Program-made: the position numbers and the translations under genes
Shown: one piece after another, positions 1 to 64,000 of the stretch
How the letters are laid out: every line of letters begins with the position of its first letter
Numbering within the stretch: the first letter of the stretch is position 1
Notes under the pieces: model-generated
Told to the model about the DNA's origin: nothing
Databases searched by the model: none
Seen by the model: the letters and a program-made list of their open reading frames with translations, nothing else
Source: an uncultured Elusimicrobia bacterium
GTDB lineage: Bacteria > Elusimicrobiota > Elusimicrobia > Elusimicrobiales > Elusimicrobiaceae
Direction: 5' to 3'
Assembly: GCA_945913025.1 (NCBI GenBank)
Contig: CAMECJ010000006.1
Span: 53,088 to 117,087, forward strand
Length of the DNA stretch: 64,000 bases

Positions 1-1
1 T

Positions 2-1189
2 TTGGGCCATGTGGGTATCGGGCGCATTCTGGCGGGAAGCATTCAAAAAGGCCAGCAGGTTGCCTTGATTCATCACGACGGTTCCGTCACGCAGGCCAAG
101 GCCGCTAAAATAGAACGTTTTTTGGGGCTTGGAAAAGTGGAAGTGGACAAAGCCGAAGCGGGGGATATTGTATCTGTCGCAGGCCTTGAAGGCGTAGACG
201 TGGGCGATACGATTTGCCGCCCCGATGCGCTGAGCGCCCTGCCGCCGCTGTCTATTGACGAGCCGACGATGTCTATGGACTTTATGGTCAACGACAGTCC
301 GTTCTCCGGCAAGGAAGGCAAATTTATCACAAGCCGCCACTTGAAAAACCGTTTGGAAAAAGAAGCCCAAACGAACGTGGGGTTAAAAGTGGAACAGTTG
401 GAAGGCGAGGGCAAATTTAAAGTCTACGGACGGGGTGAACTGCATTTAACCATTTTGATTGAAAATATGCGCCGCGAAGGTTTTGAGCTGGCCGTATCGT
501 CCCCCGAAGTGATTTATAAAGAGGAAAACGGCCAAATTTTGGAACCGATGGAATACCTGATTTTGGACATTAAGTCCGAACATCAGGGCGCGGTATTTAC
601 ACTGTTGGGCACGCGTGCCGCCAAACTGGAAAATATGGTTTCCGAAGGAGAGGACCGCTTGCGACTGGAGTATTTGATTCCTTCCCGCGCGCTTATCGGG
701 TTTAAAAACGAATTCTTGACCAACACGCGCGGTACGGGGATTATGCACCACAGCTTCCACGGGTATTATCCCAAAGTGAACCTGCCGGACTTGCGCCGCA
801 ACGGCGTGCTGATTGCCAAAGAGGACGGCGAAACCACGCCGTACGCGTTGTATGCGCTGGAAAACAACGGCGAGCTCTTTTTGGGCCCGGGGGAAAAAGT
901 ATACGCAGGGCAGATTGTGGGCCAAAATTCGCGCGACAACGACCTTGTCGTAAACCCCTGTAAGGCCAAACATTTAAGCAATATGCGCAGTAAAGCGAGC
1001 GACGAATCGTACGTGCTGACGCCTCCCCGCCAAATGAGTTTGGAACAGGCGGTGGAATATATCGCACCGGACGAACTGGCCGAAATTACGCCTTTATCCA
1101 TTCGCTTGCGCAAGAAAATTCTGTCGCATCTGCTGCGCAAACGTACGGAGAAAGCCGCGGAAATCGCTGAGGAAGAAGCCGCCGCGTAA
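2..1189 (+). CDS. typA: GTP-binding protein TypA/BipA, C-terminal portion (5' truncated by window edge)
   Basis: Translation matches TypA/BipA domain II to C-terminus (MGHVGIGRI..., DFMVNDSPFSGKEGKFITSR, GRGELHLTILIENMRREGFEL, RALIGFKNEFLTNTRGTGIM). Confidence 0.93.
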   Translation: MGHVGIGRILAGSIQKGQQVALIHHDGSVTQAKAAKIERFLGLGKVEVDKAEAGDIVSVAGLEGVDVGDTICRPDALSALPPLSIDEPTMSMDFMVNDSPFSGKEGKFITSRHLKNRLEKEAQTNVGLKVEQLEGEGKFKVYGRGELHLTILIENMRREGFELAVSSPEVIYKEENGQILEPMEYLILDIKSEHQGAVFTLLGTRAAKLENMVSEGEDRLRLEYLIPSRALIGFKNEFLTNTRGTGIMHHSFHGYYPKVNLPDLRRNGVLIAKEDGETTPYALYALENNGELFLGPGEKVYAGQIVGQNSRDNDLVVNPCKAKHLSNMRSKASDESYVLTPPRQMSLEQAVEYIAPDELAEITPLSIRLRKKILSHLLRKRTEKAAEIAEEEAAA

Positions 1190-1210
1190 CAGTGTGCCCG
1201 ATTTAACAGG

Positions 1211-1244
1211 AACGCTCCGCCGCAGTAAGGGCGGGGCGTTTCTC
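1211..1244 (+). terminator. Rho-independent terminator after typA
   Basis: AACGCTCCGCC-loop-GGCGGGGCGTT followed by TCTCGTTT. Confidence 0.6.
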
Positions 1245-1344
1245 GTTTAACGCAAACCGCCGGATACGCAGGGGGATTATGATTGTCTAACAGTACAAAG
1301 GAAATATCTCTAAAAAGTGTATTTGCAGCCGTGTGTGGGCCTTG

Positions 1345-1378
1345 ATTTTCGTTTTTTTTTTTTGATACTATAAGTATA
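1345..1378 (+). promoter_or_regulatory. Pilin promoter with T12 spacer (site 1)
   Basis: TTGATT-(ttcg T12 ga)-TACTAT; T12 at 1352-1363; pilin ATG at 1482. Confidence 0.6.
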
Positions 1379-1481
1379 AGGTTTCTGCCAGAGGGTTCCC
1401 GCATGGGTGTAGTTGGCCCAAAAACGGCGGATTTCGGGCGGAAAAACCTTGGAAAGTCTTGTTGGAGAGGAGGAATGATAT

Positions 1482-1949
1482 ATGAAAGGGTTTACCTTAA
1501 TTGAATTATTAGTGGTTGTACTCATTATCGGTATTTTATCGTCGGTGGCTCTGCCGCAGTACACGAAAGCGGTGCTCAAAAGCCGTACGGCGGAAGCGTG
1601 GACGAACTTAAAAAACCTCAATATGGCGGGCAGCGCGTATTGTTTGGAAAACCCGCAGGGGTCATTGGCTAGTACGTCTTCTTTTGATGAATTGGCCATT
1701 GATGTACAGCACCGATCTCAGAATTTTAGATATTGGGGAAATGTAAATTGCAGTACAGGAGTGATGGGGTTTGCCGCTTCCTATGATAAAAGCCCTACTT
1801 TTTATTTATATTTACATCCTAAAACAGGCCGTCGTTCTTGCTCTGGTACTGGATGTAAAGATATAGGTTTTACCAAAAACAGTTCAGATACCAGTATTTG
1901 TGTATGCGGCGCGTGCGGTGCGGGAAGTACCTGCTACTATGCGGACTAA
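1482..1949 (+). CDS. Type IV pilin-like protein
   Basis: [27 protein letters not shown]: class III prepilin signal, G^F cleavage site and hydrophobic helix; Cys-rich C-terminus. Confidence 0.93.
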   Translation: MKGFTLIELLVVVLIIGILSSVALPQYTKAVLKSRTAEAWTNLKNLNMAGSAYCLENPQGSLASTSSFDELAIDVQHRSQNFRYWGNVNCSTGVMGFAASYDKSPTFYLYLHPKTGRRSCSGTGCKDIGFTKNSSDTSICVCGACGAGSTCYYAD

Positions 1950-1980
1950 CCGCGTGTAAAGACGGAAAATTTGGTATAAC

Positions 1981-2019
1981 AACAGGGGAGCGTATATTAA
2001 AAACGCTCCCCTGTTTTCG
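1981..2019. terminator. Hairpin between convergent genes
   Basis: AACAGGGGAGCGT ... ACGCTCCCCTGTT then TTCGT; long perfect stem. Confidence 0.8.
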
Positions 2020-2043
2020 TAGGAACCTAAATTTCTGCCGGCG

Positions 2044-3204
2044 TTATCCGTTAAACAGTTCGCTGAGCCCCAACTTGTCCAGCAAGCCGTCCAACAGTCC
2101 TTCCTCTTTGGCTTGGGCTACGCCCAGATGTTTTTGTTCCCTGTCCAGGGCGTGGCGTAAGAGCGCCACCGCCCCCGTATAGACGGATTGTTCCGCAGGA
2201 CAGTCCGCAATGACATCGTCAAATTGGGCCAGCCTGGCTTTACGCACGTTGAAGATTTTTTTGGCGGATTTCAGCAGGCTTTTATCGGCCGCTTCTCCGC
2301 ACAAGACCAGTTGCGGCGGCTGGTATTTTAAGAAGGAAAGTGACTGGTACAGTTCTTTTTTAATGTTTTGCAGTAATTTTTCCGCCGCATCCTCCAGCAC
2401 TTCGTCCATAATGTCGTCTGTACCTGGCTCATAGCCGGCCAGCACTTCGCGCGCGGTCTCGATATCATTTTGTAAAATATCGGCCACGGCTTGGGCGGCG
2501 TCATTCTTACCGGCGGACAGTTCCCACGCGTCGACGATGGAACCTTGATGGGTTAAGAGTGCGGAAGAATTATCCATTCCGATATCCACCAGTAGCACGC
2601 CGGCTTGTTTTTCATCGTAACGCAGCAAGGTTTCCCCCAAGGCTACCGAGGTGGGAATCATCTGATAAGTGTTACAGCCGCAGCTGGCGAGAATGTTGTT
2701 TAAATTATCAAGGTGGGTAACCAGCCCAAAAGAAAGGAAAGTTTCCGCTCCCAGCGTAAACCCCGCCATTCCCTTGGGGTTTTCGATGTTCAGGTTGCCG
2801 TCGATAGCGTAACATTGGGGGAGGATATCCACCACGTCCAGTGTTTCGCTTAAATTAGGCGGAATAGAGGCCTCAATAGCGGCGTCTATTTCTTTGGTCC
2901 CTACAATGCGGTTTCGCGAAGTGATGGTATGAAATCCGTTGGTGTGTTTGAACGAAAGGAACGCTCCCCTTAACCCGACCACAACGGTAAGATCGGCGGA
3001 AACATACTCCGATATTTCGGCAAATACGGAAGAAAGTTCTTGGCGCGCCGCGTCCATATTGCGTACAAAAGCGCACGAAAACGATTTCATCGGGCGTTTT
3101 AACACGTGGCGCAATCGCAGCGCGGAGGTTTCTTCGTCCAGTGCGGCCAGCGCGGCGGTAACGGATCTTCCATAAAAATCAAGCGACAGTATGTTTCGGC
3201 TCAT
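2044..3204 (-). CDS. FtsA-like / SHS2-containing actin-fold ATPase paralog
   Basis: Alignable by eye with FtsA at 16275: VVVGLRGAFLSFKHTNGFHTI / YVGVRGAHLESFSNHGTYNI; CYAIDGNLNIENPKGMAGF / GYSIDKQKGITNPEGMEGS; GVLLVDIGMDNSS / GAMILDLGGETMS. Confidence 0.75.
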   Translation of the reverse strand: MSRNILSLDFYGRSVTAALAALDEETSALRLRHVLKRPMKSFSCAFVRNMDAARQELSSVFAEISEYVSADLTVVVGLRGAFLSFKHTNGFHTITSRNRIVGTKEIDAAIEASIPPNLSETLDVVDILPQCYAIDGNLNIENPKGMAGFTLGAETFLSFGLVTHLDNLNNILASCGCNTYQMIPTSVALGETLLRYDEKQAGVLLVDIGMDNSSALLTHQGSIVDAWELSAGKNDAAQAVADILQNDIETAREVLAGYEPGTDDIMDEVLEDAAEKLLQNIKKELYQSLSFLKYQPPQLVLCGEAADKSLLKSAKKIFNVRKARLAQFDDVIADCPAEQSVYTGAVALLRHALDREQKHLGVAQAKEEGLLDGLLDKLGLSELFNG

Positions 3205-3479
3205 AACAAAATCCTTTGTAGTATTTTATCAAATTTGCAAAAAAGTCAAATTTACAGAGGAAGGGGAGAAAAAGAAAAAAGTAAAAAACAAAAGTTTCCG
3301 TCGGAAAAACGCGGGAAACCGGCCCCCGTCGTACCGTCGGAAAACGGGTTTGAGCGGCGGATTTGCCTGCGGACCAATTACGCCAGGAAATTATGCTTTT
3401 TTATTAGTGCGTAATTGACGGGTTTATACTCGGGGTTTTCGCCCTTTCGCAACGTCTGCGGATTTAATACAATATAAAT

Positions 3480-4724
3480 ATGCAAGCTTCCACCCGTAAA
3501 GGTATGATTGTTGTAGCTGTGGCCAACGGACTGTTGCTTTTTGGATACGGCTTATCGCTGCCTTTTTTTACCATTTATCTTATCAGCCAGCGCCACCTGT
3601 CGCCCGCTATGGCAGGGCTGGTGATTGCCTTGGCCGGTCTTTCCCGCTGCGTTTCCAGTTTCATCAGCGGCGAACTGGCCGACGCGTTCGGCCGTAAAAA
3701 AGTGATGATGTGGGGGTTGTTCTCCCAGATTGTCGCAATGTTTGCGCTGGGGTTGTGTATTGAGTTTAACGCCCAAGTGGGGTGGATGCTGACGTGTTAT
3801 TTTTTAACTACGTTTTTGGGCGCATTTTTTCGTCCGGCGTCCAATGCGTGGGTGACGGACAACACTTCCCCCAAAGAACGCGTGGAAGCGTTTGGCATTT
3901 TGCGTATCGGGCTGAATATCGGCTGGGCGCTCGGCCCTGCTGCGGGCGGTTTTTTGGTGCGGTATTCGTACAGCTTGGCATTTTTCTTTACCGCGCTTTT
4001 GTATGCGTCCACCATTTTGTATTTGGGCCGTTTGATTACGGACAAACACGTACCGTGCAAATCCCGCAAGCCGAGTTTCGTTTCCGCGCTGACGTCTTTA
4101 CAAGATTCGCGCCTCGCCAAAATCTGCTTGTATGTGGTGCTGATTACGGCCGTCAACTCGCAGCTGGTCGTCGGGCTTTCCATTCATTGCAAACAGTATT
4201 TGCAAATGCCGGAAAATTATATCGGCTGGTTTTTTACCATCAACGGGCTTGTCGTCGTATTTTTACAGTATTGGGCTACCAAAGTTATGGCCAAAATGCG
4301 CCTGTCCACGGCAATGCTGATCGGCTGTTTGCTGTACGCCGTCGGGTTCGGTTCGGTGGGATTTTTTGATACGTTTGCGCTGATTGCCGTGGGCGTATTT
4401 TTCGCCGGCGTGGGAGAATTGATTGTTTCCCCGGGGGAACAGACGATGGTGTCCAACATTGCGTCGCGCGATACGCGCGGGCGGTATTTGGGAATGTTAA
4501 TGGTGTTTTACAATTTGGGGTCCTCGTTGGGATTTTTCGGCGCGGGGCTGTTGGGCGATTATGTGGCCCCGCAGCTGTTGGCCGGCCCGTGGTTAATCGT
4601 GGGGGCGGTAGCGGTGTTGGCGGGGATCGGATTTTGGTCTATGCGCCGCAGTCTTACGCCGGAAGAGGACGGAAAAACCAATGTGCCCGTGCCGATTAAA
4701 AAAGATACAATCACTTTAAATTAG
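3480..4724 (+). CDS. MFS transporter
   Basis: 12-TM-like hydrophobic profile and MFS motif-A-like GELADAFGRKKVMM. Confidence 0.88.
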   Translation: MQASTRKGMIVVAVANGLLLFGYGLSLPFFTIYLISQRHLSPAMAGLVIALAGLSRCVSSFISGELADAFGRKKVMMWGLFSQIVAMFALGLCIEFNAQVGWMLTCYFLTTFLGAFFRPASNAWVTDNTSPKERVEAFGILRIGLNIGWALGPAAGGFLVRYSYSLAFFFTALLYASTILYLGRLITDKHVPCKSRKPSFVSALTSLQDSRLAKICLYVVLITAVNSQLVVGLSIHCKQYLQMPENYIGWFFTINGLVVVFLQYWATKVMAKMRLSTAMLIGCLLYAVGFGSVGFFDTFALIAVGVFFAGVGELIVSPGEQTMVSNIASRDTRGRYLGMLMVFYNLGSSLGFFGAGLLGDYVAPQLLAGPWLIVGAVAVLAGIGFWSMRRSLTPEEDGKTNVPVPIKKDTITLN

Positions 4725-4737
4725 TCAGGAGAATCGT

Positions 4738-4956
4738 ATGAGAGGAATTGTTTTTGCCGTACTGACGCTTGTTGTGGGGGCTTTAATCGCCCTCGGGTTG
4801 GAAAAACTGGCTTCTTTTTTGCCCCAGCAAATGGACGGTGCGCTTACGCGCGTATACGCTATTGGCGTGCATCCGCTTTCCCTGCATATCACCGTGTGCG
4901 GCATTATCGGGCTGGTGCTCGGATACATCATCATTTCCAAATTTGTGAAGAAATAG
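4738..4956 (+). CDS. Small two-TM protein (DUF4321-like) upstream of maf
   Basis: 72 aa, two hydrophobic segments, tightly linked to maf. Confidence 0.55.
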   Translation: MRGIVFAVLTLVVGALIALGLEKLASFLPQQMDGALTRVYAIGVHPLSLHITVCGIIGLVLGYIIISKFVKK

Positions 4957-4957
4957 T

Positions 4958-5515
4958 ATGCGGCTTATTTTGGCTTCCAAGTCGCCCCGCCGTATTGAAT
5001 TGTTAAAAAAGCTGGGGCAAGATTTTGAAATTATTCCTTCCCAAAGTCCGGAGCGTACGGATTACAAACGCCCTGCGGCGCGCGTGAAAGATTTGGCCGT
5101 TAAAAAAGCGTTTGACGTAGCCAAAAAATATCCCGCGGCGGTGGTCATCGGCGCCGATACGCTGGTGTATTGCAAGGGGGAAGTCATCGGCAAGCCGAAG
5201 GATAAAAAAGACGCCCTGCGCATTTTAAACAAATTAAACGGTTCGTGGCAAAGCGTCTATACGGGCGTGTGCGTGATGTGTTTGCAGGAACAGAAAATGC
5301 TGTTTGGTCACGATGTTTCCAAGTGTAAGGCACGCAAATTGTCCGCCGCCGAACTGGAACAAATGGCGGGCAAGCATTTGGATAAAGCCGGCGCCTACGC
5401 GGTGCAGGACGATGATGATAAATTTATAGAGAAAATCGTCGGCAGCCGCACGAATGTGGTGGGGTTTCCGGTGGAGTTTTTTGAAAAATTATTTAAGGAG
5501 TTTTTATCGTTATGA
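4958..5515 (+). CDS. maf: Maf-family nucleotide pyrophosphatase
   Basis: MRLILASKSPRRIELLKKLG..., VVIGADTLVYCKGEVIGKPKD: Maf signatures. Confidence 0.93.
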   Translation: MRLILASKSPRRIELLKKLGQDFEIIPSQSPERTDYKRPAARVKDLAVKKAFDVAKKYPAAVVIGADTLVYCKGEVIGKPKDKKDALRILNKLNGSWQSVYTGVCVMCLQEQKMLFGHDVSKCKARKLSAAELEQMAGKHLDKAGAYAVQDDDDKFIEKIVGSRTNVVGFPVEFFEKLFKEFLSL

Positions 5516-6438
5516 TTGAAACGGATTTGTTGATTGTCGGCGCGGGTCCAGCGGGCTGCAGCGCGGCCATTTATGCGGTGCGCGCCGGCGTAAAAACGGT
5601 TATCGCGGGAGGGGCAATCCCGGGCGGACAGCTGCTGCAGACGAGTGAAATCGAAAACTACGCGGGGTTTGTAAACCCCGTCGGCGGGTTTGAAATGATG
5701 GACGCGATGCACAAACAATGCAAACGGCTGGGCGTGGAAATTACTTCCGACGAAGTGGAACATATTTCCGGCGAAAAAAGCCCGTTTGCCGTTTCGTGTG
5801 CGGGCGGTAAAGAGTACAAGGCGAAAAGCGTCATCATCGCCACCGGCGCCAAGGCGCGCTGGCTGAATTTGCCGGAAGAGGAACAGTTTAAAGGCAAAGG
5901 TTTGTCCGCCTGCGCCACGTGCGACGGATTTTTTATGCGCGGCAAAAAAGTGTGCATCGTCGGCGGCGGAAACACGGCGTTTGAGGACGCGCTGTTTCTG
6001 GCGCAGTTTTGCACGGAAGTCAATTTGATTCACCGCCGCGACGCGTTCCGCGCCGACCAAGTGACGGTGGAACAAGTCAAAAATAATCCTAAAATCAAAC
6101 TGGTGTTAAACAGCGTTCCCGTAAAAATTTTAGGAACGGATACGGTAGAAGGCGTGCGCGTAAAAAACGTTAAAACGGGAGAAGAAACTGATCTCTCTTG
6201 CGCCGGACTGTTTGTAGCCATCGGCGCGGTGCCGCAGACGGAATTTTTAAAAGATTCTTTGGTGGCACTTGCTGATAACGGGCTTGTGCTGGCGGATGAG
6301 CGTACTCATACTACTATTGAAGGTATTTTTGCCGCAGGAGACTGTGCGGATAAATACTACCGCCAAGCGGTCATTGCCGCGGGTTCGGGTGCGAAAGCGG
6401 GCATTGAAGCTGCTGCGTTTATCAACTTGCACCGTTAA
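5512..6438 (+). CDS. trxB: Thioredoxin reductase
   Basis: DLLIVGAGPAGCSAAIYAVRAG, redox motif SACATCDG, GGGNTAFEDA, FAAGDC. Confidence 0.93.
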   Translation: MIETDLLIVGAGPAGCSAAIYAVRAGVKTVIAGGAIPGGQLLQTSEIENYAGFVNPVGGFEMMDAMHKQCKRLGVEITSDEVEHISGEKSPFAVSCAGGKEYKAKSVIIATGAKARWLNLPEEEQFKGKGLSACATCDGFFMRGKKVCIVGGGNTAFEDALFLAQFCTEVNLIHRRDAFRADQVTVEQVKNNPKIKLVLNSVPVKILGTDTVEGVRVKNVKTGEETDLSCAGLFVAIGAVPQTEFLKDSLVALADNGLVLADERTHTTIEGIFAAGDCADKYYRQAVIAAGSGAKAGIEAAAFINLHR

Positions 6439-6447
6439 TGAAATATA

Positions 6448-6488
6448 AAAAATCCCCGTGCGGACGTTTATGCCCTGCGGGGATTTTT
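6448..6488. terminator. Terminator after trxB
   Basis: AAAAATCCCCG...CGGGGATTTTTG. Confidence 0.6.
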
Positions 6489-6564
6489 GTTTCCGCATAT
6501 AACCCAAAATAAGGCTTGCCTTTTATCGTGCAGGGAATAAACTAAACGCAGGGGGAAATTTTTT

Positions 6565-7074
6565 ATGCAAAGAGTAACGTACAATTTCAATGCGGAAAAG
6601 AACTTGGGCATTTTGTCTGAAGCCGCTTTTTTGACTACCAGGTGGAAAGAAAAGATAAACACAATGGTCATCGGCTGGGGAACGATAGGCGTAATGTGGC
6701 GGCTGCCGGTATTTATCGCGATGGTGCGCAAAAGCCGGTTTACGTATGAAATGTTGGAAAAATCGCGCGAATTTACCGTCACGTTCCCGTACGGGGAACT
6801 TCCGCCCGCGGCTTTGCCGGTCTGCGGGCAGGAGTCGGGCCGCAAAATGGATAAGCTGGCCGCCAGCGGTCTGACGGTTTGTCCCGCCCAAGTCATCAAT
6901 ACGCCGGTGCTTAACGTGGCCGGTATGCATTATGAGTGTAAACTGGTGTATGACCGTACGATGGGGGAGGAAAAGCTGGATAAAGCGTTAAACGAACTGT
7001 GGTATACTAAAAAACCGGAAAATTACCACGCTTTTTTTATTGGCGAAATCGTAGCCAGCTATATTACTGAATAA
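6565..7074 (+). CDS. Flavin reductase-like (flavoredoxin-type) protein
   Basis: NTMVIGWGTIGVMWRLPVFIAMVRKSRFTYEMLEKSREFTVTFP: flavin reductase domain pattern. Confidence 0.75.
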   Translation: MQRVTYNFNAEKNLGILSEAAFLTTRWKEKINTMVIGWGTIGVMWRLPVFIAMVRKSRFTYEMLEKSREFTVTFPYGELPPAALPVCGQESGRKMDKLAASGLTVCPAQVINTPVLNVAGMHYECKLVYDRTMGEEKLDKALNELWYTKKPENYHAFFIGEIVASYITE

Positions 7075-7100
7075 TGCGTGCGGATTAAAATGCAATTTTG

Positions 7101-7132
7101 CGCCGCCGGACGGAAATCCTGCGGCGTTTTTT
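7101..7132 (+). terminator. Rho-independent terminator
   Basis: CGCCGC-loop-GCGGCG followed by T6. Confidence 0.65.
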
Positions 7133-7158
7133 GCAGTAAAAATAGGTATAATACTTCT

Positions 7159-8070
7159 ATGGAAGAGAAAAAATTTAAAAGCGGTTTTGCCGTTCTTGCC
7201 GGACTTCCCAACGCGGGGAAGTCTACGTTACTCAACGACTTGGCGGGAGGACTTCTCTCGGCGGTGTCTTACAAGCCGCAGACGACGCGCCAAAATATTT
7301 TGGCGATTGCGGACGGAGACGATTACCAGGTGGTGTTTGTGGATACCCCGGGATTTTTATCTGCGCAGTACAAGCTCCAGCAAACGATGGCCGCGTGTGT
7401 GGACCGCGCCGTGGGAGAGGACGCCGACTTGGTGCTTTTTATGGTGGATGCGTCCGCCGATTATGCGCCTAACGCCAAACTGGTGGAAAAATTAAAAACC
7501 GTGTTTTGTCCCGTTTTTCTCGTTCTGAACAAAATTGATTTGGTGCAGGACGCGGCCGTATTGGACGCGTTGGAAGCGCGGGTCAAGGCGGATTTGCCCG
7601 TTGAAAAAACTTTTCGCATTTGCGCGGCAAAGGGCGAAGGCGTAGAAACTTTAAAAGAAGCCGTGGTGTCGTCAATGCCCTATAGTCCCGCGTATTTTCC
7701 GCAAGGCCAATGGACGGACCGCTGGGAACGGTTTTATGCGGCGGAATTTATCCGCGAGCAGATTTTCCTGTTGTACAAAAAAGAAATTCCGTACAGCACA
7801 TACGTGGAAATTGAAACGTTTACCGAAGATTTAGGTCCCAAAAACTATATCCGCGCCAACATTCACGTCGAGCGCGAGAGCCAAAAGCCGATTTTAATTG
7901 GCAAAGGCGGCGCGGCGATTGCGGAGCTGAGAAAGCGCGCACAAAAACGTGTGGAAGAATTTTTGGGCCGAAAGTACCGTTTGGAACTGAACGTGGTAGT
8001 GTCGCCCGACTGGCGCAATAACACGACAATGCTGGAAAAATTCGGTTATATCGTGCGCGACGAGCGGTAG
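7159..8070 (+). CDS. era: GTPase Era
   Basis: GLPNAGKSTLLNDL, DTPGF, NKID, KH domain IGKGGAAIAELRKRAQKRVEEFLGRKYRLEL. ATG at 7159 preferred over upstream start. Confidence 0.95.
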   Translation: MEEKKFKSGFAVLAGLPNAGKSTLLNDLAGGLLSAVSYKPQTTRQNILAIADGDDYQVVFVDTPGFLSAQYKLQQTMAACVDRAVGEDADLVLFMVDASADYAPNAKLVEKLKTVFCPVFLVLNKIDLVQDAAVLDALEARVKADLPVEKTFRICAAKGEGVETLKEAVVSSMPYSPAYFPQGQWTDRWERFYAAEFIREQIFLLYKKEIPYSTYVEIETFTEDLGPKNYIRANIHVERESQKPILIGKGGAAIAELRKRAQKRVEEFLGRKYRLELNVVVSPDWRNNTTMLEKFGYIVRDER

Positions 8071-8089
8071 CATTTTTTTGCAACATACA

Positions 8090-8123
8090 GGCGGAGGAAG
8101 AGTTATCTTCCTCCGCCTTTTTT
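8090..8123 (+). terminator. Terminator after era
   Basis: GGCGGAGGAAGA GTTA TCTTCCTCCGCC T6: perfect 12-bp stem. Confidence 0.9.
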
Positions 8124-8174
8124 GTGTTTCTGTGCCGCGGAAAAAAGGAGACGGAAAGTGCGCCGTATGTGGGG

Positions 8175-8210
8175 CTTGTTTTGTTTTTTTTTTTTGATAT
8201 CATAGGGTCA
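8175..8210 (+). promoter_or_regulatory. Pilin promoter with T12 spacer (site 2)
   Basis: TTGTTT-(tg T12 ga)-TATCAT; T12 at 8184-8195; pilin ATG at 8317. Confidence 0.6.
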
Positions 8211-8316
8211 TCCCGTGGAGTTTCTGTACGGGATCTCCCTTTGTTTCTTACAATCGGCAGATCCTGACCCTGCGGGCCGCCAGACTCAGAATGACTTTTT
8301 TAATGGGGAAAACAAA

Positions 8317-8958
8317 ATGAAAGGTTTTACGTCTTGCCGTCACCCTGAACTGACGGCTATACATTGTTGCCGTCATCCTGAACTTGTTTCAGGATCCAGT
8401 CATCCGGTTTCAGGGTCCAGTAAAATGGGTTTTACGCTAATTGAGCTGTTAGTCGTCGTACTCATTATCGGCATTTTAGCCGCCGTTGCCTTGCCGCAAT
8501 ATCAAAAAGCCGTGCTGAAAAGCCGCCACGCCAATGCGTTGGTTTTGCTGCGTGCGATTAAAGACGCGGAAGAACGCTATTATATGGAAAACGGAGAATA
8601 TACAACCGATTGGGAGGCGTTAGATATTTCTCTTCCATCCTCTTGCACGGTTAACGGCATTTCGGTGCAGTGTAACATCGGCGGCATGAATGCAGCCTAT
8701 GCCCTTTCCCTGAACAATCATTTTAGTTACCCCAGTCATTATGCCGTTACCGCGGATGTCAGTAATTCTAAACTATGGCTCGGTTGGCAGTGGCAGTTGA
8801 ATTTTGCTTCTATTTGGCCCGGCAAAAAGATTTGTTTGCCGAGAGATTCCGACGGAAATATAGGACGCGAACTGTGCCAATCATTTGGCGGAAAGGAATG
8901 CGGGGCGTATGCAGGGTGGTATCCGGGTGTTTCCAAAATATATTGTTTGCCGGACTAG
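8317..8958 (+). CDS. Type IV pilin-like protein with repeat-bearing extended leader
   Basis: [66 protein letters not shown] at 8317 matches the start context of the 57867 pilin. Confidence 0.9.
   Translation: MKGFTSCRHPELTAIHCCRHPELVSGSSHPVSGSSKMGFTLIELLVVVLIIGILAAVALPQYQKAVLKSRHANALVLLRAIKDAEERYYMENGEYTTDWEALDISLPSSCTVNGISVQCNIGGMNAAYALSLNNHFSYPSHYAVTADVSNSKLWLGWQWQLNFASIWPGKKICLPRDSDGNIGRELCQSFGGKECGAYAGWYPGVSKIYCLPD
8338..8400. repeat. Palindromic 'RHPELVSGS' repeat inside the pilin leader coding sequence
   Basis: CGTCACCCTGAACTGACG (8338-8355) and CGTCATCCTGAACTTGTTTCAGGATCCAGT (8371-8400); TCCTGAA-CTTGT-TTCAGGA hairpin. Confidence 0.75.
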
Positions 8959-8977
8959 TTTTTTGCGTGCGGAGAAC

Positions 8978-9574
8978 CTAGCGGATTAAATAAGCCTCTT
9001 TTCCGTCTATAGTTATCGGGCCGCCCTCGGCTTGCGTTTGGCAGAAATCTTTTCCCGCAGGGTTAAGCGGCACGCACGCAAGATGCATAAAATTGTTGAC
9101 GGTAGTCAGTTCGTATGCGGCGTGCGGGTTACTGTTGCTTTGGGTGAATACGGCTTCCCAGCAGGGAGTGCTGGCGCTATCCTCGCCGCGGCAGATGATA
9201 TTTCCCGTAAAATTTTTAAGTTTTTCCTCTTGCAGGCGTTTTGTCATACGGTCGGCTTGTTCTTGCGACATAAAGCGGCCGGACGCAAAATTTTTCTGCC
9301 TTCCCCATAACATTACCACTTCGGTAATGCGCGCGTTCTCTACCGCGTTGTAGTAATACGGCAGCGCGGCGGCGGTTAGTATGGTGATAATGAGTATGGC
9401 GGACAGCAGTTCAAGCAGCGTAAAACCTGTTTTATTGGATCCTGAAATGCTACGGCTGGACTCCGGATTACGGCCTTCCGGAGTGACGCTAAGCGGAAAA
9501 AGCGTCAGTTCAGGATGACGATAATAAGACGGATCCGTCAATTCTATGTGACGGAAAAGCATAAAACCTTTCAT
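8978..9574 (-). CDS. Type IV pilin/pseudopilin-like protein with extended leader
   Basis: MKGFMLFRHIELTDPSYYRHPELTLFPLSVTPEGRNPESSRSISGSNKTGFTLLELLSAILIITILTAAALPYY. Confidence 0.85.
   Translation of the reverse strand: MKGFMLFRHIELTDPSYYRHPELTLFPLSVTPEGRNPESSRSISGSNKTGFTLLELLSAILIITILTAAALPYYYNAVENARITEVVMLWGRQKNFASGRFMSQEQADRMTKRLQEEKLKNFTGNIICRGEDSASTPCWEAVFTQSNSNPHAAYELTTVNNFMHLACVPLNPAGKDFCQTQAEGGPITIDGKEAYLIR
9436..9520. repeat. Degenerate palindromic repeat copies in the pilin leader
   Basis: Minus strand reads CGTCATCCTGAACTGACG ... GTCACTCCGGAAGGCCGTAATCCGGAG ... TTTCAGGATCCAA, related to the 8338-8400 element. Confidence 0.55.
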
Positions 9575-9576
9575 TT

Positions 9577-10770
9577 TTAGTGCGCCTCTTTCTGCAAATT
9601 TTTACCCAATGCGCGGATTTCTTTTTCGCTCGTTTGTAGTCCAAGCGACCACGCTGTTTCGTGCAGCACACTCTCCCAAATTTCCGGCAGCGAGGTTTGT
9701 AATTTCGCCAGCGTGAGCGCGCGTTCCAGCCGTACGTAATCTTCCAGCGCGGTGGCTTGTTTTTTGCCGAACAATACGCGAAGCGCGCGGGTGTTGGCTA
9801 TTTTACAGCGGAACAGGAGCGGGCCGCCGAAGGAAATTTTTTCTAAAAATTTCCGCGCCGTTAATAAAAAAAGCGTCAGGTTTTGGGCCAGGGTTTCCAA
9901 GCGCACGGTTGTGGCTTCGTGGCCGTTTACCATTTCTTCCGAGGATACAACCTGCTTATTCATAACCAATCCGTATGAATTAAATTCCGTCATATGGAGT
10001 ATTCCGCGTTTGTTGGAGATAACCGCCGCGCCGTCCTGTACGGGCAGGAGGGGAAAGTCCGGATCGGCCATTACGCCATACGGCGCACGCACGGACGAAG
10101 CGGCCACGAGCGCGGGCAAGTGCTTGTAATCGGTCAGCGGTTCTTCGGGGTATAAAGGAATGACGGAGAGCGCGGCCACCGCTTCGCCCGCCGGATTGGC
10201 AGCCCGCGTTTTGAGGTAATTTTCAAAATGGCTTTCGGCTTTGTCGTGCAGAATATGGCGCAGCCGTTCGGATTTTTGGCGGTGGTCCAGCAGCCACGGC
10301 AGTTTGTCGGGGTGGACGATGGTTTCGGGGCGGCTGCTTTGGCCCGTGCGGATGTAGGCGCGTTTTAATTTGCCCACTAAATGTGGCGTTAAATTGCTTT
10401 GCGGGATATGAATGAGCACAAACATCCGCCCGCCCGTTTTGCTGACGCAGACGTTAATATCCACAAACACGACGGGGTCAATGTGGGTTTGAATGATATC
10501 CTCAATGGAATTGCGCATTTTTTCATGGTAAGGAATGCCGGTAAACGGAGATTTCGGCTTGTCGTTTTTATCGTCTTGTACGCCTACGATTATCATTCCG
10601 CCCATCGCGTTGGCGAACGAAGCGATGGTTTTGGCGAATTTTTCGTGGTTTTTGGGCAGCATATATTTGTAGTCCAGCTGCTTGCCCTCGGGCATCCCGC
10701 GGCCGCAGAAATCAACAACGTCGTCAAACGTAATGTTATGAAACGGTTTTTTAAACAACATATCGCGCAC
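9577..10770 (-). CDS. AlbA_2 (Schlafen-type) domain ATP-binding protein
   Basis: QLDYKYMLPKNHEKFAKTIASFANAMGGMIIVGVQDD...: ExK / FAN..GG.I..GV pattern of AlbA_2 proteins. Confidence 0.75.
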   Translation of the reverse strand: MRDMLFKKPFHNITFDDVVDFCGRGMPEGKQLDYKYMLPKNHEKFAKTIASFANAMGGMIIVGVQDDKNDKPKSPFTGIPYHEKMRNSIEDIIQTHIDPVVFVDINVCVSKTGGRMFVLIHIPQSNLTPHLVGKLKRAYIRTGQSSRPETIVHPDKLPWLLDHRQKSERLRHILHDKAESHFENYLKTRAANPAGEAVAALSVIPLYPEEPLTDYKHLPALVAASSVRAPYGVMADPDFPLLPVQDGAAVISNKRGILHMTEFNSYGLVMNKQVVSSEEMVNGHEATTVRLETLAQNLTLFLLTARKFLEKISFGGPLLFRCKIANTRALRVLFGKKQATALEDYVRLERALTLAKLQTSLPEIWESVLHETAWSLGLQTSEKEIRALGKNLQKEAH

Positions 10771-10844
10771 CTCGCTTTGGCCCTGCGGCTCTTTATTTAT
10801 TATAATAACATTATTGCCGGAAAACCGGAAACTTTCAAGGATGT

Positions 10845-11603
10845 TTGAATATGAATACTCCTATGCACGCGCTGGCCGGCGCAATTACGGAAAAATTTAT
10901 CGAGGCGGCCCCCGAAGCCGCCGCCCGCGCGCTGTCCGCCATGGCAACGCACGAGGCGGTTTTGCTGCTTTCTCCGTTAAAAGCGCAGTTGGTGGTTGCT
11001 TGTTTAAACCCGATGGAGCCGTCCAAAGCCGCCGCCGTTTTGCGCCGTCTGCCGCTTAGGCAGGCGTCGTATGTGCTTTCGCGCTTGGCGGTGCCGCAGG
11101 CCGCGCGGGTAATGCAGGCGTTTTCCGGCCCGTACAGGGAGCGGATTTCCGGCGTGCTGGAACCGTCTTTTGTCAAACTGCTTGCCGAGTCGTCCAATTA
11201 CGCCGAGGGCAGTGCGGGGGCTTATATGCGGACGGATTTTGTGGCCGTACGTACGGAGACGAAACTTTCCCAGTTGGTGGAACGTCTTAAAAATCTGCCG
11301 CGTAAAAAACTGCCGCAGTTTTGCTGGGTAACGGATAAAGACGGCGTGTTGAGGGGGGTAATCCGCGCGGCGGAACTGGCGTTTTACGCGCCGCAAAGCG
11401 CGGCCGGATCTGTGATGACGGACTGCCCGTCCGTCCGGCCGGACCAACCCGCCCAAACGTTTCGTAAAATTTTTGAAGAGTCCGCCTGCGATACGCTTCC
11501 CGTAACGGATGAAAAGGGCGTACTGGTGGGTGTATTATGTAGGTCCGCCGTGCCGTTTGAGCCGCAGGACAAGAAGTCGTTTTGGCGCAAGTTGGCGGGT
11601 TGA
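10845..11603 (+). CDS. MgtE N-terminal-like + CBS domain protein lacking a TM channel domain
   Basis: Helical repeats (LLSPLKAQLVVACLNPMEPSKAAAVLRRLPLRQASYVLSRL) then two CBS-like segments; ends in KKSFWRKLAG with no TM segments. Confidence 0.6.
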   Translation: MNMNTPMHALAGAITEKFIEAAPEAAARALSAMATHEAVLLLSPLKAQLVVACLNPMEPSKAAAVLRRLPLRQASYVLSRLAVPQAARVMQAFSGPYRERISGVLEPSFVKLLAESSNYAEGSAGAYMRTDFVAVRTETKLSQLVERLKNLPRKKLPQFCWVTDKDGVLRGVIRAAELAFYAPQSAAGSVMTDCPSVRPDQPAQTFRKIFEESACDTLPVTDEKGVLVGVLCRSAVPFEPQDKKSFWRKLAG

Positions 11604-11671
11604 TTTTTTGTCGGTCTCGGGCGCGGAGGTTTTGTTCCGCGTGTGTTGTTATTCAAATTGAAGGAGAGGAT

Positions 11672-13381
11672 ATGAAACATTTCTTGGTACCGGCCGTTTT
11701 TTGTTTATGCGCCGGCTTTTTATACGGCGCACCGGCGCCGAAAGCGGAGGAATTGTCCCTGCGCGAGCAAGTGGGGCAGACGATTGTGCCCCGCGTGTTT
11801 ATCGGAAAACACCGCGGTTTTAAGAAGGCCGTCAAACGCGGCGAGGTCGGCGGGTTTATTTTAAAAACGACCGACGGGCTGCTCGTCAAACCGCAGCTGA
11901 CCCCCGAAAACCAAAAACAGTATTTTGAAAAACAGCGCAAACTGCTGTTAAAAACCATATCCGATTTAACGAAATGGGCCAAAGAGAGCCGCCGCAAAAT
12001 CCCGCTGATTTTTGCGTTTGATTACGAGGGGGGAACGGTAACCTCTCCGATGTATATGGGGCTCAAGCAGATGCCGTCTAATATGCTTTTGGCGGCTTCG
12101 GGGCAAGACGGTATCATTTCCGATATGTACGCCGCACAGGCGCGGGAAATTAAATCCGTCGGCGGCAATGTATCGTTCGGTCCGGTAACGGACGTCAACT
12201 CCAACCCGTTGAACCCGATTATTCAAACCCGCTCGTTTGGAGATGACTCCTCCGTAGTCGGCCGCCGCGCCGCTGCGGCGGTGCGTGCTCTTCAGGCAAA
12301 CGGCGTGGGGGCGTTTAACAAACATTTCCCGGGGCACGGAGACACGTCCGTTGACTCCCATCGGGAGATGCCCGTTACCGCCCTGCCCGAAGACGAACTG
12401 TGGCAGAAGCACGTATCAGCGTTTGTTCCTTCGGTGGACGCGGGCGTGTACGGCATCATGAATTCGCACGTGGTTTATCCGGCGCTTGATGAAGAAAATC
12501 CGGCGTCTTTTTCTCCTAAAATTTTGCACAATTTGTTGCGCGGCAAAATGGGTTTTTCCGGCGTAATCGCCACAGACGGGCTGGATATGGGCGCCGTGAG
12601 CGGCGTGGGCGTGGAGAATATCGTCCGCCGCGCCTATAAAGCGGGCAATGATATGCTGCTTTTGAGCGCTCCGGCCGATAACTTAAAAGCGGCTTCTGTT
12701 TATCCTAAACGCGCGGCCGATTTTGTGGAAAAAAGCGTCGCCTCCGGCGCGCCGGACGCGTTGACGGAGGAGGAAATCCGTACGGCCGCCGCCAAAGTGT
12801 TGGCGCTTAAACAAAAACTGGGCCTTTTTGACGGGGCGGGCGCGTCTGTGGCCGAAACGGGTTTTGACGCCGCCTCCCGCCGCGCCGCCGAAGCGGGCGT
12901 AACGCTGGTGCGCGACCAACAAAAACTCGTTCCGCTGTCGGGCGACATTAAAGAGGTTTGCGCCGTAATGTTTGCCGACAATGTTTTTAGCGGACAATTA
13001 ATGACGTTTGGCGATTATTTAACGGCGCGCGGCAAAACCGTGCGGACGGTGCTGCTGCCCGTTTCCCCTACCGCCGAGGATTTAAAGACCGCGGGCGAAT
13101 GTATGCGCGGCGCGCAGCTGGTGGCGTTGGGCACTTCCCGTGCGGCTAGGACGGATGAAGCGCAGTTTACCACGGTAACGGAACTGCTGCGTGCGGCGGA
13201 AGCGTCAGGCAAACAGACGGTGCTGCTTTCTTTGTTAAATCCGTACGAAATTCCGCTTTATCCGCAGGTTAGTACGGTGGTTGCGCTGTATGGCCCGACG
13301 GAACACTCGGTGCGCGCATCGGCAAAAATTTTGATGGGGGATATTCCCGCCAAAGGCAAACTGCCGGTTTCGCTTGAATAA
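11672..13381 (+). CDS. Glycoside hydrolase family 3 protein (beta-N-acetylhexosaminidase-like), secreted
   Basis: Signal peptide MKHFLVPAVFCLCAGFLYG; FAFDYEGGTV, KHFPGHGDTSVDSHREMP, GVIATDGLDMGAV: GH3/NagZ motifs. Confidence 0.88.
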   Translation: MKHFLVPAVFCLCAGFLYGAPAPKAEELSLREQVGQTIVPRVFIGKHRGFKKAVKRGEVGGFILKTTDGLLVKPQLTPENQKQYFEKQRKLLLKTISDLTKWAKESRRKIPLIFAFDYEGGTVTSPMYMGLKQMPSNMLLAASGQDGIISDMYAAQAREIKSVGGNVSFGPVTDVNSNPLNPIIQTRSFGDDSSVVGRRAAAAVRALQANGVGAFNKHFPGHGDTSVDSHREMPVTALPEDELWQKHVSAFVPSVDAGVYGIMNSHVVYPALDEENPASFSPKILHNLLRGKMGFSGVIATDGLDMGAVSGVGVENIVRRAYKAGNDMLLLSAPADNLKAASVYPKRAADFVEKSVASGAPDALTEEEIRTAAAKVLALKQKLGLFDGAGASVAETGFDAASRRAAEAGVTLVRDQQKLVPLSGDIKEVCAVMFADNVFSGQLMTFGDYLTARGKTVRTVLLPVSPTAEDLKTAGECMRGAQLVALGTSRAARTDEAQFTTVTELLRAAEASGKQTVLLSLLNPYEIPLYPQVSTVVALYGPTEHSVRASAKILMGDIPAKGKLPVSLE

Positions 13382-13448
13382 GGCGCGTCTTGATTTTTTT
13401 GCATTTTTAACATAAACTTATTTAAATACATATAATAATGAGGTTATT

Positions 13449-14567
13449 ATGAAAAAATTGTTAATTTTGGGCCTTTTGTCCGTAGGGTTATCGGTCAATG
13501 CTGCTGAGATGAGTTTTATAACGGTGTTGTCCTCTCCCGTGGGCTCGTTTAACCGGCTTGAGGTGGTAGATTCCGCTCAACCCGCATCCGCTTCTAGGGT
13601 CAATTTCTGTACGAAAGTCGGTACGGAAGGGAGGGTACAGTTACAGGGGCTGGACAGTGCGTCGTTAGGCAACCTTACTTTGGCTTCTGATGTAGTGTTG
13701 GGCCGTTCGGGATCGGGCGATTATGTGTTGAACTCCATTTCTTTAAATAGCGGCGGCGCCGTTAAGGGCAGCCGGTTGCTGGCAAATAATGTAACCGTCT
13801 CCGGCCAAGGGGTTGGAAAGTCCTCTAATTTGTACGGTACCACGCTGACGGTAGCGGGTGCCAAAACAAAAAATTTAGAAGTGGGCGAAGATGTGCATGT
13901 AATTAGTAATTCTCTCAGTTCGTCCAGTATGGTATGGAGTAACGAGTATCAGGCTGATGCTGCGTGCAGCTTAACCAACCAATGCCAAAAACAGTATTTG
14001 TTAAAATCAACAATCAAAGAATCAGCAGTTGTTGGTTGTTCCGATGTTGCCTATAGGTATCGACATAAACAAGAATGTTGTCCTTCTTGGCCGAATAGGG
14101 AGGATCCTGTTTGTTATCGGCGTTCATACGTTTGGACTAAAACTTTACTTCCGACATACGGTAATTATAAGTATGTAGCTGTTTCCGATGCGAGAGACTG
14201 TACTGCTACGTCTTATACTGGTGGTTCTGGCCACGTAGTCTATCCCGCAAAGGTAGAGAATTACGGTTTTCAAGGGAATATAACTCCAGTATGTAATTAT
14301 ACGACACAGACGGAAGGTGCGAAATGTAATCCGGCTGTAGTAGGGAACGGCGGGTGTTATCTTGCGATAGACTCATCCTCAGTGTTTGGTTACCCAGGAG
14401 GTTGGATGGATCGACTTAGAGAAGAGTGTGACAATTATGGACAAACTTGTTCCACTTGGTATAAGTATAATGATTATTATTGTTCATGGTACAACGTACA
14501 ACAATGGTTAGGGTTGGAATGTTCTGCAAACGGACCTTGGGTACCGTACGGTTGGGAAGCTGAATAG
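13449..14567 (+). CDS. Secreted Cys/aromatic-rich protein of unknown function
   Basis: Signal peptide MKKLLILGLLSVGLSVNAAE; Ser/Gly/Val-rich N half, many Cys/Tyr/Trp in C half. Confidence 0.7.
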   Translation: MKKLLILGLLSVGLSVNAAEMSFITVLSSPVGSFNRLEVVDSAQPASASRVNFCTKVGTEGRVQLQGLDSASLGNLTLASDVVLGRSGSGDYVLNSISLNSGGAVKGSRLLANNVTVSGQGVGKSSNLYGTTLTVAGAKTKNLEVGEDVHVISNSLSSSSMVWSNEYQADAACSLTNQCQKQYLLKSTIKESAVVGCSDVAYRYRHKQECCPSWPNREDPVCYRRSYVWTKTLLPTYGNYKYVAVSDARDCTATSYTGGSGHVVYPAKVENYGFQGNITPVCNYTTQTEGAKCNPAVVGNGGCYLAIDSSSVFGYPGGWMDRLREECDNYGQTCSTWYKYNDYYCSWYNVQQWLGLECSANGPWVPYGWEAE

Positions 14568-14584
14568 TTAATTCTGTTTCTTTA

Positions 14585-14620
14585 CCCCCGCTTTACGGCG
14601 GGGGGGTGTATTTTATACCC
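14585..14620 (+). terminator. Putative terminator
   Basis: CCCCCGC TTTACG GCGGGGG then GGGTGTATTTTAT. Confidence 0.5.
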
Positions 14621-14750
14621 CCAACATTGTCGGAGAATATGTATTGTACAGCGGTATAACAGATTATTTCGGTAACAGCACTGTGCCTAACAGTCCGGTT
14701 CGTAACCGCGGCGTCCGTGCGCCGCGTGGTCAATTTGCTATAATATCCGT

Positions 14751-15221
14751 ATGACGAAAAAAGGAGCCGTTTTGTTGGTGTGTTCCAACCGTAAGGCATA
14801 CCACGATTATTTTATTGAGGATACGTACGAAGCCGGACTGGAGCTTTTGGGCGCAGAGGTAAAATCTATCCGCCAAAAGGAGCTGAGTCTGGAGGGCAGT
14901 TTCGTGCGGGTGGAAAACGGTACTGCCTGCGTGTACAATATGCACGTAAAACCTTATAAATTTAATTCGCTGACGGAACCGGATCCCACCCGCGTGCGCC
15001 GGCTGCTCCTCAATAAAAAAGAACTGCGCAAACTGGCCGCCAAGGCGGACAGAAAAGGTTATTCGCTGGTACCTGTGGAAGTGTATTTTAAAGACGGGTG
15101 GGCAAAACTGAAATTGGCCGTCGCCAAGGGCAAACATTTATTTGATAAGCGCGAGAGCCTGAAAAAGCGCGATTTAAACCGCGAAATGGAAAAAAATTTT
15201 AAAAACAACATTCGTTTTTAA
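14751..15221 (+). CDS. smpB: SsrA-binding protein SmpB
   Basis: NRKAYHDYFIEDTYEAGLELLGAEVKSIRQKELSLEGSFVRV...: SmpB signature. Confidence 0.95.
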   Translation: MTKKGAVLLVCSNRKAYHDYFIEDTYEAGLELLGAEVKSIRQKELSLEGSFVRVENGTACVYNMHVKPYKFNSLTEPDPTRVRRLLLNKKELRKLAAKADRKGYSLVPVEVYFKDGWAKLKLAVAKGKHLFDKRESLKKRDLNREMEKNFKNNIRF

Positions 15222-15301
15222 ATCGTTCCGACGGATATCTTTCCTATATAAATAAAAAACGCTGGATTTTTTTCGTACAATATTCTAAAATATATTTAAT
15301 T

Positions 15302-15385
15302 GGGCGGGTGGCGGAATTGGCAGACGCGTACGGCTCAGGACCGTATGGACGAAAGTCCTTAAGGGTTCAACTCCCTTTCCGCCCA
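15302..15385 (+). tRNA. tRNA-Leu (anticodon CAG)
   Basis: Acceptor GGGCGGG/UCCGCCC with discriminator A, anticodon loop CTCAGGA, variable arm, T-arm AAGGG-TTCAACT-CCCTT. Confidence 0.92.
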
Positions 15386-15407
15386 TTTCATTTTTTGGTT
15401 GCACAGC

Positions 15408-16229
15408 ATGAGAAAGAATGATTACTATCGGCCTCCGGCGTCGTCTTTAGGCAAAAAGAAACGTGTGGTTCGGCGGAAAACAGGGTCATCCTTTTTTTTT
15501 AAGTTCATTCTGCTTTTCTTCTTTTTGGGCTTACTCTCCGGCGGTGTATGGGCTGTTGTCAAAGTTTATGGGCTGGTTACCAGCGCACAACTTTCCGAAT
15601 GGCATGTAAAAACGGTGGCCGTTTCCGGCGTGATGGGCAATTTTAATAAAGAATTGTCCGCCCTGGCGCAGCCTTACAAGGGCAAACCGTTTTCTGTTCA
15701 AGATGCTGTGGCGCTGCGCGAAAAAATTGTTAAAAAATATCCGATGTTAAAAGACGTTAGCGTCAAGCGCAGTCTGTTAAGCGGCAAGCTAAACGTATCT
15801 GCCAAACACAGAAAGCCGGTTGCCAAATTCGTTCTGCCCGATAAATCCGTCAAATACATTGATCCGGACAGCACCGTATATGCCGATCCGAATCCTAATC
15901 TTTTGGAATCCGTTCCGTCAGTGGAACTGGAAGGAACCGTGCCGGAAAAATTAGGCGCGGAATTTGTGGATTTGGTGGAAAGTACGTTAAAATTGCGCAG
16001 AGAATTGGATTTTGCTTTTTTGCGTATGAATTTGACCGAAAATACGGTTAAAATGTATATGCCGCAGGGCGGCGTGATTGACTTCGGAAAGGCCGTCAAT
16101 TTAAAAAAGAAGGCCGCGCGCGCGGCGCAGATTATTGCGCTTTCGCCCGAAAAATACGCGCGCCCGTACACGCTTAATTTTGAATTTTTTGAATACGGAA
16201 AAGTTTTTTTAACACAGAACGCAAATTAA
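15408..16229 (+). CDS. ftsQ: FtsQ-like cell division protein (POTRA)
   Basis: Single N-terminal TM, POTRA-like VKTVAVSGVMGN...REKIVKKYPMLKDVSVKRSL; directly upstream of ftsA. Confidence 0.75.
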   Translation: MRKNDYYRPPASSLGKKKRVVRRKTGSSFFFKFILLFFFLGLLSGGVWAVVKVYGLVTSAQLSEWHVKTVAVSGVMGNFNKELSALAQPYKGKPFSVQDAVALREKIVKKYPMLKDVSVKRSLLSGKLNVSAKHRKPVAKFVLPDKSVKYIDPDSTVYADPNPNLLESVPSVELEGTVPEKLGAEFVDLVESTLKLRRELDFAFLRMNLTENTVKMYMPQGGVIDFGKAVNLKKKAARAAQIIALSPEKYARPYTLNFEFFEYGKVFLTQNAN

Positions 16230-16274
16230 GTTTTATAATAGAACTAGAGCAATTTTTTTCAGGTGGTTTTGATT

Positions 16275-17525
16275 ATGGCAAAAACGAATCTTATTGCAGG
16301 TTTGGATATCGGCAGCGGCAAGATTACTTGCGTTGCCGCCGCACACGATTTTGAAACGAATACGTTAAAAGTAATGGCCGGGCGCAGTGTGCCGTGCCGC
16401 GGCTTAAAGGGCGGTATGGTGTCCGACATTCGGGAAACGTCCGCCGCCGTCACGCATGTGTTGGGCGGTATCGAGCGCGAATGCAACCAGGAAATCGGCA
16501 GCCTGTACGTGGGCGTGCGGGGCGCGCATTTGGAATCTTTTTCCAACCACGGTACGTATAACATTTCCCGCATGGATAAAGAAATTACCCAGGCCGATAT
16601 GGACCTTGCCATCGAAAACGCCAAAGCCATGCCGATTAAAAACGATAACGAAATTGTGGACGTTATTACCCAGGGTTATTCCATCGACAAGCAAAAAGGC
16701 ATTACCAACCCGGAAGGGATGGAAGGCTCGCTCTTGGAAGTGGACGTACACATTACCACGGGTTCTTCGACGCATCTTAACAATTTGGCCAAAGCCATCC
16801 AACGCCCCGGTTATAAAATCGACCGCATTTTTTACGGCCTGGTGCCGTTGGCCGACACCGTGCTGACGCAGGAAGAAAAAGAAATCGGAGCGATGATTCT
16901 CGACTTGGGAGGCGAGACGATGTCCGTCGGTATTTACATCGACGGAATTTTAAAGTTTTCGCGCGATATTCCCTACGGCTGCGATTTGATTACAAGCGAT
17001 TTGTCCCGCCTGTTGCACACCTCCCGCCAGAACGCCAAAGAAATCAAAGAAAAATACGGCGTGTCGTTTCCCACTTTTTTGGATGAAGAAGGCGAAATCC
17101 CCGTGCCGTCGTTGGACGGGCGAAGCACGCATAATATTAAAAAGAGCTATGTGCTTGACATTATTCAGCCCCGCGTGGAAGAACTCATCGAGCAGGTCGG
17201 CCGCGTGGTGGATACGTCCGGATATAAAAATTTTCCCGTGGTCGGTGTGGTAACGGGCGGCGGCTCGTTAATGCCGGGGATAACCGACCACTGCGTTAAT
17301 ATTCTGGGCCTTAAAGAAGTGCGCCGCGGCATCGTTCAGCGCGATTTAATTACCAGCGACGACGAATTTTTTGACCCCCGGTACAGCACCGCTATGGCGC
17401 TTGCCATTTACGCTTCCGGCAATTCGGCTTACGACGATTATTCCGGCGGTTCTTACGAAAAGGGTTCCTCCGTGTTCGGCAAGTTGGGCAAATGGTTTAA
17501 AGGCGTGGATATCTTCGGCGGTTGA
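16275..17525 (+). CDS. ftsA: Cell division protein FtsA
   Basis: LIAGLDIGSGKITCVAA..., GAMILDLGGETMSVGIY, VVTGGGSLMPGI; precedes ftsZ. Confidence 0.95.
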   Translation: MAKTNLIAGLDIGSGKITCVAAAHDFETNTLKVMAGRSVPCRGLKGGMVSDIRETSAAVTHVLGGIERECNQEIGSLYVGVRGAHLESFSNHGTYNISRMDKEITQADMDLAIENAKAMPIKNDNEIVDVITQGYSIDKQKGITNPEGMEGSLLEVDVHITTGSSTHLNNLAKAIQRPGYKIDRIFYGLVPLADTVLTQEEKEIGAMILDLGGETMSVGIYIDGILKFSRDIPYGCDLITSDLSRLLHTSRQNAKEIKEKYGVSFPTFLDEEGEIPVPSLDGRSTHNIKKSYVLDIIQPRVEELIEQVGRVVDTSGYKNFPVVGVVTGGGSLMPGITDHCVNILGLKEVRRGIVQRDLITSDDEFFDPRYSTAMALAIYASGNSAYDDYSGGSYEKGSSVFGKLGKWFKGVDIFGG

Positions 17526-17540
17526 TAACGGAGAATACTC

Positions 17541-18680
17541 ATGAAAGATTTATTTATGCCGGCCGATTTGTTTGAGAGCAAAAAGGCCAAAATTAAAGTA
17601 ATCGGCGTGGGCGGAGGCGGCGGAAACGCCATCAACCATATGGTGGCCTCCGGACTTAAAGACGTGGATTTTATCGCCGTCAATACCGATGCGCAGGATC
17701 TGCGCCGCAACCAAGCCCCGTACCTCGTGCAGGTGGGGGAGAAAATTACCAAAGGGCTCGGCGTCGGAGGGGACCCGGAAAAAGGCAAACGCGCGGCCGA
17801 AGAATCCAAAGAAAAATTAAAACTCATCATCGGCCAGTGTGATTTGTTGTTTATTACCGCCGGAATGGGCGGCGGCACGGGCACGGGCGTGGCGCCGTAT
17901 TTGGCTAAGCTCGCCAAAGAAATTTACGGGGACGAACTCCTCGTCGTGGGCGTAGTGACGCGTCCTTTTAATTTTGAAGGTTACGTGCGCGAAAAACAAG
18001 CCGACCAGGGAATTAAAGAAATGCAGAAGTACGTTGACTCAATGATTATCGTGCCAAATGAAAAACTGTTTGCCCACGTGGACCCGAAAACCTCCTCCAA
18101 AGATGCGTTTAAAATGGTGGATGAGGTACTTCTGCAGGCGGTAAAAGGAATTTCAGAAGTGATTACCCAGCCCGGCGAAGTAAACATCGATTTTAACGAT
18201 ATCCGCAAAGTGATGTGTCATTCGCACAAATCGCTTATCGGCGTGGGGGAAGCCAGCGGCGCGGGCCGTCATCTGGCGGCGGTAAAAAAAGCAATTTTGT
18301 CGCCGCTGTTGGAAAATGCCGACATTCACGGCGCCAAAGGATTTATTGTGCATTTTTCGGCGGAGGAAAATTTGACGCTGTTGGAGCAGGGGGAAGTGAT
18401 GAACTTAATCCGCCAGTACGCCAGCAACGATTCAATTATTATGTTTGGGTATTCGTACGACTCCACGCTTGACGGAAAGATTAAAGTGACGGTCATCGCC
18501 ACGGGGTTCAGCGCGGAAAAGGCGAATGTTTTTCACTCCCGCCGGCCGCTCCCGTCTGACGCGCCGTTCGTCAAAAAGACGCCGGCGGAAGTGTTCGCTC
18601 CGTTTGATCCTATAGGTCCGGAGCCCGAAGATGCCATGCTGATTCCGGCGTATTTGCGCCGCAAAAAAAACAGAGTGTAA
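17541..18680 (+). CDS. ftsZ: Cell division protein FtsZ
   Basis: KVIGVGGGGGNAINHM, tubulin signature GGGTGTGVAP, C-terminal peptide LIPAYLRRKK. Confidence 0.97.
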   Translation: MKDLFMPADLFESKKAKIKVIGVGGGGGNAINHMVASGLKDVDFIAVNTDAQDLRRNQAPYLVQVGEKITKGLGVGGDPEKGKRAAEESKEKLKLIIGQCDLLFITAGMGGGTGTGVAPYLAKLAKEIYGDELLVVGVVTRPFNFEGYVREKQADQGIKEMQKYVDSMIIVPNEKLFAHVDPKTSSKDAFKMVDEVLLQAVKGISEVITQPGEVNIDFNDIRKVMCHSHKSLIGVGEASGAGRHLAAVKKAILSPLLENADIHGAKGFIVHFSAEENLTLLEQGEVMNLIRQYASNDSIIMFGYSYDSTLDGKIKVTVIATGFSAEKANVFHSRRPLPSDAPFVKKTPAEVFAPFDPIGPEPEDAMLIPAYLRRKKNRV

Positions 18681-18698
18681 GCCAATACAGGAGAGATT

Positions 18699-19787
18699 AT
18701 GGCGATAGGACTTCAAAGTTTATTAAGAACGGTAGTGGATAACAAAGCCAGCGGATTGCAAATCCGCGGCAACTCGAACGCCTATGTGCGTTTGCACGGG
18801 CAGATGAAGCCCATTGACGACAGTTTTATTCCCAACGACGAAGTTAAAAAAATGGCTTATGCGTGTATGGGCGAGCGCGAACGCAAAATGTTTGAGCAGT
18901 ACAGCTCGGTGGACTTTTCGCTCGACGCCAAATCGTACGGGCGCTTCCGTTTTAATGTATTCCGCCAAATGGGCAAATTTTGTATGGCGGTACGCCATAT
19001 TCCGCTTAAAATTCCCAGCTTTGAGGAGTTTCACCTTCCGGGCGATATTTTGCGTAAAATGTCCGAAAGCCGCCGCGGCCTTATTTTAGTGACGGGGATG
19101 ACCGGTTCGGGTAAAACGTCCACGCTGGCCGCGATGGTTGACCACATCAACAAAACGCGTACGGGACATATTATGACCATTGAGGATCCGGTCGAATTTA
19201 TCCATCCGGATAACCGTTGTATCGTCAGCCAGCTTGAACTGGGCATAGATACGCCTTCGTATGCGCATGCGCTGCGCGCTGCTATGCGTCAGGATCCGGA
19301 TGTAATTTTAATTGGCGAGCTGCGCGATCCCGAAGTAATGCGCGCCGCCATCAGTGCGGCGGAAACGGGGCAGCTCGTGTTGGGCACGATGCACACCGTC
19401 AACGTTACGCAGACGCTTTCGCGTTTGGTGGATGCTTTTCCGGTTGAACAGCACCATCAAGTACGTTTACAGCTTGCCGATTTGATCCGCGGGATTGTCT
19501 GCCAACGTTTGCTGCCGACGATTTCTCCCGGAATGCGTCCCGCGCTTGAAATTCTTGTTTCCACGCCGCAGGTGCGCAAACTGATTTTGGAAAATAAGCC
19601 GAGCGATTTGCAAAAAGCGATGCAAATGGGAGAATTTTACGGGATGAATACCTTTGACCAATCTCTTGCACAATTGTACAAGGAAGGCGCAATTGATTTG
19701 GAAACCGCCCAAAACTCCGCCACCAGTCCGGATGCGATTATGCTCGCGGTCCGCGGCGTGACCGACAGTATGGACGCGGTGGTATAG
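18699..19787 (+). CDS. pilT: PilT-family twitching motility ATPase
   Basis: GLILVTGMTGSGKTSTLAAMVDHIN, EDPVEFIH, RQDPDVILIGELRDPEV, TGQLVLGTMHT. Confidence 0.95.
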   Translation: MAIGLQSLLRTVVDNKASGLQIRGNSNAYVRLHGQMKPIDDSFIPNDEVKKMAYACMGERERKMFEQYSSVDFSLDAKSYGRFRFNVFRQMGKFCMAVRHIPLKIPSFEEFHLPGDILRKMSESRRGLILVTGMTGSGKTSTLAAMVDHINKTRTGHIMTIEDPVEFIHPDNRCIVSQLELGIDTPSYAHALRAAMRQDPDVILIGELRDPEVMRAAISAAETGQLVLGTMHTVNVTQTLSRLVDAFPVEQHHQVRLQLADLIRGIVCQRLLPTISPGMRPALEILVSTPQVRKLILENKPSDLQKAMQMGEFYGMNTFDQSLAQLYKEGAIDLETAQNSATSPDAIMLAVRGVTDSMDAVV

Positions 19788-19788
19788 T

Positions 19789-20469
19789 ATGCGCGCCAAC
19801 GGAATGTTAATTGCCATTGACGGTACCGCGGGAACGGGCAAATCGAGCGTCGGCAAAGCCGTCGCGGCTAAGTTAGGATACGGTTTTTTAAGCACAGGGG
19901 AAATGTACCGCGCGCTTGCTTACAAAGTGTTTGAAAAGAAGATTAGTCCCGAAGATCACGACGCCGTTTTGGCCGCCGCCCGCGCTCTGCGTTTTACGTT
20001 TGCGCGCCAACCTGACGCCACACTTAAAATGTTCGTAGACGGCGAATTTTTGGGTGCGAAGCTTCATCTGGAAGAGGTGGGAAGTGTCGCCAGCCGCGTG
20101 TCCACCAACGGCGAGGCCAGACGGGTGCTTACCGAAAAAATGCGCGAAGTGGGTATGGACGGCGGTATCGTAATGGAAGGACGCGACGTCGGGACCGTGG
20201 TGTTCCCTGACGCGGAAATGAAATTTTACCTGGACGCGTCCGCTGAAGAACGCGCCAAACGCCGTGTCAAACAGTTGCAGGAAGCGGGCAAAAAGGCCGA
20301 TTATGCCCAAATTTTGGACATGATAAAAGAACGTGACTACCGCGATTCCCACCGCGCCGCCAGCCCGTTAAAACCTGCGGACGATGCCGTAATTCTTGAT
20401 ACGTCCTCACTCAATATGCAGCAAGTTATCGAAGCAATTTTGGAGAAAGTCGAGCATCATGCTTCTTAA
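19789..20469 (+). CDS. cmk: Cytidylate kinase
   Basis: MLIAIDGTAGTGKSSVGKAVA, VVMEGRDVGTVVFPDAEMKFYLDA-like motif. Confidence 0.93.
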   Translation: MRANGMLIAIDGTAGTGKSSVGKAVAAKLGYGFLSTGEMYRALAYKVFEKKISPEDHDAVLAAARALRFTFARQPDATLKMFVDGEFLGAKLHLEEVGSVASRVSTNGEARRVLTEKMREVGMDGGIVMEGRDVGTVVFPDAEMKFYLDASAEERAKRRVKQLQEAGKKADYAQILDMIKERDYRDSHRAASPLKPADDAVILDTSSLNMQQVIEAILEKVEHHAS

Positions 20470-21052
20470 TTTGATAAAATTAATTGCAAGGGTTTATTTT
20501 CGAACCTTTTACGATTTTAAGGCGGAGGGGTTAGAAAATATCCCCACAACCGGCGCGCTTATTATAGCGGGGAATCATTTGTCCAACGCCGACCCGCCGG
20601 CCATCGGCAGTTTTGCCGGGCTGGTGCGCGATTCGCGTTTTGTGGCCAAAAAAGAGTTGTTTTCCGTGCCCGGCCTGGGGTGGTTTTTCCGCCGCAGCGG
20701 CTATATTCCGGTGGACCGCGCCCGCACGATTGGGGACTTTGGAGCCCTCAAAGAAGTGGTGCACGCGCTGGAACAGGGTCAAAGCGTGGTGATGTTTCCG
20801 GAAGGAACACGCAGTAAAAACGGCAAACCGCAAAAGCCCAAAAGCGGCATTGGTTTTTTGGTGTACAAAACGGGCGCGCCCGTTCTTCCGGTAAAAGTGG
20901 AAGGTACGTTCGGGTGGCCGTGGGTGCGCAAAATCCGCGTGAAGTTTGGTACGGTAATCCATTTGGAAAAAAATCCCGAATTGGAACCGAAAGCGCAGTA
21001 TAAACAATTTGCAAACGAAGTAATGGAAGCCATAAATTCAATTCATATCTAA
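20459..21052 (+). CDS. plsC: 1-acyl-sn-glycerol-3-phosphate acyltransferase
   Basis: AGNHLSNADP (NHxxxxD) and FPEGTRSKNGK motifs. Confidence 0.9.
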   Translation: MLLNLIKLIARVYFRTFYDFKAEGLENIPTTGALIIAGNHLSNADPPAIGSFAGLVRDSRFVAKKELFSVPGLGWFFRRSGYIPVDRARTIGDFGALKEVVHALEQGQSVVMFPEGTRSKNGKPQKPKSGIGFLVYKTGAPVLPVKVEGTFGWPWVRKIRVKFGTVIHLEKNPELEPKAQYKQFANEVMEAINSIHI

Positions 21053-21101
21053 CGGAGGTCAACGCAGATTTTCCCGCAGGGAGAACCTGTAATAAGGACT
21101 T

Positions 21102-22292
21102 ATGACGACAAACGAAGAAATTAAACAAACCGAAGAAACAATTAACGAACAAGAAATGACGATGGACCAGTTAATTGCGCAGCAAGAGTCTTTATCGGAG
21201 AAGTTGTACAAAAGAGAAATTGTAGACGTACCCGTTGTACAGATTAACCAAGATTATATTTTAGTGGATACCGGCGCGAAAAAAGAAGGTGCTATCGCCG
21301 TGTCCGAATTTGAAGGCAAGCCGCTTCCCGCGGTGGGGGATACCGTGTCCGCCGTTTTGGTAAAACGCGGTTCCGACGAAAGACCTTCCATTTTATCCCA
21401 TAAAAAAGCATTGGAATTTTTAGGTTGGGATATCTGCAAAAAAGCTTACGAAGACAAAGAGCGCGTCAAAGGCACGATTGTACAGTGCGTCAAAGGCGGG
21501 TATATTGTAGAAGTGTTCGGCGTAAACGGTTTTATGCCTTTATCCTTGTCCGAACTGCATACCGCTTACAAACACTATTTGCCCGTGGGCGCGAAAATCA
21601 AAGCGCAAATCGTTGAATTTTCCAAAGAAAAACAGAAACTCATTATTTCCCGTAAACAAGTGTTGGAAGAGGATGAAGCCGTCCGCCGCGAGCAGGTGTT
21701 GGGCGAAATTAAAGAAGGCGACGTGCTGCGCGTGGTCGTATCCAAAGTGGACAAAGAAAAATTGTTCCTGCGTTTCCACGGCATTGAAGGCGTGGTAACG
21801 TTGGAAAACATCGCGTGGAAAGAACCCGAAACCGCTATTGCCAACTTCCGCCGCGGCCAGCGCCTGAAAGCCAAATTGTTGCGCTTGGACAAAGAAACCC
21901 CGTGCTTGGAATTTGGTTTGAAACAGCTCTTCTTAAACCCCGCCGATGCGTTGAAACGCCGCTATCCGTACAAAAGCTCCGTTAAAGCGGTCATCACGAA
22001 AGTGGACGCTGAGAACGGCGTGGAGTGTACGATTGGCAAAAACAACACCAAAGGCTTCATCAGCCCGTTTGAAATGGGGCGCGATTTTGCCGCCAAAGAA
22101 GGCGAAACCATTACTGCGTTGGTGGTGGGCGTCAATCCGGAAACCTTTACGGTCAACCTGTCCGTCAAGAAATACGACCAGGCGCAGAACCGCAAAGTGG
22201 TTGCCCAGTACTTGAAACAGGCTCCGCGCCCGACCTTGGGCCAGCTGTTGCAAGATTCTTTCAAAACGGAAGAAGAAGAGGCCAACAACTAA
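21102..22292 (+). CDS. rpsA: Ribosomal protein S1-like, several S1 domains
   Basis: Repeated S1/OB patterns (VKGTIVQCVKGGYIVEVFGVNGFMPLSLSE..., LKEGDVLRVVVSKVDKEKLFLRFHGIEG). Confidence 0.87.
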   Translation: MTTNEEIKQTEETINEQEMTMDQLIAQQESLSEKLYKREIVDVPVVQINQDYILVDTGAKKEGAIAVSEFEGKPLPAVGDTVSAVLVKRGSDERPSILSHKKALEFLGWDICKKAYEDKERVKGTIVQCVKGGYIVEVFGVNGFMPLSLSELHTAYKHYLPVGAKIKAQIVEFSKEKQKLIISRKQVLEEDEAVRREQVLGEIKEGDVLRVVVSKVDKEKLFLRFHGIEGVVTLENIAWKEPETAIANFRRGQRLKAKLLRLDKETPCLEFGLKQLFLNPADALKRRYPYKSSVKAVITKVDAENGVECTIGKNNTKGFISPFEMGRDFAAKEGETITALVVGVNPETFTVNLSVKKYDQAQNRKVVAQYLKQAPRPTLGQLLQDSFKTEEEEANN

Positions 22293-22319
22293 GTTAGAAT
22301 GAATTGAAAGATGTAATAA

Positions 22320-22350
22320 AAACCCTCCTGCATAGCAGGGGGGTTTCTTA
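22320..22350 (+). terminator. Terminator after rpsA
   Basis: AAACCCTCCTGC ATA GCAGGGGGGTTTCTT. Confidence 0.8.
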
Positions 22351-22616
22351 TGTAGGCCACTCCCCGGCTTTACCAGCTTTCTGCAAATGCAGTCTCAACC
22401 GCTTCTCTCTTGTGTATTCCTTCCTTCTCAGGTCATTTTGAAATTTTTTGTTCAGAATCTGCCGCTTTTTTACGGACACTGCTTTAACGCCGGAGATCCC
22501 GCGCAGAAACACCACGGGATGACTGTAATAGCCCCGGCCAGTATAGAGAACTCTCGCAGGGAATACTCCCTGACGTCACGTGCCATGGACTCGCGCGGAT
22601 TTTGTAAAATATAAAT

Positions 22617-23186
22617 ATGTCCGGAGTAAAATTACTTGTGCTTTCCTGCTGTGCGCCGTGTTCGTGCGCCGTCATCAAAAAATTGGCGGACGACGGCGTA
22701 GACTCCACCGTTTTATTTTACAATCCCAACATTTATCCGTCGGCGGAGTACGAAAAACGGCGCGACGAGCAGCGCCGCGTGTGCGAAGCTTTCGGCTTAA
22801 AATTCGCAGAGCTGCCTTACGAACCGGAAGTGTGGGATAAGGCCGTGCAAGGTCTTGAAAATGAACCGGAACGCGGCAAACGCTGTTCGGAATGTTTTTA
22901 TATGCGTCTTAAAAAAGCGCAGCAGTACGCTCTTGAGCATAAGTTTGACGCGTTGACCTCTGTCCTGGGGGTATCGCGTTATAAAGACTTGGCACAGGTA
23001 AACGAAGCCGCGCGCCGCGCGTGGCAGGAAAGCGTCAAGCCGTATTGGCCTGCCAACTGGCGCAAAGGGGGGCTGGAAGAGCTGCGCCGTGCGCTTGTCA
23101 AAGAATTAGGCCTTTATGCCCAAACATATTGCGGCTGTAAATACAGTTTGGCCGCGTCTTTGGCGAAAAAGAAAGAAAATAAATAA
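22617..23186 (+). CDS. queH: Epoxyqueuosine reductase QueH
   Basis: SCCAPCSCAVI, FYNPNIYPSAEYEKRRDE, GKRCSECFYMRL, YCGCKYSLA: QueH (former DUF208) Cys motifs. Confidence 0.9.
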   Translation: MSGVKLLVLSCCAPCSCAVIKKLADDGVDSTVLFYNPNIYPSAEYEKRRDEQRRVCEAFGLKFAELPYEPEVWDKAVQGLENEPERGKRCSECFYMRLKKAQQYALEHKFDALTSVLGVSRYKDLAQVNEAARRAWQESVKPYWPANWRKGGLEELRRALVKELGLYAQTYCGCKYSLAASLAKKKENK

Positions 23187-23254
23187 AAAAACCAGCTGGC
23201 GGATTTGATGATGATTCATTATAATGATAGTGCCAAAAGCGGAACGGGGGCGTT

Positions 23255-25516
23255 ATGAAGAAATGGGGCAGACGCGCCGTATATGGAATAACGGCGTTTT
23301 TTATTTTGTTGGTATTATTTGATTTATCTTTGCGGTGGGTGTCGTCCTCGGTTTGGGTGCGCCGCCGGGTAGCGGCGAAACTGTCCGAATCCCTGCAGCG
23401 CGAGGTACGGCTTGAAAAAATATCCGCCAGTTTGATCGGCATAAAAATCAACGGATTGGCGGTGTCAGAAGCGGGCGGTTTTAAAGAGGGCACTTTTGCG
23501 GGCGTGGATCGGCTTCGTCTGCGCGTTTCGTGGTATCATTTGCTGCATAAACACGTTAAAGTGCACTCGCTGGCCGTAAACGGCGTTTACGTGCAAGTTA
23601 TCAGAAATTCGGACGGCGGATTTAATTTTGATTCCTTAACTGCCTCTCCTGCAGATCCGGACGCATCTTCCCCGGGCCTGCCGGTGCGTATTACGGCAAA
23701 TCGGGTGGATTTGCGTAACGTCAATTTTGCCTATTTACAGGAGCCGGAATTTTCCGTACGGGTGCATAAGGCTTCTTTTTCGGCGCACGGGGTGGGTATA
23801 GACCGCTTGTTTGAAGTCCGTTTAAACGCAACGGGCGAGTACCGCTCCGGTCCTGTGTCTGCATTATTTCCGGTTGGGTTGGAAGCGCGCGTTCATTTGG
23901 GCGAAATGAATTGGCAAAATGCTTATGTCCAGTTGGGGGCGCTTTCGGTCCGCGCTAATGATGCTGTTTTAAACGTGCAAGGTTCCGCGCACGATTTTAC
24001 GCGCCCGCAGGCGGAAGTTTCGGCTGATTTGCGGCGCTTATCTTCTGCGTCGTTAAAGCCTTTTATGGCAGAGTTACCCGCTTTTTTTGTGCCGCAGATT
24101 CATTTCTCTGCGGCAGCATCTTTCGATTTACCGGCCCAAAAAGCGGAAATTTCCTCATTCGGATTCTCTATGGCGGGGTTGCAGGCGGGCGGCGGCGTGA
24201 CGGCTGATTTTGCCCAAACACCGCTTTATAACGCGCGGTTGATGTTCCAGGCGGATTTGGCGAAACTGGCCTCTCTCGCGCCGGAACTGATGAAGCCGTA
24301 TGCGTTGGGCGGCGGGGTAAGCGGAACGGCGGAGGTGTCTAACGAGCGGCTTTCGGCCGAGGTGTCCTTGTCAGACGCGGAAGGCGTTTTCCCGTATGCG
24401 GGCGCATTTAAGGGGTTAAATGCGTCGCTCACCGCAAGCGAATCCGGCGATTTGAAAACGGGCGTCGTAAACGGCAAATTCGCGGGGGATTTAAACGGCG
24501 CGCCTTTCTTGATGGATTTTCGCGTTATGCAGACGCTTGAAAAAATCGCCGCCGTGTTGAATGCGTCGGCCAAACGCATTGCGCTGCCGCCTATGCCCGA
24601 CTCCGAAGCCAAAGAGCCGGAACCAGATTTTGTAGCGGATACGCATATTGAACCGGTGGTCAAAACGAAGTGGAACCTGCCGCCAGCAGCAGTATTGGCG
24701 GACGTGCGGATTGATTCGCTGGACGCGCCGTTTTTCTATGGAACGGATATTGTGTTTAAAACGGATTTAGAGGGGCTTACGCCGGATTTAAAACGGACGC
24801 AGGGCAGTTTAAGTTTACGTACCGGAAACGGCGAAATCCGCGATCTGTACCGTTTGACAAACGCCAGTCCGGTAACAAAGGTGCTGTTTTTGTCGCTCAA
24901 CGTGGTGGGAAAAGTGTTCAATTCGCTGGATGTATTTTCCGTGTTAAACGGATGGGTCGGCGCAGATGACTCTGCCGATCAGGATGCTCAAACCGCGGCG
25001 GAAAAAGTAATCAAAGTGGTAGAAGGGCCGGACGGAGAACCGGTGCAGATTATGGTGCCGTATTCCTCGCGCAAAATGGACGGGCGGATGAAATTTGACC
25101 AGTTTGATACAAGTATTTACTTCAAGTCCGGTGTGGCTGATATGAAAGAAGGGACATTTGTGTCGGACACGGTGTCTTTTACGCTTTCGGGGCAGACGGA
25201 TTTTAAAACGGAGAAAGTGAATATGAGTGTGCAGGCGGCCCCGGGCAAGCATTATGTGGACGGGATTATGCCGCTTAAACTTAACATTGGCGGGACGGTG
25301 TCTAACCCCTCGGGGAGTATGAGCGTATTGGGGTCCGTATCGTCGCTTGTAACGCAGGGGGTGGCGAATAATTTTGCGTCCAATGCGGTCAAAAAAAGCG
25401 TGGGCGGTATTTTTGGATTATTCAAAAGTAAGTCCCCGCAGGCGCAAGCGGATAATAAAGCGGAACAAGAACTGTTGACCGCGCCGCAAGACTCCGCAGA
25501 TATTTCGCAGAAATAA
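23255..25516 (+). CDS. AsmA-family envelope protein
   Basis: N-terminal TM, LREVRLEKISASLIGIKINGLAVSE and C-terminal AsmA_2-like region. Confidence 0.78.
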   Translation: MKKWGRRAVYGITAFFILLVLFDLSLRWVSSSVWVRRRVAAKLSESLQREVRLEKISASLIGIKINGLAVSEAGGFKEGTFAGVDRLRLRVSWYHLLHKHVKVHSLAVNGVYVQVIRNSDGGFNFDSLTASPADPDASSPGLPVRITANRVDLRNVNFAYLQEPEFSVRVHKASFSAHGVGIDRLFEVRLNATGEYRSGPVSALFPVGLEARVHLGEMNWQNAYVQLGALSVRANDAVLNVQGSAHDFTRPQAEVSADLRRLSSASLKPFMAELPAFFVPQIHFSAAASFDLPAQKAEISSFGFSMAGLQAGGGVTADFAQTPLYNARLMFQADLAKLASLAPELMKPYALGGGVSGTAEVSNERLSAEVSLSDAEGVFPYAGAFKGLNASLTASESGDLKTGVVNGKFAGDLNGAPFLMDFRVMQTLEKIAAVLNASAKRIALPPMPDSEAKEPEPDFVADTHIEPVVKTKWNLPPAAVLADVRIDSLDAPFFYGTDIVFKTDLEGLTPDLKRTQGSLSLRTGNGEIRDLYRLTNASPVTKVLFLSLNVVGKVFNSLDVFSVLNGWVGADDSADQDAQTAAEKVIKVVEGPDGEPVQIMVPYSSRKMDGRMKFDQFDTSIYFKSGVADMKEGTFVSDTVSFTLSGQTDFKTEKVNMSVQAAPGKHYVDGIMPLKLNIGGTVSNPSGSMSVLGSVSSLVTQGVANNFASNAVKKSVGGIFGLFKSKSPQAQADNKAEQELLTAPQDSADISQK

Positions 25517-25707
25517 GCCGTTAGAAAAATGGTTTGATATCGTATCCGCTCCGGCGTAGTTTGTCGGGGCGGATTTTTGCGGAGTAAGTTGCAAAGGATT
25601 ATTTTATTCGTTGTCATTCCCGAAGGCTATTCCTTCGCGTCGTTTCTAAAATAGATTGGCTCCAGTAGTCCGGGGAGCGCCGACAAGGGGGCCCAGGCGC
25701 AGGGTCT

Positions 25708-25741
25708 TGACCCGTTTTTTTTTTTTGATAACATAAGGTCA
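25708..25741 (+). promoter_or_regulatory. Pilin promoter with T12 spacer (site 3)
   Basis: TTGACC-(cg T12 ga)-TAACAT; T12 at 25715-25726; pilin ATG at 25836. Confidence 0.65.
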
Positions 25742-25835
25742 TTCCGTAAGGTGGTTATACGGGATCTGTAGTTATAAACGGCAGATTCCGTGTTACACCC
25801 TCACGGAATGACGGCGTATAAGGAGATATTGTTCT

Positions 25836-26324
25836 ATGTGTCAAAAAGGCTTTACCTTAATAGAATTATTGGTTGTCGTATTAATCATCGGCATTTTATC
25901 GGCCATCGCACTGCCGCAATACCAAGTGGCGGTGGCAAAGAGCCGGTATGCGCGGGGCCGGGTATTGGTGGATGCCGTATGGAATGCTCAGCAGGTATAT
26001 TATATGGCAAATGGAAAATATGCTCCGCGATTTGAGGATTTGGATATCAGTCTTCCGGCGGGGCTGAAGCATGTTTATGCGCCCGGTGAAAACGGCGATG
26101 ACCAGTATCACGACGGGAAGTATTGGTATGACATTCGTGTGGATAATAATGCCGGCAGTTATGTATATATGAGTATTAACGATAAGGCCAAATATCTGCG
26201 TAATTTTAAAAGTGGCCCTGCCAAATGCTATGCCGGTAATGATTTGTGGGATAAAGTCTGTTTGTCTTTTGGGGGGCAACTTCGCGTTAATGTTCCCGGC
26301 ATGCATATCTACGACTTGCCGTAA
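25836..26324 (+). CDS. Type IV pilin-like protein
   Basis: [30 protein letters not shown]. Confidence 0.93.
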
Positions 26325-26340
26325 TTTTTTGGGACAATAA

Positions 26341-26370
26341 AAAACCCGCCTGTAAGGGCGGGTTTTTCGT
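26341..26370. terminator. Bidirectional terminator between convergent genes
   Basis: AAAACCCGCC TGTAAG GGCGGGTTTTTC. Confidence 0.85.
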
Positions 26371-26381
26371 TAAATAAAACC

Positions 26382-26951
26382 TTATTTGTTGGTGATTTCC
26401 AATTCTACGCGGCGGTTCTGCGCGCGGCCTTCTTTGGTTTTGTTGGAAGCCACCGGATTGGCGGCACCGTAACCGATAAAGGATACGTTTTTGGCGGGAA
26501 CGCCTTCTTTTACCAGCTGCATGGCCACGGCTTTGGCGCGGCGTTGGGAAAGGTCAACGTTGTAGTTGGCGTCGCCCCAAGAATCGGTATAACCGGCTAC
26601 GCGTACGGTGCTGTTCGGATATTTTTTGAGCGCTTTTGCGGTAGCGCGGATTTGCGGCAGCGATTCGTCGGAAATTTCGTCGCTGTTATAGGCAAAATTA
26701 ATCGGTTTTTTATAAGAAAGCACTAAGCCTTTGTCCGTTTTGCGGGCCACTTTGGCCACTTCGGAAAAATCTTCTTCTTTTACCTGAGCGGGTTTTACGG
26801 GGGCCGCTTTCACGGGAGCGGCTTTTTTAACGGATTCTTGCGCTGCGGGTTTCTTCGCGGGAGCTTGTTTTTTGCACGCGGTTTTGGTGCAGGTGCAGTG
26901 GCACGCGCCCAAAAATAAGGCTGCGGCCAATAAAGTGGTTACTTTTTTCAT
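26382..26951 (-). CDS. OmpA/Pal-family lipoprotein
   Basis: Lipobox-like LFLGACHC; OmpA motif VRVAGYTDSWGDANYNVDLSQRRAKAVAMQLVKEGV. Confidence 0.88.
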   Translation of the reverse strand: MKKVTTLLAAALFLGACHCTCTKTACKKQAPAKKPAAQESVKKAAPVKAAPVKPAQVKEEDFSEVAKVARKTDKGLVLSYKKPINFAYNSDEISDESLPQIRATAKALKKYPNSTVRVAGYTDSWGDANYNVDLSQRRAKAVAMQLVKEGVPAKNVSFIGYGAANPVASNKTKEGRAQNRRVELEITNK

Positions 26952-26997
26952 TACGAGTTTTCTCCTTAATTTAGTTTATGCTTCTATCCTCTTTATT

Positions 26998-27495
26998 CTA
27001 CAAAATTCGACATTCCGGCGTGCCCTTTTTTTTCATCAGTTCTCTATATAGACGGTAAACGGGTTTGCCCAATTTGGGGTGGACATATTCCGGCAAGATA
27101 TAAGAAAGCGGTTTTAATACAAATTCCCGCTCGTGCAGACGCGGGTGCGGCACGATAAGGGGGTATTTGTCGTCGTCCTCAAACAGTATTTTGTCATCGT
27201 AAAACAGCAGATCCAAATCTATCACGCGCGGCCCGTTGGGAAACGTCGGCGTCCGCCCGAGGCGTACTTCCAATTCTTTTAATTTTTTTAGAAGCGGCAG
27301 CGGCTGATACGGCGTACTTAGAATAACGACCGTATTGATAAAATCAGCTTGGTTTGTAAATCCCTCCGGCTTGGAAACAATGTACGGCGCGGTTTCTTTT
27401 ACCGTGCCGAGTTCGGATAACGCGGCGACGGCTCGGTCGATATTTTCTTTGGAGGGGGCGATGTTGCTGCCCAGTGCGATGACGGCTTGCGGCAT
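26998..27495 (-). CDS. folK: 2-amino-4-hydroxy-6-hydroxymethyldihydropteridine pyrophosphokinase
   Basis: ALGSNIAPSKENI, GPRVIDLDLLFYDD, PHPRLHEREFVLKPL. Confidence 0.95.
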   Translation of the reverse strand: MPQAVIALGSNIAPSKENIDRAVAALSELGTVKETAPYIVSKPEGFTNQADFINTVVILSTPYQPLPLLKKLKELEVRLGRTPTFPNGPRVIDLDLLFYDDKILFEDDDKYPLIVPHPRLHEREFVLKPLSYILPEYVHPKLGKPVYRLYRELMKKKGTPECRIL

Positions 27496-27496
27496 A

Positions 27497-27847
27497 TTAT
27501 TCTTCTCCCCTGTATTCCACCCAGCGGTCCGCTTCCTCGGCCACTTTTACGGCGTAGAGGTGCGGGAACATTTTGCGCACGCGGCGGTAAATCCACAGGC
27601 AGACGGCTTCGGTGGTGGGGTTTTCAAAAAAATCCCCCAAGTTGCGTCCGGCAAAGTGTTGATTGATTTCTTTTTCAAACGCGGCGGAAAGTTCGCGGAA
27701 ATCAAGCAGATATCCTTCCGCGTTTAGCGGGCCGTGAAAGGTAACCTCGTAGCGGAAAGTGTGTGCGTGCACGTCCTCGGCCAGCGTGCCGCCGTGCCCA
27801 TGGCGGGCGGTAAACGTGCCCGTTTGCGTGAGGTAAACCGTTGTCAT
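27497..27847 (-). CDS. 6-pyruvoyl-tetrahydropterin synthase family protein, PTPS-III-like
   Basis: MTTVYLTQTGTFTARHGHGGTLAEDVHAHTFRYEVTFHGPL: zinc-His pattern of COG0720, Glu instead of Cys near HAH; lies between folK and folP. Confidence 0.75.
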   Translation of the reverse strand: MTTVYLTQTGTFTARHGHGGTLAEDVHAHTFRYEVTFHGPLNAEGYLLDFRELSAAFEKEINQHFAGRNLGDFFENPTTEAVCLWIYRRVRKMFPHLYAVKVAEEADRWVEYRGEE

Positions 27848-28638
27848 TTGGAAGACTCCAGCTCTTCGTAAAAATTGATGATTTTGCGCGTTTCTTTTAC
27901 GTCGTGTACGCGCAAAATGTCGGCCCCGTTTTGCAGCGCCACCAAGTTGGCCGCCAGCGTTTGGGCCTTGCGTTTGGGCGCGCCTTCGCACTTTTGGCTG
28001 AGGAAGGTTTTGCGCGACAGCCCGACGAGCATCCGCACGCCCAAGTCTTTGAAGAAAGCGAGGTGTTTTAACAGTTCGTAATTTTGCGCGCGCGTTTTGG
28101 CAAACCCGAAACCTACGTCTATAATCACGTTTTGTTTGGCAATGCCGCACGAAACGGCTTCGTCAATTTTGCGGGCCAAAAAGTCTTTAATTTCACCCAA
28201 CAAATCGCTGTATTCGGTTTGGGTTTGCATCGTTTGCGGCGTGCCGCGCGTGTGCATAACGACGATTTTGGCGTTAAAATCTTTGACGAGTTTGAACATC
28301 TCTTTATCCGGCGTGCCGCTGACGTCGTTAATAATGTTGACTCCCGCTTTTAATCCCTCCAGCGCGACGGGGATTTTAACGGTGTCCAAAGATACGGGGA
28401 TTTTCGGCCATTCTCGGCGTACGGCGGCAATAAGCGGCAGTACGCGGGCTTTTTCTTCGTCTGCGGACACGGGCGTGGCGGAAGGGCGGGTGGATTCTCC
28501 GCCGATGTCCAAAATATCGGCGCCGCCTTGCACGTAATCTTTGCATTTGGCCAGTAAAGAAGCCAGATTATTTTGTGGATCTCCGTCGTAAAAAGAATCC
28601 GGCGTGGCGTTTACAATGCCCATTAATTGCGGTGTCAT
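27844..28638 (-). CDS. folP: Dihydropteroate synthase
   Basis: LMGIVNATPDSFYDGD, DILDIGGESTRPSATPV, INDVSG, VGLSRKTFL. Confidence 0.95.
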   Translation of the reverse strand: MTPQLMGIVNATPDSFYDGDPQNNLASLLAKCKDYVQGGADILDIGGESTRPSATPVSADEEKARVLPLIAAVRREWPKIPVSLDTVKIPVALEGLKAGVNIINDVSGTPDKEMFKLVKDFNAKIVVMHTRGTPQTMQTQTEYSDLLGEIKDFLARKIDEAVSCGIAKQNVIIDVGFGFAKTRAQNYELLKHLAFFKDLGVRMLVGLSRKTFLSQKCEGAPKRKAQTLAANLVALQNGADILRVHDVKETRKIINFYEELESSK

Positions 28639-28666
28639 GTTTTCTCCGTCGAGGAATGAGGAATCT

Positions 28667-29287
28667 CTATTTTATCATTTCCAAAAATTCGCTGCGCACT
28701 TCCATTTTTTTAAACGCGCCGCGGATTGCGCTCGTTACCATTACGGCATTATGCTTTTCAATTCCGCGCGAACTGATGCACATATGTTTGGCCTTGCATA
28801 CCACCATTACGCCGTGCGGTTTTAAGGTTTCCATTAAACTGTCGGCGATTTCGGCCACCAGTTTTTCCTGAATCTGCAGGCGGCGCGCAAACACTTCGAC
28901 GAGGCGCGCCAGTTTGGAAATCCCGAGTACGCGCCCTTTGGGCAGGTAGCCGATGGAAATCGTCCCGAAGAACGGCTGTAAATGGTGTTCGCAGGTGGAA
29001 TAAAATTCAATATCTTTCAGCACCACCATTTCTTCGCAGGAACCTTCGGTAAATGTTTTTAACACGTCCTGCGGCTTCATTTTGTATCCGCCGTAAAGTT
29101 TCTGCCAGCTGCGTAAAATGCGGTGCGGCGTTTCAAGTAAGCCTTCGCGGGACGGGTCATCGCCGATGTAGGCCAAAATTTCGCGCAGGTTGTTTAAAAT
29201 CTTTTCTTCCGTCAGCGGATGTTTGCCATTTTGTGCGTTTGCAGGCTTAGCCGCGCGGCGGGGTGTTCTTTTAGCAGTTTTACGCAT
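28667..29287 (-). CDS. folE: GTP cyclohydrolase I
   Basis: FYSTCEHHLQPFFGTISIGYLPKGRVLGISKLARLVEVFARRLQIQE, CKAKHMCISSRGIEK. Confidence 0.96.
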   Translation of the reverse strand: MRKTAKRTPRRAAKPANAQNGKHPLTEEKILNNLREILAYIGDDPSREGLLETPHRILRSWQKLYGGYKMKPQDVLKTFTEGSCEEMVVLKDIEFYSTCEHHLQPFFGTISIGYLPKGRVLGISKLARLVEVFARRLQIQEKLVAEIADSLMETLKPHGVMVVCKAKHMCISSRGIEKHNAVMVTSAIRGAFKKMEVRSEFLEMIK

Positions 29288-29805
29288 AGGTCAATGTTCT
29301 CCTGTTTATTGCTTTCGGGTTGAAGATAAATCTGCGTTTTCGCGTTTTCATACGCATAGTATTTTTTCAAATCGGCAAGGTCGGTGTCCTGTCCGATGAC
29401 GATTTTAATTACGTCCGCTTTTTTGAGCATTTCCGCGCTGACGTACTTTTTTGGCGATACGCAGACGAAATCTACAAGGCTGACATCCGTATCAACGGAG
29501 CCGTTCGTTTCCAAGTGAATGGCATAGCCCGCCTTTTTGAGTGCGGCGAACAGCGCGGGCGCGTCCTGTTCGGTCGGTTCTCCGCCCGTTACAATAACGG
29601 TTTTACACGGATATTGTTTTAGTTCGGCATTTAGACGCGTTTCGTCCCATTCTTCGCCCGTTTGAAAGGCGTATTTTGTGTCGCAGAACGGACAGTTCAT
29701 ACTACACCCCGCCAAACGTACGAATACGGCGGGCATACCGGTATGTTTGCCTTCGCCCTGAATGGAATAAAAAACCTCGTTAACCTTCCACGACGGCTGC
29801 GGCAT
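29212..29805 (-). CDS. queE: 7-carboxy-7-deazaguanine synthase (radical SAM)
   Basis: VNEVFYSIQGEGKHTGMPAVFVRLAGCSMNCPFCDTKYAF, VTGGEPT. Confidence 0.93.
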   Translation of the reverse strand: MPQPSWKVNEVFYSIQGEGKHTGMPAVFVRLAGCSMNCPFCDTKYAFQTGEEWDETRLNAELKQYPCKTVIVTGGEPTEQDAPALFAALKKAGYAIHLETNGSVDTDVSLVDFVCVSPKKYVSAEMLKKADVIKIVIGQDTDLADLKKYYAYENAKTQIYLQPESNKQENIDLCVKLLKEHPAARLSLQTHKMANIR

Positions 29806-30124
29806 TTTCGCTCTCCCAAATTTCCAGCGTTTTTAATTTGAGCCCCGTTTCAGCTAATTTTGCGCCGATTTTCGCAAACAAAAACTGCGCCAAATTTTCG
29901 GCGGTGGGGTTTTCCACCCAGTCGTTTAAAAATTTATGGTCGGGCAGGTTGTCGTCCAGCAGCTTTTTGACGACTTTAAAGTCGCACACCATTCCGTCCG
30001 GTTTGACGGGGCCTTCAATGATAAATACGGCTTTCCACGTGTGGCCGTGCAGGTCGTGGCACGGGCCGTCGTAATGCGGCAGGCGGTGCGCGGAACTGAA
30101 CGAGCGGATCAGTTTAATAAGCAT
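29780..30124 (-). CDS. queD: 6-carboxy-tetrahydropterin synthase
   Basis: FSSAHRLPHYDGPCHDLHGHTWKAVF (CxxxHGH), LDDNLPDHKFLNDW, NPTAENLAQFLF. Confidence 0.92.
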   Translation of the reverse strand: MLIKLIRSFSSAHRLPHYDGPCHDLHGHTWKAVFIIEGPVKPDGMVCDFKVVKKLLDDNLPDHKFLNDWVENPTAENLAQFLFAKIGAKLAETGLKLKTLEIWESENAAAVVEG

Positions 30125-30864
30125 CAGCGGTCCTCCGGAAGCGTGTTAAAAATTTGTTGTACGTAAATAATGCACAAGATCACTTGCGCCAGCGTAAAGA
30201 GCGGAATGTAGAACCACATCCGCACATACCACAGCGCGGCCAACGGTCCCAATAGAAAAACAGCCCATTTGCAAATGACCGCATTGGGCACATTGGCGCG
30301 CGTGAGAATTTTGAAGAAAAATCCCGCCGCGGCGGCCGTGCAGAAGCCGAACAGCATCATCAGCGGAACCAGCACGCAAGCCATCAAAAAAGCGACCACT
30401 TTTAACGCGGCGGCGATATCGGCTTGATGCTTTGCTAAAAATTCGGGCGTGGCGGAAAACGAAACGGACGGGGGAATATCGCGGCTTTGCACGCCGGCGG
30501 AAGAAGGCATATACAGTTTATTTTGGCTGATAAACATCAGCTGTTGCTTTTCCGTCATTTCGGCAAGCGTGGGCGGGGTTTTGCGTTGTGCGTCAAACGT
30601 GATAAAAAAGCCGCTTTGCGGAATTTCGGCGCGGACCTCTTGTTGCGGCGCGGTCAGTACGCCTTTTTCGAAGGTTACAACGGGAAAATTTTTTAAGAAA
30701 ACGGGTAAATTTTCCTTGATTTTGTCTCCCGCCGCAAAATGGAACACGATAAGCGACAGAAAAAACAAGTAAACGGCAAACCATACCGTTTGTGCGCGCG
30801 TAGCGGCGGCCAAACGGTGGTAAATGCGGAACGAAAAAATAGTTTTAAAATGGGCCCAAAGCAT
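30124..30864 (-). CDS. DUF1189-like membrane protein
   Basis: Multiple TM segments and overall layout resemble DUF1189 proteins. Confidence 0.5.
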   Translation of the reverse strand: MLWAHFKTIFSFRIYHRLAAATRAQTVWFAVYLFFLSLIVFHFAAGDKIKENLPVFLKNFPVVTFEKGVLTAPQQEVRAEIPQSGFFITFDAQRKTPPTLAEMTEKQQLMFISQNKLYMPSSAGVQSRDIPPSVSFSATPEFLAKHQADIAAALKVVAFLMACVLVPLMMLFGFCTAAAAGFFFKILTRANVPNAVICKWAVFLLGPLAALWYVRMWFYIPLFTLAQVILCIIYVQQIFNTLPEDR

Positions 30865-30908
30865 AATTTCATTATAGCAATTTGGAGCGCGCTTAGCGGG
30901 GGCAACCG

Positions 30909-31475
30909 TTAACGGGCGGTTTTGTCTTTACAGGTTACTTGTGCGCCCAAAAAGAAAATCTGGTTTTTCTTAAACACGCACGACAATTTTTGCGCGCGGG
31001 GGGAACCGTCTGCCGCGTCCGGCAGCGGAGCTAAACACGAAATGCGTGTGCAGGAGTATGTTTCCGCACATTGGGGAAAAGACGAGGACGGAAAATTATC
31101 AATAAACCAAGAAAAATTCAAATTATAGCGAAGCGTCCGCAAAAAGGCCGCGCAGTTAAGCGGTTCAAAAGGGCATTGCGGCTGTGCTGATTCGGGCACC
31201 TCGCTCACCGATTGGTTAAGCAGTGTATAGCGTTCCGAATCCACGGGGTCTCCCTCCGCGATATACACGTCGAAACAGGTGTACCCGTCCGGCGTGTTTT
31301 TGTTGCAGGAAAATTGTTTTAAAATATTGTGTCCGGGGCAGGTGTCCTCTACTGCGTACTCGTCGGTGGACAGGTATTGTGCGGGTGCGCGCAGCGTGAC
31401 GGGTTTGTAAGGCGCGTTTTGTGCCCAAGCCGCTGCAGATACCAACAATAAAAAAATATACGGTTGATGTTTCAT
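30909..31475 (-). CDS. Secreted Cys-rich protein of unknown function
   Basis: MKHQPYIFLLLVSAAAWAQ signal peptide, many Cys; start at MKH preferred to the longer ORF. Confidence 0.6.
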   Translation of the reverse strand: MKHQPYIFLLLVSAAAWAQNAPYKPVTLRAPAQYLSTDEYAVEDTCPGHNILKQFSCNKNTPDGYTCFDVYIAEGDPVDSERYTLLNQSVSEVPESAQPQCPFEPLNCAAFLRTLRYNLNFSWFIDNFPSSSFPQCAETYSCTRISCLAPLPDAADGSPRAQKLSCVFKKNQIFFLGAQVTCKDKTAR

Positions 31476-31650
31476 ATCTCCCCCTGTGCGGAGTATACGG
31501 GTTGTTGCGGCGGCCGCAAACACTCAAAAAGGGTTAGGCTGCTCCGTACGCACGCGTCCGTGCGCGTTCTTTGATATGTGTTGCGCGGCGGAGCGGAATT
31601 TATTAGTATATAATCGTAAGATTTTATTACTCGCACCATATAGAGGAAAT

Positions 31651-34600
31651 ATGCCCAATAAACTTTTTTCGTTTTTTTCCGGTAAAGATGATTCCGCCGT
31701 TGCCCCCGTCAAAGTTTTGACGCCTGAAATGTTTGCTTTTTTACAATACTTCCCGACAGCCGTTTTGCTGTTGGACGCCACCGGTAAAATTACCTTTGCC
31801 AACCCTGCCGCCGCTGCACTGTTGCGTACGGATGTTTCCTCTCTTACTTCTTCCCGCTCGGACCGTTTGGGCTTGACAATGACGCAAATCCGCGCGCTCT
31901 CGGACGCTTCCTCTCCCCAAAAAATGGTGCTGGATATTGTCAATCCGGACGCAGAAGCGCTGTCGGTCAGTGTGGGCGCGCGTCCGCTGGCCTCCACGCC
32001 GTTTATTATGCTGACGCTGGAAGATGTGCCTCTATTTAGGCAGTTAAATGCCGAAAAAGCGTTTTTCGCTTCGCTTGTGGACGGATATCCCGTTGCGGTA
32101 ACGGTGCAGAATTTGGCCGGTATGTGCTTGCAATGGAACAAAAAGGCGGAAGAGTTGTTTGGGCATAAATCCCCGTCCGTGTTCAACCAAAGCATTTACG
32201 GTTTTTTACCCAAAGAAGTGGTGCAATCCGTCAAGCGCATGGATGAAGAACTTGCTTCCAAACAGCAGACGCAATACGGCGTACGTCTGACGTATAATAA
32301 CGAAAAAAGCGAGCCGCGCGTGCTGGCTGTAACCAAAACGATGCTTGCGGATCCGGACGGCAAGGGGCATTTTATTCTCAGTTTGTACGAGGACATAACC
32401 GAACATCATTTGCACGAACAAGAACTCCAGCGCAACCGTACGCTTTTGCAGGCTATTTTGGACAACATTCCGCTTGGCCTCTATACGCGCGACTGTGACG
32501 CCAAAATGATCTTCTACAATAAGCAAAGTATGAAGGTATTAAATGAGCACGACTCCAAACAGGTTGATCATCCCCACCCATATCAAGATGAGGAAGTGGT
32601 TAAAGCCCACCGCCAGCGCGAAGATCAGATTTTGCGTGACGGAAAAGCGTGCGATTATCCGGAAGAAGTGTATATTGACGCGTCCGGCAATGAAAAAATT
32701 ATCCATATGATTAAAGTTCCGCTGATGGACGCAGGGCCAAAACCGCTTGTGCTGACGATTGTGGAGGATATTACCAAACGCCGCCAACAGGAAAAAGAAA
32801 TCCAGCGCGTAAACGGATTGCTGTCCGCCATTGTGCAGAATGCGCCGATCGGCTTGTATGCGCGCGACGTAAACGGACGGATGCTGCTGCGCAATAAGCT
32901 TTGCAACCATTTGTTCGGCGATATTGCCGATGAATCATATGACGAAAAAGGCAATCTGCCGCACGAAACGGCGGAGCAGGTCAGCCACTATATCAGCCGC
33001 GAACAGGAAATTCTGCAAAGCGGTCAAACGCGGAATATTCCCGAAGAAGAATATGTTACCGCTTCCGGCGACAAGAAGCTTTTGCACTTGGTAAAAGTTC
33101 CAGTCAACGGCCCCTCCGCACAGGAAAGGTTTGTCATTACGCTTGTAGAGGATATTACCGAAAAGCGTTTACAGGAACGCAAGCTGATAGAAACGAAAAA
33201 CGCCCTGCAGGCTATTTTGGAGCACGTACCTGTAGCCATTTATGCGCGCAATGTGGACGATACGCTTTCTTTCGTAAACCGCCAAGCTGCGGAAATGTTT
33301 ACAGGGGAAGCCGAATACCATTGTGAAGATAACTTCTACGGCGAACGCGAAAAGGCGCTTTTCAAAGACGGAAAAATGTTGGAATTTCCGGAAGAAACAT
33401 ACATCACTAAAAACGGCGATAAGCTGCTTTTGCACTTAATCAAAGTTCCGGTTTTTGACAAGGATGGCAAACCGTTTATGGTGCTGACCGTGGCGGAAGA
33501 TATTTCCGAAAAGAAAAAACAGGAACGTGCCATTGTGGACGCACGCAACTTTTTGCAGACACTTATCAACCAGCTGCCGGTGGCGCTTTCGGTCAAAGAT
33601 TACGACGGAAAATACATCGTTTGGAACAAAAAGAGCGAGGAACTGTTCGGCGTTACCTCGGAAGAGGTTATCGGCCGCACGGCCTATCGCTCTGACATCA
33701 ACAAAGACCAGGCCGAATTCTTGCGCGAGGCCGATTTGCGCGTGTTCGAAAGCAAGCGGGAACAGAACATCCCGCAGGAACTTATTTCCACTGCCAGTGC
33801 GGGCATTAAAATTATGCACACGGTTAAAACGCCCGTGTTTAACGCCGACGGCACCCCCAACTGTTTGATGATGGTGTCGGAGGATATTACGGCGAAAACG
33901 AAGATGGAAAAACAAATTCGCGAAGCCAACGACAAAAATACGCTTTTGATGGAAAACGCCCGCGAAGGCTTTATGATTTTGGATGAAGGAAAAATTATCT
34001 ATGCCAACCGTGCGTTCAGCCGCTTCTTGGGGTTTGAGGAGGTAAAAGATATTACGGGCAGGGCGTTAGTGGATTTCGCTGCCGAAGATCACCGTCTCTT
34101 CTTACAGGATAAGTATGATGCCGTACTGGCGGGGGCACAGGATGCGTCGTCCGCTATTGAAGTGCATTTTATTAAAAAGAACGGAAGCGAAGTAGAGGCG
34201 GAATTTGCTGCTGTGGTTTCCAAATATCTGGGCCGGCGCATTGTACTGGGCTTCGTGCGCGACGTAACGGGTTCCAACCGGCAGCTGCGCGAAGTAAAAA
34301 ACGAACGCGAAAGATTCCGCTCCGCCTTTGAAAAAAATGTTACACCGGCGGTCATCTTGTCGCACAAAGGTTATATTTCGGTAATGAATGAATCTGCCCG
34401 CCGTATGTTCGGTTTTACGGAAGCCGACAAGAATTTTTACCGCAACGTGTATATGCGTCCTGCGGTATCGTTGGCGGCACGTAAAAAACTGAAACAGGGG
34501 CTTCCCGCGCACATGGATTATGTGTTTGATTTCGCCCGCGCGGCGAAGATGTTCCCTAGCCGCATGGAGGGAACTGAAAAATTACCGCTTTGCGTGACGT

Positions 34601-36729
34601 TTGTTCCCATCAACAAACGCGATGCCAAAGACGGTACGGTGGAAGCGGATTACGTGGTTTTCTTGGAACGAAAAGAACCGGTAAAAACCCCGCCCGCCCC
34701 GCCGCAGAAGCGCAAAAATCCCGTTCAAAAATCCGCGCCCGTTCCTCCGCCTCCGCCCGTATTGCCAATGGGTGTGCCCGAAAGCGTTAAAGAGCTGTTG
34801 GTGCTTCCCAACAGCGAGCCGTACGCGCTTTGTTCGGAAGATTTTAAAATTGAAGTTTGTAACGATTTATTTTGTTCCCTGTGCCAGCTGAAAGAAGAAG
34901 AGTTGAAAGGCCACAGCCTGCGTGCGGTAATTTCCGCAGATTCTTTGCCCGTGTTTGACGAAGATTTAAAAACGCTTAGAGAGGACGGCGTTTTGTCCAA
35001 CCGCGAATACTCCATTGCGGTGGGCGGCGGCCTTGAAAACTGCGCCGTGCGGTTGACGGCTGTTAAAGAAGCCGACGGGCGGTATTTGTTTGTCCTGCGC
35101 AGCTTGGCATTCCACCGCCAGATTATGACAATTTTGGAAGAACGTTCCGCCCAGCTCAGCGCTCTTTTAGAAGCGACGGACGGAGTGGTATTTTCCGTTT
35201 TGCTGGAGAACGGCCGCTTCGGCCAACTGGATCAGGCCAATAAACATCTTGCCCAAAAAACGGGTTTTTCTCACGATGAACTCGTGCATCTGGCATTCAA
35301 AGACTTGTTTTTTGATCCCTCTCGTGACGATGCCTCCCTCGCGCTGACGCTTGATCGTGCGGAACGGGAACTTGCCGCACAGGGTAAAACGTCTTTTCAT
35401 ACATGGGTGCGTCAGAAAGAAGGCAAGGGCTTTGCCGCACAAGTAGTGGTAACAGCCCTTGATTTGCCTTGTAAAGATGCAGCCCTTGTGGTAATACACG
35501 ATCTGACGTCCCAGCTGGACCGGCTTTCTAAAGATTCCAAAGAAGCGCGCGAACTGAAAAGCGTGCGCGAAGCGCTGCCCGGCCTGTATTTAAAAACCGA
35601 CAGCGACGGCCGTGCGCTGGAGGCATACTCTAATTTGGATTATTTGACAAATGCTGAGGTAAAAAATATCTTTTTGGGCAAAACGCCCGTGCAATTTTGG
35701 CCGGAAGAAGCTGCTTCCCGCGCCATGTTTGCAATTAAAGAAGCGCTGTCGATTAATGTGAGTACGAATTTTGAGTTTGACTGGACGATTAAGGATCTTC
35801 CCTATAGTTATGAAGTGACGGTAACGCCGATTTCCGGCCGCGCGGAAGCCGTGCTGTGGATTAAAGACGTTTCTGAAAACCGTATGTATGACGGACAAGT
35901 GCGCGAACTCTACCGCATTATGCGCGAAGTGGGGCTTACCATTACAGAGCAGGTAGATAAAATTTTGGCGTTCGGACAAAAAATTTTTAATGCACAGGTC
36001 GGTATGGTGTTGCGTTTTGGGCGGGGCAAAGGAGCCGTGGAAAGTTCTGTCATATACGTTACTAAGAACGACTTTCACTTGGAACGCCAGATGGTATTTC
36101 CGGTAGAGGAATGTTTGGCGGACGTTTTGGACGGAAACGTGGTAATGTTTTCGGACCTCGGAAATGCGTCGTGCACGCGGTGCTTGCATCAGGCGAAGGG
36201 TTTTGGTTCGCTGATTGCCGCGCCGCTTTACGTGGGCGGAGAAGTGCGGGGCGCGTTGTGCTTTGCCTCGCGTGTTTCGCGCCGCAGTTATGACCAAGGG
36301 GCGGAAGAATTGATGGGGCTGATGGCAAAACTGCTGGGGTTTCGCATTGAACTGCGCCAGACCGGAAAAATGCTTGGCGATGCGTCGCGCTCGCTCGCGC
36401 GGACGTTGGAGTATGTGAAAATGCCTGCTGTGATGATTGATTTGGACTATCAGATAACATACGTCAATAAAGCTTTATTAGAAGAAACGGGCCGCCGCGT
36501 GCATAATTTGCTGGGGCAGGATTTCTTTGCCGAATTGATTCGCAATGACGATCTATCCAAACAAATATTTAAAGCGTCCGCGCGATCGTGTTCGGGCAAC
36601 GCGTTTCAAGTACGTATGGACCTGCTGCACGAAAACGGTTTGTACGAAGATACGCCGTGGGACGTATTCGTCTGTAAAGATGAGAACGGAAAGGTGGACG
36701 GTTATGCGCTGATTGCGTCGGAACGCTGA
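31651..36729 (+). CDS. Giant multi-PAS/GAF protein with no recognised output domain (1,692 aa)
   Basis: Repeated PAS/PAC units (e.g. LTIVEDITKRRQQEKEI, ITLVEDITEKRLQERKL, LTVAEDISEKKKQERAI, MMVSEDITAKTKMEKQI), GAF-like region near the C-terminus. ATG at 31651 after AGAGGAAAT. Confidence 0.85.
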   Translation: MPNKLFSFFSGKDDSAVAPVKVLTPEMFAFLQYFPTAVLLLDATGKITFANPAAAALLRTDVSSLTSSRSDRLGLTMTQIRALSDASSPQKMVLDIVNPDAEALSVSVGARPLASTPFIMLTLEDVPLFRQLNAEKAFFASLVDGYPVAVTVQNLAGMCLQWNKKAEELFGHKSPSVFNQSIYGFLPKEVVQSVKRMDEELASKQQTQYGVRLTYNNEKSEPRVLAVTKTMLADPDGKGHFILSLYEDITEHHLHEQELQRNRTLLQAILDNIPLGLYTRDCDAKMIFYNKQSMKVLNEHDSKQVDHPHPYQDEEVVKAHRQREDQILRDGKACDYPEEVYIDASGNEKIIHMIKVPLMDAGPKPLVLTIVEDITKRRQQEKEIQRVNGLLSAIVQNAPIGLYARDVNGRMLLRNKLCNHLFGDIADESYDEKGNLPHETAEQVSHYISREQEILQSGQTRNIPEEEYVTASGDKKLLHLVKVPVNGPSAQERFVITLVEDITEKRLQERKLIETKNALQAILEHVPVAIYARNVDDTLSFVNRQAAEMFTGEAEYHCEDNFYGEREKALFKDGKMLEFPEETYITKNGDKLLLHLIKVPVFDKDGKPFMVLTVAEDISEKKKQERAIVDARNFLQTLINQLPVALSVKDYDGKYIVWNKKSEELFGVTSEEVIGRTAYRSDINKDQAEFLREADLRVFESKREQNIPQELISTASAGIKIMHTVKTPVFNADGTPNCLMMVSEDITAKTKMEKQIREANDKNTLLMENAREGFMILDEGKIIYANRAFSRFLGFEEVKDITGRALVDFAAEDHRLFLQDKYDAVLAGAQDASSAIEVHFIKKNGSEVEAEFAAVVSKYLGRRIVLGFVRDVTGSNRQLREVKNERERFRSAFEKNVTPAVILSHKGYISVMNESARRMFGFTEADKNFYRNVYMRPAVSLAARKKLKQGLPAHMDYVFDFARAAKMFPSRMEGTEKLPLCVTFVPINKRDAKDGTVEADYVVFLERKEPVKTPPAPPQKRKNPVQKSAPVPPPPPVLPMGVPESVKELLVLPNSEPYALCSEDFKIEVCNDLFCSLCQLKEEELKGHSLRAVISADSLPVFDEDLKTLREDGVLSNREYSIAVGGGLENCAVRLTAVKEADGRYLFVLRSLAFHRQIMTILEERSAQLSALLEATDGVVFSVLLENGRFGQLDQANKHLAQKTGFSHDELVHLAFKDLFFDPSRDDASLALTLDRAERELAAQGKTSFHTWVRQKEGKGFAAQVVVTALDLPCKDAALVVIHDLTSQLDRLSKDSKEARELKSVREALPGLYLKTDSDGRALEAYSNLDYLTNAEVKNIFLGKTPVQFWPEEAASRAMFAIKEALSINVSTNFEFDWTIKDLPYSYEVTVTPISGRAEAVLWIKDVSENRMYDGQVRELYRIMREVGLTITEQVDKILAFGQKIFNAQVGMVLRFGRGKGAVESSVIYVTKNDFHLERQMVFPVEECLADVLDGNVVMFSDLGNASCTRCLHQAKGFGSLIAAPLYVGGEVRGALCFASRVSRRSYDQGAEELMGLMAKLLGFRIELRQTGKMLGDASRSLARTLEYVKMPAVMIDLDYQITYVNKALLEETGRRVHNLLGQDFFAELIRNDDLSKQIFKASARSCSGNAFQVRMDLLHENGLYEDTPWDVFVCKDENGKVDGYALIASER

Positions 36730-36843
36730 TGTTTTTGACGGGCACGGAGACGGTTAATTGTCGAACTAATCTGTTTTTTTATTCGACAATCGGTTACTCT
36801 GCCGTTAAACTAACCTCATAAAGAAAGTAATCAGGGGGTATTT

Positions 36844-37626
36844 ATGGGGAGAAAGACATCGGGAAAACGTTCCCGGCAGCCTGTAGATCCGGCAGGACCG
36901 TGTTTGATGGTCTGTCGGTTGGTGGAGCGTAAAAACGCAAAAGATTTTGACCCGTTTTCTTTTTTGAGCGTTTGTTATTGCGGAGAAAAATTTGACCGCA
37001 CTGCCGCGCCCGTTCCGGCGCCGGAACCGGAGCGGCTGGCTATCAACTATTTAGTAACGGGAGAGGTGCAACCCGTAGAAATGCCGGTGGGAAAACAGGC
37101 GGAAGCGATGGTGAATACGGTGGGCGGCCTCCAACAGGCGGCAGGGCGTTCGGTCAACGTACTGAATGCGGAACTTTGGATAAAAGCTTTTGATCCGTCC
37201 GACGGGGCGGGACAACGGTTGGAATTGGACAGCGAAAACGTACCGCTGGTCCGTACGGGGGACGGGGTGCAGGTGCGCGTTCTTGCCGGCCGGTACGGCG
37301 ATACCCCCGGAGCCGTGTTTGAATATCCCGCAGGTACCGTTTTGTTTGATGTAACGCTTTCGGAAGGAGCGGTATTTGAATACCAAGCTCCGCCTGAGAA
37401 CACCACCTTTGTGTACGTTTTCGCAGGAAAGGTCCAATTTGGACGTAAAGGGCGTAAACGGTTTGGTAAAAATTCGCTTTTACGTATCTCGGGCGGAGAA
37501 ATTTTTGCCGCAACGTATTGTTCCGGCGCACGTTTTCTGCTTATTTCGGGGCGTCCGGCAGACCGCGAAAAAGCAGCGATTTGTCCGCAGGAAGAAAAGA
37601 AAATTTGCCGCGTGAACGGCAAATAA
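36844..37626 (+). CDS. Cupin/pirin C-terminal-like protein
   Basis: LNAELWIKAFDP...VRTGDGVQVRVLAGRYGDTPGAVFEYPAGTVLFDVTLSEGAVFEYQAPPENTTFVYVFAGKVQFG resembles the pirin C-terminal half; N-terminal half divergent. Confidence 0.5.
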   Translation: MGRKTSGKRSRQPVDPAGPCLMVCRLVERKNAKDFDPFSFLSVCYCGEKFDRTAAPVPAPEPERLAINYLVTGEVQPVEMPVGKQAEAMVNTVGGLQQAAGRSVNVLNAELWIKAFDPSDGAGQRLELDSENVPLVRTGDGVQVRVLAGRYGDTPGAVFEYPAGTVLFDVTLSEGAVFEYQAPPENTTFVYVFAGKVQFGRKGRKRFGKNSLLRISGGEIFAATYCSGARFLLISGRPADREKAAICPQEEKKICRVNGK

Positions 37627-37673
37627 ACTGCGGGGAGTATCGTTTGTGTTGGATAAATGGCTAAGGAGAATTT

Positions 37674-38429
37674 ATGCTGCGCAAATATCTGACGTTGGGA
37701 ATTTTACTGTGGATTTGCGCGCTGGCTAATGCGCAAATCCAACGGTCGTACCATTACGGCGTGGTGCCGACGGAAAACATTACCACGTTTGAGGTCAATC
37801 CGTCCACTACCGTTATAGACAATTCAGGCGGGATCTCGTTCACCCAGCTTACGCTGAAGGCTTACCGCGTGATTGATGAGCGTTTTAACTGGGGGATAGA
37901 AGCTCCCGTCTCCCGCTATGAATCGCCGGATAAATCCGTCAACGGGTTGGGCGACGTGTTGGCCAGTTTTTCGTGGTTGATTCCGGAGAATGAGGATTCT
38001 TTGGGTTATGGTTTTAAGATGGAACTTTTTCTTCCTACGGCCACCGATAAACGGCTGGGTACGGGTAAATTGGTGGCCAGCCCGTCGGCGTTTGTTTTGT
38101 TTTCGCTTCCGAAAAATTTGTATGCGGCTTTTGGATATAAGCATTATCAGTCTGTGGTAGGAGACCACGCGCGCGACGACGTAAACTACGGACGGTTGCG
38201 CGCCAATATCGGGTATATGTCGCCGGCGCAGTGGTGGGTGCTGACCAACTTGTATTACTATATAAATTACGAACGCGGCGGGCAGGCGGAGTTTATTCCC
38301 GAACTTGAAATCGGCACGCTGGTGAACGAGGGGACGGCATTTTATATTAACGGCAGTACGCACGCCTCCGGCAACTGGCGCACTAAAGACTGGAGTTTGG
38401 GAGTCGGCTTCAAACTGTTGTATTTCTAG
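37674..38429 (+). CDS. Outer membrane beta-barrel-like secreted protein
   Basis: Signal peptide MLRKYLTLGILLWICALANAQ, alternating beta pattern, terminal aromatic (GVGFKLLYF). Confidence 0.65.
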   Translation: MLRKYLTLGILLWICALANAQIQRSYHYGVVPTENITTFEVNPSTTVIDNSGGISFTQLTLKAYRVIDERFNWGIEAPVSRYESPDKSVNGLGDVLASFSWLIPENEDSLGYGFKMELFLPTATDKRLGTGKLVASPSAFVLFSLPKNLYAAFGYKHYQSVVGDHARDDVNYGRLRANIGYMSPAQWWVLTNLYYYINYERGGQAEFIPELEIGTLVNEGTAFYINGSTHASGNWRTKDWSLGVGFKLLYF

Positions 38430-38438
38430 ATTATTTTT

Positions 38439-38465
38439 ATCCCCTGCTTAGGCAGGGGATTTTTA
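38439..38465 (+). terminator. Rho-independent terminator
   Basis: ATCCCCTGC TTAG GCAGGGGAT TTTTAT. Confidence 0.88.
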
Positions 38466-38514
38466 TGTGCCCCTCTTAGCCGCCGCGTTAAGTTTAGCGG
38501 CGGCGTTTAGAAGT

Positions 38515-38532
38515 GCGACAAGATGTTGTCGC
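38515..38532. promoter_or_regulatory. 18-bp palindromic operator, copy 1
   Basis: GCGACAA GATG TTGTCGC; overlaps a -35-like TTGTCG 16 nt from TATAAA (38548-38553). Confidence 0.75.
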
Positions 38533-38587
38533 GAACCCGTGTTATCCTATAAATGCAGTAAAAATTACTTATAGGAGAAACAGTCTT

Positions 38588-38698
38588 ATGCCGGAATATA
38601 AATATGAATGCAGCAAATGCAGACAGTTATTTACTTATAGCTTTCCGCCTGCAGGTTTGAAGTGCCCTACTTGCGGTGGCAGCTTGTTTAGAAAGTAA
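38588..38698 (+). CDS. Small zinc-ribbon protein (FmdB-like, 36 aa)
   Basis: MPEYKYECSKCRQLFTYSFPPAGLKCPTCGGSLFRK: two CxxC knuckles; ATG preceded by AGGAGA. Confidence 0.8.
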   Translation: MPEYKYECSKCRQLFTYSFPPAGLKCPTCGGSLFRK

Positions 38699-38845
38699 AT
38701 TCTTTCTTCGGGGGGAGGATAACATCTCCCCCTGAAATTTCTAAAAACCGTAAGGAGTAGTTGTTTATGCGGCTTAATGTTGACTATAAAAATGGTCTTT
38801 GACCGGAAGGTGGGAACGAAAAAAAGACCACGATGATTATAACGA

Positions 38846-39157
38846 ATGACGAACAGAATTAAATTTGAAGATATCCGAAAAATGTATAAAGAATACGCCG
38901 ATAAAATAATGCGTTTGGGTACGGAACGCATTATAGAAACGGAAATCCCTTGGGAGAAAGTAGCTTGGGGGCGAGAGATTGGCACGCAAAAAATTCTTCC
39001 GTTTTTTCATAAAAAAGCACCGGACGGTACGGCCCAATTATTTTGTATCTGCGAAAACGGGCAAAAACAAACGATGAGCAACCGCGATTTTGCCTATATA
39101 TACGATTTGTGGGACAAAGACGGTCATTTGCTGCATATTGCCTTTTACGGGTTTTAA
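38846..39157 (+). CDS. Hypothetical protein
   Basis: 103-aa ORF with typical composition; no recognised family. Confidence 0.5.
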   Translation: MTNRIKFEDIRKMYKEYADKIMRLGTERIIETEIPWEKVAWGREIGTQKILPFFHKKAPDGTAQLFCICENGQKQTMSNRDFAYIYDLWDKDGHLLHIAFYGF

Positions 39158-39246
39158 ATGGTTTTTTTAACGCCGCCCTGTGTTTTGCGCAGGGCTATTT
39201 AAATTGGCGGAAATATCGTTATTATCCCCACACGTGAGTGCAAATA

Positions 39247-39286
39247 GATAAAAAACGCCGCTCCATTATTATAATAGGGCGGCGCG
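39247..39286 (-). terminator. Putative terminator for the minus-strand WYL operon
   Basis: Minus strand: CGCCGCCCTATTATAATAATGGAGCGGCGTTTTTT. Confidence 0.65.
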
Positions 39287-39301
39287 ACAACGTGTTGACG
39301 T

Positions 39302-39703
39302 TTAATGTTTTAATTTAATTCCTCTCTGTTTGTAACACCATTCCCAGCCGTTCGGACGTTTCGATTTGTATTCTTTATTTAATCGACTGTTTTCCTCGGT
39401 TGTAATCCATGCCGTTTTAAGCTCTTTTTTTAATATCGTTTCGATAGATTTTCCGGTTATTATCTCTTCAATTAATGTAGATAAAGGATTGCAATGCTCT
39501 AAAATAATCCCTTTTAAGAAAGCATTTTTTTTCTTATTAGCACGTTGTTTAGGAACGGTCAGTTTGTGTAAATCAGATCCTTTGGCCTTTTCATCCCAGA
39601 GTTTCTTTGCTTCTTGCGAGATATAATCTGCTTCTCTTCTTTCGGAAGCAAAATAGAGGGTGGTTCTGATTAAAACTTTGATGTGTTTTTTGTTTCTTCG
39701 CAC
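39302..39703 (-). CDS. Hypothetical protein downstream of WYL regulator
   Basis: 133-aa basic ORF overlapping the preceding small ORF by 34 bp. Confidence 0.5.
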   Translation of the reverse strand: MRRNKKHIKVLIRTTLYFASERREADYISQEAKKLWDEKAKGSDLHKLTVPKQRANKKKNAFLKGIILEHCNPLSTLIEEIITGKSIETILKKELKTAWITTEENSRLNKEYKSKRPNGWEWCYKQRGIKLKH

Positions 39704-39813
39704 TTCGTGGCATTATATAGTTTGCGTAAATTTTTTAATACGTTAATTACTTCTTTTTGTTTTGGAGAACATGAAAGAGGTTCTGCTTTAAAAGGCTGTT
39801 TGTTGTTTGACAT
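39670..39813 (-). CDS. Small hypothetical protein (47 aa)
   Basis: MSNNKQPFKAEPLSCSPKQKEVINVLKNLRKLYNATKCEETKNTSKF; ATG preceded by GGAGGTG. Confidence 0.5.
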   Translation of the reverse strand: MSNNKQPFKAEPLSCSPKQKEVINVLKNLRKLYNATKCEETKNTSKF

Positions 39814-39815
39814 AC

Positions 39816-40733
39816 TTACACCTCCTCCAAATACGCTTTTAATTGCGTTTTTACCAGTTCCGCCAGCGGGGCGGGGGATAAAACTTTTATCTCCGGTATC
39901 CAATGGAAAATGGTGTGCTTGATTTCATCTTCCCCTGTGGCGCGGCAGGTAATAATCAGGCTGCCGTCGGGGCGTTCCTCTTGTATTTGCTGCAAGGGGA
40001 AGTATTTTTTTACTTTAAAATACTTGGCAATTTTGGCCGAAGCGTGCAGGGTAACTTCCAGCTCCCGTGTTTTGTCAAACCAAATGTTTGTACCTTCGCG
40101 GATGATTTTTTCTATTTCGGCGTTATATTTAAAAAACTTGCCCAGCGCGGTGGCTGAGGTAATTTTTTCCAGGCGGAATTTTAACAGTTTATCGTCGTCC
40201 GTCAGTGCCAAAAGATACCAAAACCCTTCCACCCACAGCAGTTTTAACGGGCGTACGGGGTAGCAGGCGCGCTTACCTCCGTCGTAACAGACAGTTACTT
40301 TTTCCCGCGCGCGGATACATTCGCTCAGCTCCTTTGTAATAGCGGTATCGGGGTATTCTTCGCCGCCGGATAGTTTGATAAAAAACGGGCTGTTATCTTC
40401 TGCGTCCAGCAACCGTTTTTTAAGTAAATCAAAAGAATTCCCAAAGGTTTTGCCTAGCGATTTGGCCATCTCGCTCATAAACACCAATAGAGAGGCTTCC
40501 TGTTGCGAAAGGTGCGCTTTTTCTAACGAAAACCCTTCCATAAACGCATACTCGCCCGCGCGCGGGCAGTAGAGCGGAAAGTCCGCCTCTTGTATAGTGC
40601 GCATATCGCGCTGCAGCGTGCGCAAGGATACGCCCAATTCGTCCGCCATATCCGCCAGGCAGACGGGGCCTTTGTCCAAGGTATTTAATTCGTATAACAA
40701 ACGGGTAATTTTGTTTTGCATTTCTTTTTGCAT
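39816..40733 (-). CDS. HTH + WYL-domain transcriptional regulator (YafY-like)
   Basis: HTH ADELGVSLRTLQRDMRTIQEADFPLY; WYL region VTVCYDGGKRACYPVRPLKLLWVEGFWYLLALTDDDKLLKFRLEKIT. Start at 40733 chosen because the longer ORF start overlaps the operator. Confidence 0.88.
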   Translation of the reverse strand: MQKEMQNKITRLLYELNTLDKGPVCLADMADELGVSLRTLQRDMRTIQEADFPLYCPRAGEYAFMEGFSLEKAHLSQQEASLLVFMSEMAKSLGKTFGNSFDLLKKRLLDAEDNSPFFIKLSGGEEYPDTAITKELSECIRAREKVTVCYDGGKRACYPVRPLKLLWVEGFWYLLALTDDDKLLKFRLEKITSATALGKFFKYNAEIEKIIREGTNIWFDKTRELEVTLHASAKIAKYFKVKKYFPLQQIQEERPDGSLIITCRATGEDEIKHTIFHWIPEIKVLSPAPLAELVKTQLKAYLEEV

Positions 40734-40756
40734 ATATCTAATGATAGCAGAAAATG

Positions 40757-40774
40757 ACGACAAGATGTTGTCGT
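40757..40774. promoter_or_regulatory. 18-bp palindromic operator, copy 2 (between divergent WYL gene and small ORF)
   Basis: ACGACAA GATG TTGTCGT. Confidence 0.78.
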
Positions 40775-40823
40775 GTACAAATTATACATTAGATCCGTAT
40801 ATTTAGGAGGATCCCGAACTGAT

Positions 40824-41066
40824 ATGACAAATAATAAGATACTGCCCAAAGGAGCTAAAACAGCAGATGATGCTTGGACGGAACTCTTGCAGCATAGTTT
40901 GATGCGGTATTGGAATATCCTGTTGGATTGCGTACAGGCAGAGGGGTTGAAGGGGTTGCACAGGCCCGCCGCTAAAACAGCCTTAACCGAAGTGCGCGGG
41001 ATATTGCCGCCGCTCTCGGCGGTGGAAATACTGGTGTTTTGGCAATTAGGCCAAGATTTCAATTAA
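40824..41066 (+). CDS. Small hypothetical protein under operator copy 2 (80 aa)
   Basis: MTNNKILPKGAKTADDAWTELLQHSLMRYWNILLDCVQAEGLKGLHRP...; preceded by AGGAGG. Confidence 0.6.
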   Translation: MTNNKILPKGAKTADDAWTELLQHSLMRYWNILLDCVQAEGLKGLHRPAAKTALTEVRGILPPLSAVEILVFWQLGQDFN

Positions 41067-41194
41067 TCAAACAACACGTTATGGTTTAAATGTTCAAACA
41101 GGCGATAAAAATTTCTCGGAAAAAAATAAATACCAAGCCAGAAAATATCGCTTTTATCTTGAAGGTGCAGATATCAAAGAAAATAAATAAATAT

Positions 41195-41222
41195 CTCCCC
41201 GCATATAGCGGGGAGTTTCTAT
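41195..41222. terminator. Bidirectional terminator
   Basis: CTCCCCGC ATATA GCGGGGAG TTTCTATTT. Confidence 0.85.
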
Positions 41223-44200
41223 TTAATCTTTACCACTTGCCCGCTGACGGGATAATAAACCAGTCGGTCCAACACCGTATATCCTGCCAGTTTTAATGCG
41301 CGTGTGTAGCAGTTAAACTGCCCCGCGTAATGGCCCGCATAGTGTTTTTCCTGCGGGTCTAATACGGTATTATCCGCCCCCGGGTAGGTTTTGTAGTCCA
41401 CCAATACGCAGCCCAGCGGGGTTTGATAGACAAGGTCCATACTGCCCGTAAAAATCTGCCCGTTTTCGGTATATTTAAACCCCATTTCGCGGTAGATTTT
41501 TTCCGCCGCTCCGTATGTTTGCGCTAAATAATCCATTAGGCCGACGTATGATTTTTCAATGGCGCCCGCATCGGGCAGGTGCGCTTTTAACCCGTGGGCT
41601 AGGATAATTTTTTCCGTCAGTTCGGGTGCGGCTTTTATACAAAAGATTTGATGAATACACGTTCCGACGGCCTGCATATCCGCCCTTGCACCCAACGGAA
41701 TACGGGGTCCGAATTTTGTTTGCAATACCGCCTCGCCCGTTTCCGCTTGTTGGCTGGGCTGTTGGTCGCGCAAAGCAAACGCTTGCGGCGTTTTATCCCA
41801 TTTCAAAACAACGGGATTCTCTTCCTGCCTGCTAAAAGTTTCGCTTTCCTCGGGGGTAAGCTCTGGCAAACGGTTAAATGGTATGCCCGTACCCAACAAA
41901 TCGCAGGCGGGGCTGTCTTTTTGAGGCACATTTACCTTAAGCCCCAGTTGGGTAAACCATTTCAGCGGTTCTTTGCCCGCCAAAGCAAAGAACATTTTGT
42001 TTTTGGCGCGCGTCATACCGACGTATAACAGGTGGGCCGATTCCGCCAAAATCCGCTTGCGTGCGGCGGTAAATTGCGGTATTTCAAAAAGCGAGGGTTT
42101 AAGGATTTCCGGCACTTTTGTTTTGGCACCAAACAGCCACGGCAGAAACGTAATCAGCCGTTTGGGATATAAGTTTTCTATACACGGCTGCTGCACGTTT
42201 AAGATGTGTACGCCGTAAATTTCCTGCTGAATCAGTTTGTCTTCGTTTATCGGGTCCTCGTTGAGCGAAGATAAAACCACCGTATCCCATTGTAATCCCT
42301 TGGAGGTGTGATACGTCTGCAGTTGGATACCTTGTCCGTCCTCGGCCACGGGCGGTTCCAGTAAGGTTAAATAGTCAATAAATCCCGTGGGGGTGGATGC
42401 AAGCGTAAGTTGCAGACAATGGTCCTCGTATTGGACGGCCAAATCTTTTAATAATTGCAAGTTGGCTAACCGTTGGGAGGCGCGGCCCCAGCGCCGCACG
42501 ATACCGGGCAAATCCAACTCCGTAATGACCGTTGATACAAGTCCGCTTACCGACTGCTGCCGCCAAATGGGCCGTTTCTTTAAAATTGTTTGAATAATGG
42601 GCAGATTTGTCAGCCACTCCTGTTTTTCGGGCGATAAATCGGCGTTCCATTGGAGTTTATCGTCAAAAATTGTTCCTACAGGGTAGCCCTGCTCCGTTAA
42701 AAAAGCGATTTTGGCCTTGGCTAAATTGTTTTTTGGGTCAACCAAAAGCGACAAAACAGCCGTCAGCAATTCAGTTTCTTTGTATTCGGCCAGTTTGCCG
42801 CCCGCACGGCTGACGGGCAGACGGTAAGTTTCGGTTAAAATTTCGGCCAGCGTATCTAACGTCTTATTTTTACGCGCCAGTACGGCGATGTCTTTTGCGT
42901 CGGTATTTTGGGCGAGCTTGGCCACCTGTTCGGCCAACGCTTTTAGGTGCACTTTATCCGTTCTGCCGTCAAAAGGAAGGTTCCAATAGGCCAACTCTCC
43001 TCTTCCTTCTTCTAGGGTATTCCGCCCCACTTTTAATTCAATTTGACGCGCCGGAATTTGCGGTGTGAACACGTGCGTAAATACGCGGTTGGTCGTTTCC
43101 ACTAAATCGGCGAGTGACCGGTGGGAGGTGTCCAACGTATCTGTTTGACAATTTTGTGCGCCGGAAGAAATGATACCGCTTACAGCTTGGGTCAGTTCGG
43201 TGTCGCTTCCGCGAAAGCCGTAAATGGCCTGTTTGGTGTCGCCCACCCAAACGGAGCCTTCCAACAGTTCGGACAGACGGTCAAATATCTTTACCTGAAT
43301 GGGGGAACAGTCCTGAAATTCGTCCACAAACAGATATTTATAACTGGACCGGATTTCCTTTTCCACTTCGGGCAGATATAACAAGTCCAGCATATATTTT
43401 TCCATATCGTTGTAGTCGAGCAGCTGTTTGTCGCGTTTGTAATCGGCAAATTGTTTGCGCCAGCGCGCGGCGAGCGCAAACAGCAGGTTGACGAATTTTT
43501 CCTGCCACGGGTCAATATCTCGGCTGTGCCATAAAAGGGCCAAATCCTCTGCGGCTTCTGTGAGGATAGGTTCTTTTTGGTAATATCCTTTAGGCAGTTT
43601 GGCTAAAAAGGTCGATGCGTCAAACAGCCAGCCGACGGACGTTTTGTTCTCTTGCGACGTCAAGCGGGATATTTCCTGCAAGCGTTCCTGCCCGGCAGTG
43701 CTGGGTTTATCTTGCCCGATAAGTTGCAGGGTCTTTTCCAACGCGCCGACGTAGAGCGCCGTGTTTGACGGCAGGCTGACGGCCGCCGGATATATGGTTT
43801 TAATCAGTTCCAGCGATTTTTGGCGGCTTTCTTCCAAATCCTCTATTTGGTACGATACGGTACTCTCCAAAATTTTGCTTAACGGTTTCTTCCAAAAGTC
43901 GTCCGGCGATTGGTTGTAGCCGGCGCCGATATTAAATTCGGTGCGGAAGCGGTGTAAAAAATCCATTTCTGCGGGCGTAGGCAGGCCGGCGAGCGATTGA
44001 TTGAGGTAGAACGATAAATCTTCCTCTGCCAGCACGCCCATTTGGGGGCTTAAACCCAAATAAAACCAGTATTTGTTGATAAACGCGTTGGCAACCCCGT
44101 GAACGGTGCCGATCATCGCTTCGTCCAGCAGGGCGGCATCTTCGTATAATCCTTGGGCGTATAGTTCCCCTTGGGCTTTTTCTTTTAGTTCTGCGGCCGC

Positions 44201-44335
44201 CTGATTGGTAAATGTGGTTAAAATCACTTCGTCCGCACGAACTTGGCCTTGCGAAATCATTTTGGCAAGGCGTTTGGTAAGAGTATAGGTTTTGCCGCTT
44301 CCGGCGCTGGCGCTAATATAGGTAATGTTTTTCAT
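41219..44335 (-). CDS. UvrD/Rep-family helicase-nuclease, AddA/RecB-like
   Basis: Walker A ISASAGSGKTYTLTKRLA, FVDEFQDCSPIQ, DTKQAIYGFRGSD, VLSSLNED..., LLYVGMTRAKN, nuclease motif GSMDLVYQ...VLVDYKTYPG. Confidence 0.9.
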   Translation of the reverse strand: MKNITYISASAGSGKTYTLTKRLAKMISQGQVRADEVILTTFTNQAAAELKEKAQGELYAQGLYEDAALLDEAMIGTVHGVANAFINKYWFYLGLSPQMGVLAEEDLSFYLNQSLAGLPTPAEMDFLHRFRTEFNIGAGYNQSPDDFWKKPLSKILESTVSYQIEDLEESRQKSLELIKTIYPAAVSLPSNTALYVGALEKTLQLIGQDKPSTAGQERLQEISRLTSQENKTSVGWLFDASTFLAKLPKGYYQKEPILTEAAEDLALLWHSRDIDPWQEKFVNLLFALAARWRKQFADYKRDKQLLDYNDMEKYMLDLLYLPEVEKEIRSSYKYLFVDEFQDCSPIQVKIFDRLSELLEGSVWVGDTKQAIYGFRGSDTELTQAVSGIISSGAQNCQTDTLDTSHRSLADLVETTNRVFTHVFTPQIPARQIELKVGRNTLEEGRGELAYWNLPFDGRTDKVHLKALAEQVAKLAQNTDAKDIAVLARKNKTLDTLAEILTETYRLPVSRAGGKLAEYKETELLTAVLSLLVDPKNNLAKAKIAFLTEQGYPVGTIFDDKLQWNADLSPEKQEWLTNLPIIQTILKKRPIWRQQSVSGLVSTVITELDLPGIVRRWGRASQRLANLQLLKDLAVQYEDHCLQLTLASTPTGFIDYLTLLEPPVAEDGQGIQLQTYHTSKGLQWDTVVLSSLNEDPINEDKLIQQEIYGVHILNVQQPCIENLYPKRLITFLPWLFGAKTKVPEILKPSLFEIPQFTAARKRILAESAHLLYVGMTRAKNKMFFALAGKEPLKWFTQLGLKVNVPQKDSPACDLLGTGIPFNRLPELTPEESETFSRQEENPVVLKWDKTPQAFALRDQQPSQQAETGEAVLQTKFGPRIPLGARADMQAVGTCIHQIFCIKAAPELTEKIILAHGLKAHLPDAGAIEKSYVGLMDYLAQTYGAAEKIYREMGFKYTENGQIFTGSMDLVYQTPLGCVLVDYKTYPGADNTVLDPQEKHYAGHYAGQFNCYTRALKLAGYTVLDRLVYYPVSGQVVKIK

Positions 44336-47007
44336 TTTAATGTATTTTTGAAACAAGAAATTTTGGTAAATTTATAAACTGCTTTGACGTCTTTTTTGTC
44401 TTTCCGTTCCGTTTCCAGTGGGAATAAGTGTTTTTCGGGCGTATCTTGGCAGTAGGGGATGTTTTCCGGCTCTATGCCCTCGGCCTGTTCAATCTGTCCT
44501 CTTTGGATTTGCTCCCTGCGGTAGCGGTACGAACGGGCTAGCGGTTCTACAAGATTTTCGCGCGACTGTGGATCAATGTGCAGGACATTTATTCCTTTCC
44601 ACTTATGCGTGCTGACTAAAAGCCCTGCCGGCATAAGGAAATAGGCGGTAGGGATGTTTTCGGTTTCCGTTTCTTTTGCCAAGAGAGCTTTGTACAGCGC
44701 CAACTGCAGCGAGGTATTTTGGCGCAGGGCGTTTATGTGATGTTTGCCCGACGTCCATTTGAAATCAAAAATAACGTGTTGGCCTTGTTCGTCCTGCAGG
44801 TGCATATCGATAAACCCGTGTAAAAGAATATCCGGCTCCTGCAGCGCAAAGCCGAGCGTATGCTGTACTCCTTGTTCGCATTTGACGGCGCGCAGACCGT
44901 TATTTTGCATAATGTCCGCAAGATGCTGCAGACACGTTTTTAAATCCCGTTTAAAAACCTGTTCCTCTAATTTATTTTCCGGCAAAAGCAGGATCATACC
45001 CTTTTCGTTTAACGTGCGGGCGTAAACTTCATCATACGATTTTTCGAACTTCTCCTGCGCTTCAGCCCCCGTTTTTCCTTCAAACAAGCGGGCGATAACG
45101 TCGTGGGCCACATTGCCTTTTGCGCGGGCGGTGTTTTGGGCGTCCAAGTCCAAATAATCGTTACAGCGGGCCAAATAGGTAAACGCGTAATCGAGCGGGT
45201 TTTGGATAAGCATATCAAGCGAGGTGGCGCTTTCTTTTTGCGGCCAGTCTAGCAGATTGGTTTGACGGAAACGGATTTCTTCCACTCTTTGCGAATTATC
45301 CAGTATTTCCGCCGTTTGCAAGAAATCCTGTGATACTTTACCTGCGCGCGTAATAAGCGCCAGATTCTCGTCTTTAAAATGACTTTTTAAGCGGTTTAGT
45401 ATTGGGCAGGCGGGCAGTTTTTGGCTGCCGCGTCTGGCGCAGGTAATCAGCGTCAGGTTTTCTTGGGCCAGGGTAAAGGTCTGCAGTTGCATGGTTTGCC
45501 GAAAATCGCTTTCCTGTTGCGGACTCCATATCAGCACGCCCTGTTCGGTCAGCTTATCCTGTTCTTGCGGGCTTAAAAAGCCAAAACAGGAGTCAGCCAC
45601 CGTGTTTTTGTAAAAATCGCACCAGATAATCCGTTGGGCAGAAGCCGCCAACTGCGCAGGGGAGGATATTATAAACCGTGCACCGGCTTGGGCTTGATAC
45701 TGCACAAAATCAGTAGGCGTATAGAGGTTTTTTACCCAACTTTCCACCGTAGCAAAAGGAAGCAGGTCGGCGGTTTCGTCCAATAGCAGCATGGAAACAG
45801 CCTCTAATGTTTCGGTTAATTTATCTAACTGGGCTACTTGAGCCAAGGCACCTTTTTCCGTCAGCAAAGCGCGCTGGGTTTTCGTCCACGCGGTTAATTG
45901 GAAGATAAATCTGCGCAAAGCGTTTGTTTGGATGCCGTTTTCGGTCGGTACAGGTAAAAAAGTGTTAATTAAGTCCTGCCGCTTGGCGGAGTCTTTGGGG
46001 TTCTCGTTGATAAATTGGGAGATGACTTCCTTGCAGCCCGGGTGTTCTATCCCGCCATTTTCTGCCAGTGTTTTGGCTAAACGGTAGCGGAAATTGGACG
46101 GAAGCGGCTGTGCGGGAACCTGCAGCCATTGTAACAAGGTGTGGATATTGCGCGGATAGGTAAACAGTTCCAGCCCCAGGGTGAATAATTGCACCAGCGG
46201 CGGATTGCTTTTTGGCGTTACGGAGCCCGCCTGCGGTTTGCCGGCAAGCGTTAGGTAGTTGTCCAGGGCTTTATTATCCGCGTTAATCCATACGTTAAAA
46301 GCGTTGTCTTGCAAAGTAGCTAAATAGGCAAGTGCGTCTTGTTCTTCTTCAAAATGGAGCAGCTGTAAACTGGGGTCGTTCGCCTGAATTGTAATGGCGT
46401 CGGTCTGTCTGCTCAGCCAGCGGGCGACATTGTGCAGGTTATCGTTTTTATAAGGCGTGTGGGGCGTATATTCCACCGTTGTCCCCCGCTTTTTAAGCAA
46501 GCGGGTTAAGCGGGCGATTTCCGGCGGAAATAAATCTTCTTTACAGGGAAGTATCAGCGTGCTTCCCGTTGGAAGCGGACAGGAAGTTTCCAAAAGCGTC
46601 AGCATATTTTGCAGCCGTTCCGGCAGGCCCATACAGCTATAGTATTGTTCCACGCCCGCTAAAACGTCCAACCGCGGACTGACGCCCGTTATTTTGCCGT
46701 TCCATCCGGCTTGAACCAATTTGTCGCGCCACGCCAAACACGCTTTGGCGGTGCCCATTTCCGTGGTGCGGAAAGAAGCGGAGAGAATATTATCCGGATT
46801 TTCCGTCATATAGCGTTTAAACGCCTGATAATACTTGGCCAGCCGCTCGGTAAACGGAATGGGTTTTACGTAAATGCCGGCGTGCAGTTCCAGTAGATTT
46901 AATAAAGCGTTGGTGTCAGCGACGCAGCAGTCTAACAAAATGTTTTTGTTAGCGGGTAAATTTAAAAATGTGCTGCCCGTATATTCGGGGCTAAAATAAA
47001 TTTTCAT
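44332..47007 (-). CDS. AddB-like PD-(D/E)XK nuclease partner
   Basis: ENPLDYAFTYLARCNDYLDLDAQNTARAKGNVAHDVIARLFEG and GFIDMHLQDEQGQHVIFDFKWTSGKHH; N-terminus lacks an obvious Walker A; overlaps the helicase gene. Confidence 0.8.
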   Translation of the reverse strand: MKIYFSPEYTGSTFLNLPANKNILLDCCVADTNALLNLLELHAGIYVKPIPFTERLAKYYQAFKRYMTENPDNILSASFRTTEMGTAKACLAWRDKLVQAGWNGKITGVSPRLDVLAGVEQYYSCMGLPERLQNMLTLLETSCPLPTGSTLILPCKEDLFPPEIARLTRLLKKRGTTVEYTPHTPYKNDNLHNVARWLSRQTDAITIQANDPSLQLLHFEEEQDALAYLATLQDNAFNVWINADNKALDNYLTLAGKPQAGSVTPKSNPPLVQLFTLGLELFTYPRNIHTLLQWLQVPAQPLPSNFRYRLAKTLAENGGIEHPGCKEVISQFINENPKDSAKRQDLINTFLPVPTENGIQTNALRRFIFQLTAWTKTQRALLTEKGALAQVAQLDKLTETLEAVSMLLLDETADLLPFATVESWVKNLYTPTDFVQYQAQAGARFIISSPAQLAASAQRIIWCDFYKNTVADSCFGFLSPQEQDKLTEQGVLIWSPQQESDFRQTMQLQTFTLAQENLTLITCARRGSQKLPACPILNRLKSHFKDENLALITRAGKVSQDFLQTAEILDNSQRVEEIRFRQTNLLDWPQKESATSLDMLIQNPLDYAFTYLARCNDYLDLDAQNTARAKGNVAHDVIARLFEGKTGAEAQEKFEKSYDEVYARTLNEKGMILLLPENKLEEQVFKRDLKTCLQHLADIMQNNGLRAVKCEQGVQHTLGFALQEPDILLHGFIDMHLQDEQGQHVIFDFKWTSGKHHINALRQNTSLQLALYKALLAKETETENIPTAYFLMPAGLLVSTHKWKGINVLHIDPQSRENLVEPLARSYRYRREQIQRGQIEQAEGIEPENIPYCQDTPEKHLFPLETERKDKKDVKAVYKFTKISCFKNTLK

Positions 47008-47053
47008 AAGAAAAGTATAGCGTTTTTATATCAACTTGTATTGTTTTTTTGCG

Positions 47054-47701
47054 TTACTGGCGCGTACCGTCTTGGGTTGTAATACTTTGTGCGGTCAATT
47101 CAACTTCGCACCAAAAATCATTTAGGCGCAGTAAATCGGGTATGGAATAAGGGCGATGTTCGCAAATCTCGTGTATGGCATAACAGATGATAATATTTTT
47201 AAATTCAGGGTGATCTTGAAAGGGGCCTTCGTTCCAACTGGAGCCATCGTCTAATGGCGTTTGACGGGAGTGCACGTGCAGGACAGGTTCGGGGTAGGCG
47301 GAGTCCAGACATTCTATCATTAGCGCAAAGTGAGAGCCGTAATAGCTGTCATCCGGCAGCGTAAGAACGGACTCCGGCCCGTTAAAAGGGATTGCCAAGC
47401 GGCCTTCCAATTCGTAGTCGTCATCAAAATCAGGGTTGCTTATAAGCGTGCGCTGGTTTTCCATTTGCTTTACACGGAGGTGCAGTTTTTGGGTTAGCGT
47501 ATATAAGTGCTTGTTGACCTGGATAAACCGCTGTATATTTTGGGGCGTAGGTACAAACATTTCATTAAGTATACGGCAGCGTTTTTTTAGGGCAGTTTTT
47601 AAGGGATTTCTCTTTTCCGGATGTTTAAGTAAATTTCCAAACGGATCATTTCCAATCAGGGTAATAATGCTTTTTTCCAAAGTGATAAGTGTGTTTTTCA
47701 T
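47054..47701 (-). CDS. Hypothetical protein divergent from operator copy 3
   Basis: 215-aa ORF; no recognised family. Confidence 0.55.
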   Translation of the reverse strand: MKNTLITLEKSIITLIGNDPFGNLLKHPEKRNPLKTALKKRCRILNEMFVPTPQNIQRFIQVNKHLYTLTQKLHLRVKQMENQRTLISNPDFDDDYELEGRLAIPFNGPESVLTLPDDSYYGSHFALMIECLDSAYPEPVLHVHSRQTPLDDGSSWNEGPFQDHPEFKNIIICYAIHEICEHRPYSIPDLLRLNDFWCEVELTAQSITTQDGTRQ

Positions 47702-47782
47702 AGTTTTTGTACCTCGTAAGGGTTGTATTGTTTTATTTTTGATAAACTAATTTGTCTTTTAAACTTATTATGGCTTACTGCT

Positions 47783-47800
47783 GCGACAAGGTGTTGTCGC
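47783..47800. promoter_or_regulatory. 18-bp palindromic operator, copy 3
   Basis: GCGACAA GGTG TTGTCGC (20 bp with flanking T/A). Confidence 0.78.
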
Positions 47801-47831
47801 ACTATATTGGTAGACTAGGTATACAGGAGGA

Positions 47832-48183
47832 TATGTTTATGAAAAAGACCCAAGAAGACTTTTTTATGAGAAAAAATACATATAATGCCAGCCCCATCAC
47901 CCTTGCAGAGCAAGTTTATAAAGCGTGTGAGCAGGGGAACGGCGCCGCAGTTTTTTTGTATTCCGGTCAGCCGTTGCCCAAAGAAGAATATCCGTTTTTA
48001 GATGAGTTAATCGGAAAGTATACGATGTTAAATCAGGGCCCCACTCCAAGTGATATTTTGTTGTTTTTAGGCAAACATTCTGCTTGTATGACGGATCCTG
48101 CTGTTGTGCTGCAAATTATGAAAGTGCTGGATTGTTGGAAGATATATTTATGCCGTTACCGCAAGGCGGATACTGGGCTATAG
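47832..48183 (+). CDS. Hypothetical protein under operator copy 3
   Basis: MFMKKTQEDFFMRKNTYNASPITLAEQVYKACEQGNGAAVFLYSG...; preceded by AGGAGG. Confidence 0.6.
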
Positions 48184-48199
48184 GTAAAAAAGGATAAAT

Positions 48200-49240
48200 A
48201 TGGACAAGCAACAGGTAAATGACAAAATAAACCGAGTAGAAAATTCTCCCAAAAATGCTTATAACGCCTTTGTTGCCCAGAGATTAAGGCAGGGTGTGCT
48301 GAATGTAGATCGGGCCGCCATAGAGTGCGAAGTGAATAAACGAACAATCCAGCGGGATATAAAAATTTTGAAGGCCGCCGGTGTCCGCATTTCTAAATCG
48401 CTGACCACCAATTCCAATTACAAGTTGGACCCGGAATTTCGGTTCTTGGATCTTCATATTACGCAGGACAATTTAGCAAATTTCCTACACACCATGAAGG
48501 GCATGATGATGTTTAGCCGGCAACCGTTAGATTTATTAAACCCCCTGCAAAAAGAACTGTTTGAAATGGCCCAGCACGATGAAGTAAACCGAAGAAAAAT
48601 CCAAATCAATGCGGATAGAGATTTCCGTTTGCATACAACACCCGCTCAGTTTAACGGTATGCTTTTGCAAGGGGAAAGCGACCTTACGGCACCAATATTT
48701 CGCTTGCAGGCCTTCTTTTTAGCAGATGATATGCTTAATAAGGTGGAGGCGGATCGGAACTATGGTTATCAAGAATTGCAGCTTTCCGAGATGCTGCGTG
48801 TATCTGCACATTGTGCGCGTATTACTCGTAAATATAACGAAGCCATTGACACTTTAAAAATGCAATTAAAAAAGAAGCCAAAAGATGCCTGGTCTTGGGG
48901 TGAGTTGGCTTTTGTGTATTACGAAAAGGGGGATATTGCTTCTGCCATACAAACCTTAAAAACAGGTTATCAAAAAACATTGGAAGAAACATTAAACTTG
49001 TATTTAGCGTTTTTATTAGGGGAAGCTAAGCGATACGAGGCTGCCATAAAATGCTTTAAGAGCGTTTATTCCGCGCCGGACCTGGTCTTGTCTTTTTCTG
49101 CAGAAATGCACAAGCGGGCGGGCAAGTTAGATTTGGCTTTGCATGAAATTGATGAAGCTTTGGCTATCTTCCCAAATTCTATTTATCAAGCCCAGAAAAA
49201 AATGATTGAAGTTTCCTTTAACTCTAAAACTAAAGAATAG
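48200..49240 (+). CDS. HTH-TPR fusion protein, putative regulator
   Basis: HTH-like VDRAAIECEVNKRTIQRDIKILKAAGVRI followed by TPR-like repeats (NEAIDTLKMQLKKKPKDAWSWGELAFVYYEKGDIASAIQTLKTGYQ). Confidence 0.7.
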   Translation: MDKQQVNDKINRVENSPKNAYNAFVAQRLRQGVLNVDRAAIECEVNKRTIQRDIKILKAAGVRISKSLTTNSNYKLDPEFRFLDLHITQDNLANFLHTMKGMMMFSRQPLDLLNPLQKELFEMAQHDEVNRRKIQINADRDFRLHTTPAQFNGMLLQGESDLTAPIFRLQAFFLADDMLNKVEADRNYGYQELQLSEMLRVSAHCARITRKYNEAIDTLKMQLKKKPKDAWSWGELAFVYYEKGDIASAIQTLKTGYQKTLEETLNLYLAFLLGEAKRYEAAIKCFKSVYSAPDLVLSFSAEMHKRAGKLDLALHEIDEALAIFPNSIYQAQKKMIEVSFNSKTKE

Positions 49241-49421
49241 CGAAAAAGACCGAAAATAGCCTTTGCTGTATTGGGAAGGAAGGTGTCCACAAAGTGTCCA
49301 TTTTCGGTTAAAAATGGTTAATATTGGTAAATAATGATAAAAAAATACTGCCAACTGACGTTGGCGGTATTTTTATGTTTTGTCGTCGTGGATTAATAAG
49401 TATTAATCGCTATTAACAAAC

Positions 49422-49493
49422 TGCGCTCGGCGGGAGTCGAACCCACATTTCCAGCTTCGGAGGCTGACGCTCTATCCATTGAACTACGAGCGC
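49422..49493 (-). tRNA. tRNA-Arg (anticodon CCG)
   Basis: Minus strand GCGCTCGTAGTTCAATGGATAGAGCGTCAGCCTCCGAAGCTGGAAATGTGGGTTCGACTCCCGCCGAGCGCA; anticodon loop CTCCGAA. Confidence 0.93.
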
Positions 49494-49746
49494 GTAAAGA
49501 TATATTCATTCTAGCAAATTATCACGCCGAAAAAACTCCTTTCTTTTGTGTGTATTCGCACGCGTGCGCTTTCTCCGGTAAGAAATCCTGCCGGAGAAGG
49601 GGTAAGTATGAAAGATAAAAAAGGGGCATTGTTTTCCTTGGCAGCAAATCCCGCTGTAGACGGATCCTTTTTGTTATACTGGAAAAAAACGTCGGTTTTT
49701 ATTACAATATGGAAAGCTTTTATGTCCGCCTATCATCAGGGGTTTT

Positions 49747-51360
49747 ATGCACAAATTCTTTTCTTGTTTTACCGTTAAAAATATCACGCTGTTCTTGTTT
49801 TTTATTTGTTTGGGGGGAGGACTCAGCCTGTTTTTGGGGCAGGACGTTTGTTTTGATTTGCAAAATTATCATCTTTATATTCCTTATGCGTTCCTGCACG
49901 GACGTATGGGGACGGATATTATCCCTGCGGGTGCGCTGCATACGTTTTTCAATCCCTTGTTGGACGTTCCTTCCTTTCTGCTCTTTTCCTATTTAAACAA
50001 CTGGCCTCTTTTGACGGGCTTTTTAATGGGCGGCCTATACGGGCTGTTCTTATTTGTATTGTGGAAAACGCTGGGTTTTTTCTTCGGCGGAGATACCCGC
50101 GAAGAGAAATGGCTGCGCGTTGCGGTGTTGTGCTTGGCGGGAACGGGGATTGCGTCTTTGTCCCAAATCGGCCGTTTTACCAACGAGATGCAAACCGCGG
50201 TCATCGGTATGATAGCGTGTTGGTTTTTGTGCAAATCCGCTTTTGAGGAACACTCCGGCGTCAAATACGCGTTTGCCGCCGTTTTTGCGGCCTCGTTGGC
50301 GGCAGGCATGAAATATACTGCGGGACCTGTTGCTGTAGGGATTTGTTTCACCGCACTCGTATTATTTTGGCAGGAGAAGCGTACGTGGAAAGCGTATGTC
50401 GGGCTGGCGGTGTTTGCCGCTTTCGGTTTTCTGCTCGCGGACGGTTGGTTCCTGTGGAAAAAATGGACGGTTTTGGGGAACCCTTTATTCCCGTATTTTA
50501 ACCATATTTTTAAGTCTCCGTATTTTCCGGTTCTTTCGCTGCCCAACGGGTTCGCCACGCCGCACGGTTTGAAAGAATGGTTATTTCTGCCCTTTTTGAG
50601 ATTCAATTTCCCTATTTTGGAGTATCATCTGGATTTCCGGTTAGTATTGGGGATGGTTTCGTTTTGGGGGTTATTTCTTGTCCATTTGATACGCAGAAAG
50701 GCGGTATGGACTAAGGCGGAAACGCTTTGTTTATGTCTGTTTGCAGGCTCGTATATCCCGTGGGTGTTGCTGTTTGGCAATATGCGGTATGTGATTTGCT
50801 TGGAAGCGTTTTCTTCTGTATTATTTGTTTTGTTGATTCGCCGGTTTATTTCGGTGCGCATAGCATTGGTGGCCGTGCTTATCGTTTGGGGGGCGGTACT
50901 GCGCCCTTTCCCGACGTTTTTGCGCCAGCCGTTTCCCGATAAAAATATTTCGTTTTCTGCACCGGTGTCTATTCCGGACGGCGCATTTGTCGTCGTAGCT
51001 GGCCACATTTCCTTTTTGATCCCGTTTTTGAATCCGAATGCGCGTTACGCGGGCGGCGTATATTTCCAACCGGAAAAATTCCCGCTTGCGCCTCCGGAGG
51101 AACTGGCTAAATTTAACTGGCTTCAGCCGAACGATTATAAGCACTATTTTGCCGAGTCGGCGCGCAACGCCATTGCACAGCATCAGGGACCGGTATATAT
51201 ACTGGCTCCCGCCACGCGTTGGATGTGGGAAGATTCGCTGTGGGCGGAATACGGCGTTAAGGTGCCCCATAGCGGGAGAAAATGCCGGTTTTTTCACGTT
51301 TCGTTGGACGTGATATATGACGGTTTTGTAGTATGTAAAGCCGAAAAAGTGGGTGATTAA
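49747..51360 (+). CDS. Polytopic membrane protein, putative polyprenyl-phosphate-sugar glycosyltransferase
   Basis: About 10 TM segments with conserved early acidic loop (GQDVCFDLQNYHLYIPYAFLHGRMGTDI); paralogous to 52099-53694. Confidence 0.6.
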   Translation: MHKFFSCFTVKNITLFLFFICLGGGLSLFLGQDVCFDLQNYHLYIPYAFLHGRMGTDIIPAGALHTFFNPLLDVPSFLLFSYLNNWPLLTGFLMGGLYGLFLFVLWKTLGFFFGGDTREEKWLRVAVLCLAGTGIASLSQIGRFTNEMQTAVIGMIACWFLCKSAFEEHSGVKYAFAAVFAASLAAGMKYTAGPVAVGICFTALVLFWQEKRTWKAYVGLAVFAAFGFLLADGWFLWKKWTVLGNPLFPYFNHIFKSPYFPVLSLPNGFATPHGLKEWLFLPFLRFNFPILEYHLDFRLVLGMVSFWGLFLVHLIRRKAVWTKAETLCLCLFAGSYIPWVLLFGNMRYVICLEAFSSVLFVLLIRRFISVRIALVAVLIVWGAVLRPFPTFLRQPFPDKNISFSAPVSIPDGAFVVVAGHISFLIPFLNPNARYAGGVYFQPEKFPLAPPEELAKFNWLQPNDYKHYFAESARNAIAQHQGPVYILAPATRWMWEDSLWAEYGVKVPHSGRKCRFFHVSLDVIYDGFVVCKAEKVGD

Positions 51361-51362
51361 GT

Positions 51363-52097
51363 ATGAATAAAGAACAGTCTGTCCCCGAACTGAGTATTGT
51401 GTTTCCGTGTTTGAATGAGGAAGCTTCCTTGGCGCGTTGTTTAAGTACGGCGCGCGCGGCGTGCCAACAGGCGGGCGTTTCGTTTGAGCTGGTGGTGGCG
51501 GATAACGGTTCCACCGACAACAGTATAGAAATCGCCCGCGCGGAAGGTGCACGTGTGGTTCCCGTGGAGCAAAAAGGATACGGCTCCGCTTTGCACCACG
51601 GCATTTTGGCGGCGCAGGGGACGTATGTGGCGTTTTGCGATGCGGACGGCTCGTATCCCGTGGAATTTTTTGCCGAGATGTGGAAGCGCATCAAGCGTGA
51701 GCAAGTGGATTTACTGTTAGCCAACCGTTTGATTGCACCGATGGAAAAGAACGCTATGCCGTTTTTAAACCGCTATGCGGGTACGCCTGTGCTGTCCGCG
51801 CTCATCCGTTGGCTTTTTTCGTTTCCGGTGTACGATTGTAACAGCGGAATGCGGATCATGCGGCGGGATAAATATGAAGCATTGGGTTTAAAACATACGG
51901 GAATGGCCTATGCCAGCGAAATGTTGTGCGCGGCGGCTATTAAGGGGCTTAGTTACAAAGAGTGTCCGATGTCGCATTTTTCAAAAGATTCGCGCGGTGG
52001 GCGTCCGCCGCATTTAAACCGTTGGCGAGACGGCTGGGCGCATTTGTGCGTGATTATAAAAATGTTTTGGGAGTCTAAAAAGGAAGGTAAAAAATAA
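51363..52097 (+). CDS. Family 2 glycosyltransferase, DPM1-like
   Basis: LSIVFPCLNEEASLARCL, VVADNGSTDNSIEIARAEGARVV, FCDADGSYP. Confidence 0.88.
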   Translation: MNKEQSVPELSIVFPCLNEEASLARCLSTARAACQQAGVSFELVVADNGSTDNSIEIARAEGARVVPVEQKGYGSALHHGILAAQGTYVAFCDADGSYPVEFFAEMWKRIKREQVDLLLANRLIAPMEKNAMPFLNRYAGTPVLSALIRWLFSFPVYDCNSGMRIMRRDKYEALGLKHTGMAYASEMLCAAAIKGLSYKECPMSHFSKDSRGGRPPHLNRWRDGWAHLCVIIKMFWESKKEGKK

Positions 52098-52098
52098 T

Positions 52099-53694
52099 AT
52101 GAATTTACGTAACTCGTTGCAAAAGTTTACGTCTCCGTCCTGGCGGGAAGGGGGAATGTTGGCCGCCTTTGCCGTTTTGGGCGGTTTGATGAGTTTGTTG
52201 TCGGGACAGGATGTGTCGCCGGAACCGTTTAGGCACAATCTCTATCCCGCGTATGCGCTTTTGTCGGGCCGTATGGGGATTGATGTGGTAGCGGCGGGGG
52301 CCGGGCCCTCCGTGAGTCCGCTGTTGTTTATTCCGTATTATCTTGTTTTTGTAAAACTGAATGCGTGGCCGACATTATCGCTTTTCCTGCGCGGGATTCC
52401 GTACGGGCTGTTGATGTTTTTGGTGTGGAAGATTGCTAAGGTGGTTTTCCGGACGGAAGGGGAAAAATTTTTCCGTTGGGCGGTAACGATTTTAGCGGTA
52501 ACGGGATATGCCGCAGTAAGCCAAATCGGGCGCGGAAACGGAAGTTTGTGGCTGGCGGTACTGGGCGTGTGGGCGTGTTATTTATGCTTCTGCTCCCAGC
52601 GAAAAAACGCTGTTGCAGCTGCTTTTTTTGTGGCGTCCTTTGGGGCGGGGCTGGATATTTCCGCGCTGCCTGTGTTGGCAGGGCTGGCGGTCTCGTTACC
52701 GTTGGTGTGTCCGAAAGAAAAAAGCGGTTGGCTGAAAATACTGGGCTGTACGGTTTTGGGATTTTTAATCAGCGCCTCCGTAACGGCGTGGTACACGTGG
52801 CGCGTGACGGGCGGACTGGAATCGTTTTGGCTGGCCTTGTGGCCGAAGGGCTGGGCATTTGCGGCTTCTCCGTTTGTGGTAAAGTGGGAGATGCCGCTTT
52901 TTTGGAAAGAGTGGCTGTTATTGCCCTTTTTGCGCACGGAACATTCCTTGGCAGGTTATCTGTTGGATCCCCGTTTGGCGGGTGGCGTGATTGGCGCGCT
53001 TATTTTAATCGGCAAACGCTTTTTTGGCGCGCCGTCGGAACGGATTCGGGAAGAATTGGTTTGGTGTCTGTTTTTTGTGGGCGCGTACGTCTGCTGGCTG
53101 GTCGGGTTTAGAGATGAGTTTTCCTCGGTTATCTTGGAAGTGGTTTCTATGCTGCTCCTTGGCCGCGTCTTATTGTGGGTGGCCGGCGCGCGCTGGGGCG
53201 TGTTGTGTCTTGCCTCGTGGATGTTTGTCTTTCCGCCGTCGTTTTCGGACTCCCGTCAAGCGCCGGAAGGCGTGAACTTTTCGTTTTTTAACGAAGCCGT
53301 TTTGACGGAAAATCCGCTTGTGCTGTTGGGCGGACACCTGTCGGGCGTTGCGCCGTTCTTGCCGCAGCAGGCGCGTTTTGTAGGGGGGATTTGGTTTGAT
53401 CCGGCGGATTATGATCCCGCCAAGCAGTTTTTCTTGCACCGTTTAAATCCGCTTCCGCGGGGATATTATTCACACCGGTTTGACGATAAAATCCGCGCGG
53501 CGGTACGCGGCCATTCGGGCGATATTTACGCATTGTTTGATAACGAAGAGCCAGCGTCGGAAAACACCGTTTGGCGCCGTTACGGCGTAGAATTGGCGGA
53601 ACCGGTTGAAAAATGTCAGACGCTTTACTCCGGTATGGACATTTGGCCGAAAGGGCTGTTATTATGCCGTATGAAAAAAACAACGAAAAAATAG
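52099..53694 (+). CDS. Polytopic membrane protein, paralog of 49747-51360
   Basis: GGLMSLLSGQDVSPEPFRHNLYPAYALLSGRMGIDVVAAGAGPSVSPLL aligns with GGGLSLFLGQDVCFDLQNYHLYIPYAFLHGRMGTDIIPAGALHTFFNPLL. Confidence 0.6.
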   Translation: MNLRNSLQKFTSPSWREGGMLAAFAVLGGLMSLLSGQDVSPEPFRHNLYPAYALLSGRMGIDVVAAGAGPSVSPLLFIPYYLVFVKLNAWPTLSLFLRGIPYGLLMFLVWKIAKVVFRTEGEKFFRWAVTILAVTGYAAVSQIGRGNGSLWLAVLGVWACYLCFCSQRKNAVAAAFFVASFGAGLDISALPVLAGLAVSLPLVCPKEKSGWLKILGCTVLGFLISASVTAWYTWRVTGGLESFWLALWPKGWAFAASPFVVKWEMPLFWKEWLLLPFLRTEHSLAGYLLDPRLAGGVIGALILIGKRFFGAPSERIREELVWCLFFVGAYVCWLVGFRDEFSSVILEVVSMLLLGRVLLWVAGARWGVLCLASWMFVFPPSFSDSRQAPEGVNFSFFNEAVLTENPLVLLGGHLSGVAPFLPQQARFVGGIWFDPADYDPAKQFFLHRLNPLPRGYYSHRFDDKIRAAVRGHSGDIYALFDNEEPASENTVWRRYGVELAEPVEKCQTLYSGMDIWPKGLLLCRMKKTTKK

Positions 53695-53722
53695 ACGATT
53701 GAACAAGGTACTCAAAGAACAT

Positions 53723-53755
53723 ACAAGCCCGCTTTTAAATAGCGGGCTTGTTGCG
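53723..53755. terminator. Bidirectional terminator
   Basis: ACAAGCCCGCT TTTAAAT AGCGGGCTTGT. Confidence 0.8.
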
Positions 53756-53767
53756 TTTAAAACGATT

Positions 53768-54835
53768 TTAATTGCGGCGTTTAAGCAAGTGTACTTTCTT
53801 TTGAAACCGTTTAATTTGCGGCGTACGGATTTGGCGCAGCTGTTCTTCCATCCACTGCGGCGAGGACGAGAACGGAAAAAACGGCATAACCACGTCCGCT
53901 CCGGCTTCCAACGCTTTGTTCATCCGCGCGCCGATGGTGGTAATGTCCGCCCCTTCGGCGGCTTCCATATTCAGCGCATCGGGAATAATCAGCCCTTGGT
54001 AGGGGATTTCTTTGCGTAAGAAACGGTAAAATGCGGGCGAAAAAATGGACGTTGTATCCTTGTCTACCGCCGGATATACGGCAAGCGCCGTCATCAGGCA
54101 GTTCCAGCGGGCGGCCTCTTCAAACGGCTTAACGCCGCGGGCGCGCAGCGTGTCCAACGAGTCGGTTATTTCCTGCTGCGTTTGGTGCGGATCCGTTTCT
54201 GTGGGCGCACCCGGGAAATGTTTGTAACAAGGCGTTACGCCGCCGTCGTCAAGGCCTTTGGCAAACGCATCGGCAAGCGCCTTGGCGGTTTCGGGATTTT
54301 GGGAAAAATAGCGGCTTTTGCGGTGGGTTTTCGGGCCGGCGGAGGGTTCAGCCAGCGGGGCGAATACCACGTCAATCGTCAGGTCTTTGAGCGTTTTGCC
54401 CGTACGCACGCCGTATTCGTACGCCTGCCGGACGGCTTCGTCAAAATTCTTTTCCGCCAGTTTGCCGAAAGTTTCGGGCGCGGGCGCGTCAAATCCGTCT
54501 ACAAAATGTTTGATCCGGTTGACCGCGCCGCCTTCCTGATCAATAAAAAACAGGAAATCTTTTCTGCCCAATACTTCTTCCAGTTCTTTTTTAAGATCGG
54601 GCAGTTTCAGCCCGGGGTGTATGGGAATACTTAATAAAAAACCGTACGGGTTGATGTTTTTGAGGAACTGTTTGTCCTCCGGCGTCATCGGATAGCGGTT
54701 AATCAGCAGCACGACGGGCATAATGTCCTTTTTGTGGGGCAAAAAGGCTTGGCACGCGCCAAATATAATCAGGCACGCCAGCGCGAGCCGTACGATATTT
54801 TTAAAAGAAAGCAAACGGGTTAGTTTTTGTGTCAT
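53768..54835 (-). CDS. Second GH3 (NagZ-like) protein, membrane-anchored
   Basis: FFIDQEGGAVNRI, CYKHFPGAPTETDPHQ, GLIIPDALNMEAAEG; N-terminal TM/lipobox-like segment. Confidence 0.82.
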   Translation of the reverse strand: MTQKLTRLLSFKNIVRLALACLIIFGACQAFLPHKKDIMPVVLLINRYPMTPEDKQFLKNINPYGFLLSIPIHPGLKLPDLKKELEEVLGRKDFLFFIDQEGGAVNRIKHFVDGFDAPAPETFGKLAEKNFDEAVRQAYEYGVRTGKTLKDLTIDVVFAPLAEPSAGPKTHRKSRYFSQNPETAKALADAFAKGLDDGGVTPCYKHFPGAPTETDPHQTQQEITDSLDTLRARGVKPFEEAARWNCLMTALAVYPAVDKDTTSIFSPAFYRFLRKEIPYQGLIIPDALNMEAAEGADITTIGARMNKALEAGADVVMPFFPFSSSPQWMEEQLRQIRTPQIKRFQKKVHLLKRRN

Positions 54836-56154
54836 ATTTCCACCTCTGTTGCGGCAAAATTGCCCAGCGCATATTTGCGCGGATATTCCAGCCAAATCGC
54901 CAGCAGCGCGCCCAAGCCCAGCAAATACGGATAGTACAAATACTGCATAATGTGCAGCGGCGATACGCCGGCAAGGCTGGCGGCCATTAACAGCTGTGCG
55001 CCGTAGGGGATAATCCCCTGTACAAAGCAGGAGAAAATATCAAGCAGGCTGGCCGCTCGGTTCGGGGCCACGTTAAATTTTTGGGCGATTTCTTTGGCAA
55101 TCGGCCCCGCCATAATCAGCGCAATCGTATTGTTGGCCGTACATAAGTTGGCAAAACCGACAATGCCCGCAATGCTTACCTCCGCCCCTTTTCGCGACGA
55201 GATTTTGGCCGTCAGTTTGTGAATAATCCACTTGAGTCCGCCGTTGTAACGGATGAGTTCCAACATTCCTCCCGCCAAAATGGTTACGATAATCAGTTCT
55301 CCCATTCCGTTGATGCCGGCTCCCATCGCCGTCGTCCAGCCCCACAGGTCAAACGCGCCCGTTATCAGGCCGATAGCCCCGCATAACACCGTTCCGCCGA
55401 GCAGTACGGCCATTACGTTAACGCCCATTACGGCGGCGGCGAGTACGGCAATATACGGCAGCACTTTCAGCCACGATACTTCCCCGTGCGAAAACGAGTG
55501 CGCCGCCCCGCTTCCGGCGAAAATATAGAGTACCAAGGTCAACAGCGCAAAAGGGATAACTATATGGAAATTCGTTTTAAATTTGTCGGCCATTTTACAG
55601 CCTTGGGAACGGGTGGCGACGATGGTAGTGTCAGAAATAAACGACAGGTTATCCCCGAACATCGCCCCGCTGACGACTACCGCGCTCATCAACGGCAGGG
55701 ACAATCCCGTCTCCTGTGCCAAGCCCGCGGCGACGGGCGTTAACGCCACAATCGTACCGACCGACGTGCCGACGGAAACCGATATCACGCACGAGGCCAA
55801 AAATACGCCGGCGGCCAGTACGTTATGGGGCAGTACGGAAAGCGTCAGGTTGACGGTAGCGTCTACGGCACCCATCGCTTTGGCGGTTTGGGCAAACGCG
55901 CCCGCCAGCACAAAAATCACCACCATCAGCATAATGTTGGTATTGGCCGCGCCTTTGCAAAAGAGTTCTATGCGGTTGTGTAAATTGCCGCCCTTGCTCA
56001 TCCATACGGCCACTACGGAAGAGATTACAAACGCCACGGTAATGGGCATTTTGTAAAAATCGCCCGCCGCCAGCGAAACGGCCAAATAGGAAAATAAGAA
56101 TACGGCCAAAGGTATCAGCGCAAAAGGATTGGGGGTAATGTCGTTTGGTTTCAT
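54832..56154 (-). CDS. NhaC-family Na+/H+ antiporter
   Basis: Polytopic; SVGTSVGTIVALTPVAAGLAQ, SGAMFGDNLSFISDTTIVATRSQGCKMADKFKTN. Confidence 0.87.
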   Translation of the reverse strand: MKPNDITPNPFALIPLAVFLFSYLAVSLAAGDFYKMPITVAFVISSVVAVWMSKGGNLHNRIELFCKGAANTNIMLMVVIFVLAGAFAQTAKAMGAVDATVNLTLSVLPHNVLAAGVFLASCVISVSVGTSVGTIVALTPVAAGLAQETGLSLPLMSAVVVSGAMFGDNLSFISDTTIVATRSQGCKMADKFKTNFHIVIPFALLTLVLYIFAGSGAAHSFSHGEVSWLKVLPYIAVLAAAVMGVNVMAVLLGGTVLCGAIGLITGAFDLWGWTTAMGAGINGMGELIIVTILAGGMLELIRYNGGLKWIIHKLTAKISSRKGAEVSIAGIVGFANLCTANNTIALIMAGPIAKEIAQKFNVAPNRAASLLDIFSCFVQGIIPYGAQLLMAASLAGVSPLHIMQYLYYPYLLGLGALLAIWLEYPRKYALGNFAATEVEI

Positions 56155-56294
56155 AAAAACTCCGCAAGGGCGGCCGCCGTCAGTGCGTAGAGGGCGGCAC
56201 AGAATAATGATATTATATAAATTTTAGGGGGCAGAGGCTTGCCCGTCTAAAAAGTGATACAATAAAGTGTCCGGTATGCCGGAGGGGAAATTTT

Positions 56295-57524
56295 ATGAAA
56301 GCCGTTATTATTACGATTGGAGATGAGATTTTACTCGGCCAGATTTTAGACACCAACTCGCGTTTTATTGCGCGCGAATTGGCCAAAACGGGCGCAGAAA
56401 CGGTGCAGATGCGTTCTGTGGCGGACGAACGAACCGCTATTTTGCGCGCCCTGCAGGAGGCGGTTTCGGCTGCCGATGCGGTGTTTGTTACGGGTGGGCT
56501 TGGTCCGACGAAAGACGATATTACTAAATCTGCTTTGGCGGAATTTTTTCACACGGAGCTTGTGGTCAACGCGCAGGCGCGCGCGTGGCTGGAGGAAATG
56601 TTTTCTTCCTGTCCGCAACGCTTGAACGCTTACAATAAAACGCAAGCCGTTTTGCCCAAAAACTGTACGCCGCTTCGCAATCTGAAAGGTACGGCGTGCG
56701 GAATGTGGTTTGAAAAAGACGGCAAAGCAGTGGTTTCGCTGCCAGGGGTGCCGTTTGAAACGGAGTATTTGTTTCCCGCCGAAGTACTGCCGCGGCTGCG
56801 GGCGAAATTCGGCGCGTCGCTGTTGCGGTACAAAATGGTAACGGTTTTTGAAATACCGGAAGCCGAACTGGCGATGAAACTGGCCTCGTTTGAAGAAATT
56901 TTGCCTAAGGGCGTAAATTTGGCGTATTTGCCTTCGGCGGGATATGTCCGCCTGCGGCTAACGGCCAAAGGGGCGGCGGCGGAAGCGTTGGACGGGCTTT
57001 TTGCGCAGCTTTTAAACGAACTTTCCGGCTTGAAATTTACGGAGAATACCCACGAAAGCGGGGAAGAAAATTTTTCCCGCCGCTTGCGCGCAAGCGGCAA
57101 GACCGTGGCTTGCGCCGAAAGCTGTACGGGGGGGAATATCGCGCGTATGCTGACGGCCGAGGCGGGCGCGTCCGCTTATTTTTTAGGCGGGGTGGTGGCG
57201 TATTCCAATGAGGTCAAACAGCGTGTTTTGGGCGTAAGTGCGGAGGATTTGGCGCGCTATGGAGCCGTGAGCGAACCCGTTGCGCGGCAAATGGCCGAAG
57301 GCGTACGGCGTATCACGGGGGCGGACTATGCGGCGGCCACTACGGGCATTGCCGGCCCGTCGGGGGGAACGGCGGAAAAGCCTGTCGGCACGGTGTGGAT
57401 TGCGGTAGCCGGCCCGCGCAGCACAAGGGCGGAAAAATTTGTATTTTCCCGCACGCGGGAGCGCAATATCGGCCGCGCTTCCGTGCAAGCGCTTCAAATG
57501 CTTTTGGAAGAGATTGAAAAATAA
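56295..57524 (+). CDS. cinA: CinA-family competence/damage-inducible protein
   Basis: ITIGDEILLGQILDTNSRFIARELAKTGAE, FVTGGLGPTKDDITK, CAESCTGGNIARMLT, TTGIAGPSGGTAEKPVGTV. Confidence 0.95.
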   Translation: MKAVIITIGDEILLGQILDTNSRFIARELAKTGAETVQMRSVADERTAILRALQEAVSAADAVFVTGGLGPTKDDITKSALAEFFHTELVVNAQARAWLEEMFSSCPQRLNAYNKTQAVLPKNCTPLRNLKGTACGMWFEKDGKAVVSLPGVPFETEYLFPAEVLPRLRAKFGASLLRYKMVTVFEIPEAELAMKLASFEEILPKGVNLAYLPSAGYVRLRLTAKGAAAEALDGLFAQLLNELSGLKFTENTHESGEENFSRRLRASGKTVACAESCTGGNIARMLTAEAGASAYFLGGVVAYSNEVKQRVLGVSAEDLARYGAVSEPVARQMAEGVRRITGADYAAATTGIAGPSGGTAEKPVGTVWIAVAGPRSTRAEKFVFSRTRERNIGRASVQALQMLLEEIEK

Positions 57525-57722
57525 CGTACACGCCCGCCGCCTGCTTTTTAGCGTGCATAACAACGAGATCCCGTATAACGACACTACGGGATGACGACTC
57601 TTTACCTGTCTCCTATTATTTGTCGTCGTTCATTCGTCCGCGTCATTTCTAAAATAGTGTGGCTTCGGTAGTCAGATGAGCGCGGATAATCCCCACAGCA
57701 CGGAAGGTCAATTCGCTGGGGC

Positions 57723-57757
57723 TTGACTTGTTTTTTTTTTTTGATACAGTGGGATTA
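57723..57757 (+). promoter_or_regulatory. Pilin promoter with T12 spacer (site 4)
   Basis: TTGACT-(tg T12 ga)-TACAGT; T12 at 57731-57742; pilin ATG at 57867. Confidence 0.65.
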
Positions 57758-57866
57758 TTCTATAGGGTCCCTGCGTGGGAACTTTCGATTGCGGTGTATT
57801 TCGCTAAAATTGGAAATTCACGAGCAGAAGCGACTCAGGATGACTTTTTTAATAGGAGAAATCAAA

Positions 57867-58394
57867 ATGAAAGGTTGTATATTTAGCCGTCATTCTGAAC
57901 TTGTTTCAGGATCTAGTAAAAAAGGTTTTACGCTGATTGAGTTATTAGTTGTTGTTTTAATCATTGGTATTTTATCATCGGTGGCGCTCCCGCAGTACCA
58001 AAAAGCGGTGCTCAAAAGCCGTGCGGCGGAAGCGTGGGGAAACTTGAAGAACCTGAATATGGCGGGAAATGCGTATTGTTTGGAAAACCCGAGTGGAAGT
58101 TTGTACATTAACGGCGACAACCATCCGGATTTGGATAAGTTGGCTGTTAGTGTACCGTATACTACTAAGAATTTTGAATATTGGGGCAATGTGTCGTGTT
58201 CCAGCAATGAAATAGCTTTTACGGCCCAATACCGCAACAGTCCTTCTTTTTTCTTAAATCTACATCCCACAACGGGCCGCCGTTCGTGCAAAGGCAGCGG
58301 GTGTAAGGATTTAGGTTTTACCAAAGAGAGCTCGGATTCCGGTATTTGCGTAAGCGCCTCTTGCGGCGGCAGCAACTGTTACTACGCCGACTAA
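57867..58394 (+). CDS. Type IV pilin-like protein with repeat-bearing leader
   Basis: [45 protein letters not shown]; close paralog of the 1482 pilin. Confidence 0.93.
   Translation: MKGCIFSRHSELVSGSSKKGFTLIELLVVVLIIGILSSVALPQYQKAVLKSRAAEAWGNLKNLNMAGNAYCLENPSGSLYINGDNHPDLDKLAVSVPYTTKNFEYWGNVSCSSNEIAFTAQYRNSPSFFLNLHPTTGRRSCKGSGCKDLGFTKESSDSGICVSASCGGSNCYYAD
57887..57916. repeat. Palindromic 'RHSELVSGS' repeat in pilin leader coding sequence
   Basis: CCGTCATTCTGAACTTGTTTCAGGATCTAG, near-identical to 8371-8400. Confidence 0.75.
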
Positions 58395-58419
58395 AGCGCC
58401 CGTTCGTTCCTTATTTTAA

Positions 58420-58447
58420 ACGCCCGAGAAAATCTCGGGCGTCTTGC
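58420..58447 (+). terminator. Terminator after pilin
   Basis: ACGCCCGAGA AAA TCTCGGGCGT CTT. Confidence 0.75.
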
Positions 58448-58506
58448 ATAAGTGCTGCTGCGCACAAAAAGCGGTGCGTAAGCACGGGGCGTTCAGCAAA
58501 CAAAAA

Positions 58507-59670
58507 TCATTTGTACAAGAGTGCTCTAAAGCCGGACGTTTGGTTAAGCCCTTTAAACATCCAGCCTTTTTGGTCCTCGTCAAATAACGATTCAATATTG
58601 CGGAAATTTAAGCGCAGCGCCTTGTCCACATTTTGATAGGCGTTCTTGCGGTCCTTTTTACTCAGCCAGTACACGCCCGCCAAATTAATATAAGGGGTGG
58701 GGGCAGTACCGTCCAGCTTGATGGCCGTTTCCAAATCTTCTTTTGCGCCGTTCCAGTCTTTTAAGTGCATTTTTGCAAATCCGCGGTTGTTGTAGGGAAT
58801 CGCCCATTTCGGATTGAGTTCAATGGCGCGGGAATAATCCTCCGCCGCTTGTCGGAATTGGCCCATTTCCTCATATACCAATCCGCGGCGGTTGTAATAG
58901 GAGGCTTCCGGCTGAAGTTCAATCAGTTTGGAAAAATCTTCCAGCGCGGCGGGATAATCTTCCATATCCTTAAACGCGGCGGCGCGAAAAAGGTAGGCTT
59001 GGGCGTAGGAGTTATCTCTGTTGACCGCTTTGCTGTAGGCGGAAACGGCCTCGTCTGTTTTTCCCAAACCGGAGAAAACGCGGCCTTGCCAAAAATGTAC
59101 GTCGGCGTTGTCTTTTCCTTGCGTAATAGCCGTATTCAGCAGCCGTTGCGCGTCCGCGTAGCGGTAGGATTTTACGTACACAGGGGTGATTTCCAAAGCC
59201 AAATCGGCGGAGATTTTGCGCTTGCCCAAGTATTTTTTATAGTCGGCTATGGCCTCGTTGTACTTATTTAAGGCGGCGTTCGCCCGCGCGCGTGCCAAGT
59301 AGAAATTACGGTAGGACGGTTTGAGCTTGGCAGCGCGGGTCAAATCCGACACGGCCTGCGCATTGCGGCCCATATCCATATAAACAAGCGCCCGCGCATA
59401 ATAGCGGAAAGGATCTTTCGGGCGCAGGTTAATGGTATGCGTATAATCGTCCGCCGCCTGTTTGTGCCGGCCCAGGCTGCGGTAAGCGTCGCCGCGGTAA
59501 TGGTAAGCGTCGGCCATTTTGGGGGCTTTGGCAATTACGCGGTTTAACAGTTTGATTTGGGCGTGCGGATCCGGCTCCGTTTTGGCTTGGGCAAACAGCT
59601 GCGCCGCCGTTTGCGCGCAGACGGAGAACGGAAACAACATACAACACATGATCAAAATGAAAGTGCGCAT
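58507..59670 (-). CDS. Secreted TPR-repeat protein
   Basis: Signal peptide MRTFILIMCCMLFPFSVCA; many TPR units (PDAYHYRGDAYRSLGRHKQAADDYTHTINLRPKDP). Confidence 0.88.
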   Translation of the reverse strand: MRTFILIMCCMLFPFSVCAQTAAQLFAQAKTEPDPHAQIKLLNRVIAKAPKMADAYHYRGDAYRSLGRHKQAADDYTHTINLRPKDPFRYYARALVYMDMGRNAQAVSDLTRAAKLKPSYRNFYLARARANAALNKYNEAIADYKKYLGKRKISADLALEITPVYVKSYRYADAQRLLNTAITQGKDNADVHFWQGRVFSGLGKTDEAVSAYSKAVNRDNSYAQAYLFRAAAFKDMEDYPAALEDFSKLIELQPEASYYNRRGLVYEEMGQFRQAAEDYSRAIELNPKWAIPYNNRGFAKMHLKDWNGAKEDLETAIKLDGTAPTPYINLAGVYWLSKKDRKNAYQNVDKALRLNFRNIESLFDEDQKGWMFKGLNQTSGFRALLYK

Positions 59671-59685
59671 ATTCTTATTAAACTA

Positions 59686-60399
59686 TTATTTGATCCAAAA
59701 TACAAAAAGAAAATTAACCGCCAGCAAAAAAGCTCCCGCAGCGTATACCAGTATCAGAGCCAAGGCGGAAAACAGACGCAAATTTAAAAATACAGCCGTA
59801 ACAAGCGCGGCTTTGCCGGCAAAGATTTTGCCCAGTTTAACGGTAGTGCCCGATATCTGGACGATGCGCGCCATTAAAACGGAACGTAATGCCAACGTTA
59901 CCGCGCCCAAAAACGATGCCGCCAGCCAGCGCGGAAAATGTTTTAATTCGTTTTTTCCCATTTGGCGGAACACTTCCCGCACACTGCCGGAAACCAGCAC
60001 TTTGGCTTGGTCTTTGGCTATGCCTTCGTTCATATTTTCAAGATGAACCGCGATATTTTTTTTAACCAGTTCAATAGAGGAATCTAAAAAATCTTCCCAC
60101 GCCGTACAGGCCGAGCGAACGGCAAAAACGCAGGCGGCCAGTATGGAGTACGCAAAAGAAACCAGACTGTATACACCGAACAAAACTCCGGCGGTGATAA
60201 ATTCCAGCGGCGCGGATAAACCGAGCGGCTTGATTAAGACAAGGTATGAAGCGTAGGCCGCCAGTAAAAAAAGCCCCATTCCCGCCAAAAGATGCGGCAG
60301 AAATACTTTTTTAAGCACCGTTAAAAATGCGAGCATACTCTGCGTGAACAGATCGTTTTTGGGGGTATCGGTGCTAAAAGGAAGGGTGTTAGTTCTCAT
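59686..60399 (-). CDS. Membrane protein of unknown function
   Basis: 238-aa ORF with several hydrophobic segments. Confidence 0.5.
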   Translation of the reverse strand: MRTNTLPFSTDTPKNDLFTQSMLAFLTVLKKVFLPHLLAGMGLFLLAAYASYLVLIKPLGLSAPLEFITAGVLFGVYSLVSFAYSILAACVFAVRSACTAWEDFLDSSIELVKKNIAVHLENMNEGIAKDQAKVLVSGSVREVFRQMGKNELKHFPRWLAASFLGAVTLALRSVLMARIVQISGTTVKLGKIFAGKAALVTAVFLNLRLFSALALILVYAAGAFLLAVNFLFVFWIK

Positions 60400-60532
60400 T
60401 GCAGCCACAGTGTCCGCAGCAGCCGTTGCAAGAGTGGTGTCTTTTTTGGGCGGAGGGAATGCGGTCGGACACTTTTACCATTTTTTGTAATTTTTTATCG
60501 TAAATGTAAGTTCCGGTATTATTGTTTTCCAT
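60389..60532 (-). CDS. Small Cys/His-rich protein (47 aa)
   Basis: MENNNTGTYIYDKKLQKMVKVSDRIPSAQKRHHSCNGCCGHCGCNEN. Confidence 0.55.
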   Translation of the reverse strand: MENNNTGTYIYDKKLQKMVKVSDRIPSAQKRHHSCNGCCGHCGCNEN

Positions 60533-60719
60533 AATTTTATTATAGCAGTTTGGGAGGAAATATCCGGTGGAAAAATGATATAATAAATATACATTCAACT
60601 GTAATTGCTGTGCGAAAAAAAGAAAACGAAACATTTTTGTAAAAAGAATTGAAAAGTCAAAACAAAAATGTTAAAATAATTAGGTAGTTGATAATCCGCA
60701 TCAGAAAAATCCGATTTAA

Positions 60720-60791
60720 GCGCCCATAGCTCAATGGATAGAGTGTCAGCCTGCGGAGCTGAAGATACAAGTTCGATTCCTGTTGGGCGCA
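60720..60791 (+). tRNA. tRNA-Arg (anticodon GCG)
   Basis: GCGCCCA/TGGGCGC acceptor, discriminator A, anticodon stem TCAGC-CTGCGGA-GCTGA. Confidence 0.9.
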
Positions 60792-60805
60792 CGTCTTAAA
60801 ATATA

Positions 60806-60834
60806 CCCGTTCTCCGTCGAGAGCGGGTTTTTTC
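60806..60834 (+). terminator. Terminator after tRNA-Arg
   Basis: CCCGTTCTC CGTC GAGAGCGGG TTTTTTC. Confidence 0.8.
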
Positions 60835-61100
60835 TTATACTTCCTCGTCGACACTTTTTGAGCAAAATGAGCAAAATTACGCAAATCTTGTATATTCTTA
60901 GTGGACCCTCTATGGTGTACAGTAAACGCTAAAATTCTTCTTTTTCTCGTCGACAAAATCTAAGTTATACGCTCTTTTTCTGCAAACTATAACCGCACAA
61001 CTTAAATTCCCGAAAATTTTTGTCATACTATAATTATTAGTTCTCGTCGAGGAAGTATAAAAACTACTAAAATTTTTTGCGAAAACTATGAATATACTGG

Positions 61101-61248
61101 GCACAGTTTGGACACTATATCCGCGTGATTTTTTCGGTTGTCTTATTGTTAAATTTCATATGTTTATCGTGCCTTGTGCGCTTTTTGGGCACAGTAAATA
61201 AGCAAGATTAAGCAAATAAACTATACGGAGAATGGACAGAGTTTGGAC
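61101..61248. repeat. ~150-bp imperfect direct repeat, left copy
   Basis: GCACAGTTTGGACACTATATCCGCGTG...AAGCAAATAAACTATACGGAGAATGGACAGAGTTTGGAC; matches 62918-63066. Confidence 0.9.
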
Positions 61249-61470
61249 ACTAAAAAACCCCCTACGGTTAAGTAAGGGGGCGATAGAAAAGGCGCATGTA
61301 ATTATTATTTTTCTAGCAGGTAAGTTTTGCGTTGGACAAATTCTTCCTTTTTGCCCTTGCTCCGATTTTGCAAAGGCGACACCAAATAACCGAATAGTAC
61401 TTCGCATACCCTGGCGGAAAAAATCTATACCGTTAAATATTTATCTAAAACTTTTATTTTCATAACGCAC

Positions 61471-62460
61471 CTATAAAATCCAGTTAAGTAAATACCCAAC
61501 CACAATAAATTCTATTATTAAATACCCTAAAAATAACCCGATTAACTTCCATGATAACACTTTCTTTAGCATCATAATTTCCGGCAAGGATATCGCTGTA
61601 ATGCTCATTAAAATAACAAGTGCAGTTCCCACAGGCACACCTTTTAACAGTAACGCTTGGACTATGGGCACTACTCCCACGTGGTTAGCATAAATGGGTG
61701 CACCGATTACGGCGGCAAGTGGCACAGCAAAGGGATTAGAAGACCCTAAATACTTTCCAAAAAACTCCACAGGAACATATCCGTGTATAGCGGCCCCTAC
61801 GATTAAACCCAGTAATACATAAAGTGCTATGCTCTTTAACGTATCCCACGCAAAGTAATGCGCGTATTTAAGCAGATTAACAAGTTTTTGCGCGCGGCTC
61901 TTTTTACATCCACACCCGCAACCACACGAACAGTTTCCTTTCCTAGATGGCTCTGTGGGAACAAAGTCCAGGTATTTTTCCAAGTGCAGTAAGTCCACCA
62001 AATAACCGCCAATGACCGCAATAACCGTACCCACGAGCACATAGACAAGAGCCACTAGCGGACCCGCCCCTTTCATACCTACAAGCATTACGGTGGCAAT
62101 TTCACTAATAAGCGGAGAACTAATTAAAAACGCCATTGTGATACCGAACGGAATGCCTGCAGCTAGAAACCCAATAAATAGCGGGATAGACGAACAAGAA
62201 CAAAACGGAGTTACTACCCCTAAAAAAACCGCCAGTAAATACCCATACCAACGGTTTTTACCTGATAAATAAGTGCGTATTTTGTCTGCGGATAACTGGG
62301 AACGGAATAACGATATAACAAAAATCAGCACATAGATAAGTACAAAGATTTTGACAATGTCCTCTATAAAGAAGTGTACGGACGTGCCTAATTTCGTGCT
62401 GGAATCTAGGCCCATAAGGGCTATGGCCCAATCAGCGAGTTTTGTAAATACTTGTAACAT
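61471..62460 (-). CDS. Permease (DUF318/ArsP-like) with Cys-rich loop
   Basis: VVTPFCSCSSIPLFIGFLAAGIPFGITMAFLISSPLISE; loop KGNCSCGCGCGCKKSRAQK. Confidence 0.85.
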   Translation of the reverse strand: MLQVFTKLADWAIALMGLDSSTKLGTSVHFFIEDIVKIFVLIYVLIFVISLFRSQLSADKIRTYLSGKNRWYGYLLAVFLGVVTPFCSCSSIPLFIGFLAAGIPFGITMAFLISSPLISEIATVMLVGMKGAGPLVALVYVLVGTVIAVIGGYLVDLLHLEKYLDFVPTEPSRKGNCSCGCGCGCKKSRAQKLVNLLKYAHYFAWDTLKSIALYVLLGLIVGAAIHGYVPVEFFGKYLGSSNPFAVPLAAVIGAPIYANHVGVVPIVQALLLKGVPVGTALVILMSITAISLPEIMMLKKVLSWKLIGLFLGYLIIEFIVVGYLLNWIL

Positions 62461-62480
62461 ACGATTCTCCTTTTATTTAT

Positions 62481-62500
62481 ATATCTAAATATATAGATAT
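62481..62500. promoter_or_regulatory. Putative ArsR operator between arsR and permease gene
   Basis: ATATCTA AATATA TAGATAT perfect 7-bp arms. Confidence 0.55.
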
Positions 62501-62520
62501 GACTAACAAAAAAATATAGA

Positions 62521-62802
62521 TTACCTGCTTTCTTTATCTGCAAATCCCTGTAAGAGTTTAATTGCCAACATGAGGGATTTTTGGTTAATCATATAGTGTA
62601 TCCATTTACCGTCTTTACGAGCGGAAACAAGACCGCTATCGCATAAAATCTTCATATGGTGCGAGAGAGTGGATTGCCCGATATGTAGCATATCTAACAG
62701 GTGGCAGGCGCACTTTTCGCCATTCTGCAAGATATGGAAAATCTGCACGCGGTTCGGGTCGCAAAATGCCTTAAAGATTTTAGAAGTCTGTTCGTAATCC
62801 AT
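62521..62802 (-). CDS. ArsR-family transcriptional regulator
   Basis: FKAFCDPNRVQIFHILQNGEKCACHLLDMLHIGQSTLSHHMKILCDSGLVSARKDGKWIHYMI. Confidence 0.92.
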   Translation of the reverse strand: MDYEQTSKIFKAFCDPNRVQIFHILQNGEKCACHLLDMLHIGQSTLSHHMKILCDSGLVSARKDGKWIHYMINQKSLMLAIKLLQGFADKESR

Positions 62803-62818
62803 AAGATAAGTATATTAA

Positions 62819-62842
62819 ACATATCTATAATTGTCAATATGT
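62819..62842. promoter_or_regulatory. Putative ArsR autoregulatory operator
   Basis: ACATAT-12 nt-ATATGT just upstream of the arsR start; ATATCTA half-site shared with 62481-62500. Confidence 0.4.
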
Positions 62843-62917
62843 ATAATTTCTCCTGTACTCCTATATGATTAGAAATTTTATCCGGTCGTGTAAGGGGCAA
62901 GTGCCACCTGGTATATA

Positions 62918-63066
62918 GCACAGTGTGGACACTATAACTGCGTGGTTTTTCCGGTTGTCATGCGGTTAAATTTCGCGCTTTTATTATGCCATGTGCGCTT
63001 TTTGGTCACAGTAAATAAGCAAGAGATTAAGCAAATAAACTATACGGAGAATGGACAGAGTCTGGA
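62918..63066. repeat. ~150-bp imperfect direct repeat, right copy
   Basis: GCACAGTGTGGACACTATAACTGCGTG...AAGCAAATAAACTATACGGAGAATGGACAGAGTCTGGAC. Confidence 0.9.
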
Positions 63067-63464
63067 CGCCATAATTATGGGCTAATTACGCAAATTATAG
63101 TGTCCATTTTATATACTTTTGACAGAGTAAAAGTAATAAAAAAGTCCCCAGTTAGAGTCTTTCCCTTTTACCAGAGGTTATCTAATGGAAATATATCGTT
63201 AATGATGACAGTTTCCGTGATGATGGCAATGAGCGTAGTCATATTCTGCTCCACCGCAGGCATTTTCTCTTATTTACTGTCCCATTTTTTGTACCAAATC
63301 CTTGCTATGCACTGGTAAACTCGAACTAGCCAAAGTACCAAAATAATAATGGGGAGTGCTAAAACTGAGTATAAGAACTATGGTACCCTATAATGGACAC
63401 GCGGTGTTTTAGCGCTTGTTGTGCGTACCTTTAAAAAGCACTTTTTACAAAGTGCTTTTTCCTC

Positions 63465-63905
63465 TTATGTCAATCCCAAATAAATCAGCCAGAATAAAAA
63501 GAAGCGGACGCATTTGGCAGGGGCCGCTACCGACAGAAAAAGCCAAAAGTTTATTTTGCTCGCGCCCGCAATCAGCATAACAGGGTCCCCAATAATCGGC
63601 ACGCCGGCCAACAAAAGCGTAATGCTTCCGTTTTTTGCAAAAAGATTCTGCGCTTTTTGCAGGTATTCTTTTTTAACGGGAAACCAGGTTTTGTTTTCCA
63701 GGCGGTCCAAATACTGCCCCAGCACCCAGTTTATGCCCACGCCCAAGACGGTGCCCACGCATGCCGCGGCAAGCAATTTCCATGCGGCGTATCGGCCTGT
63801 GACCATGAGCGCAAACATTACTAAAGACGCTTGCGCCGGTACCAACGTGGCGGATAAAACGGACAACCCCCCTAAAAAAAGCAAAATGTGTAATTCTTGC
63901 AACAT
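63465..63905 (-). CDS. VTT/DedA-like (YqaA-type) membrane protein
   Basis: ATLVPAQASLVMFALMVTGRYAAWKLLAAACVGTVLGVGINWVLGQYLDR; LAGVPIIGDPVMLIAGASKINFWLFLSVAAPAKCVRFFLFWLI. Confidence 0.72.
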   Translation of the reverse strand: MLQELHILLFLGGLSVLSATLVPAQASLVMFALMVTGRYAAWKLLAAACVGTVLGVGINWVLGQYLDRLENKTWFPVKKEYLQKAQNLFAKNGSITLLLAGVPIIGDPVMLIAGASKINFWLFLSVAAPAKCVRFFLFWLIYLGLT

Positions 63906-64000
63906 AGTAACCCCCGTTTATAAGTTATGGCGGATTTTACTTTTAGGCAAGGGCGGCGTTGCAGAGCAGGACGGTCTGACCGCAGACGGTAAATGGGTAT

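Follow-up and report, generated by a model that had tools for sequence, protein, structure and literature searches.

Palindromic promoters of a predicted PafBC/DriD-type WYL activator regulon in Elusimicrobiaceae

Operators and genes of the locus

The window, a 64-kb stretch of DNA (64,000 nucleotides) from an uncultured gut Elusimicrobia bacterium, carries three exact 18-mer palindromes: operator 1, GCGACAAGATGTTGTCGC (38515..38532), operator 2, ACGACAAGATGTTGTCGT (40757..40774), and operator 3, GCGACAAGGTGTTGTCGC (47783..47800). A check of the coordinates showed that all three lie where the original prediction had placed them, with the plus-strand genes it had named downstream. They are the only zero-mismatch matches that a pattern search found in the 64 kb.

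Operator 1 lies upstream of a gene for a 36-aa zinc-ribbon protein (38588..38698, plus strand; Zn_ribbon_8, 2.6e-6, below the Pfam cutoff), the first gene of promoter 1; a similar gene, likewise for a 36-aa zinc-ribbon protein, follows this promoter in genome G021. A 103-aa ORF without a Pfam match (38846..39157, plus) is a possible second gene of this unit. Operator 2 separates an 80-aa ORF (40824..41066, plus) from a divergent regulator gene. The core of the 80-aa product is 48% identical over 48 aa to a 146-aa protein of relatives, whose gene follows the same promoter and is itself followed by a deiminase gene. The regulator (39816..40733, minus) belongs to the HTH-WYL-WCX family: WYL (3e-8) and WCX (3e-12) score over their Pfam cutoffs, HTH_11 falls just below, and the W-Y-L region is conserved among aligned relatives. 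Judging from an alignment of 17 sequences, its true start is most likely the ATG at 40733 (MQKEM) and not the TTG at 40763, which lies inside the operator. Within the window, neither the ORF list nor Pfam gives it another WYL gene as a neighbour.

On its plus side, operator 3 precedes an ORF of about 115 aa (47833..48183, no Pfam match), the first gene of promoter 3, and then the gene of an HTH-TPR protein (48200..49240, plus; HTH_11, 5e-6, and TPR). The HTH region of the latter resembles that of the WYL protein, a PADLOC WYL model matches its residues 31-120, and its relatives are found close to other WYL loci. On the minus side, a 215-aa ORF without a Pfam match (47054..47701) stands between operator 3 and an AddB-like PD-(D/E)XK nuclease (44332..47007, minus; PDDEXK_1, 1.6e-17), whose partner is an AddA-like UvrD helicase (41219..44356, minus; UvrD-helicase, 1.7e-47). 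An AddB homologue in genome G031, 78% identical, starts 96 nt downstream of a motif promoter.

A -10 element at a fixed distance and no -35

The original prediction read the right arm, TTGTCG, as a -35-like element, with TATAAA, TAGATC or TAGGTA as the -10 hexamer 16 nt later. That 16-nt spacing is not the feature that is conserved. What is conserved is a TANNNT exactly 11 nt after TTGTCG (N11), i.e. TATCCT at 38543..38548 (plus) in promoter 1, where the spacing is the one kept genome-wide, TACATT at 40785..40790 (plus) for the 80-aa ORF, and TAGACT at 47811..47816 (plus) in promoter 3. The WYL gene's own promoter has TATCAT at 40741..40746 (minus). With a -10 at N11 on both sides, operator 2 thus appears to be a bidirectional promoter. 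On the AddB side of operator 3, CATAAT (47767..47772, minus) stands at N11 with one mismatch to TANNNT and is a weak candidate. The sole further one-mismatch operator-like copy in the window (39284..39301) has a TATAAT -10 at N11 on the minus strand with no clear gene on that side, and is possibly a decoy or a chance match.

The check proposed for the original prediction was a genome-wide motif scan, which we carried out as pattern searches with the reversed motif as control. It bore the motif out: CGACAAN4TTGTCG has nine perfect copies on five contigs of the 1.76-Mb genome and the reversed control none, which excludes chance. The same spread rules out a purely local regulon, as had been proposed. 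In 9/9 of these copies, at least one side has a TANNNT at N11. The looser pattern CGACN8GTCG followed by N11-TANNNT gives 18 matches in the genome versus 0 controls, and occurs on seven contigs beyond the window's own. Among sites the arms, spacing and -10 are kept, while the four-base centre and the flanks vary.

Across the genus, where perfect palindromes were tallied with no -10 required for inclusion, TANNNT lies at N11 in 43/58 orientations and at any other offset in 0-10; offset 16 has 4/58, which rules out the 16-nt reading. In a search for a -35, the best match at a spacing of 16-18 nt fell below a shuffled control, i.e. none is present; the loci of this test were partly chosen by their -10, and their spacing counts were kept out of the spacing claim. 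The right half-site occupies about -29 to -24, and the extended -10 follows it at exactly 11 nt. Promoters without a good -35, in which the half-site lies upstream of the -10 at a constant spacing, are what characterize the PafBC/DriD type.

The WYL clade and its target genes

The genome carries three WYL genes at E<=1e-30, and a paralogue (C1:343823) has the same site as the WYL gene of the window. Among 19 close relatives, 15 have an N11-TANNNT promoter facing their own start, in a palindrome with 0-2 mismatches; the other four have no qualifying promoter facing them. A search of 66 genomes for the promoter gave 108 matches and one control, and motif promoters occur in 18/18 genomes with the WYL clade versus 12/48 without it (p = 1e-8), counts that are inflated by the relatedness of the genomes. 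Four genomes (G008, G023, G036 and G039) have motif matches though no WYL gene was detected; most of these assemblies are incomplete. The arrangement of WYL gene and motif also occurs in a second genus (G083).

It is well supported by sequence comparison that the palindromes are predicted operators of a single WYL-type regulon, to which the WYL gene also belongs. The original assignment of the sites to this protein stands in so far as the paralogue and most close relatives share the site and the gene is part of the regulon; its local and repressive character does not.

The best PDB sequence match of the WYL protein is DriD (E 7e-8). A fold search with its predicted structure, a modest model (pLDDT 78.5, pTM 0.39), also puts DriD first and ranks DriD and PafBC above CapW and BrxR; because TM-scores against solved WYL proteins were low (about 0.4), the order of the hits alone was taken into account.

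The target genes begin shortly downstream of the motif. They include the WYL gene, tandem IetA-like AAA+ ATPases, HsdM, GmrSD, AbiEii, a PDC-S26 nuclease, a C5 methylase, AddB, PNKP and DUF2779, and many are proteins of unknown function. Neither the genome's own recA nor two lexA loci in relatives carry a site, which gives no sign of a classical DNA-damage regulon. A number of sites are found in islands and close to serine recombinases.

A predicted activator and its rivals

Known WYL systems offer useful comparisons. The PafBC promoter, tTGTCRgtg-8nt-TannnT (PMC5656591), has the same spacing as TTGTCG-N11-TANNNT here; TTGTCR-N11-TANNNT is identical and a -35 is likewise missing from the promoters of this ssDNA-activated mycobacterial regulator, which works by sigma adaptation. 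However, PafBC is a heterodimer that reads one half-site and its targets are in DNA repair, whereas here we find a single 305-aa gene rather than a PafB and PafC pair or fusion, a full palindrome that often has promoters to either side, and no recA among the targets. DriD, a WYL activator of Caulobacter crescentus, binds ATACGAC(X)7GTCGTAT, which overlaps the -35 and keeps a constant distance to the -10 (PMC12340889). This homodimeric activator has ssDNA as its ligand and contacts polymerase beta and alpha-CTD. Its palindrome with CGAC/GTCG half-sites resembles ours, but the inner spacing is N7, versus CGAC-N8-GTCG here, and its regulon is small (didA, bapE, recJ, dnaG), whereas the one here is larger and, by its target listing, rich in defence genes. 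SiwR of Mycobacterium smegmatis is another homodimeric activator (as is predicted here) with a palindrome between -35 and -10, whose -26 region is needed; it differs in controlling one adjacent operon from a 19-bp imperfect palindrome with a GGA element.

With motif, spacing, absent -35, tie to one WYL clade and targets established computationally, our best reading is a palindromic activator regulon of the PafBC/DriD type in Elusimicrobiaceae. The sites are probably bound by an HTH-WYL-WCX activator, itself probably homodimeric, that answers to an ssDNA signal and governs dispersed defence and DNA-processing genes. At promoters whose sole core element is an extended -10 (TGnTAnnnT, at exactly N11), the WYL protein, which has a paralogue elsewhere in the genome, would occupy the -35 region through CGAC-N8-GTCG and recruit the housekeeping RNA polymerase. 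The signal, by analogy with relatives, is probably single-stranded DNA from DNA damage or from invasion by phages or mobile elements, sensed on the WYL domain; it would induce the regulator itself together with the dispersed genes. Since the site is symmetric, genes on both sides can be driven. Most likely, a single WYL protein activates its own gene and many scattered others through about 18 identical promoters.

That a bound protein blocks RNA polymerase, as the original prediction had it, would make the WYL protein a repressor of the BrxR/CapW type, released upon infection. Two WYL repressors, BrxR and CapW, are linked to defence islands, and the first binds inverted repeats close to the promoter of its own gene (PMC9122601, PMC9122588); the operators here do overlap the polymerase-binding region. 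We nevertheless consider repression unlikely: there is no -35 for unaided polymerase to use, and repression does not require a constant distance of 11 nt from the extended -10, which dozens of promoters keep here and which matches the PafBC and DriD activators. From this architecture, activation with positive autoregulation is expected. BrxR and CapW also act as local repressors of their own island, in contrast to the dispersed promoters here, and appear structurally more distant in the fold-search ranking.

Another binder of palindromes seems still less probable. LexA is encoded in the genome (C2:173552), but it passes its family cut-off in 61/66 genomes, including most of those that lack both WYL gene and sites, against sites in 30/66; with the site-free recA and lexA loci, this rules out SOS boxes. 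The HTH-TPR protein has a WYL-like HTH and its gene lies behind operator 3, yet it occurs in only 9/66 genomes and is ruled out as sole binder. A mobile repeat or recombination site might suit the recombinases and islands near several sites, but is hardly credible and was ruled out by the diverging centre and flanks, alongside kept arms, spacing and -10 and genes that start shortly downstream.

The activator reading could be refined, without being displaced, if at least two WYL paralogues of overlapping specificity, and in some genomes more distant WYL proteins, shared the sites. We regard this as possible, if rather doubtful. The genome has its three WYL genes, and four genomes that encode a WYL protein of 38-40% identity have a CGACAAACRTTTGTCG site at 1-2 kb from its gene, but of 13 distant WYL genes none carries a qualifying site in the 200 nt before its own start (one has a site at 245 nt).

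Described WYL regulators are activators in DNA damage (PafBC, DriD) or local repressors in phage defence (BrxR, CapW). This regulon appears to join both, with a PafBC/DriD activator promoter code on many unlinked defence genes in a distant phylum. As a tentative extension, about which we are somewhat doubtful, the homodimer may be an SOS-like, LexA-independent master switch of immunity in Elusimicrobiaceae, in which ssDNA from invading phages or plasmids would induce AddAB and dispersed defence genes in trans, often bidirectionally; these would comprise type I and IV restriction, AbiEii, candidate nucleases and a recurrent tandem AAA+ ATPase cluster with a deiminase. The regulon makes it directly testable whether bacteria co-induce several defence systems via a DNA-damage-type signal. 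The promoter code is specific enough to find new members, and thus names candidate defence genes among proteins of unknown function.

A palindromic promoter element

The three 18-bp palindromes of the window (38515-38532, 40757-40774 and 47783-47800) have exactly the sequence and coordinates given in the original prediction. The source genome is a 1.76-Mb draft, window included, and its nearest named relatives are the gut and rumen Elusimicrobiaceae. Within the window, a segment of ~10 kb carries a WYL gene (39816-40733, minus strand), an AddA/AddB-like pair (41219-44356 and 44332-47007, both minus strand), several small ORFs and an HTH-TPR protein (48200-49240, plus strand). Housekeeping genes lie on either side; from ORF reading these are FtsA/FtsZ-like and pterin-synthesis-like genes upstream and glycosyltransferase-like genes downstream.

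The motif CGACAAN4TTGTCG occurs nine times in this genome, three times in the window and six times on contigs C1, C5, C8 and C20, versus no copy of the reversed control, which excludes a chance origin. The regulon is thus not the local one that was first proposed.

Inspection of the flanks located TANNNT exactly 11 nt downstream of TTGTCG. We tallied spacings over 58 distinct orientations of perfect palindromes from this genome and its genus, with no -10 element required. Offset 11 has TANNNT in 43 orientations, every other offset in only 0 to 10; offset 16, where the -10 element had originally been placed, has four. As for an extended -10 (TG), 47/58 have the T and 28/58 the G. A -35 element at the normal distance would fall within the palindrome, and TTGACA matches at that distance are rarer than in shuffled sequences. 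The pattern CGACN8GTCG-N11-TANNNT has 18 matches in the source genome (control, 0), and CGACAN6TGTCG-N11-TANNNT has 108 across 66 genomes versus one for the control, counts that are inflated by genome kinship.

A -10 element lies on both sides of the palindrome at the window WYL gene (TATCAT and TACATT) and at a paralogous WYL gene (TATACT and TATCCT); judging from the sequence, such a site could drive a divergent gene pair. The window WYL ORF opens with a TTG at 40763, within the operator. With the conserved ATG at 40733 and the -10 element at 40741-40746, a near-leaderless transcript is predicted.

The candidate regulator

The WYL clade is by far the best candidate regulator, given its upstream sites, its co-occurrence with the promoter and the distribution of other candidates; the original assignment now looks strong. 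The paralogue (C1:343823, 63% identical) has a perfect site directly upstream, and the window protein belongs to a clade of relatives in the genus with 57-100% identity. Upstream DNA was read for 19 close-clade genes (the window gene, the paralogue, L059-L074 and L051). In 15 of them, a site no more than two mismatches away from the palindrome has TANNNT at N11 on the side of the WYL start, in most cases ~34 nt ahead of the conserved start. L061 has no upstream site, and in L063, L064 and L068 the -10 element only faces away from the WYL gene. Among distant WYL genes (36-42% identity), none of 13 has a qualifying site within 200 nt; one, L080, has a site at 245 nt.

Promoter matches occur in 18/18 genomes with the close clade versus 12/48 without (Fisher p = 1e-8, ignoring relatedness). 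Four of the 30 genomes lacking a WYL match at 1e-30 also have them, although draft genomes may miss WYL genes. The promoters are conserved in relatives: they recur in the genus and also in G083, which belongs to another genus of the family and is the only genome there to encode a 62% identical WYL protein, with the same promoter directly upstream of its gene. LexA and the HTH-TPR protein fit poorly as binders of the site: LexA is present in 61/66 genomes, with no site at recA or the two lexA loci examined, and the HTH-TPR protein is found in only 9/66.

Apart from lexA, the source genome has two LexA-like DNA-binding domain matches (211-aa frames; C1:313112 and C16:17596) that recur in several genomes and may be repressors of phage or element origin. 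A variant of the promoter, CGACAAACRTTTGTCG, has a -10 element on each side (L154:2727, L158:3577 and L168:2723) and is located 1-2 kb away from WYL genes of lower identity (36-40%); some of these genes have an in-frame stop (genomes G044 and G033).

Comparison with PafBC and DriD

PafBC promoters follow tTGTCRgtg-8nt-TannnT (PMC5656591), which reads as TTGTCR-N11-TANNNT, a spacing identical to that of the Elusimicrobia promoters. PafBC, which ssDNA switches on, wedges between the promoter and sigma domain 4, with PafB reading the -26 motif (PMC11804915). The DriD homodimer, also ssDNA-activated, recognises ATACGAC(X)7GTCGTAT, which spans the -35 and keeps a constant spacing to the -10; it acts where the -35/-10 elements are poor (PMC12340889). 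The two differ in the polymerase subunit contacted. DriD is the closest PDB entry to the window WYL protein by sequence; a fold search, with a model of modest quality, ranks DriD and PafBC ahead of CapW and BrxR.

The palindromes mark a real, well-defined regulon, a new form within the PafBC/DriD group whose targets are rich in defence genes. Repression by the bound protein had been proposed; given the PafBC/DriD-like layout lacking a -35, the direction of control is probably the opposite. The simplest reading would be a homodimeric WYL activator on the palindrome, which, with a promoter at the WYL gene itself, would imply positive autoregulation. Binding, activation and signal are all inferred.

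Predicted target genes

Predicted targets are the first genes behind a motif promoter. In the source genome these are both WYL genes, HsdM (PADLOC 4e-187), a PDC-S26 nuclease (4e-82), AbiEii (4e-21), two tandem AAA+ ATPases (the one scanned is IetA-like, 1.6e-35), an ankyrin protein, a 146-aa protein followed by a deiminase, a Zn ribbon, and a FlgO-like and other small proteins. Recognisable defence genes stand behind ~5/16 non-WYL promoters, given here as a raw share.

In relatives, the same AAA+ ATPase lies behind the promoter in 13 genomes, and further targets are GmrSD, a C5 methylase, DUF2779, DUF2130, a PNKP-type phosphatase and AddB. In G031, a 78% identical AddB homologue starts 96 nt downstream of the promoter. 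Within the window the link to AddB is weak, since operator 3 has only CATAAT on that side and an ORF intervenes. The stand-alone phosphatase (HAD_PNKP; L145:2832-3275, L149:3582-4022 and L166:3705-4145) turns up repeatedly among the targets, pointing to nucleic-acid end repair as part of the response.

A recurrent cluster (L137:6162-11994, L141:8403-13048, L148:4659-10566 and L176:3517-8716) has the order WYL, small protein, peptidyl-arginine-deiminase-like protein, variable protein of 160-290 aa and tandem AAA+ ATPase (~660 aa), and may be a so far undescribed defence system. Some copies add a ~260-aa protein of no assigned family and a DUF2779 nuclease.
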